NCBI GenBank assembly: GCA_002705565.1
Contig: PAHJ01000072.1
Location: 1-32,806 of the forward strand
Length of the DNA: 32,806 bases
Source of the DNA: Geminicoccus sp.
GTDB taxonomy: Bacteria; Pseudomonadota; Alphaproteobacteria; UBA7985
Reading direction: 5' to 3'
How positions within the stretch are numbered: position 1 is the first letter of the stretch; each line of letters opens with the position of its first letter. Made by a program: the position numbers and the translations under genes. The notes under the pieces were generated by a model that was not told the DNA's origin, ran no database searches, and was given only the letters and a program-made list of their open reading frames with translations. Below, in pieces: positions 1 through 32,806 of this stretch.

Positions 1-822
1 CGACCGGCGCTGGCAGACTTTGAAACGGCCGCAGGGTATTGGAAGCTTCTGGGGCAGCAAAAACAGGTTCCGCAACTGCTCAACCTGCGTGGCACGCGCG
101 ATATTGCCATTCTCGAGGTCGTGGGGGATTGCGGCGGCGCGCTATGTAGCTGGGGTGCGACGCGGGCTGATTTGTTGTTTGACGCCGATGGCAACGTCGT
201 CCGTTGGCAGGCCTCTTTGCAAAACGGCGACGATTTCCACGAGTTCGATGCCTTTGTCGTCAATGGCGAAATCGTCATGGACTACATGGGAGATTTCAGC
301 ACGGCAGCAAACTTAGTCACGGCAACACTCATTTTTGGCTCTGTCACGGAAGCCGAAATCGCCGCCATGGCGGGTGGTAGCAGTGACGGCGGCGGCGATG
401 AAGCCGTGCTCGAAGGTGACACAGACGACGCTGTCGCGGACGGCGGGACCGGCGATGCCGGGGGCGCAGGAGACGGCTCCGGAGGCACGGGCACCGGCCC
501 CAGTCTGGAGGAGCAGATTGTAACCGGCGGGCTGATTCTCGGAGGGCTTTTGCTGCTGAACGAGCTGCTGGACAATGGCGGCAGCGAACCCCCCGCACCT
601 GATCCAGCGCCAGCTCCTGCCGACCCGGCTGATTTGTGCGGCATGGAGGCGGTGAAGCCATACATGAACAAGCGCTATACCGACATCCCGGCCGCCCTGA
701 TCAAGCCTGGCGACCGCGTGTACAGCAATCGGGACAGCGTCACCATGGACCTTCGCCCAACCCGGCTGAATGTCGTGTATCGCTTTGCGAACAAGAAGGT
801 CTTCAAACTGGGATGCTACTGA
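1..822 (+). CDS. Exported-type protein with C-terminal peptidase inhibitor I78-like domain (5' end outside window)
   Basis: The frame is open from base 1, so the N terminus lies outside the window. In order, the visible protein has a folded-looking segment of about 120 residues that I do not recognise, a Gly/Asp/Ala-rich low-complexity linker (about bases 380-510), a short hydrophobic stretch (LILGGLLLLNELL, near base 535), a Pro/Ala-rich spacer, and a C-terminal domain of about 60 residues. That last domain starts and ends with Cys and contains the pattern DSVTMDLRPTRLNVVY. This resembles the reactive-loop region of the I78 (elastase inhibitor) family, where VTMD-RP-RLN is the hallmark. I78 proteins are usually small and periplasmic; here the domain is the tail of a larger protein. 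The ancestral inhibitor activity may or may not be retained. The gene converges on the transporter at 841-2004 with an 18-bp gap. Confidence 0.7.
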   Translation, partial: RPALADFETAAGYWKLLGQQKQVPQLLNLRGTRDIAILEVVGDCGGALCSWGATRADLLFDADGNVVRWQASLQNGDDFHEFDAFVVNGEIVMDYMGDFSTAANLVTATLIFGSVTEAEIAAMAGGSSDGGGDEAVLEGDTDDAVADGGTGDAGGAGDGSGGTGTGPSLEEQIVTGGLILGGLLLLNELLDNGGSEPPAPDPAPAPADPADLCGMEAVKPYMNKRYTDIPAALIKPGDRVYSNRDSVTMDLRPTRLNVVYRFANKKVFKLGCY

Positions 823-840
823 GTCCCGGCACCAAGGTCG

Positions 841-2004
841 TCATCGAGGTCTGGTCGCGCTGAGGCCGATCAGACCCGAGGCGAAAAGAGCAGCTGCCGC
901 GCCGATTGATGGCACAAAAAAGGAACCCGTTGAGTCCGCTGCGACCCCTGCCAGCAAGGGGCCGATGATCTGGCCGACGCCAAAGGCAGCTGTCATTATG
1001 GCCAGCGCCCGTCGCGGGGCGTCGCCAGCCAGTGAGCGGCCTATCTGCAACCCAATGGCCGTAACCGCGATAAAGGTGCCCCCAAGCAATGCACCAGCCA
1101 GCAGTTGCGCCCCATAGCCGCCGACAGCAACGCTTGCGACAACCGCGACCGCTTCGACCATGCAGCCGATGCCAAAAGCGGTTGCCAGCCCAACACGGCG
1201 GGCAATGCGGCTCCACAGCCAGACCGAGGGTGCGCCTGCGAGACCGGCCGCCATCCAGACCCCCGATTCCACCAGCGCACCGCCCTCATCCTGCCGCACG
1301 ATGGCAACAAGGAACGTCGCCGTGACAATGTATCCCGCACCGAAAATGGCATAGGCCAGCGTGATCCGCGCCAAGGGTGTGGTCCAGCGCAGCGGGGGTT
1401 CCCGACGGGCCTGACTCGGTGACTCATAGCGGTCCCGGCCCATCAGCCAGACGACCGCCAGAAACCCCAAACCACTCACCGCCGCCGCCGCAAACCAGTT
1501 CATCTGCCAGTCCAGTCCCAGCAAAAAGACGGCAGCGGTTAAAACCGCCGAAACCGTAATTCCGATACCCACTCCGCCAAAATGCAGGCTTTGCAGGCCT
1601 GATTGTTCCGTCCGGGCCAACTGGTTGAAAATAATGGTGGAGATGAAAATCATCATAAAGGCGCTGGCAACCCCGGCGAGGAACCGGATCAGAAGAAATA
1701 TCGGGATCGCATCGGTCAGCCCCATGGCGGCGGTCAAGACCGCAGTCCCGCCGGTTCCGAGATAGGCCATACTCCTCTCCCGCCCCTGCCCCCAGGCACC
1801 ACCGGCCAAAATCGCACCAATAAGATAGCCAACGTAATTGGACGACGCGATCAATCCGGCATCAGAAGCACTCAGTCCAAGCCCTTCCATCATGCCCGGC
1901 AAAATTGGGGTATAAGCAAACCGACCGATGCCCATACCGATCGCCATCGCGATTGCGCCGGCTAAGGCGTAGCGCAAGGACATGGCTTGGGGGTTTGCGG
2001 GCAT
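841..2004 (-). CDS. MFS transporter, YbfB/YjiJ-like
   Basis: About 387 residues with roughly twelve hydrophobic helices make this an inner-membrane major facilitator superfamily carrier. The N terminus (ALAGAIAMAIGMGIGRFAYT) carries the GxGRFAYTPxLP signature seen early in YbfB/YjiJ-type proteins, and the length fits that family. The substrate is unknown; neighbours do not indicate one. I chose the ATG at 2004, which has an AAGG-type site upstream. The frame extends upstream to 2118, but that extension crosses the 2117-2151 hairpin and is not hydrophobic. An ATG at 1983 is the other option. The gene is isolated: the curlin-like gene upstream ends in a strong terminator. Confidence 0.85.
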   Translation of the reverse strand: MPANPQAMSLRYALAGAIAMAIGMGIGRFAYTPILPGMMEGLGLSASDAGLIASSNYVGYLIGAILAGGAWGQGRERSMAYLGTGGTAVLTAAMGLTDAIPIFLLIRFLAGVASAFMMIFISTIIFNQLARTEQSGLQSLHFGGVGIGITVSAVLTAAVFLLGLDWQMNWFAAAAVSGLGFLAVVWLMGRDRYESPSQARREPPLRWTTPLARITLAYAIFGAGYIVTATFLVAIVRQDEGGALVESGVWMAAGLAGAPSVWLWSRIARRVGLATAFGIGCMVEAVAVVASVAVGGYGAQLLAGALLGGTFIAVTAIGLQIGRSLAGDAPRRALAIMTAAFGVGQIIGPLLAGVAADSTGSFFVPSIGAAAALFASGLIGLSATRPR

Positions 2005-2116
2005 GGATGGAGGCCTTGAGAACGAGAAAACCGGAGGAGCAAGCGCTTCGAAATCACCCCTTCGAACCACAGTGCAGCAAATCACATATCGCCGCGCGTT
2101 GATAAGCGCCACAAAC

Positions 2117-2151
2117 AAAAAAGGGGCAAGCGCGGAGCTTGCCCCTTTTTT
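2117..2151 (-). terminator. Strong symmetrical Rho-independent terminator after the curlin-like gene
   Basis: A perfect 9-bp stem (GGGGCAAGC at 2123-2131 and GCTTGCCCC at 2137-2145) closes a 5-nt loop. It is flanked by A6 at 2117-2122 and T6 at 2146-2151, so the A/T runs extend the pairing and the signal can work in both directions. It lies 55 bp after the stop of the minus-strand gene ending at 2206, which it probably terminates. It also insulates the MFS gene downstream. Confidence 0.9.
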
Positions 2152-2205
2152 GGGGTGGGGAGGAGTAAGGAGCGTGAAGAGACGCGGGACCCTGTCCCGG
2201 AGAAA

Positions 2206-2637
2206 TCAAAAGCCAAACTGGAACAGCAGACCGCCTTCACCGTTGCCCTGCTGGGTTACGTGCCCCTCAGTGCCTTCGCCGAACTGGAACAGGCCAAAGG
2301 CATTGCCGTTGCCTTGCTGGTTCAGTGTGCCCGTGTGATCGTCACCGTGTTGTTCGACAATGCCGAAGTTACCGGAACCACCCTGCATGAGGCCTGCTGC
2401 GTTACCATTGCCCAGCTGGCGCAGAATCGCTGGATCACCCTGCAGACCCTGGAACAAAGCGTACAAGAAGAGACCGTTGGAGATCGCCTCCTTCTCTTCG
2501 GGGGTGGAGCCTTGAATGCCAATGGAGATGCTGCCGGAGATGCTGGAGTTGGCAAAAGCCGGGGAGGATACGGCAGAGAAAGAGAGAGCGACCAGAGAAG
2601 CAACCGCCGCGCGCTTGAGAGCAGAAATGAAGAACAT
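2206..2637 (-). CDS. Secreted curlin-repeat protein (CsgA/CsgB-like)
   Basis: The protein has 143 residues. An N-terminal signal peptide (hydrophobic run AAVASLVALSFSAV, likely cleaved after SPAFA near residue 29) directs export. From about residue 70 to the end there are imperfect Q-x-G-x-x-N units spaced about 20 residues apart: RQLGNGNAAG, VEQHGDDHTG, NQQGNGNAFG, FQFGEGTEG, TQQGNGEGG. This Gln/Gly/Asn ladder is the signature of curlin amyloid repeats, which stack as beta-strand-loop-strand units. Curlin subunits are normally exported by CsgG with CsgE/F; none of these is in the window, so this is an orphan. Translation is likely from the ATG at 2637 with a GAAAGG site 8-9 nt upstream. It could be a minor subunit or a curlin-like matrix protein; the repeat count is low for a major subunit. 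Confidence 0.8.
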   Translation of the reverse strand: MFFISALKRAAVASLVALSFSAVSSPAFANSSISGSISIGIQGSTPEEKEAISNGLFLYALFQGLQGDPAILRQLGNGNAAGLMQGGSGNFGIVEQHGDDHTGTLNQQGNGNAFGLFQFGEGTEGHVTQQGNGEGGLLFQFGF

Positions 2638-3000
2638 GGATTTGACCTTTCAGTGGTGGCGCTGGATGTCGGTTCGGTAAGGTGCAAGGGCGCCGTTGGT
2701 GTTCGATGTTGGTGTCTTGTCGCTGCCTCTACTGGTGAGCGAGGCGTTGCTGCGGTTGACAGGAACCCTTTTGCCACCACTGCGTAACGTCACGTTTTCA
2801 GAGAAATCTTTTGTGGAAACAGGAAATGTCAGGGTGTTTCATTTGTTTCGAGGCTGAAATGCATTGATAATTTCAAATAGAAACAAGCAATTTCGAGTAT
2901 TTTAAAAGGCGCTGTTTCTGGCGATGAGCTGAATTTCCTCGGCGGCTAAAAGACAGGAAATCTGGTTCTTTTGCGGCGCAGGCTGGGCTAGCATGGCGGC
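2638..3000. promoter_or_regulatory. 363-bp divergent intergenic region between curlin-like and TetR genes
   Basis: There is no convincing gene here. The half nearest the TetR gene (about 2790-2920) is AT-rich. It holds a long imperfect inverted repeat, TGTTTCATTTG at 2835-2845 against CAAATAGAAACA at 2874-2885, the two arms matching apart from one extra base. Nested within this are GAAAT (2856-2860) and ATTTC. The region must contain promoters for both divergent genes, but I could not assign clear -35/-10 boxes. The inverted repeat is a candidate regulator site, possibly for the adjacent TetR protein. Confidence 0.5.
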
Positions 3001-3666
3001 ATGTCTAATCCCTTTGCCAGCCCAGAACACCCGGCCAAGCCCATCAAGCGAAAGCGCGCGTTGTCGCCGGAGCACTGGTTTGCAGCTGCGCAGGACATCC
3101 TTGTCGCTGAGGGGGTCGAGGCTATTCGCATCGATCGTCTTTGTCAGGCGCTCGACGTGACAAAGGGCAGCTTCTACTGGCACTTCGCGAGCCGCGCAGT
3201 CTTTCTGGGGGCCTTCCTCAACCATTGGCGCGAGAGCACCACGCTCGGCGTGATCGAGAACCTCAGCGGGCAGGGTCTGGATCCTGAGACCAGGCTGCGG
3301 ACCCTGCTAGCCTTCCCTCAGCGTCCACGCGCTCCAGCCGCTGCACAGGTGGAGCAATCCATACGCTCTTGGGCGCGCCGCGAAGTGCTAGCGCGTGAAG
3401 CACTGGCGGAAGTCGACCGGATCCGCCGCTCCTTTATTTCGGAGATGCTGATCGAAATTGGATTTGATGCGGAAGCGGCCGAGGCGCGGGCCCGGATGGC
3501 CTATGCCTACATGCTCGGCGACGCCATCCTAGCGGCGGGAGAAACCCATGAGCCCGACCGGACGCAGCAAGAGATGCTTCTGGCACTATTCACTGCGCCG
3601 CTGGAGGGCGACGCACAGAAAAACACACGTCAGGGGGATGGACCCAAGGTGGAAGGAGCCAAGTAA
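3001..3666 (+). CDS. TetR/AcrR-family transcriptional regulator
   Basis: The 221-residue protein has the TetR size and layout. An N-terminal helix-turn-helix lies at about residues 26-66, including IRIDRLCQALDVTKGSFYWH, where the recognition-helix motif TKGSFYWHF is typical. A helical ligand-binding domain follows. Such proteins usually repress a nearby operon and are released by a small ligand. The natural candidates are the nitronate monooxygenase/ligase operon next door and the Rieske gene, whose promoter carries a palindrome (6196-6211). The 3' end overlaps the convergent monooxygenase gene by 37 bp. The start ATG at 3001 has no strong ribosome-binding site. Confidence 0.88.
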   Translation: MSNPFASPEHPAKPIKRKRALSPEHWFAAAQDILVAEGVEAIRIDRLCQALDVTKGSFYWHFASRAVFLGAFLNHWRESTTLGVIENLSGQGLDPETRLRTLLAFPQRPRAPAAAQVEQSIRSWARREVLAREALAEVDRIRRSFISEMLIEIGFDAEAAEARARMAYAYMLGDAILAAGETHEPDRTQQEMLLALFTAPLEGDAQKNTRQGDGPKVEGAK

Positions 3667-4631
3667 GTGGAGCCCATTTGCTGCGCTTGAACTGCCGCCG
3701 AATACCCCTGTTTGAGACCGTCCACGATTTCCGCGATGCTTTCCTGAGCCTGCACCAGGCCCACGCCCTGCCCCGCACTCCAGACGGTCTTCCAGGCTTT
3801 GGAACCACTGTGCATATCGCCAGAGAAATCGATTTTGGCGTTGGAATTCATGTCATCCAGAGACAAGCCAGCAGCCTGAACCGAGGCCTGCATCCACAGC
3901 CCTAGCGCCCCCGTTATGGCACGGGATGCGACGAGGTCTTCCATGTGGCTTTCCCAGACCATGGCGCGATAGGGATCAGAAATCAGCGTTTCCTGCGCCG
4001 CCAGAAAGCGGGTTCCGAGATAGGCAAAATCAGCGCCCATGCTCTCCACCGCGCGAACGGCTCGCCCCGTCCCGATGCCGCCACCGACGATCAACGGACC
4101 ATCGAAGAACTGCCGGACTTCCTCGATAAACGGCAGCATGGCGTATTCGCCCGTATGCCCACCGGCACCGGCACAGACCAGAACCAGACCGTCCGCGCCC
4201 TTGTCGATGGCTTTGCGGGCGAAGCGGGGTGAGTTCACGTCAGCAAACACTAAGCCGCCATAGCCGTGCACCTGCTGTGTCACCCGGTGCGGACCACCCA
4301 GCGCTGTAATCACCAGGCCGGGTTGATATTCTTCGACCAGGGCCAGTTCCTCGTCGAAGCGGCCATAACTGTTGTGAACAATCATGTTGAAGGCCCAGGG
4401 CGCGTCATCCGGGCCGAGGCTGGCATCGATATGATCGAGCCACTGCCGCAAGTCCGTGATGGTACGGGCATTGGTGCCAGGAAAGGAGCCCATCACACCG
4501 TTCCGACACGCGGCGATCACCATATCCGTGCCTGAAACGAGGAACATGGGCGCTGCGATCACAGGCAGCTGCATACGCTGTTTCAGCGCTGAAATGGTTG
4601 TTGGTGTCACGCGTGCTCTTCTTTCATGCAA
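3630..4631 (-). CDS. Nitronate monooxygenase / 2-nitropropane dioxygenase-like flavoprotein
   Basis: The 333-residue protein is an FMN-binding TIM barrel of the nitronate monooxygenase family. The N terminus has LPVIAAPMFLVSG. The AGAGGHTGE motif contains the catalytic His (about residue 159), and the phosphate-binding GGGIGTG (183-189) plus MGADFAYLGTRFLA follow. Family members oxidise alkyl nitronates to carbonyl compounds and nitrite, or act as related FMN oxidoreductases. The start is 6 bp after the stop of the upstream ligase, so the two are almost certainly co-transcribed. A GTG at 4610 is an alternative start. The C terminus overlaps the convergent TetR gene. Confidence 0.85.
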   Translation of the reverse strand: MHERRARVTPTTISALKQRMQLPVIAAPMFLVSGTDMVIAACRNGVMGSFPGTNARTITDLRQWLDHIDASLGPDDAPWAFNMIVHNSYGRFDEELALVEEYQPGLVITALGGPHRVTQQVHGYGGLVFADVNSPRFARKAIDKGADGLVLVCAGAGGHTGEYAMLPFIEEVRQFFDGPLIVGGGIGTGRAVRAVESMGADFAYLGTRFLAAQETLISDPYRAMVWESHMEDLVASRAITGALGLWMQASVQAAGLSLDDMNSNAKIDFSGDMHSGSKAWKTVWSAGQGVGLVQAQESIAEIVDGLKQGYSAAVQAQQMGSTYLAPSTLGPSP

Positions 4632-4637
4632 CGGGGT

Positions 4638-6158
4638 TCAGGATGGGGTTCCAAAGCGTTCCTGTGCCTGGTTTCGCAGTGCGAGCCGGTCGAGTTTGCC
4701 ATTCGCTGTGAGCGGGAGAATGTCAGCGACGACGATCTGAGCGGGCGTCTTATAGGCTGACAAGTGCTTTTTAGCGTGGGCATCGAGCGTCCCGTTCGTC
4801 ACACCTTCCCCCGCCATGACAAAGGCAATCACCACTTCCCCAGCCCGAGCATCGGCCAGCCCTACGACGCAGGCCTGCTGGGTGCCTGGGACGGTCAAGA
4901 GGACCTCCTCAACCTCGCGCGGAAAGACGTTGAAACCCTTGTGCAGGATCACGTCCTTCTTGCGGTCGGTAATCATCAGGAACTCTTCGTCGTCCAGCAT
5001 GCCGATATCACCGGTGTACACGAAACCATGGCGCAGGGTCGCCGACGTTTCGGCCGGATCGTCTTCATAGCCTTCCATCATGTGCGGCCCCCGCACCCGG
5101 ATTTCGCCCTTTTCGCCTGCGGGCAGCACGGTCTCGCCCGTTTCCAGATCAACGATCTCAATCGTATTCCCCGGACAGGGCTTACCTGCCGAGCCAAACC
5201 TGTCACCATCGTGCGGTGTATTAATGGAGATAGGGGCGATTTCGGTCATGCCGTAGCCTTCGTAAATGGTCAGGCCGGTCGCCTGTTTCCATTGCTCATG
5301 CAAGGCGACGGGAAAGGGTGCGCCCCCGCCTGGGCAAGTCCGTAAACCACCCAAATTCGCGTTCGGAAAGTTGGTGGCTGCCATAAGCGCTTGATAAATC
5401 GCTGGCGGTCCACCGCCGAAAATGGTGACCCGGTTCTCGACCAGCATATCGACGATTAAATCCGGCTGGAAACGCGGCGGTATCACCAATGTCCCGGCGC
5501 GCAGAATGGGGTTCGTAACCCCCATGAGGTAGCCGTAAATATGGGTGAACGGTGCAACCGGCAGCCAAACGTCATCGCCCTGCGTCGGCCAGCCCCACTC
5601 GATCCGGTCCATGGCGGCACCGATGGCACTGTGGCTGTGAACCATGCGCTTGGGCAGACCTGTTGTCCCGCCAGTAAACATCACAGCACAGACATCCTCT
5701 GATCCCACAGGATCGAATTTTGGCGTGGGGGCGCCTTCGGTTTCGGCCGCCAGTGCAATGACATCAGCATCACTCAGCCCAACAGTCTTGAACCCGTCAA
5801 CGGCTTCGTTGGTCAGGACCAGCGCCGGATTGAAGGCTGAAACCAGTTTATCAAACCCTGCGGAGGGCGTGTTGATGTTCACGAGCGCCGGGCGCGCTCT
5901 GGCACGCAACAGGGCGAAATAACCCGCAAGGAAGGCAAGACTATTGGGCAAGAACACACAGACATCCTTGCCTGAAACCCGGTCCTGCAGCCGATGGGCA
6001 AGGTGCGAAACTGCACGGTCAAAGGCTGCGTAGGTAATGTCGCCCGCCTCGCAGCGCACGTAGGGTCGCTCCGGATGAGCTTCAACGGCACGCGCCAAAA
6101 CCTCAATCAACGTGCTTTCGGAAATGTTCCATTCACTGTCCGGCAGGTTTGAAACCAC
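4638..6158 (-). CDS. AMP-dependent acyl-CoA synthetase/ligase
   Basis: The 506-residue protein is a class I adenylate-forming enzyme that activates a carboxylic acid as acyl-AMP and then as a CoA thioester. The motifs are in order: FTGGTTGLPK (about 161-170, phosphate loop), GYGMTEIAP (301-309), YTGDIG (381-386), DRKKDVILHKGFNVFP (398-413, hinge and A8), and a C-terminal NGKLDR with the catalytic Lys at about 488. The GTG start at 6158 is set by a very good site (AGGAGGGG, 5-6 nt upstream). It is the first gene of an operon with the nitronate monooxygenase and is divergent from the Rieske gene. The substrate is unknown; aromatic or fatty acids are both possible for this subfamily. Confidence 0.9.
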   Translation of the reverse strand: MVSNLPDSEWNISESTLIEVLARAVEAHPERPYVRCEAGDITYAAFDRAVSHLAHRLQDRVSGKDVCVFLPNSLAFLAGYFALLRARARPALVNINTPSAGFDKLVSAFNPALVLTNEAVDGFKTVGLSDADVIALAAETEGAPTPKFDPVGSEDVCAVMFTGGTTGLPKRMVHSHSAIGAAMDRIEWGWPTQGDDVWLPVAPFTHIYGYLMGVTNPILRAGTLVIPPRFQPDLIVDMLVENRVTIFGGGPPAIYQALMAATNFPNANLGGLRTCPGGGAPFPVALHEQWKQATGLTIYEGYGMTEIAPISINTPHDGDRFGSAGKPCPGNTIEIVDLETGETVLPAGEKGEIRVRGPHMMEGYEDDPAETSATLRHGFVYTGDIGMLDDEEFLMITDRKKDVILHKGFNVFPREVEEVLLTVPGTQQACVVGLADARAGEVVIAFVMAGEGVTNGTLDAHAKKHLSAYKTPAQIVVADILPLTANGKLDRLALRNQAQERFGTPS

Positions 6159-6188
6159 AGACCCCTCCTCTTACCGTCGTTTTGCATC

Positions 6189-6217
6189 TGGACAACATAC
6201 CATGTGGTATGGATAAA
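6189..6217 (+). promoter_or_regulatory. Promoter with palindromic operator in its spacer, upstream of the Rieske gene
   Basis: TGGACA at 6189-6194 and GATAAA at 6212-6217 resemble sigma-70 -35 and -10 boxes with an ideal 17-bp spacer. The spacer is almost filled by a palindrome at 6196-6211, CATACCA-TG-TGGTATG (7-bp arms). This geometry is typical of repression by a dimeric regulator such as TetR or GntR. A transcript would start near 6224, leaving a short leader with the GGGGAGGAAA ribosome site before the ATG at 6247. The same site lies only 37 bp from the divergent ligase GTG and could control both. Confidence 0.6.
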
Positions 6218-6246
6218 CTAACGCAGATGTCGCCGGGGAGGAAACC

Positions 6247-7413
6247 ATGAAAATCAGTTCAGAGGAACGCGATATTATCCAGCGGATCCTGCAGCACCAC
6301 GCGCAGGGAACCACGGACATGACGCCGGAGATGATGGCAAACCCGGTCGAGAACTACGCATCTGACAAGGTTTTAGAGGCCGAGCAGCAGATCCTATTTC
6401 GAGAGTTTCCACTGATCCTCGCTCACAGCTCAGAGCTACCCGACGCCGGGTCCTTCCTCACCAACAACGATACCGGAATGCCGCTGCTGATCACCCGCAA
6501 CGATGCCGGTGAAGTTCAGGCGTTTCTGAACGTTTGTCGTCACCGGGGCGCGCGCGTGGAAGATCGTCCGTGCGGCAAGGCGCGGGCCTTTTCCTGTCCT
6601 TACCACTCGTGGACCTATGACCTTAACGGCTCTCTGCGTGGGCTGCCGGGCGCGGTCGGGTTCGAGGGATTGAAGAAGGACGAACACGGCCTGGTTCCGG
6701 TCCCGGCCTTTGAGCGCTTTGGGCTGATCTGGGTCCGGCCCACGCCTGCGGATCAGCCAATCGACATCGACGCCTGGCTCAAGCCCATGGAAGAACAGCT
6801 GAACGGCCTGGACCTGGGCTCGCACGTGATTTTTGAGAGCTGGAAACTTGACCGGGACATGAGCTGGCGCCTGGCGTTGGAAGGGTTCCAGGAATCCTAC
6901 CACTTCTGCCACGCCCATCGGACCACGGCCTGCTCCAACTACCTCGATAATCAGTCCGTATTCATCCAACACTACCCCCACGTCCGCCACGCCGTACCCT
7001 TGCCTCACGTCGTGGATTTAGCGGACCAAACCCCAGAGACATGGGACTACCGGCCCAACTTCATGACGCAAAACTACCTGTTCCCGGCGAATTTCGTGCA
7101 AGTGATGACGGACCATGTCTATGTCCACACGATCATTCCCACGGGACCGGGGACCTGCATTTTCAAATGCCAGATGCTGATCGCCGAACCGCCTAAGGAT
7201 GAGAGGGCAGAACGCTTCTGGCGGCGGAACTATGACGTTGTCAGGGCCGTGTTCAACGAGGATTTCGAGATCGGCGAGAATATCCAGAAGGGCCTGAATT
7301 CCGGTGCAAATCTCAATTTTGTCTTCGGCAAAAACGAGTGCTGCCTGCATTACGGCCAAACCGCGATCACCGACGCGCTTGAGCAGCGACTGAAGGTCCC
7401 GCTGGCTCTTTGA
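6247..7413 (+). CDS. Rieske non-heme iron oxygenase, alpha-subunit type
   Basis: The 388-residue protein has the layout of a ring-hydroxylating or N-demethylating oxygenase alpha subunit. The Rieske [2Fe-2S] site is C97-R-H99 with C117-P-Y-H120. The mononuclear iron ligands are H219 and H224 in ESYHFCHAH, with D339 in NEDFEIGENIQ as the likely third ligand. E216 sits where the electron-bridging acidic residue (often Asp) is expected. Related enzymes hydroxylate aromatics or demethylate quaternary amines such as glycine betaine, stachydrine and carnitine. Reductase and ferredoxin genes are not in the window. The start has a strong GGGGAGGAAA site. The amine-metabolising genes downstream make an N-methylated substrate plausible, but aromatic substrates fit equally with the neighbouring CoA ligase. 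Confidence 0.88.
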   Translation: MKISSEERDIIQRILQHHAQGTTDMTPEMMANPVENYASDKVLEAEQQILFREFPLILAHSSELPDAGSFLTNNDTGMPLLITRNDAGEVQAFLNVCRHRGARVEDRPCGKARAFSCPYHSWTYDLNGSLRGLPGAVGFEGLKKDEHGLVPVPAFERFGLIWVRPTPADQPIDIDAWLKPMEEQLNGLDLGSHVIFESWKLDRDMSWRLALEGFQESYHFCHAHRTTACSNYLDNQSVFIQHYPHVRHAVPLPHVVDLADQTPETWDYRPNFMTQNYLFPANFVQVMTDHVYVHTIIPTGPGTCIFKCQMLIAEPPKDERAERFWRRNYDVVRAVFNEDFEIGENIQKGLNSGANLNFVFGKNECCLHYGQTAITDALEQRLKVPLAL

Positions 7414-7485
7414 CACGCAGCATTCTGCGCGGATTAATCTCATGCGCCATTGTGGACCCGTCCAGCGCGCTGTAGGTGTGGAGGT

Positions 7486-8451
7486 ATGTCGTCAAAGCTT
7501 TCTCTTCTGTGGCTTCAGGCTTTTGTAGCGGTCGCAAAGAGCGGGTCGCTCCAGGATGCGGCTGTGCGTTCCGGGTTTTCAGCAAGTACGCTGTCAGGGC
7601 ATCTGCAAAAACTTGAAAACCATCTTGGGGCGCTGCTGTTTGACCATGGCAAGCGTCCACTGGTGCTGACCGCGAACGGGCACCGTTTCCTGCAACACGC
7701 CGAAGCCATTTTCGAGCATCTGACGACCGCAGAAGCTGAAATGCTGACAGACGAGCCACAAGCCATTCGACGGCTTCGGCTCGGTCTGATCGACGATTTC
7801 GACACGGACGTGGCGCCAGCCCTAACGCTCGAACTGGCGCGCCTGCTGCCCAACTGCGCCTTTGAGCACTTTTCCAGGCCCAGTCACGAAATCCTGCAAC
7901 TGCTCGCTGATCGCCGCATCGAAGCTGGCGTTGCGACGGTGCCGGTCGAGGGGTTGGCCGGTTTGGCGCAGCGGCCTTTGCTGCGTGATCCCTACGTGGT
8001 GGTGGTGCCGGCGGGCGAACCCTGCCCTGATTTCAGCGCCCCCCGGCCCGACCTGCCCTTCCTGCGCTATTCGCCGGCGCAGCATATCGGGCGTCAGATC
8101 GAGGCGCAGTTGAACCGCCTGCGCGTGAACTTGCCCCACCGCATGAGCGCAGAGAGCAATCAGGCTCTGATGACACTGGTGGCTGCCGGGCAGGGATGGA
8201 CGATTACAACGGCAACCTGTTTTAACCGCGCGCGTGGTTTGTGGGCCGGGTTGTCGCTTCATCCCTTTCCGCGGGCGCAGTTTGCCCGCGAAATCGCCTT
8301 GATCACGGTTCCAGGCGGTGCGGAAAGCCTAGCGGGAATGCTCGAAACCATGCTGCGCGCCCTCATTCAGGCGCACACAATAGAGCCCGTTCACGCGCAA
8401 GTGCCCTTTTTGAAGCAACACTTCAATATGCTGAACAGTGATCTTTCCTGA
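7486..8451 (+). CDS. LysR-family transcriptional regulator
   Basis: The 321-residue protein has an N-terminal winged HTH (LLWLQAFVAVAKSGSLQDAA, then STLSGHLQKLENHLGALLFD) and a periplasmic-binding-like effector domain, as in LysR activators. The ATG at 7486 is preferred over an upstream TTG at 7450 because it begins with the usual LysR N terminus. TAGGTG lies about 7 nt upstream. It follows the Rieske gene in the same direction with a 72-bp gap and ends 9 bp before the convergent MttB gene. It may regulate the Rieske gene or the MttB/dehydrogenase pair. Confidence 0.88.
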   Translation: MSSKLSLLWLQAFVAVAKSGSLQDAAVRSGFSASTLSGHLQKLENHLGALLFDHGKRPLVLTANGHRFLQHAEAIFEHLTTAEAEMLTDEPQAIRRLRLGLIDDFDTDVAPALTLELARLLPNCAFEHFSRPSHEILQLLADRRIEAGVATVPVEGLAGLAQRPLLRDPYVVVVPAGEPCPDFSAPRPDLPFLRYSPAQHIGRQIEAQLNRLRVNLPHRMSAESNQALMTLVAAGQGWTITTATCFNRARGLWAGLSLHPFPRAQFAREIALITVPGGAESLAGMLETMLRALIQAHTIEPVHAQVPFLKQHFNMLNSDLS

Positions 8452-8460
8452 ACTACCATC

Positions 8461-9996
8461 CTAGAGAATTATGTTGAACTGAGCGCGGATCTTGGCGTCG
8501 TGTTCGGCGGTCAGGTACTGTGGCTGGTGGGTTTCCAGCACCTCCCGCGCCTTGCGCTTGGCCCGATCCCAAGCCGTTGGCGCGCCGCTGTCGCCCCACA
8601 CCTTCGGGTCGTCACGGTCAGCAAGAGGCGGGTAGAAATAGTCCCGCTCCATGGCCGCGAGCGTCTGATCTCCACCCAGAAAATGCCCTTCGCCAAGCAC
8701 GGCCTCGCAGATGTCGTCAAAGCCCAGATTGGCTTCCGTTACCTCCGCCCCACGCAAGGTCCGGTAGGTGTGGGCGTGCATCTCGTCGTCGAGGATAAAC
8801 GCCTCGAAACTCGCCCCGAGCAAGGACGCCGTCATGCCAGAACTCTCGTAGATCAGGTTCCCCCCCGCCAACCCTGCGGCCAGCGATGTCATCCCCTTTT
8901 CCACGCCATACTGTGAATCGATGGCCTTGGCGTCCGTCATAGAACTGGCAACCCCCGAACACAGACCCAGCCAGTTGGATACCTGCGCCGACGCCGCGTT
9001 CAATAGCACCGTCTCCCCACCCCCGCCGACAAAGGCCCCGGTGCGCAAATCGATCACCAGCGGCCAGTTGGAGAACACCATGGGAAAGCCCGGCTCAATC
9101 GAGTGAACCATAACCAGCGACGCCAGCGTTTCCGCCAGCGATTGGGCCAGAAATCCGGCCATCGTTGCGGGCGCGGTGGCACCGGCCTGTGCCGCTGTAA
9201 TGTTGGAGATCGGGATGCGATGCTCGACACATTTGAAGACCACGTCGACGGCATCTTCACCATAGCGCATAGGCGAGATCACCGGGCTGATGTGCGCTTT
9301 CACAAAAGGCCGCTCAGCGAACCTGCCCGGACCGCCTGCGGCAATATCCAGCATCTCAATGATAGGGTCGACATGCTCCGCCAGGGTAAAGGACGTAGCC
9401 ACCGGCTTTGTGGTGTTTTGCAGCAGGGCGTAAACCGTGTTCACGTCCAGATCAAAGTTATCCGGCACATCAGTTGCGACGCAACAGCGGGTGAACCAGC
9501 TGACGTTTTCCAGCGTATCCTGCAACCGCGTGAAATCGTGGAGATCGCGCAGGGTTGAGGGGCGGTAGAGGCCACTATCCAGGTCCAGGGTCTGCACCGC
9601 CGCGCCGCCCGTACCAAAGTGGACCGCCTCTCCGCCAACCACGATGCTGCGAGCCGGGTCGCGACCGTGCAGAGTGAAGACTTTGGACGCCTTGTCGATA
9701 GCATCCAGCACCAACGGACGCGGCAGCAGAAACCTGCCCTTGCCATTATCAACCGCACCCACTGCCAGCAGAGTCTTTGCCAGATTGTCGGGCACTTCGC
9801 CCATGCCTAACTCTTCCAGCAGTCGAAGCGCAGTCTCGAAGATCGCTTGCAGGTCAACTTCGCTAAGCGGCTTATAAACCCCGCCGCGCTGACCGGGAGG
9901 GCAAGGGTGGATCTGGGGTTTTGCGGCGCGCAACGCCATCCGCTCTTTCCGGCCAGAGCGACGAGATTCAGGGGGAGTGTCAGGGACGTGGCTCAT
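8461..9996 (-). CDS. MttB-superfamily (trimethylamine methyltransferase-like) methyltransferase, non-pyrrolysine type
   Basis: About 511 residues match the MttB family across the length: the N-terminal basic RRSGRKERMALRAAK, PGQRGGVYKPLSEVD, LHGRDPARSIVVGG, VHFGTGGAAVQTLD, and a C-terminal MERDYFYPPLADRDDPK. Family members move a methyl group from a quaternary or tertiary amine to a corrinoid protein. The frame has no internal TAG; TAG appears only as the stop codon. This is therefore a non-pyrrolysine homologue, as in the glycine betaine methyltransferase MtgB, rather than classical trimethylamine MttB. No corrinoid-protein gene (MttC type) is visible. The ATG at 9996 is chosen over a TTG at 10059 because the basic N terminus is family-like. 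It is divergent from the FAD-GcvT gene. The substrate is not determinable here. Confidence 0.88.
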   Translation of the reverse strand: MSHVPDTPPESRRSGRKERMALRAAKPQIHPCPPGQRGGVYKPLSEVDLQAIFETALRLLEELGMGEVPDNLAKTLLAVGAVDNGKGRFLLPRPLVLDAIDKASKVFTLHGRDPARSIVVGGEAVHFGTGGAAVQTLDLDSGLYRPSTLRDLHDFTRLQDTLENVSWFTRCCVATDVPDNFDLDVNTVYALLQNTTKPVATSFTLAEHVDPIIEMLDIAAGGPGRFAERPFVKAHISPVISPMRYGEDAVDVVFKCVEHRIPISNITAAQAGATAPATMAGFLAQSLAETLASLVMVHSIEPGFPMVFSNWPLVIDLRTGAFVGGGGETVLLNAASAQVSNWLGLCSGVASSMTDAKAIDSQYGVEKGMTSLAAGLAGGNLIYESSGMTASLLGASFEAFILDDEMHAHTYRTLRGAEVTEANLGFDDICEAVLGEGHFLGGDQTLAAMERDYFYPPLADRDDPKVWGDSGAPTAWDRAKRKAREVLETHQPQYLTAEHDAKIRAQFNIIL

Positions 9997-10072
9997 GGCT
10001 TGAATCTCGCAGTTGCGGCAGCAGAAGGCTTTTCTTGGCAAAGCCGGGCGTTTCGGCAAAGCGGACTCCCTT

Positions 10073-10115
10073 ATATTTGGTATTTTGGGATATTATTTTC
10101 GTTTATACCGAATAT
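10073..10115. promoter_or_regulatory. Inverted repeat ATATTYGGTAT in the MttB / FAD-dehydrogenase divergent promoter region
   Basis: ATATTTGGTAT at 10073-10083 and ATACCGAATAT at 10105-10115 form an 11-bp inverted repeat with a single mismatch. The arms are 21 bp apart, so their centres are 32 bp (about three helical turns) apart. The repeat lies in the AT-rich 195-bp gap that separates the two divergent genes. Its geometry fits two repressor or activator half-sites on one DNA face. Which regulator binds is unknown. Confidence 0.55.
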
Positions 10116-10190
10116 CGAAGCGATGCGTTGACCCATGGGGGCTAAAAACGAGAACTCACTGCACCTTCAGATCAGCCGGAGACCCAAGGC

Positions 10191-12611
10191 ATGAAATCGC
10201 GGACCAAAGCCGTAGTGATCGGGGGCGGCATCGCTGGCTGCTCCACGCTGTACCATCTGACGCAGGAGGGATGGACGGATGTTGTGCTCGTGGAACGGGA
10301 TGAACTGACCAGCGGAACGACCTGGCACTCGGCGGCCCAGGTCACCAACTTCGGCATGAACCAAACGATGGTGGGGCTGAAAACCCACTCTATCAACCTT
10401 TACCAAGAACTGGCGGACGACCCGGATTACCCGATCAACTACCACCACGCTGACGGTGGCATCAGGCTCGCAAACACGCAGGCTCAGATGGACGGCTACC
10501 ATCACTTTGCCAGCATGGCCCGCGGCATGGACGTGCACTTTGAAGTCATCGACGCCGAAGAATGCGCCCGCCGTCACCCGCTGATTTCGACCGACAATTT
10601 GGTTGGTGGTCTCTGGGATCCTCTGGATGGCGACATTGACCCCGCGCAGCTGTGCCAGGCCCTGGCCCGGCGCGCGCGGAAAGCAGGCGCTGAAGTCTAT
10701 CGTCACACGCCCGTAACGGGCCTCAAGCAACACGCCGACGACACCTGGACCGTCGAGACCACCAAGGGCAACATCGATTGCGACGTGGTCATCAACGCCT
10801 GTGGCTATCGCGTGAATGAGGTGGGTGCGATGATGGGGGTGCATCATCCGGTGATGTCGATGGAACATCAGTACATGCTGACCGACACCATCCCCGACAT
10901 CGAAAATGCCGACCATCGCATGCCCCTGCTACGCTGCCCGATCAGTGATTATTATTGCCGGCAGGAGAAGAACGGCCTGCTGGTCGGTTTCTATGAGCAG
11001 GACTGCCGGACATGGGGTATGGACGGGATTGACCCGCACTTCGTCAACGCCCTTTGCCCCGATGATCTTGACCGCGTTATCGACGTACTGGAAGGCGCCT
11101 TTGCCCGCATGCCAGCGCTACAGGATGTTGGCATTCACACCGTGGTCAATGGTCCCATCACGTACACCATCGACGGCGCCCCACTGGTCGGCCAGATCCC
11201 CGGCAAGCGCAACGCCTACTGCATTATTGGCCTGCGCGCAGGCCTGGGCGAAGGGGGCGGTCACGGGTGGTTACTTGCGCAGCAGATTGTCCATGGCGAG
11301 GCCTGCTATGACACCTGGGTTCTCGACCCGCGCCGGTTCACCGAACACGGCAATGTCGAGCTGTGCGCGCTCAAGGCCATAGAGGACTATCAGAACGAAT
11401 TCCGCTTCCATTTCCCCAACGAACACCGGCCGGCAGGCCGCTACGCCAAAACCACGCCACTGACCCCAGTTTTGGAGGCGGAAGGGGCTGAATTTACCGT
11501 GGTCAATGGCTGGGAACGGGCGGAATTCTTCAAGCCTTCAGCCGACTTTCACGTCACCCACGGTTTCAAATTTGATGAGGCCCACAGCATCGTAGCGGCG
11601 GAGGTTGCAGCCGTGCAGAACGCTGTTGGCCTGACAGAAGTCAATGGCTTCAACCGCATGGAAATCAGCGGCACCGACGCGCACTCTTTCCTCGACCGCA
11701 TGAGCTGCTCCAAAATCAAGAGCACGCCCGGTCGGGTTTCGCTGGCCTATCTGTTGAACCACCACGGCATGGTCAAAGGCGAAATGACCGTCGCCAATCT
11801 GCCCGATGGCCGCATCTGGGCTGGCTCAGCAGCGGCCGCAGAGTGGCACGATCGCGACTGGTTGAACCTGCACATTCGGGCCGACGAAGACGTTAAAGTC
11901 AGCTCTCTGACCAACGATTATACCATTCTCCTGCTTGCGGGCCCCAAATCGCGGGACGTGCTGTCCGCCGTTAGTCGGGGGGACTGGTCAGCGGAGGGAT
12001 TCCCGTGGTTGTCCGTACGCGAAGCCTTCATTGGCATCGCACCAGCGGTCGTGATGTCGGTGAGTTTCTCCGGCGAACTCGCTTACGAGATCCACGTCCC
12101 CAACGCCCAACTCTACGCCGCGTACAGAGAATTGCGCGCAGCGGGCACGGCGCATGGATTGACGCTGTTTGGCCTTCGGGCAGTGGAAAGCATGCGACTG
12201 GAAAAGGGCTACCTGCATTGGAAATCCGACCTGCTCACCGAATTCGATCCCTTTGAAACCGGGTTGGGTCGATTTGTGGACCTGAACAAGCAGGAATTCG
12301 TTGGCAAAGAAGCCTTAGTGGCACGCCAGAAGGCCGGCCCAAATCGCCTGTTGGTCAGCCTAAACCTCAATACCACCGAAGCCGCCGCTCATGGTGGCTC
12401 GTCGGTCATGATCAACGATCGTGTGGTCGGCACTGTCACTTCCGGTGATTGGGGTCACCGGACGCAAATGAACCTTGCTTATGCCTTTGTAGAGCCAGAC
12501 CTGGCCACAGAAGGCACTACACTCAGTATTGATGTTTTGGGGAAGCACGTTGCTGCAACTGTGATTCAACCGGGCCCCTACGATCCGAATTACAGCCTAG
12601 TTCGAAGCTAA
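10191..12611 (+). CDS. DMGDH/sarcosine dehydrogenase-like FAD oxidoreductase fused to GcvT
   Basis: The 806-residue protein has an N-terminal DAO-type FAD domain (Rossmann motif VIGGGIAG at 9-16) with SGTTWHSAAQ, where H46 occupies the position of the covalent FAD histidine. A short bridging domain lies near 375-430. A tetrahydrofolate-binding GcvT region spans about 430-800: NGWERAEFFKP, SFSGELAYEIHVP, LRAVESMRLEKGYLHW and ETGLGRFVDLNKQEFVGKEAL. Relatives oxidise N-methyl groups of dimethylglycine or sarcosine and hand the one-carbon unit to tetrahydrofolate. Being divergent from the MttB homologue suggests a shared N-methyl catabolic pathway. The exact substrate is inferred, not shown. Confidence 0.9.
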   Translation: MKSRTKAVVIGGGIAGCSTLYHLTQEGWTDVVLVERDELTSGTTWHSAAQVTNFGMNQTMVGLKTHSINLYQELADDPDYPINYHHADGGIRLANTQAQMDGYHHFASMARGMDVHFEVIDAEECARRHPLISTDNLVGGLWDPLDGDIDPAQLCQALARRARKAGAEVYRHTPVTGLKQHADDTWTVETTKGNIDCDVVINACGYRVNEVGAMMGVHHPVMSMEHQYMLTDTIPDIENADHRMPLLRCPISDYYCRQEKNGLLVGFYEQDCRTWGMDGIDPHFVNALCPDDLDRVIDVLEGAFARMPALQDVGIHTVVNGPITYTIDGAPLVGQIPGKRNAYCIIGLRAGLGEGGGHGWLLAQQIVHGEACYDTWVLDPRRFTEHGNVELCALKAIEDYQNEFRFHFPNEHRPAGRYAKTTPLTPVLEAEGAEFTVVNGWERAEFFKPSADFHVTHGFKFDEAHSIVAAEVAAVQNAVGLTEVNGFNRMEISGTDAHSFLDRMSCSKIKSTPGRVSLAYLLNHHGMVKGEMTVANLPDGRIWAGSAAAAEWHDRDWLNLHIRADEDVKVSSLTNDYTILLLAGPKSRDVLSAVSRGDWSAEGFPWLSVREAFIGIAPAVVMSVSFSGELAYEIHVPNAQLYAAYRELRAAGTAHGLTLFGLRAVESMRLEKGYLHWKSDLLTEFDPFETGLGRFVDLNKQEFVGKEALVARQKAGPNRLLVSLNLNTTEAAAHGGSSVMINDRVVGTVTSGDWGHRTQMNLAYAFVEPDLATEGTTLSIDVLGKHVAATVIQPGPYDPNYSLVRS

Positions 12612-12763
12612 AAACCCTGAAGCTGCACGTTGAAATGAGATCCGAAACCAGATCCGGCAGAACAGCTGGAAACACCACTTGCCCGCCTTAACACTGTTTT
12701 CAATTTGACGTTGGCACTGGGGACCGAACCTGAACACGGGGTACGTTCCAGCAGAGCGCACCC

Positions 12764-12786
12764 CGTTTCTCGTCCATTGAGAAACG
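12764..12786 (+). terminator. Possible weak terminator hairpin after the FAD-GcvT gene
   Basis: CGTTTCTC (12764-12771) and GAGAAACG (12779-12786) form a perfect 8-bp stem with a 7-nt loop. On the plus strand it is followed by TTACATTTTAC, a poor U-tract. It lies in the 182-bp gap between two convergent genes. Confidence 0.35.
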
Positions 12787-12793
12787 TTACATT

Positions 12794-13414
12794 TTACTGG
12801 AAAGTGACCATAGTCCACGCACGGTCAAGTTTGCCCAACTTAGAGGCTTCAACGACCATAGCCTGGAATTCTGCGGACATGCCTACGCCGTCAACGCCTT
12901 TGCCCAAAGCGATCAGGTCAGCTGCTGAGTAAACCACGGTAATACGGCTCATGTCAGATCCAACCACGGGCGCCCACATGGTGGTGTTGACGTGCTGCGC
13001 CGAGGTCATCTTTTGCAGTTCCGGAACCATGTCAGCGGCCGCTTGCATGTTCTCTCGCGGCATAATCCATTCCCGCGCCAGCATAGCGGTGTTGCTCGGG
13101 TCAGGTGCACCAGCGACAAGCCGACCAATTTCGGGCCCGACAACTTCCGCAGACGGGGATGCTTCACGGTCAGCCATCAGCGCGGCCCAGCTGGGATCCG
13201 TCATCAAACGTGAAGAGACCTCAGCGCCATGCCCCATCCCTTCGATGTAGCTGTAAAGATGCATGCTACCGGCACCATAGCCAGCTACAACCTGCGTGGT
13301 TGCAACGCCCAAAGCGCCGTTACGCGCGATGATTCCGGCGGCAGCGCGCATCCTAGTCTTCGCCATCTCTGCTTTGCCGGTATGGGGAGTGCTAATTCTT
13401 CTTGCGGCCCACAT
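12794..13414 (-). CDS. Unknown protein, apparent tandem dimeric alpha-beta-barrel (ABM/NIPSNAP-like) duplication
   Basis: I do not recognise this 206-residue soluble protein. It has no signal peptide or membrane helix. The two halves look related: each starts with a strand carrying AR-[RE] and a helix rich in Ala/Met, then a strand, then a helix ending in a similar position (residues about 1-98 and 108-206). The segment DPSWAALMADREASPSAEVVG resembles the tail of small dimeric alpha-beta-barrel proteins, and SAEFQAMVVEASKLGKLD occupies the same place in the second half. Such domains occur in monooxygenase-like and stress proteins, so a pseudo-dimeric barrel is my best guess. The start ATG at 13414 has an excellent AAAGGAA site, and a perfect inverted repeat lies just upstream (13443-13464). 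Confidence 0.72.
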   Translation of the reverse strand: MWAARRISTPHTGKAEMAKTRMRAAAGIIARNGALGVATTQVVAGYGAGSMHLYSYIEGMGHGAEVSSRLMTDPSWAALMADREASPSAEVVGPEIGRLVAGAPDPSNTAMLAREWIMPRENMQAAADMVPELQKMTSAQHVNTTMWAPVVGSDMSRITVVYSAADLIALGKGVDGVGMSAEFQAMVVEASKLGKLDRAWTMVTFQ

Positions 13415-13764
13415 TGTTTATTCCTTTCTTTCTGTCAATAAGTCACCATTCCACTAAATGGTGAGAATCCAAAATACGTGATACTGAATGTATAATTAAT
13501 GACAATAATCAGCACTCTATGGGCGATATTTTTGCATTTTTCATAACATAGTTAGCCTTTGACGTTTTTGTTCAAATATTGCGTCATTATGAATGGCAAT
13601 TTTTGCTTCATTTTGAAACTCAATATCCTTTTATAAATAAAACCTAAATTTGGCATGTTTTTCTTTTATTCTAACAGACCGAGATTTTGTTGAATTCAGG
13701 GGAATAATCATGGAAATTCGATTTTCGATCCAACTCTCTTCAACGATTGAAATGTCACGCCATT
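13415..13764. promoter_or_regulatory. AT-rich 350-bp divergent intergenic region
   Basis: This gap is far more AT-rich than the rest of the window, with many A/T tracts between about 13480 and 13690. It separates the unknown 206-residue gene from the glutathione S-transferase and probably holds promoters for both. It contains a perfect inverted repeat (13443-13464) and, near its plus-strand end, a small open frame with its own ribosome-binding site (13710-13778). I could not assign -35/-10 boxes with confidence. Confidence 0.5.
13443..13464. promoter_or_regulatory. Perfect inverted repeat upstream of the unknown tandem-domain gene
   Basis: TCACCATT (13443-13450) and AATGGTGA (13457-13464) form 8-bp perfect arms around a 6-nt spacer. 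The repeat is 28 bp upstream of the minus-strand ATG at 13414, so it would act as an operator or fold as a leader hairpin. Confidence 0.5.
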
Positions 13765-13778
13765 ATGCCCGAACTTAG
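13710..13778 (+). CDS. Possible 22-codon leader ORF overlapping the glutathione S-transferase start
   Basis: An ATG at 13710 follows CAGGGGAATAATC, a better ribosome-binding site than the one in front of the downstream gene. It encodes 22 residues and stops with TAG at 13776-13778, overlapping the start of the downstream frame in a different register. It could be a leader peptide giving translational coupling, or chance. No family resemblance is visible. Confidence 0.3.
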   Translation: MEIRFSIQLSSTIEMSRHYART

Positions 13779-14448
13779 ACTTGTATATTTCAAGATGCGC
13801 GCGCTTGCAGAAGCAGCTCAGCTGGTCCTTGCCGCAACCGATACCCCCTACACGTACGAAATGGCGTGGGACTACTTTGGCGAACCGTGGCCTGAGGCCA
13901 AACCCAAGGTACCGTTTCGACAACTGCCCATGCTTGTGGTCGATGGCGATACCAAGATTGCCCAAAGTGGCGCGGTGGTCCGCTATCTTGCCGAGCTAAC
14001 CGGGTTACTGCCGGGCTCATCCAAGCAACGGGCGGAAGTTGATGCTATTTTTGAGGCCAGCCAGGAATGGTTTAACCCACTCAATCCGACCGTGAATTTT
14101 GCAGTGGGCGACGACTTCGCGGCCAAGCGTGAAGCGCAATTGCCTGGGCTTCATTTACGTTTGGGTGACTTCGAACGCCTACTGGGACAGCACGGCGGTC
14201 CGTTCTTCTTTGGCGATCAGCCGTACTACTGTGATTTTGGGGTCTTCCACCACGTCGATCTGGCGCACTTCTTCGACGCCAGTTTGCTCAACGACTATCC
14301 CCGGCTGCAAACCTTCATGAGCGCCGTGCGCGGTGTCACGGGGGTGCAAGCCTATCTTGACCGTCGCCCTGAGTTAATCGGCGTGGGAAGCAAGCCGCAG
14401 CTGGTCATAGACGGCCGTCCGGAGCCAACCGGCGTTATGAAGGCCTGA
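13765..14448 (+). CDS. Glutathione S-transferase family protein
   Basis: About 227 residues. The N-terminal thioredoxin-like half (PELRLVYFKMRALAEAAQLV) has the GST glutathione-site pattern FRQLPMLVVDGDTKIAQSGAVVRYLA, where the cis-Pro and Q-S before a helix bind glutathione. An all-helical C-terminal half follows, including FFFGDQPYYCDFGVFHHVD. It is a soluble detoxification or isomerisation enzyme; the substrate is unknown. The ATG at 13765 is preferred to a TTG at 13747, but its ribosome site is weak and it is overlapped by a small upstream frame. The neighbouring gene in the opposite direction is unknown. Confidence 0.85.
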   Translation: MPELRLVYFKMRALAEAAQLVLAATDTPYTYEMAWDYFGEPWPEAKPKVPFRQLPMLVVDGDTKIAQSGAVVRYLAELTGLLPGSSKQRAEVDAIFEASQEWFNPLNPTVNFAVGDDFAAKREAQLPGLHLRLGDFERLLGQHGGPFFFGDQPYYCDFGVFHHVDLAHFFDASLLNDYPRLQTFMSAVRGVTGVQAYLDRRPELIGVGSKPQLVIDGRPEPTGVMKA

Positions 14449-14494
14449 CCAGCCTGAAAGCACTCTGGCATCTGGATGCCAATGGCCCGTTTTA

Positions 14495-16276
14495 TTACCC
14501 CGAAGGCGGGTCGAAACGGGCCAGAAAGGAGGTCAGTCTGGTAACAGGACCACGCACGCTGATCTGACCCGATAGCAATAACGCCGCCGCATTGGCGCGA
14601 CCGATGGCCATTGCGCGAAAATCATTGGTGCTGGTGGTCAAAACCCCGGAAACATCAGCAGCGATCCCGTCTTCAATGACAGCCACGCCCCGACGAATAC
14701 GAATGGTCAATGCCTCAGCCTCGCTAAAATTGAAGCCGTAAGCAACCTCGATGTCGAGGTTTTCCGAAGCACGCAAATTGGTTGCCATAGCCACCATGAA
14801 ATTTTCAATCGGGATACCGTTCAAAACCTCTGAGGGCGTGTTGGCGATGCTGTTAAGCGGCAGGTCAAAGCCCTCCGCCTCTGCCGCCATGGTCAAAAAG
14901 TAATGGCGTCCAGACGAAGAAGGTTCAACCGCTGCCAAGCCTCGCAAAGCCTGCGCCTGCAACGGCCGCGCTCGGGCATCATCTAAAGCCCGCAAGTGCC
15001 CGGCAAGCTCCAAGGCCCAGTCCGCTTCATCACGGAGCAACGCCTGCTCCGCCGCCGCCGCCAGCCCATCAGCGCCGCCCGCTATGGACGCCATCAGAAC
15101 GGCCCGGCGAGCGGCAGATACTGGCAACAAATCGGCCGGATCACCAGAAAACCAGCCCAGCGTTCCAGCAAAAACTGACCGTGCTGCCCATTCAACCCGT
15201 CCGTAAAACTCCTGCAAGTACGGTTCCTGAGCCAAATGTGGCGGCAGGGCGATAACCGCAGCGATTTCGTCTGGTCCCAACCCCTTATTGATCAACCGAA
15301 TAGTCTCGTCATGCACGTATTGGATGGCGTCGCGATAGTTCATCAGGCGACGATCAATCTCCTCCGCCCCGATCACCGGTTGGGAGTGCTGCGGGATCAT
15401 GACAGATGCACCAAAGGCTCGCATATCGTCCAGTGACGACACCCATAGCCGGGGATCTCGATAGGGTGTTCCGCGAATGGTGTAGAGGTTGGGAAAGGCG
15501 TGGTAGTAGTTGTCAGCGGGCAGCAGTGTTTCCCGCGCTGGCAGATAAACCAGCAGCTGATCCTGCGTCTCTCCGGGCGCATGCTGCAAAATCACCCGCT
15601 CGCCCGCCATATCGACCTCGCCCCGCCCTTTGATGACGTCGGTTGGCAGCAAAAAGTGCACGCCGTCCTGATCATCATTCAACAGCCGTGGGCCTATGCC
15701 ATTGTTGCTGAAACTGTCATCCGGCAGATACGTACCAAACATGCGCATCGCCCGTCGGAAGGTGATGGGGGTCAGAATGCTGACCACTTCATGCACCCGT
15801 TCTTGGGTCATTTCTTGAGCCCAAATCCGGGGCGGATTGGGTTGTCCAGCCAGCAAAACACCCGCGCCAAAAACGTGATCAGCGTGATTGTGGGTGTAAA
15901 CCAGATCGGTGATGTCCTTGCTCGTTTGCCTCCGCATCTGGTCGATCCAAGGCTTCAGACCCTCAGCTGCGCGGATGGATTCAAGCGTGTCCACGAGGAT
16001 CAGGCCGCGCTCAGCCTCGATCAGGATAACATTTGCCAGCCCATAACCGATGGCGACATGCACACCCGGTACAGGCTCTTCGATCCGACGCTCAAACAGG
16101 CGGGAATGCGCGTCTACGTCGGGCCGCACCTTTACGGGGGCAACAGAGGCAAAGGTCGTAGGCTCCCGCTGCTCCATCGCACCGCCACCTCGCAGCAGTA
16201 ACAGACCGCCCACCCCACCCAGCGCCAGGGCGAGTAGCGCGACAGCGCTGAAGAAACCAAACATGAAAGCACGCAT
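14495..16276 (-). CDS. Membrane-anchored alkylsulfatase-like metallo-beta-lactamase-fold hydrolase
   Basis: The 593-residue protein begins with a strong N-terminal hydrophobic helix (about 4-28) serving as a signal or anchor. The metallo-beta-lactamase domain has the metal motif THNHADH (H129, H131, D133, H134), then APGETQD with E236 and IPQH with H297. An alkylsulfatase dimerisation-like region and a C-terminal SCP2-like domain (about 500-590) complete the layout seen in SdsA1/BDS1-type sec-alkylsulfatases, which cleave alkyl sulfate esters such as SDS. D255 occupies what appears to be the bridging acidic position (usually Glu in the AEN motif). It is the last gene of an operon with the DUF1214 and DUF1254 genes; the upstream gap is 35 bp. 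Confidence 0.85.
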   Translation of the reverse strand: MRAFMFGFFSAVALLALALGGVGGLLLLRGGGAMEQREPTTFASVAPVKVRPDVDAHSRLFERRIEEPVPGVHVAIGYGLANVILIEAERGLILVDTLESIRAAEGLKPWIDQMRRQTSKDITDLVYTHNHADHVFGAGVLLAGQPNPPRIWAQEMTQERVHEVVSILTPITFRRAMRMFGTYLPDDSFSNNGIGPRLLNDDQDGVHFLLPTDVIKGRGEVDMAGERVILQHAPGETQDQLLVYLPARETLLPADNYYHAFPNLYTIRGTPYRDPRLWVSSLDDMRAFGASVMIPQHSQPVIGAEEIDRRLMNYRDAIQYVHDETIRLINKGLGPDEIAAVIALPPHLAQEPYLQEFYGRVEWAARSVFAGTLGWFSGDPADLLPVSAARRAVLMASIAGGADGLAAAAEQALLRDEADWALELAGHLRALDDARARPLQAQALRGLAAVEPSSSGRHYFLTMAAEAEGFDLPLNSIANTPSEVLNGIPIENFMVAMATNLRASENLDIEVAYGFNFSEAEALTIRIRRGVAVIEDGIAADVSGVLTTSTNDFRAMAIGRANAAALLLSGQISVRGPVTRLTSFLARFDPPSG

Positions 16277-16311
16277 GGTCTAAGCTCCCTTTGCTTGCGT
16301 CTGAGAGACCC

Positions 16312-16833
16312 TCACAGAGCCTCACACCGGCTCTGAACCATGAGCGCCTGTGCAGCCGTGTGCAGGGCTTGGGTGGAGGCTAAGCGACGCACCAACGCGA
16401 TGCCCGTATCAGTCGATAAGGCAATGGCTTGGGCGGTCGATGGCGGGCTGATGGTCTCTCCCCGACGATAGACGATCACCTCAACCGGGGCGCCCTGGTC
16501 CAGCGGACCGACAAACAGGTTTCGGGTGTCGCCATCGAACACGGAAAGCGAGCCATAGAGGTCCCAAGCTGGAACCTCGATCCGGACCGGACCGTCGGCA
16601 ACATTCAACAGGCACGCTGCATAGGCCAGATCAGGCGAAGAGCGGACGACCGCGCTGGTTGCCGCCGTGATCCGCGGGGCCGTGTACCACTGGTTTTCCG
16701 TCGCGCCCAGATCGGCAATCATCCCCATGCCGCGGTTCATGATGAACGACGGCAAGGCCCTGACAACGGCGACATGACTAACCACCAGGGCCAGCATGAA
16801 CGCCAATAGGGCCAATGCAAACCAACGCGTCAT
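16312..16833 (-). CDS. DUF1254-like small envelope protein
   Basis: The 173-residue protein has an N-terminal membrane helix (LALLAFMLALVVSHVAVV, about 6-23). The mature part contains APRITAATSAVVRSSPDLAYA and PAWDLYGSLSVFDGDTRN, typical of the DUF1254 domain, where a conserved aromatic-rich PxxDxYxSxSVF block occurs. In many bacteria DUF1254 and DUF1214 are joined in one protein of about 450 residues; here they are two small proteins with a 4-bp ATGA start-stop overlap. Function is unknown. The neighbouring gene downstream is the alkylsulfatase-like enzyme. Confidence 0.75.
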   Translation of the reverse strand: MTRWFALALLAFMLALVVSHVAVVRALPSFIMNRGMGMIADLGATENQWYTAPRITAATSAVVRSSPDLAYAACLLNVADGPVRIEVPAWDLYGSLSVFDGDTRNLFVGPLDQGAPVEVIVYRRGETISPPSTAQAIALSTDTGIALVRRLASTQALHTAAQALMVQSRCEAL

Positions 16834-17444
16834 GACGACCCTCCTGCCCCGCAGCTCCGCCGCACAATCTCAGGCAGGTCGAAGTGGTTGGCGGGATCAA
16901 GGATCGCTGCGGGCGTAGGCTGATAGATCCTCAGCGTGACATCAAAGGCACCCGCTTGGTCGGTCGAGACCCAGTAACCGTTCCCCGCTGCCGCGTCTGG
17001 TTTATCCGCGCTCAGTAGAACCTGGCGCCTTTGGTCTCGCTCGGCTTGCAAGGCGTCAAACGACAGGCGGTCATGGGTGTTTTGGGGTAGGTATCCATCA
17101 GCGTTGTAAACGGTGACAGACCACCAGGAACCAGGCTGGTTCTCGACGGTCAGGGCGTAGGTGCAGCGTCCGTCAAGCGCACGACCTTCTGAATCCATTC
17201 TGGTGATGAAATACACCGCCTCTTCCCGACGCAGCGCAAACAAGCCAAACCGGGCAACCCAGGCCTTGGTGTAGGGGTTCATGGTGTCGGTTCCCACGGT
17301 CCAGCTGCTTTCCCAACCGTCGATCTCGACAAAGTCACCCAGCCGGATGCGGTCCGTCAGCAAGCCCGAGAACGCCAAAGCCGAACCCACGCCGCCCAGC
17401 ACCCCGAGCAGCAGCGCTGCTGCAATTAGTAGAGCCCTCCGCAA
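16830..17444 (-). CDS. DUF1214-like small envelope protein
   Basis: The 204-residue protein begins with a signal-anchor (ALLIAAALLLGVLGGVGSAL, about 4-23). The mature part has NPYTKAWVARFGLFALRREEAVYF and WWSVTVYNADGYLPQN, the characteristic DUF1214 pattern. It heads the operon with the DUF1254 protein (ATGA overlap) and the sulfatase-like hydrolase. The start appears to be a TTG at 17444, with GGAAGGA about 9 nt upstream; no ATG keeps the signal peptide. Its function is unknown, and the tight arrangement suggests a complex with the DUF1254 partner in the envelope. Confidence 0.78.
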   Translation of the reverse strand: MRRALLIAAALLLGVLGGVGSALAFSGLLTDRIRLGDFVEIDGWESSWTVGTDTMNPYTKAWVARFGLFALRREEAVYFITRMDSEGRALDGRCTYALTVENQPGSWWSVTVYNADGYLPQNTHDRLSFDALQAERDQRRQVLLSADKPDAAAGNGYWVSTDQAGAFDVTLRIYQPTPAAILDPANHFDLPEIVRRSCGAGGSS

Positions 17445-17536
17445 AGCCTCTGTCCTTCCCCACCCTGATCACGATGTCGAAACATTAGTGCAGAATTCTG
17501 GTGGTAGAGAAAGCGCTAAACCAAAGGAAACAGTGG

Positions 17537-18961
17537 TTATTGCAGGCGCGGGGGATACTTTTGCGGCCAATACGTGGCCTGATGATAGGCCTCTCCCATC
17601 GCCAAAATCTTCTGATCCGTGCCTTTGGCCCCAAACATCTGAATGCCCAGAGGCAGACCATTCGAACCGAACCCGGCGGGCATGTTCAAACTCGGCAAAC
17701 CAATCAGGCTGACCGGCACCACGCAGGCCATCCAGCGGTGGTAGGTATCCATCTCAACGCCTGCGATCTCCGTGGGCCAGGGCTGGTTGATATCGAAAGG
17801 CCAGACTTGGGTGGTCGGCAGGATCAGGGCGTCGTAGTGCTCGAACAGATCAACCGCGCGGGCAAACCATCGGGCACGCTTCGCGCTGGCGTTGTGCACA
17901 TCCAGCGCGGTCATCCGCCCCGCGCGTTCCAGCTCCCACAGCACACTGTCTTTCATCAGCTCGGCATTATCGCGCAACGCGACCAAGGCGGCGCCAACCT
18001 GCCAAGAACGCAGCGTGATCCAACTTTCCCAAATGTCTTCAAAGTCGAAAGGCGCCGGCAGCGTCTCGACAGTCGCGCCTTGATCGCGCAACACCTGCAA
18101 GGCAGCTTCGCTGTGCTCAAGGATTCCGTCCTCGAGGGGAAAGCCCCCACTCCAGTCTGCCAGCCAACCCAGACGCATGCCATGCAGCGATTGGGGCGCC
18201 AGAGGCGCGGTGGGTTGCGGCGGGATGGCATCGGGCCGCAGGGGATCTGCGTGGGACATGACATCAAGCAGCAAGGCAATGTCCGCCGGACTGCGAGCCA
18301 TCGGGCCACTGGTCGCCAACTGGTGCAGCGTTCGGTCCTGGGACGGTTCGGCGGGAACCCGGCCCCAACTGGGTCGAAACCCGTAAACGTTGCTCCACGC
18401 TGCCGGGTTACGCAGCGATCCCATCATGTCTGAACCATCTGCCAACGCGACCATGCCCAAAGCCAAAGCAACCCCAGCCCCGCCAGAGGATCCGCCACAG
18501 GTCCGGTCCGGGTTGAAGGGGTTGTTGGTTCGACCGTAAACGGGGTTAAACGTGTGCGAACCCAAGCCGAACTCGGGAACATTGGTTTTGCCGATCAGGA
18601 TCGCGCCGGCGGCCCGCAGGCGTGCGGCCAAGGCGTCATCTTCGCCAGGAACAAAGTCCTTGAAAATCGGCGAACCCTGGGTGGAAACCAGCCCCTTAAC
18701 GTTCACCAGATCTTTCACAGCGATGGGCAGTCCATGCAGCGGACCCTGAACGGGTCCAGCGTCCTTGGCGCGGGCTTGAGCGAGCAAATCCCCCCTGTCC
18801 GCCATGCCCACCAGTGCATTCACCGACGGATTCAGCGCCTCGATTCGGTCCAAGGTAGCCGTCATCAGATCAAGCGCAGAAATCTCTCGCGCCGCCAGCT
18901 GAGACAGCAAGGAGGCCGCAGATTGATCCATCAGGGTGCCGAGAGAAGAAGCAGGGGCCAT
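17537..18961 (-). CDS. Amidase (amidase-signature family)
   Basis: About 474 residues with the Ser-cisSer-Lys catalytic set of the amidase-signature family: Lys in LPIAVKDLVNVKG, the glycine-serine loop CGGSSGGAGVAL, and the nucleophilic Ser in DGSDMMGSLRNPAAW. The MMGS form differs from the common GGS but the catalytic Ser is kept. Family members hydrolyse amide bonds of varied small substrates. The ATG at 18961 is chosen because AGGTGA lies 5-6 nt upstream; the frame also extends to 19018, and ATG 18931 is another option. It is divergent from the RraA-like gene. Substrate unknown. Confidence 0.87.
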   Translation of the reverse strand: MAPASSLGTLMDQSAASLLSQLAAREISALDLMTATLDRIEALNPSVNALVGMADRGDLLAQARAKDAGPVQGPLHGLPIAVKDLVNVKGLVSTQGSPIFKDFVPGEDDALAARLRAAGAILIGKTNVPEFGLGSHTFNPVYGRTNNPFNPDRTCGGSSGGAGVALALGMVALADGSDMMGSLRNPAAWSNVYGFRPSWGRVPAEPSQDRTLHQLATSGPMARSPADIALLLDVMSHADPLRPDAIPPQPTAPLAPQSLHGMRLGWLADWSGGFPLEDGILEHSEAALQVLRDQGATVETLPAPFDFEDIWESWITLRSWQVGAALVALRDNAELMKDSVLWELERAGRMTALDVHNASAKRARWFARAVDLFEHYDALILPTTQVWPFDINQPWPTEIAGVEMDTYHRWMACVVPVSLIGLPSLNMPAGFGSNGLPLGIQMFGAKGTDQKILAMGEAYHQATYWPQKYPPRLQ

Positions 18962-19141
18962 AAACATCACCTGAGCCGAAAAGGAGAGAAGGTCCACCGG
19001 TTCTGCACGGCCCATCAATTAGAGGCAAGTCTGTCAGCGCCATTCGGGCAAGGTTGACCGCCAGAGAATTCCCGCAAACACTGAAGCAGCTCCAATCAAG
19101 GCGCCAACGAGGTGCGCCGAACCCAGTCAAGGACCAGCGCT

Positions 19142-19792
19142 ATGAGCGTCACAATCCATACACCCGTGTCTGCAGGCCTGACCGCGTCGGAGATCGATGC
19201 CTGGCGGGATGTTCCTGCTAGTGTCACGGTTGACCTTGAACCCGGCGCGCAGATCGATCCCGCGATCAGGGCACTGACCCAATCAAACCGTCCTCTGACC
19301 TTGCTAGGTCCAGCCTTCACCGTCGCCTGTTCACCGCCTGATTTTGGTTCCGTCGTGCTGGCTCTGGATGAGGCCAAAACCGGTGATGTGGTTGTCATCG
19401 CGGCGGCTGGGCACCTTGATCACGCGGTGATTGGTGAGATCCTCGGCGGCCACCTGCGCGCCAAAGGGTGCGCCGGGCTGGTTGTGGACGGGGTTGTTCG
19501 GGACATCGGGGCCCTTGGACATTGGCAGGACTTTCCGGTCTATGCCCGAGGCGTAAACCCTTTGGGACCAACTTCCGCCAACGCGGGAACGATCCAGGCC
19601 CCGGTAGAGATTGGCGGTCGGCTGGTCGAGCCGGGCGACCTTGTCATCGGGGATCCTGATGGGCTGGCAGTGCTGACCCCGGCGCAGGCTCGGGCACGGC
19701 TAAGCGATGCGCAGGCCAAACTGGCGCTGGAACGCGAATGGATCGAGGGGCTCGCGACAGGCAAGGGCGCGCGAGCGGTCTTTGGCCTCTAA
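19142..19792 (+). CDS. RraA/HMG-aldolase-like family protein
   Basis: The 216-residue protein belongs to the RraA-like fold that includes the RNase E inhibitor RraA and the 4-hydroxy-4-methyl-2-oxoglutarate/4-carboxy-4-hydroxy-2-oxoadipate aldolases. Family features are GGHLRAKGCAGLVVDGVVRD, with the Arg-Asp pair that binds substrate and metal in the aldolases, then FPVYARGVNPLGP and GDLVIGDPDGLAVLT. In a catabolic neighbourhood an aldolase or oxaloacetate-decarboxylase role is more likely than RNase E control. The ATG at 19142 has an AAGGA site 8-9 nt upstream. The stop overlaps the convergent oxidase stop by 4 bp (19789-19792). Confidence 0.82.
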   Translation: MSVTIHTPVSAGLTASEIDAWRDVPASVTVDLEPGAQIDPAIRALTQSNRPLTLLGPAFTVACSPPDFGSVVLALDEAKTGDVVVIAAAGHLDHAVIGEILGGHLRAKGCAGLVVDGVVRDIGALGHWQDFPVYARGVNPLGPTSANAGTIQAPVEIGGRLVEPGDLVIGDPDGLAVLTPAQARARLSDAQAKLALEREWIEGLATGKGARAVFGL

Positions 19793-20997
19793 CCCGCTGC
19801 GGACAGCGTGGCGACCTCGTCGGCGATGAAACGGGCGATGGGGATACAGGAGGTTGCGGCCGGGGACGGCGCGTTGCCGACATGCAGGCAACGATCGCTG
19901 CGGATGAACAGGAAGTCATCAATGATAGTGCCATCCGGGGCAATCGCCTGCGCCCGGACGCCTGAAGGATAGGGGGTCAAATCCGCCAGAGTGACCCGCG
20001 AGCAATACCGCTGCACTTTGGACAGATAGGCACGCTTGGAGGCTGACGACCACAGCTCGGAAGCAGCGGATCCCGCGTTTCGGGCCAACAAAGCCCAAAA
20101 CCCGCGGTACGACAGCGTTTGAGCCAAATCACCCAGCGACACATCGCTCCGCCTGTAGCCTTCGCGCTTCATGGCCAGAACCGCATTCGGTCCGACGGTA
20201 AAACCACCATCAAGCTTTCGGGTCAGATGCACACCAAGGAAGGGACGTTCCGGGTCTGGCACAGGGTAAATCAGATGCTGGACCAGATCTTCGGGCTGGT
20301 TGGCCAACCGGTAGTATTCCCCGCGAAAGGGCACCACGCGATAACCAGGCTCATGCCCAAAAGACTGGATGATTCGGTCGGATTGCAGGCCTGCACAAGT
20401 GATTGCCACGCTGCCTTCAAAGCGGGCTTGGGCCGTGTTCACCCGCACGGATCCCGGTCCTTCATCGCAGGAAATGACCCGCTGGCCGTAATGGATAACC
20501 CCACCCCGCGCGACGAAGAGCTCCGCCATCACTTCCGCAATCCGGCGATAGTTGGTGATCCCGGTACTGGGTGAAAGCAGTGCAGCGACCGCGTTGATGT
20601 GCGGTTCCAGCTGCCGGATGCCGGTCTGGTCCACATCCTCGATGTCGATCCCGTTCTCTCGCGCGCGCTGGCCCAGACGGGCCATGCGGTCGAGTTCGCC
20701 TTCGTGGGTTGCGACAATCAGCTTGCCGACACGGTCAAAGGCAAGCCCGTGCTCCGTGCAAAACGCCTCCGTCGCCGTGACCCCTTCCCGACAAAACTGC
20801 GCCTTTTTGCTGCCCGGGGCATAGTAAACGCCTGCATGGATCACACCCGAGTTGTGGCCAGTCTGATGCGAAGCGGGCACGCTTTCCTTTTCCAGGACAA
20901 TGATCGTGCTGACCGGGTCGCGCGTCTGAAGCTCTAGCGCGGTGGCGATGCCAATAATGCCACCGCCAATAATCAGAATATCTGCTGCTTCGCTCAT
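19789..20997 (-). CDS. lhgO: L-2-hydroxyglutarate oxidase-like FAD enzyme
   Basis: About 402 residues. The N-terminal FAD motif ILIIGGGIIGIATALEL, then SGVIHAGVYYAPGSKKAQFC and FDRVGKLIVATHEGEL match LhgO/L-2-hydroxyglutarate dehydrogenases. The C-terminal part has RAQAIAPDGTIIDDF and HVGNAPSPAATSCIPIA, also characteristic. The enzyme oxidises L-2-hydroxyglutarate to 2-oxoglutarate. The ATG at 20997 gives the usual short lead to the Rossmann motif; ATG 21051 or GTG 21081 are alternatives. It converges on the RraA-like gene and is downstream of a terminated pstS. It could serve glutarate or hydroxyglutarate breakdown. Confidence 0.88.
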   Translation of the reverse strand: MSEAADILIIGGGIIGIATALELQTRDPVSTIIVLEKESVPASHQTGHNSGVIHAGVYYAPGSKKAQFCREGVTATEAFCTEHGLAFDRVGKLIVATHEGELDRMARLGQRARENGIDIEDVDQTGIRQLEPHINAVAALLSPSTGITNYRRIAEVMAELFVARGGVIHYGQRVISCDEGPGSVRVNTAQARFEGSVAITCAGLQSDRIIQSFGHEPGYRVVPFRGEYYRLANQPEDLVQHLIYPVPDPERPFLGVHLTRKLDGGFTVGPNAVLAMKREGYRRSDVSLGDLAQTLSYRGFWALLARNAGSAASELWSSASKRAYLSKVQRYCSRVTLADLTPYPSGVRAQAIAPDGTIIDDFLFIRSDRCLHVGNAPSPAATSCIPIARFIADEVATLSAAG

Positions 20998-21120
20998 GAT
21001 GGCGTCTTGGGCTGCTGATCTGTGGACAAGGCCTGAGACCTTTTCAGCCATCTCGGTCCAGGTCAATTCCCTGCGCCGCACTCACAGCATCGCAATACCG
21101 TTTCTTTGCGCCACCGCACA

Positions 21121-21162
21121 AAAAGAAAAAGGCTGGCAGCCCCTTTGAAGGAACTGCCAGCC
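21121..21162 (-). terminator. Rho-independent terminator after pstS
   Basis: A perfect 9-bp stem (GGCTGGCAG at 21131-21139, CTGCCAGCC at 21154-21162) with an internal CCTT/AAGG pairing in the loop. On the minus strand it is followed by TTTTTCTTTT, a strong U-tract, and it starts 24 bp after the minus-strand stop at 21186. Confidence 0.9.
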
Positions 21163-21185
21163 TCTTTTGCTAGGAAGCGAACGTC

Positions 21186-22172
21186 TTAGAGAGCGTAAGC
21201 CTTGTCAGCGTTTGCGCCGCGATCTGCTTCGGGCAGTGGGATCAGGCCGATGGACTCAAGGTAACCGCCTGCGCCAAATGCTTCTTCAGAGGTGAACTCC
21301 TGCACGTACTCAGCGATGCCGGGGATCACGCCAACGTGGTTATTCTTCACGTAGAAGAACAACGAGCGGGAAACCTTGTAGTCACCAGCAGCAATATTGC
21401 TGAAGGTTGGCTCAACGCCTTCGATGATGGCACCCTGCATGCGGTCTGCGTTGTTGGCCAGGAAGGAGTAACCAAAGATGCCAACAGCAGCTGGGTTGGA
21501 CGCCAGCTGGTCAACGATCAGGCTGTCGTTCTCGCCGGCTTCGATGTACGCGCCGTCTTCGCGAATGCTTGCAGCCTTGTACGTCGCCTTGTCACAACCC
21601 ATCGCCTTCATTGCGCCGTGGATTACGAGTTCTTCGAACGCGTCACGGGTACCGGAAGAGGTTGGTGGGCCCAGAACCTCAATGGCAGTCGCTGGCAGTG
21701 AGCTGTCAACGTCAGCCCAGGTCGACGCGGTGTTAGGGGTCAGTGCGGAGCAATCGGCATTAGGAACCTCGGCGACCAGAGCCTTTACGAGGGTTTCACG
21801 AGACAGCTCAAGCACGCCAGCTTCCCGAGAGTTGGCGACAACGATGCCGTCAAAGCCAACAACAAATTCGGTGAACTCAACATTGTTCGCGACGCAGGTT
21901 TCAGCCTCGGAGGACTTCATTGCGCGGGAAGCGTTCGTGATGTCTGGATGGTCAATGCCAACGCCAGCACAGAAAAGCTTCATGCCGCCACCGGAACCGG
22001 TGGATTCGATGACAGGAGTGTTGAAGTCGCTGGTTTCGCCAAAGGTTTCAGCAACCTTGGTCGCAAACGGGAACACGGTGGACGAGCCAACGATCGAAAT
22101 CGTTTCGGCGCGCTGTGCAGAAGCGGTACCGGCAATCATCAGGCTTGCCAGAGTGAGGGTTACGAGACGCAT
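21186..22172 (-). CDS. pstS: Phosphate ABC transporter periplasmic substrate-binding protein
   Basis: About 328 residues. The signal peptide is MRLVTLTLASLMIAGTASAQ (ATG at 22172, GGAGG about 9-10 nt upstream). Phosphate-binding motifs are VGSSTVFPFATK near the mature N terminus, ESTGSGGGMKLFCAG, and PPTSSGTRDAFEELV. PstS captures phosphate in the periplasm for the PstCAB channel. The pstCAB and phoU genes are absent here; the gene stands alone with its own terminator. I saw no convincing Pho box upstream; the 22173-22373 gap is uncharacterised. Orphan PstS copies are known, and the ligand could be phosphate or a related oxyanion. Confidence 0.88.
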   Translation of the reverse strand: MRLVTLTLASLMIAGTASAQRAETISIVGSSTVFPFATKVAETFGETSDFNTPVIESTGSGGGMKLFCAGVGIDHPDITNASRAMKSSEAETCVANNVEFTEFVVGFDGIVVANSREAGVLELSRETLVKALVAEVPNADCSALTPNTASTWADVDSSLPATAIEVLGPPTSSGTRDAFEELVIHGAMKAMGCDKATYKAASIREDGAYIEAGENDSLIVDQLASNPAAVGIFGYSFLANNADRMQGAIIEGVEPTFSNIAAGDYKVSRSLFFYVKNNHVGVIPGIAEYVQEFTSEEAFGAGGYLESIGLIPLPEADRGANADKAYAL

Positions 22173-22373
22173 GGGGGAAACCTCCAAGAGTTGAGAGCAT
22201 CAAAATTTTGGAACCACAAACGTCGCCAAAGGCGTTGTTATGCGGTCCGTGATGCAGCTCTTGAGCGGGATGCATGACGATTATGTTACGTCTTTTTTTC
22301 ATCCGTGTGAATGTTGTGGATTATCCCTCATAAAGTCTCTCATCTGGATGAAAACTCGGGTGAGACGCAGTGT

Positions 22374-23804
22374 TCAAGCCGTCAAAGGCGGAAGATCGGC
22401 ATGCGGCAAGAATGCTGAGGCCATGGCATGCTCGTATGAATATGCTGCCTGGAACAAGGCAAGATCGTTAAAGGTCGGCGCGATGACCTGAATGCCCGTG
22501 GGGACTCCATGACGGTCGCGACCCGATGGCAACGAGATAACCGGACAGTTGTACTGCATATTGAATTGGTGCGTCAGCAGCCAGCCATACTCGCCATCAA
22601 CCTGCCTCCCATCGACAGTAAGCGTCGGACCAACGGGGTCATGATCGACCCGAACTGCGCCAACAGCGATTGTCGGAGTGATCAAGGCGTCGTAGCCACT
22701 CAGAACCGGTCCAAGGGTCTGATACATGCGGTGCTGCGCCTCCCAGGACAGCGCAACATCATCCTGCCCCAGCTTTGCAGCAATATCGGCGGCGGCCGCG
22801 GCATAATTTGTCAGAACATCGCGCTGCTCCTTGGCCTTCCATAGCGGCAGGCGACCAAAGTGCATGGCGCTGAACCACTGCATGGACGCCTCGTCCACCC
22901 AAGGCCCCCAACCCAGTTCCACCTCTTCCAATTCGCACCCGGCGGCCCTCAATCCATCCAGCGCAGCCAGCGTGTTGCGGCGCACGTCTTCATCCAGCGG
23001 CACGTAGTCGAGGTCCAGGGAATAGGCAATGCGTAGCCTTTTGGGAGACTGGGCCTCAGGAACCTCAACCCGGTCAGGCAGGCTGTCATGATCCAGAGGA
23101 TGCGGACCGGACACCACGTTCTGACCCAAGGCAATATCCCCGACGTTGCGCGCCAAAAACCCACAATGGTTATAGCGGTCAAAGTTGGCGGGCGGGCCAT
23201 CCGGATTGCGGCCGTGTGGGGGCTTGTAACCTGCGAGACCGCAGGAGCTGGCCGGAATCCGAATAGACCCTCCGATATCAGTCCCGGTCGCCAGGGGCGT
23301 CATCCCCGCTGCCAAAGCCGCCGCTGACCCACCCGACGAGCCACCAGGCCCAAAATCGAGGTTAAAGGGGTTCCGCGTGATGCCCCAAAGGTTGGAATTG
23401 CACACCGCGGAGAGGCAAAATTCAGGGGTCGTCGTGCGCGCATGGAAAATTGCGCCAGCTGCCTCCATCCGCTCTATCATGGGATCGGAGACGTCATCGA
23501 CGTGATCTTTCAGCGTGATTGAGCCCTGTGTTGTCCGTTTTCCAGCCATTCGATGAACGTCTTTAATGGCAACGGGCAAGCCCTCCATTGGCCGCGGTGA
23601 GCCCGCAACATAGGCGGACTCGGCCTGCTTTGCCTGCTGCCGAGCTGCCTCGTAAAACGTCTCGGTATAGGCGTTGATCAGGGGGTTAACCCGGTCAGCC
23701 CGCGCGATCATGGCATCGAGATACTCGACCGGCGATAAGCTGCGATTGCGGAACCTGGCCAACACGTCCCGCGCTGAAAGATAGCATAGTTCCAAGTCTT
23801 CCAT
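22374..23804 (-). CDS. Amidase (amidase-signature family)
   Basis: The 476-residue protein has Lys in LPVAIKDVHRM, GPGGSSGGSAAALAAG, and the nucleophilic Ser in GTDIGGSIRIPASSCGL, the classic amidase-signature triad. It is a second amidase in the window and resembles aryl-amide or short aliphatic amide hydrolases, without a definite substrate. The ATG at 23804 has GGGGAG 8-9 nt upstream. It follows the DAO-family oxidoreductase at 65 bp in the same direction, so the two are probably one operon, which suggests amide release of an amino acid followed by oxidation. Confidence 0.88.
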   Translation of the reverse strand: MEDLELCYLSARDVLARFRNRSLSPVEYLDAMIARADRVNPLINAYTETFYEAARQQAKQAESAYVAGSPRPMEGLPVAIKDVHRMAGKRTTQGSITLKDHVDDVSDPMIERMEAAGAIFHARTTTPEFCLSAVCNSNLWGITRNPFNLDFGPGGSSGGSAAALAAGMTPLATGTDIGGSIRIPASSCGLAGYKPPHGRNPDGPPANFDRYNHCGFLARNVGDIALGQNVVSGPHPLDHDSLPDRVEVPEAQSPKRLRIAYSLDLDYVPLDEDVRRNTLAALDGLRAAGCELEEVELGWGPWVDEASMQWFSAMHFGRLPLWKAKEQRDVLTNYAAAAADIAAKLGQDDVALSWEAQHRMYQTLGPVLSGYDALITPTIAVGAVRVDHDPVGPTLTVDGRQVDGEYGWLLTHQFNMQYNCPVISLPSGRDRHGVPTGIQVIAPTFNDLALFQAAYSYEHAMASAFLPHADLPPLTA

Positions 23805-23869
23805 GGCCCCGTCTCCCCGTCTGTGATGCCAGCATTCAATAGCGTGAGGGCAGCCTGCCTCAGCTTGGA

Positions 23870-25219
23870 TTAATGATCAATCGGCGCGCGACGACCACCA
23901 TTCAATTCAAGCTCGGATCCGTCCCTAAATCGGGAGAATCGAAACGCGGTTGGATCAACAATCGGGGTTTCACCGGTAATCAGGTCTGCCATCAGCACAC
24001 CCGCGCCCGGAGCAATTCCAAAGCCATGGCCCGAAAACCCAGAAGAGAGAAACAGGCCGGGGACGGCTTCGATCGATGAAATCACCGGGATTTCGTCTGG
24101 AGTCATATCGATATAACCGGCCCAAGTCTGGGCGATCTGTGCTTGAGCAAACAGCGGCCAGTGCTCACCGAGCTTGTCCAGCAGACCCTTTGTCAAAGCC
24201 TCCGATGGCTTTGGATCGAGCACGCGCGTTTTCTCGAACATTCCCGGCCGATCCAGAGGCTGTTTCCAAACGCCAGGAACTTCTGCCCAAAACTGACCAG
24301 ACACGCGTAGCTGCATCAATGACCAATTGGTGCGCAACAAATGCGTAAAGTACAGCCCGTATCGCAGACTGTCTGGAACCAGATCGACAATGTTAGCGGA
24401 GCCGTTAGCGATGGTGTAGCCGCCATCCTGACGCTTGCGAAATGCAAAGTCCTGCGTCCACAAAGCCCCCTCCGGCCCACCATCCAGCGGGTGTGTTCGC
24501 AAAACGGAATTCATGATGTTGAGTTGGGGAAACCGTTGATTTTGCTGACGGCAGAGCAGTTTGCTCCAAGCCCCGCCCGCAATCACGGCTGCATCACAAG
24601 CGATCGGGCCGTGCTCGGTGACCACGGCGCTGACCCGGCCAGCGGCGGTTTCCACTCCCCGGACCGCGCAGCGGGTTAAGATCGCAGCTCCCTTGGCGCG
24701 CGCTGCTTCGGCGATGGCAGGGGCGGCTTTCTGCGGCTCCGCTCTCCCGTCAAGGGGCGTAACCATGGCTCCAAAGTCAGTTTTCGGCGCGTGGGTAAAG
24801 GCTTTGGCATAGGTTGCGGCGCTCAGCATGCGCGACGTCACCCCGGCTTCCTCCGCCGCGCTGCGCCAGCGCTCCAGATGGGCTGCCTCCTCCTCCGAAT
24901 GGATTGCAAATGTAATGCCTGAACGCGTGAAACCCACGTCACGACCGGTGCGTTGATGCATGGCATCCCACAGCGTCAAGGCGTGCACCATTAAGGGCAG
25001 TTCCCGCGGATCCCGATCCCCAGCGCGCACCCAACCCCAATTTCGGCTGGACTGTTCGTGACCGATCCCACCTTTTTCACACAGAGCGACAGAGAGCCCT
25101 CGATCCGCCAGCTCCAAAGCGATCGACGCACCGACAATCCCGCCGCCAATGATCGCAACATCGACTCTTTCAGGTCGGACTGCATCACCTCTTACATGAA
25201 CAACGTCAGGACCCGGCAT
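23870..25219 (-). CDS. DAO-family FAD-dependent oxidoreductase
   Basis: The 449-residue protein has the N-terminal FAD motif VAIIGGGIVGASIALELADRG and a DAO fold. SSRNWGWVRAGDRDP near residue 58 is a pattern of a subgroup of D-amino-acid-oxidase-like proteins. The C terminus has SGFSGHGFGIAPGAGVLMADLI, the second nucleotide-binding part. It likely oxidises an amine or amino acid at the membrane or in the cytosol; the electron acceptor is unknown. The ATG at 25219 has GGAGG about 8-12 nt upstream. It precedes the amidase (65-bp gap) and follows the small membrane protein gene by 132 bp. Confidence 0.88.
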   Translation of the reverse strand: MPGPDVVHVRGDAVRPERVDVAIIGGGIVGASIALELADRGLSVALCEKGGIGHEQSSRNWGWVRAGDRDPRELPLMVHALTLWDAMHQRTGRDVGFTRSGITFAIHSEEEAAHLERWRSAAEEAGVTSRMLSAATYAKAFTHAPKTDFGAMVTPLDGRAEPQKAAPAIAEAARAKGAAILTRCAVRGVETAAGRVSAVVTEHGPIACDAAVIAGGAWSKLLCRQQNQRFPQLNIMNSVLRTHPLDGGPEGALWTQDFAFRKRQDGGYTIANGSANIVDLVPDSLRYGLYFTHLLRTNWSLMQLRVSGQFWAEVPGVWKQPLDRPGMFEKTRVLDPKPSEALTKGLLDKLGEHWPLFAQAQIAQTWAGYIDMTPDEIPVISSIEAVPGLFLSSGFSGHGFGIAPGAGVLMADLITGETPIVDPTAFRFSRFRDGSELELNGGRRAPIDH

Positions 25220-25351
25220 AGACCCCCCCTCCGGCTTTTGGTCACCGCTTGCAGATTAGTTTATCGTGCGCTTTCCGCCGGGTCGATGGGCTGTTTCTTG
25301 CCGACATGGGCAAGGCAAGGCTTCCGCACTTGGACCGCACATGAGGGCGGC

Positions 25352-25888
25352 TTAATCCACAGAGGATACCTGAACGCGGAACAGCGCACCCAGCACATTC
25401 CGGCACAACACAAGCACCAGAACGGTCAAGAGAGTCTTGGGAACACCCAAGACAAAATTCAGCAGGGAAAAGTAGGCGCACTGCATATGGTAGCTGAGCT
25501 TGGGGTCAAAACTCGATACATAAACGTGGGAATCAAAGACATTGAGTCCGCATGTCCCATAGCGCAATGCCATCACCACGACGGTCAACAAGATCGACCA
25601 CATCAGAATGTCCCAGAGACTATTTTTCCCAAACCGGCGCAGCACGTAGACAAACAAAGGGCCAACAATCAAGGCGGCAAACGAGGCCTTTGTCGTGAAA
25701 CCGATGAAGTAGATTTTATCCAGGGTTGGGACCAGGTTTTGGGCGATTGCGCCCAGAACAAAATTGCACAAAAGGAACGCGCCAATACTCAGCCAAGTGC
25801 TTACGGTATCAATCAAAAAGATTCGGAACGGCGCATTCGCAGTCATGACCACTTTCAGACTACTCAAAATTTCTGATAACGTATCCAC
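25352..25888 (-). CDS. Unknown four-helix membrane protein
   Basis: I do not recognise this 178-residue protein. Hydrophobic segments at about 22-49, 59-86, 91-111 and 139-169 give about four membrane helices, with positive residues (RRF, RYG) at the loops. Helix 1 has LCNFVLGAIAQN and helix 4 has LVLVLCRNVLGAL. No family motif is clear. The longest frame starts with GTG at 25888 without a good ribosome site; ATG at 25846 is an alternative. It is separated by 132 bp from the downstream oxidoreductase, so co-transcription is uncertain. Confidence 0.6.
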   Translation of the reverse strand: MDTLSEILSSLKVVMTANAPFRIFLIDTVSTWLSIGAFLLCNFVLGAIAQNLVPTLDKIYFIGFTTKASFAALIVGPLFVYVLRRFGKNSLWDILMWSILLTVVVMALRYGTCGLNVFDSHVYVSSFDPKLSYHMQCAYFSLLNFVLGVPKTLLTVLVLVLCRNVLGALFRVQVSSVD

Positions 25889-26005
25889 AGTCGGAACAGA
25901 GACGATTGTGAAGTGTCGCTCTCCGGCCTGATCATCTGCCTACATGGATAATTATTCTCATACAACTTTACTTAGGGATATTTCACTAAATCAAGTTGAT
26001 TAAAT

Positions 26006-27709
26006 TTAAAGTAGTGTGAGGTAATCGGGCTTCTCGGGGGCTCCTCCTGAGACCGCTGCGGCCACGCAGTCGGCCAATCCAGCCAGACGAACATGTCGGC
26101 CGGAGAGGCCAAAGGCGTAGTGGGCGTACTTGCCGGAGTTGGTGAGAACACTCTGGGCAGACGGCGGGAAAACCGGCTCAGTAATCGAACACCAGCAGAT
26201 ATCAGGAATCACGCGCACACCGGCGCGCTCCAGCGCCGCGAGGGTCCCGTCAGTGCGCGCTTGCGCGAGGACCGAACGTCCCACGGTCACGATCATTGGC
26301 GCAGCGACGCAGGTTTGTTGCCCAAGCAGAGCGGCAAGGTTTTGGCATTCGCTAAGCGACGCATGCGGACTGCCGATGGCAACCAAATCAACAGGCAGGG
26401 TCGCCTGATTCAGCTCACCCCAGGCGTCGGCAAAGTCTGCGGCCGTCAGGACTAGAGTGTCAGTGGCTTCCGCAGCGGCCAAATGGGCTTCTGGGGTGTG
26501 CCCAGCGATGTGCAGCATCGGTGCGCCGGACGTGGTGCCGAACGCAGCACAGATCGATTTGAGATCATCTGGGCCCAGTGTCGCGTCCTCCAGGCCGCGA
26601 ACAAGCGGAATCCGGTCGGGTGAAGCGCGGCCAACCAGCCAACCCAGCAGCGCCCAGATCGACTCATCAACTCCCTTCCCCACCACCGCAGGCAGCTGAA
26701 CCTCAACGATGCGTCGCGCCCGACGGCCTTCGTCGGTGTAGACCCCCGAAACAGGCGCCCGTCCCGTCATGGCGATGAAGAGATCAAGGTAGTCAGGATG
26801 TTTGACCGTGCGAGCTGCCAAGACAGTATTGGCGTAAATCACAGCATTGGACTCAGACCAGCCAATAGCCTCACCCTGGACTGGTGGCTGATCAAGGAGA
26901 TAGGGTGCACAGGTAAAGGTCGGCTGCGCGCCCATCTTGACGTAGGCATCAGCCAGCCGACTGGCCCGGTCGCCAAAGTCGGTTGGAAGCCCCTGAGAGG
27001 GCCAGTTTTCGCGGTCCACTGATATGGCATTAATCGTTGTAGGGATGGTGACTTCTGCACCCATCGCAGCCAACTTTTCAGCGAAAATCAGGTTGGCGTC
27101 GTGGGCGAGAATGCATCCGTCGATATGCCCTCGCGTGACGTCGCGCAACGCGCTTGCACCCTGCGATGCCGCCATTTGGCACAACACCTCCATCGCAATC
27201 TGCCGCGCGGGACCGTCCTCGCCATCCAGGACTCGCCGATCTGCCTCGGTTAAGGAGAGCGAGCCGGCGTCGATCTGCCGGACAGCGACCGTTTGCGCAT
27301 CGATGGTCAGAAGGCCATCTCGAAGCGTCACTGAGTGGGCTGCGCACAGAGGTTCGTACCAGCGTTTAGTCAGCCGAAGCACCGGTACGAGGCGATCAAA
27401 CACGCGCGCGGCGACCAAAGCGCCCAGTGTCAGCGTTTCTTCATCCTCGCAAAAAACCAGCGCCGCCGGTGCTTTGCCATTGAGCGCGAGTTCCAGCAGC
27501 ACGCCACTACCACTGCAAGACCCCCGCGAAGTCGGCATGGCCAGAACCCGGCCGGACACGTCGTCGCCATGGTTGGGATGGTGCACGTCGATCACCCTCC
27601 CGGTTTGCGGATCGATCCCGCCCCAGAAACTGATCCCCGTATCACAGGCCAGGACCGGGCCTGAGGCAGAGCCTTCGACGAGTTGCAAGGCGGATGATTG
27701 GTCCTTCAT
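26006..27709 (-). CDS. Fused aconitase X family protein, probable cis-3-hydroxy-L-proline dehydratase
   Basis: About 567 residues join two aconitase X units. The N-terminal swivel (small subunit, DUF126 type) has SFWGGIDPQTGRVIDVHHP and the SRGSCSGSGVLLEL loop. The C-terminal large unit (DUF521 type) starts near LTEADRRVLDGEDG and holds a Cys in FTCAPYLLDQP, then PDICWC and TNSGKYAHYAFGL. These Cys and the NSGKYAHY motif are family hallmarks and may bind an iron-sulfur cluster. Characterised bacterial members dehydrate cis-3-hydroxy-L-proline to a pyrroline carboxylate. The ATG at 27709 has CGGAG 5-6 nt upstream; ATG 27745 and TTG 27775 are alternatives. It is divergent from the photolyase gene. 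Substrate is an inference. Confidence 0.86.
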   Translation of the reverse strand: MKDQSSALQLVEGSASGPVLACDTGISFWGGIDPQTGRVIDVHHPNHGDDVSGRVLAMPTSRGSCSGSGVLLELALNGKAPAALVFCEDEETLTLGALVAARVFDRLVPVLRLTKRWYEPLCAAHSVTLRDGLLTIDAQTVAVRQIDAGSLSLTEADRRVLDGEDGPARQIAMEVLCQMAASQGASALRDVTRGHIDGCILAHDANLIFAEKLAAMGAEVTIPTTINAISVDRENWPSQGLPTDFGDRASRLADAYVKMGAQPTFTCAPYLLDQPPVQGEAIGWSESNAVIYANTVLAARTVKHPDYLDLFIAMTGRAPVSGVYTDEGRRARRIVEVQLPAVVGKGVDESIWALLGWLVGRASPDRIPLVRGLEDATLGPDDLKSICAAFGTTSGAPMLHIAGHTPEAHLAAAEATDTLVLTAADFADAWGELNQATLPVDLVAIGSPHASLSECQNLAALLGQQTCVAAPMIVTVGRSVLAQARTDGTLAALERAGVRVIPDICWCSITEPVFPPSAQSVLTNSGKYAHYAFGLSGRHVRLAGLADCVAAAVSGGAPEKPDYLTLL

Positions 27710-27863
27710 TATCGCTCCGTGTTCGTTGTCGGCAGCAGGTCTCATTACCTTGCCTTGGACGGTGCTCCCGATCAATCACCGTCTCTGATGCACGGTGACG
27801 GAAAGCAGGTTGCGACAATAGGGCCGTTCGGCATCGCCCGAGCTGGCATTAAGTTCCCAGAAT

Positions 27864-29417
27864 ATGGATCACAAAAACACCTACCAGATCGTTTGGTTTA
27901 AACGCGACCTGCGGACTGCAGATCATCATCCACTCGCAGAAGCTGCGGCAAGGGGCCCTGTCCTACCGCTCTATATTGCCGAGCCGGAATGGTGGCAGTT
28001 ACCGGACGCGTCGGCACGGCAATGGACCTTTGTCGCTGAGAGTTTGACCGAGCTTCGTAATGATCTGGCAGAGCGGGGCCAGCCGCTGATCTGTCGGGTG
28101 GGCGATGCCGTGGATGTACTAGCGTCGCTCTTTGCCACGCACGGACGCTTTACCCTTTGGTCCCACGAAGAAACCGGTAACGCCTGGACCTTTCGGCGCG
28201 ACCAACGGATCAAAGCCTGGGCGCAAGCCCACGGCGTCACGTGGCATGAACAGCAACCCGCTGGTGTGATCCGAGGGCTGAAGCAGCGCAACGGATGGGC
28301 AAAGCGATGGGACATGTGCATGGCGCGACCGGTCAGACCGGCACCACGCGCGCTCACGCCCCTCACCGGGACACCCGAGGGAGCACTCCCGCGCGCTGAG
28401 GATTTAGGTCTCAGCCCCGACCCCTGCGCAGCGCCACAAACCGGGGGCCGCCAAGCCGGGTTGGCACAGCTGGACAGTTTTTTGACCTCACGCGGCCAAC
28501 CTTATCGCCGCGCAATGTCCAGCCCGGCCCTAGGGGCTGTTCATTGTTCACGACTGTCGCCACATCTGGCCTGGGGCACGGTATCGATGCGGGAAATCGC
28601 CCAAGCGACCTGGCAGCGAAAAATCGAGGTCAAGGCCGCGGCGACCAAGGATGGCTGGGCCGGTTCACTGTCGTCGTTCCAGGCCCGACTGCACTGGCGC
28701 GATCACTTCACGCAAAAGCTCGAAGATCAGCCCAGTGTCGAATTCCGCAACTTCCACCCAGCCTACAACGATCTTCGCCCGACGCAATCGCAGGCCACCT
28801 CAATCGACGCGGTGCGGCTGCAAGCATGGAGCCGGGGCGAGACGGGCTGGCCGTTTGTGGATGCATGCATGCGCTCCCTCAATGCGACGGGCTGGCTGAA
28901 CTTTCGCATGCGGGCGATGGTGATGGCGGTGGCGAGTTATCATCTGTGGCTCGATTGGCGGGCACCAGGCGAACATCTGGCGCGTCAGTTCACAGACTAT
29001 GAGCCCGGCATCCACTGGCCCCAGGTGCAAATGCAATCCGGCACCACGGGTATCAACACGGTGCGCATCTATAACCCCATCAAGCAGGGTCATGATCAAG
29101 ATCCGGCGGGTGAGTTTATTCGGCAGTGGGTGCCTGAGCTGGCTGACGTTCCTGCCGCCCACATTCATGAACCCTGGACGTGGGATCAGGCGTCAACTGT
29201 GCTGGACAAGACCTACCCCCACGCCATCGTCGATCACCTCTCAGCGGCGCGCTTTGCGCGGGAAAAGATATGGGCGGTGCGCGGTCAGACAGGCTTTAAA
29301 ACCAAGGCGAGCGCGATCCAAGACAAGCACGGCAGCCGCAAAGCCAACATCCCCCGCACCGGGCAAAAACCGCGTAGGAAGCCAAAATCAGACGACCAGC
29401 TGGACCTGTTGCTCTAG
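27864..29417 (+). CDS. Photolyase/cryptochrome-family flavoprotein
   Basis: The 517-residue protein has the normal photolyase order: an N-terminal alpha/beta domain ([20 protein letters not shown], about 9-28) then a helical FAD domain with [60 protein letters not shown] and [12 protein letters not shown]. This subgroup is common in proteobacteria and cyanobacteria; whether it repairs DNA or senses light is not decided here. The C terminus is basic and ends in QLDLLL. The ATG at 27864 has no clear ribosome site. The gene ends 19 bp before a convergent second photolyase-like gene. Confidence 0.88.
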
Positions 29418-29436
29418 GCCCTTGTTGGGGTGGAGT

Positions 29437-30687
29437 TCAGAGCAAGCCCAGCTCAGCAATCACCGATGGAATTTTCTTCTTCAGTCCAAAGAAGCCGGCT
29501 TTGGCATGGGGCCAGACGGCCTGATCGTAATCGCGTGCCAGTTCCACGCACGACAGACCGTTCTCCGAAACCGCCGACAACACGGCTCGACGCGTTGGCC
29601 CCTGCGGCAGTTTGGGCGTCAGGATGCAATCCAGTCGCTGGTCCGCTGCCCAACGTGACAGCGCATCAGCGGCCTGTTCATCGACTTCAGGACGCGTACA
29701 GCTCAGGTCGAAATGGACTTCAGCGGCCTGGGCAGCTTGATCCACCGCCGCGCAACCGAAGGCATCAACCGCTGGTGCCGTGGGTTTCAGGGAGCGGGCG
29801 ATGGGTTGGTTCCAAGCGAACAGTCCGTGCAGGCGGGGGAGACCGTCGATGCGATGGACCGCACAATCCTCAACCGTCATCAGCAAGCCAACGCGCTGGC
29901 CGGCCAGATCCGGGTTGTCGAAGGACAGGGGAACGCGCGCGCCAAGATCCGGTTCAATCAACGGCACGGCGTCGATTGCAAGCTGCCCAGCGGGCTGGAA
30001 ACGGCCACCGGTGTAATCTTCGATATTGCTGGGCCGTGCCAAATAGGTCTTGCCCACGGTATGCAAACCGCCAACCCATCGCCACGAGCAGGTATTGGAT
30101 GCAGGGTCGCCATCGAGCAGATTGCGGAGAAAGAAATCCGCACCCAGTTCCCACGGAAGTTTGAGGGTAAAAATCCAGATACTCGCAAACCACATGCGCG
30201 CGTGATTATGCAAGTAGTTGGTGTGCACCAGCTCCTCAGCCCAGGCGTCAAAACAGGCAATGCCCGTCTGGCCCTGAACCGCTTCATCGTAGCGCTTCGT
30301 CAAGTTAGCATCCCGTTCGAGCGCTTGTAGCTGGCCAACCAGGTTGCTGCGGTAGCGCTTCCAGACCTCCGGCCGGTGCTCCAGCCAGCCCTTGAAGTAC
30401 CCCCGCCAAAACACTTCCTGAACGAACTTTTCCGCCGCGTTGAAACCATAGCGGACCAACACGCCTTTCAGCACGTCAGTCTCAAGCAACAAACGGTGCC
30501 TGAGCCACGGTGACAGGCCTGAAACGCCGTCGTGTTTCCCCGCGCCAAAGTCGAAATTTCGCTTCTGGGCGTACGTCTTACCCGCTAGTGGCAAAAAGGC
30601 TTCGAGCCGCTGGAACGCATGGTCATAAGTGGCTGCCGGTGCATCGGGTTCTCGGGGGCGTGGCGGGGTAAGCGCGACAGGGGTCAT
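29437..30687 (-). CDS. Photolyase-like FAD protein with C-terminal alpha/beta domain
   Basis: The 416-residue protein starts with a photolyase FAD-binding helical domain instead of the usual alpha/beta domain. About 58-230 carries LSPWLRHRLLLETDVLKGVL, EVFWRGYFKGWLEHRP, TGIACFDAWAEELVHTNYLH, NHARMWFASIWIF and DGDPASNTCSWRWVGG, which follow the order of the standard FAD domain. Residues about 262-410 look alpha/beta and end in WPHAKAGFFGLKKKIPSVI, resembling the end of a photolyase N-terminal domain. The two domains may thus be swapped in order. The ATG at 30687 has a GAGGT site 7-8 nt upstream. DNA repair or light sensing are the options. Confidence 0.82.
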   Translation of the reverse strand: MTPVALTPPRPREPDAPAATYDHAFQRLEAFLPLAGKTYAQKRNFDFGAGKHDGVSGLSPWLRHRLLLETDVLKGVLVRYGFNAAEKFVQEVFWRGYFKGWLEHRPEVWKRYRSNLVGQLQALERDANLTKRYDEAVQGQTGIACFDAWAEELVHTNYLHNHARMWFASIWIFTLKLPWELGADFFLRNLLDGDPASNTCSWRWVGGLHTVGKTYLARPSNIEDYTGGRFQPAGQLAIDAVPLIEPDLGARVPLSFDNPDLAGQRVGLLMTVEDCAVHRIDGLPRLHGLFAWNQPIARSLKPTAPAVDAFGCAAVDQAAQAAEVHFDLSCTRPEVDEQAADALSRWAADQRLDCILTPKLPQGPTRRAVLSAVSENGLSCVELARDYDQAVWPHAKAGFFGLKKKIPSVIAELGLL

Positions 30688-30780
30688 GGTTCGACCTCAA
30701 ATTGGTTTTCTACCCCTTTGACCTGGACCGCGACAGACATTGAACAAAGCGCGCCATATCACCGCATCAAACCCCGTAGC

Positions 30781-30801
30781 GCTTGCATTGAAGCTGCAAG
30801 C
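30781..30801. promoter_or_regulatory. Perfect inverted repeat upstream of the GcvT-family gene
   Basis: GCTTGCA (30781-30787) and TGCAAGC (30795-30801) form perfect 7-bp arms around a 7-nt spacer. The repeat lies 112 bp before the ATG at 30914 in the 226-bp gap between divergent genes and fits a dimeric regulator operator. Confidence 0.5.
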
Positions 30802-30913
30802 CAGCCGCAGGGGGAGAAATCCTATGATCAAAACGCGAGAAAATGTATCCCCTCCTCCCGAAAACTGCCCTAAGCTACGCCCCAATCATAGGCCTAGAGA
30901 GGAGATAAACATT

Positions 30914-32104
30914 ATGCTTGGAAGCGGTGACGGCAAAACCCGCAGTGTCGTTAGAAACCTGACTGGCTCCGGCTGGGACTTCAACATGAGCCGCCATCGG
31001 TTTCATGCGTTAGAAGCCGACATGGGTCCGAGTTACACGGTCTACAATCGCCGTTTCATGACGCTGAACTATGAGCATCAGGACGTGGTGGACGGATACT
31101 GGAAACTGCGTCAGGAAGCCGCTGTCCTGCATACGGGCGAGCTTCCTCTGGCCTTTGAGGGCCCCGACGCAGAGCGGCTGCTGGATCTGCTGTTTACCAA
31201 GGACATTACCAAGGTAAAAACCATGCGCTGTGGGTACGGCCTTGCCTGTTACCACGACGGCGGGTTGATCGTTGATGGCGTTCTGATGCGGTTGGCGGCA
31301 GATCGGTTCTGGTACGTTCAGGCCGATGGTGATTTTTACAGCTGGGCCCGCGCGCACGCGGTCGGCATGGATGTCAAAATCTCGGATCCGAAGGTTTATG
31401 TTTCACAGGTGCAGGGGCCGCGCTCGTTGGACATCCTCGCCTCAGCGAGCGCCAGCGGTAAACTGCCCGAACCCTTTGGTTACTTCGCCGTGGCCAAGGT
31501 GGATTTCGGCGGTCAGCAGGTGTTTATCACCCGAACCGGTTATACCAACGAGCTGGGCTGGGAATTCTACGTTGAACCCCATCACGACGTTGAAGCCTTG
31601 TGGGCGCATCTCGAAACGGCGGGAAAGCCCTTCGGCATGACGCTGTTTGGGCTGGATTCCATGCACATCCGGCGGATCGAAGCGGGCATTTTAAACGCCG
31701 GCACAGATTTCAACGAGACCACGACGCCCTTTGACGTGGGCCTGGGGCGGTTTGTGGACATGGACAAAGACCACTTCATCGGCAAGGAAGCCCTCGCCAC
31801 AGCACCAAAAGAACCCCGATCAACCGGCCTGAAATGCCCCACTGCCGAGCCCCTGATCCAGGGTGAAGTCATCATCGGCGGCGCGCTCGCAGGACGGGTC
31901 ACCGCGGGCGCTTTCTCACCGTTTTTGAAGCACGGTACGGGGATCGTCCTGCTGGACAAACCAGGTTACGTGGCCGGGACGCCATTGCAGGTTCGGTGCG
32001 TTGACGGCGCGCTGCATGACGGTGAATTGCATGATCTGCCCTTCTACGACGCCGAAGCTCTGATCCCACGCGGCAAAGCGGAACAGATCCCCCAACGGGC
32101 CTGA
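30914..32104 (+). CDS. GcvT-family (aminomethyltransferase / DmdA-like) tetrahydrofolate enzyme
   Basis: The 396-residue protein is a stand-alone GcvT fold. The motifs are YTVYNRRFMTLNYE near the N terminus, then GPDAERLLDLLFTKD, VSQVQGPRSLDIL, RTGYTNELGWEFYVEP, GLDSMHIRRIEAGIL and VGLGRFVDMDKDHFIGKEAL. This family includes glycine-cleavage T protein and O/S/N-demethylases that move methyl or methylene groups to tetrahydrofolate, such as DmdA and LigM. No gcvH/gcvP genes are near, so a demethylase role is more likely than glycine cleavage. The ATG at 30914 has AGGAGA about 9 nt upstream. The frame runs back to 30740, but those residues are not family-like. Confidence 0.88.
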   Translation: MLGSGDGKTRSVVRNLTGSGWDFNMSRHRFHALEADMGPSYTVYNRRFMTLNYEHQDVVDGYWKLRQEAAVLHTGELPLAFEGPDAERLLDLLFTKDITKVKTMRCGYGLACYHDGGLIVDGVLMRLAADRFWYVQADGDFYSWARAHAVGMDVKISDPKVYVSQVQGPRSLDILASASASGKLPEPFGYFAVAKVDFGGQQVFITRTGYTNELGWEFYVEPHHDVEALWAHLETAGKPFGMTLFGLDSMHIRRIEAGILNAGTDFNETTTPFDVGLGRFVDMDKDHFIGKEALATAPKEPRSTGLKCPTAEPLIQGEVIIGGALAGRVTAGAFSPFLKHGTGIVLLDKPGYVAGTPLQVRCVDGALHDGELHDLPFYDAEALIPRGKAEQIPQRA

Positions 32105-32406
32105 TGCAGCTACAGGCAGGGACGGAAGCAAAGATGCTGAAATCCCTGCCCCCTCTTCATGCCGCACCCTAAAGCTTTGACAGCAAAAGCCTCGCACAAC
32201 TTTCGAGAAAAATTTCGAATAAATATCTATTTTTAATTTTATCCTATGGTAAAGACTCCCGACGAGATATGGCCGCGTAGAGCACGGTCGCGTTGGTCGG
32301 ATCACCGTCCCAGCACCCTTTTGTGAGACTACAACCAACAACACCCAACGCCGTAATGGCAGCTTGCGCAGGCAAAAGCGTCTTTAATGAGCAGGGGAAG
32401 TGCTTC
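32105..32406. other. 302-bp gap between the GcvT gene and the LysR fragment
   Basis: No gene is convincing here. A hairpin (32115-32150) lies just after the GcvT stop, and an AT-rich block follows (about 32205-32250) that may hold the promoter for the LysR gene; I cannot assign boxes. I see nothing else. Confidence 0.4.
32115..32150 (+). terminator. Possible weak terminator after the GcvT-family gene
   Basis: GGCAGGGA (32115-32122) pairs with TCCCTGCC (32143-32150), an 8-bp stem with a 20-nt loop. It is followed by CCCTCTTC, not a true U-tract, so termination is uncertain. Confidence 0.3.
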
Positions 32407-32793
32407 GTGGCTGACAACGCAGATACGCCAATCGATGGGTCCAACGCGATCTTTTCGCATACGATCCTCGACGGCAGAAAGCCCCCCAGCCCAGGGCTTT
32501 GGGATGAAATGCGCAGCTTTTTGGCCATTGCACGCGCCGGCAGCCTGTTGGGCGCCACCCAAGCCTTGGGCATTTCACAACCAACGCTATCACGCCGCCT
32601 TTTGCTGCTGGAAGACCGACTGGGCAAGCTGGTCATTCGCAAGGCGCAAGGTATCGAGCTGACGACAAAGGGACGCGAAGTTGCCGAGCGCATTGCTAAA
32701 ATCGACCTCTGGCCTGCCCCATCGAAGTGGTCCAACCCGAATGTTAGGATTGGCTTCGGTTTCGAGCGGCGTCATGCCGCCCTTCCTCTATAG
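32407..32793 (+). pseudogene. LysR-family regulator, apparently frameshifted and cut by the window end
   Basis: The GTG at 32407 has a good AGGGGA site about 9 nt upstream. The frame encodes an acidic lead and then a clear LysR winged helix: MRSFLAIARAGSLLGATQAL, SQPTLSRRLLLLEDRLGKL and ELTTKGREVAERIAKI. After that the frame loses family resemblance and stops at 32793 after only 129 codons, whereas LysR proteins have about 300. Frame 2 from about base 32747 reads LASVSSGVMPPFLYRAE, which looks like the start of a LysR effector domain, so a frameshift near 32747-32750 is likely. It then meets TGA at 32801, close to the window end. Real decay and a sequence error at the end of the assembly cannot be separated here. 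Confidence 0.6.
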
Positions 32794-32806
32794 GGCGGAA
32801 TGAACG

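Follow-up and report, generated by a model that had tools for sequence, protein, structure and literature searches.

A photolyase gene of Geminicoccus sp. with inverted domain order, very probably a member of the NewPHL class

Results

The gene at 29437–30687 of the window (the whole 32,806-nucleotide stretch of Geminicoccus sp. DNA analysed here) very probably encodes a photolyase of the NewPHL class. Its architecture, its residues and its wide homology all point to this class. By analogy with the characterised members, the product is most likely a cyclobutane pyrimidine dimer (CPD) photolyase with single-stranded DNA as its substrate. In the protein, the catalytic FAD domain precedes an alpha/beta domain, as the initial annotation had noticed. 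The features considered are as follows.

29437..30687, minus strand: probable NewPHL-class photolyase gene (ORF of 416 aa, FAD_binding_7 match, full-length layout of the relatives, AlphaFold2 model)
29983..30627, minus strand: N-terminal FAD/catalytic domain, residues ~21–235 (helices of the model, Z scores to photolyases, invariant residues)
29440..29904, minus strand: C-terminal alpha/beta "Z-domain", residues ~262–416 (AlphaFold2 model of the domain alone, PhrB and CryB matches, hhalign)
27864..29417, plus strand: photolyase/cryptochrome of canonical order, a separate protein (PF00875 at residues 9–131, PF03441 at residues 272–470)

The ORF starts with ATG and is 416 aa long. The open frame around it has 419 codons in all, which is too short for an N-terminal alpha/beta (antenna) domain to precede the FAD domain. 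The whole-protein AlphaFold2 model, for which an 89-sequence alignment was the input, has a mean pLDDT of 95.9 and a pTM of 0.92. It consists of helices at residues 21–225, followed by strands and helices at 266–412. All of the FAD-domain motifs that the initial annotation had placed at residues ~58–230 are present: LSPWL from residue 58, EVFWRGYF from 91, TGIACFDAWAEEL from 141, NHARMW at 161–166 and DGDPASNTCSWRW at 192–204. A further motif, WPHAKAGFFGLKKKIP, is found at 392–407. The only Pfam family above the cut-off in the protein is FAD_binding_7, at residues 88–215 with an E value of 2.6e-22. The match covers profile positions 1–126 of 203, and the FAD domain is thus shortened at its C-terminal end too. 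The full-length photolyase models of NCBIfam matched the FAD part alone, all far below the cut-off, and the sequence matches in the PDB were confined to residues ~17–245. Residues ~1–244 of the model reached Z scores of ~13–16 against photolyases and cryptochromes. Among these, 1iqr was superposed on the FAD part with a Z of 16.4 (9.4 Å rmsd, 224 residues) and 7ykn with a Z of 15.7 (2.9 Å, 210 residues). The public annotation of the gene in the relatives is only "FAD-binding domain-containing protein".

In the alignment, E91, W94, N161, R164, M165, W179, D192, N198 and W202 are invariant in 89 of 89 rows, and W204 is kept in 88. Following the established photolyase numbering and the alignment with 1owl and 1tez, we take E91, W94, N161, M165 and W204 to be the residues of the CPD pocket, N198 to be the flavin asparagine, and W202 and W179 to be the first two tryptophans of the electron chain. 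The position of the third tryptophan, in the register of the alignments with 1owl and 1tez, is occupied by Ala136, and alanine is found there in 88 of the 89 rows. A Trp dyad (W202 and W179) therefore replaces the usual triad. The NewPHL of D. shibae was described as having "a mere Trp dyad" (PMC8948257), and the flavin asparagine is conserved in NewPHL (PMC12083526). Cysteines are located at 145, 200, 275, 312, 330, 354 and 380, and, judged by spacing, no Fe-S cluster-like arrangement is found in the protein. These residues bear on the function. A protein of NewPHL architecture might instead be a cryptochrome-like photoreceptor or might repair another lesion, for example the 6-4 photoproduct, since the fold is common to cryptochromes and photolyases and the reversed-order Phr4/Phr6 relatives have been proposed as 6-4 photolyases (PMC9426592). 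However, all of the CPD-site residues are conserved across the alignment, with the single exception at W204, and the Fe-S cysteines of Phr4/Phr6 have no counterpart pattern here. Such a function is accordingly considered improbable, and CPD repair is the preferred reading.

The C-terminal domain, residues 252–416, was folded alone by AlphaFold2 with a pLDDT of 93.2. The alpha/beta-like region suspected at ~262–410 is thus a high-confidence alpha/beta fold. Its best VIA-align match is residues 2–165 of PhrB (4dja; Z 10.5, 3.6 Å, 148 residues), and this alignment is colinear from residue 14 to residue 165 of the domain. The N-terminal domains of CryB (Z 10.3, 2.4 Å, 117 residues) and of the C. 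crescentus 6-4 photolyase (Z 9.6, 3.8 Å, 149 residues) were also matched. The C-terminal stretch had been suspected to resemble the N-terminal domain of photolyases, and the comparison with canonical alpha/beta domains agrees: rows 1–6 of the ranking are all photolyase alpha/beta domains, five of them colinear over 148–149 of 165 residues. Universal stress proteins come next, at Z scores of 9.5 and below with shorter coverage, and therefore the C-terminal fold alone is not unique to photolyases. In the Foldseek search, the top match was carboxyspermidine dehydrogenase (E 8.5e-4) with a poor TM of 0.38, and the second was PhrB (E 2e-3, TM 0.58).

A profile comparison was made by hhalign between 88 C-terminal domains and 37 canonical N-terminal domains. 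About 100 columns were aligned in order with an E value of 9e-5, which became 5.8e-5 after trimming. The real score was 35.6, against 15.8 for the reversed profile and a maximum of 21.9 in 200 column shuffles. When the canonical side held 12 sequences, the shallower profile gave a weak match (E 0.0063), and the PF00875 matches of family members taken singly were weak as well (2 of 88, best E 0.011). The Pfam search did not detect PF00875 in the 416-aa protein itself. No Pfam family matches its C-terminal domain, HTH_20 appearing only at an E value of 0.014. BLH_phosphatase was matched in 7 of the 88 relatives, with a best E value of 7.9e-5.

The fused partner of an FAD-only photolyase could in principle be an unrelated Rossmann-like or universal-stress-protein-like domain, for which the top Foldseek match might speak, as might the universal stress proteins, whose Z scores come as close as 1 unit below the highest photolyase score. 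On the other hand, photolyase domains fill the first six VIA-align rows, and the profile score lies above every shuffle. Given the coverage in VIA-align and a profile score that neither the shuffles nor the reversed profile attained, the unrelated domain was rejected, and we regard it as quite improbable. By model and profile, the C-terminal domain is a divergent photolyase alpha/beta domain. It follows from the two matches that the domain order is truly inverted. The initial annotation had offered either a circular permutation or an unrelated C-terminal domain. Its inverted order stands and its unrelated domain does not, while a strict permutation is unproven, the FAD domain being truncated as well.

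A genome scan gave at least 590 confirmed matching loci. The best 80 of these at least 590 relatives are 44–70% identical to the protein with nearly full-length coverage and keep the FAD-first order. The same layout is common to the 88 aligned relatives, whose alignment with the protein has 37 invariant columns. The hosts are alpha- and gammaproteobacteria and some Actinobacteria, and the gene is present in all five other searched genomes of the window's genus. With its recurrence in these 80 top-ranking loci and 37 columns invariant over 89 rows, the inverted order goes far beyond what chance would give. Because the window is one of the 163 contigs of a fragmented, 83% complete genome, a frameshift or an assembly error in a canonical photolyase, or a false join of two genes, could be imagined. 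The order is, however, intact in the 88 aligned loci, which include cultured isolates and one complete megaplasmid. Independent assemblies of relatives thereby refute such an artefact, the probability of which is negligible.

In three genomes, an FAD-only ORF adjoins a small alpha/beta ORF. Positions are those of the respective loci.

L012, 1022–2145: FAD ORF of 244 aa and alpha/beta ORF of 131 aa
L014, 981–2199: FAD ORF of 265 aa and alpha/beta ORF of 143 aa
L146 (G038): FAD ORF directly followed by a stretch that matches the alpha/beta protein of L014

The two ORFs adjoin or overlap, and the hosts are other bacteria of the window's class. The 143-aa ORF of L014 matches PF00875 at an E value of 0.04, and the Z-domain profile reached an E value of only 0.05 against one single split alpha/beta ORF. 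The FAD domains were placed in a maximum-likelihood tree with a midpoint root and long branches flagged. Here, the NewPHL rows formed a clade with support of 100/99 and the split rows one with 99/96. Both together lie across a 100/99 branch from the canonical photolyases, the split pairs being a set separate from the NewPHL rows, yet next to them. Because such split pairs exist, a fusion of an FAD-domain gene with an alpha/beta gene is at least as likely as a strict circular permutation. The tree and the pairs fit an origin of the inverted order by two-gene fusion, with the direction unproven.

The photolyase/cryptochrome gene at 27864–29417 (plus strand) and the NewPHL gene converge, with 19 bp between their ends. 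Its orthologue adjoins the NewPHL gene in at least 16 of 88 distinct loci, a count that is a lower bound because some flanks are cut. Convergent pairs occur in three loci of the genus-level group to which the window belongs and in one other locus; elsewhere the genes are in tandem, and the spacing is mostly 13–340 bp. The neighbour is divergent, with an end branch of 3.11 in the FAD-domain tree. The NNGGWQW motif of E. coli-type photolyases is replaced in it by other residues, so that the usual CPD-site tryptophan and flavin asparagine may be absent. Divergent from it lies 26006–27775, by eye resembling an aconitase X/DUF521 protein. Further along the window, 10191–12611 and 30740–32104 resemble by eye dimethylglycine dehydrogenase/GcvT-type aminomethyltransferase proteins, suggesting a possible catabolism of methylated amines. 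The ORF 8461–10059 resembles by eye a trimethylamine methyltransferase (MttB-like) and is near a Rieske-type oxygenase ORF at 6247–7413.

Discussion

The inverted order has already been published and is widespread in bacteria. NewPHLs "exhibit an inverted domain topology" (PMC13274461). Phr7, which equals NewPHL, has its FAD domain at the N-terminus and its Z-domain at the C-terminus, and is a CPD photolyase on single-stranded DNA (PMC9426592). A reversed order was also reported for Phr4/Phr5 and Phr6 of the picocyanobacteria Synechococcus and Cyanobium, whose FAD domains are closest to that of Phr7; Phr4 and Phr6 have proposed Fe-S cysteines, and Phr4/Phr5 are two genes (PMC9426592). Therefore, the expectation that a permuted photolyase would be unusual does not hold. 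The order is a published hallmark of NewPHL, Phr4/5, Phr6 and Phr7 (PMC9426592, PMC13274461), and the homologue search, with the same order in 88 relatives, shows a well-known architecture.

The protein was compared with the known classes. With NewPHL (Phr7; Emmerich et al. 2020, PMID 33270891; characterised members D. shibae A8LJA9 and M. mesophilicum M7YZC8) it shares the N-terminal FAD domain, the C-terminal Z-domain, the Trp dyad, the flavin asparagine and the alphaproteobacterial distribution, and no difference was seen among the features compared. It also has no N-terminal antenna and, by spacing, no Fe-S cysteines, like the class. With Phr4/Phr6 it shares the reversed order, whereas their Fe-S cysteine pattern is, by spacing, without counterpart. 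Phr4/Phr5 are encoded by two genes and the present protein by one; the split pairs described above resemble Phr4/Phr5. The short photolyase-like (SPL) group of Xu et al. 2021 (PMID 34175934) is described in PMC9649867 and PMC9178010, and NewPHL and SPL have been treated as one group (PMC13274461). Both SPL and the present protein are without an N-terminal alpha/beta domain. However, the name SPL stresses the absence of this domain, and here a divergent one is C-terminal. The fold of the FAD domain and the CPD-site residues are shared with the class I/III CPD photolyases (1owl, 1dnp, 4u63). In contrast, these have an N-terminal alpha/beta antenna, a full-length FAD domain and a Trp triad, and the protein differs in all three. 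Its order is the reverse of their canonical alpha/beta-then-FAD layout. The layout of FeS-BCP (Fe-S prokaryotic 6-4 photolyase), with an N-terminal alpha/beta domain of the PhrB type, is not found either, the order being reversed and the N-terminal domain absent. The gene is thus very probably an ordinary further member of the NewPHL class.

A mechanism can be predicted from the characterised members. At first, the protein would bind FAD. Second, blue light and the Trp dyad would reduce FAD to FADH-. Third, a cyclobutane pyrimidine dimer would be flipped from single-stranded DNA into the pocket and split through electron transfer. In the NewPHL studied by Emmerich et al. 2020, the C-terminal domain reportedly seals the FAD site from solvent. 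The Z-domain would, in the same way, complete and shield the shortened FAD pocket rather than harvest light. The inverted order itself probably arose when an FAD-domain gene was fused with a downstream alpha/beta gene. A more speculative proposal, which we hold to be unlikely, takes the Z-domain as the relic of a once-separate, later fused alpha/beta subunit and, at the same time, the NewPHL and the adjoining divergent photolyase/cryptochrome as one photoreactivation unit, because the two genes are found side by side, either convergent or in tandem, in several lineages.

The inversion of the domain order is genuine and marks a known class that has been discussed as informative for the evolution of photolyases. 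As a by-product, this analysis offers a direct demonstration, by structure model and profile, that the C-terminal Z-domain is a divergent photolyase alpha/beta domain. The two-gene relatives suggest how a fusion could have given the inverted order.
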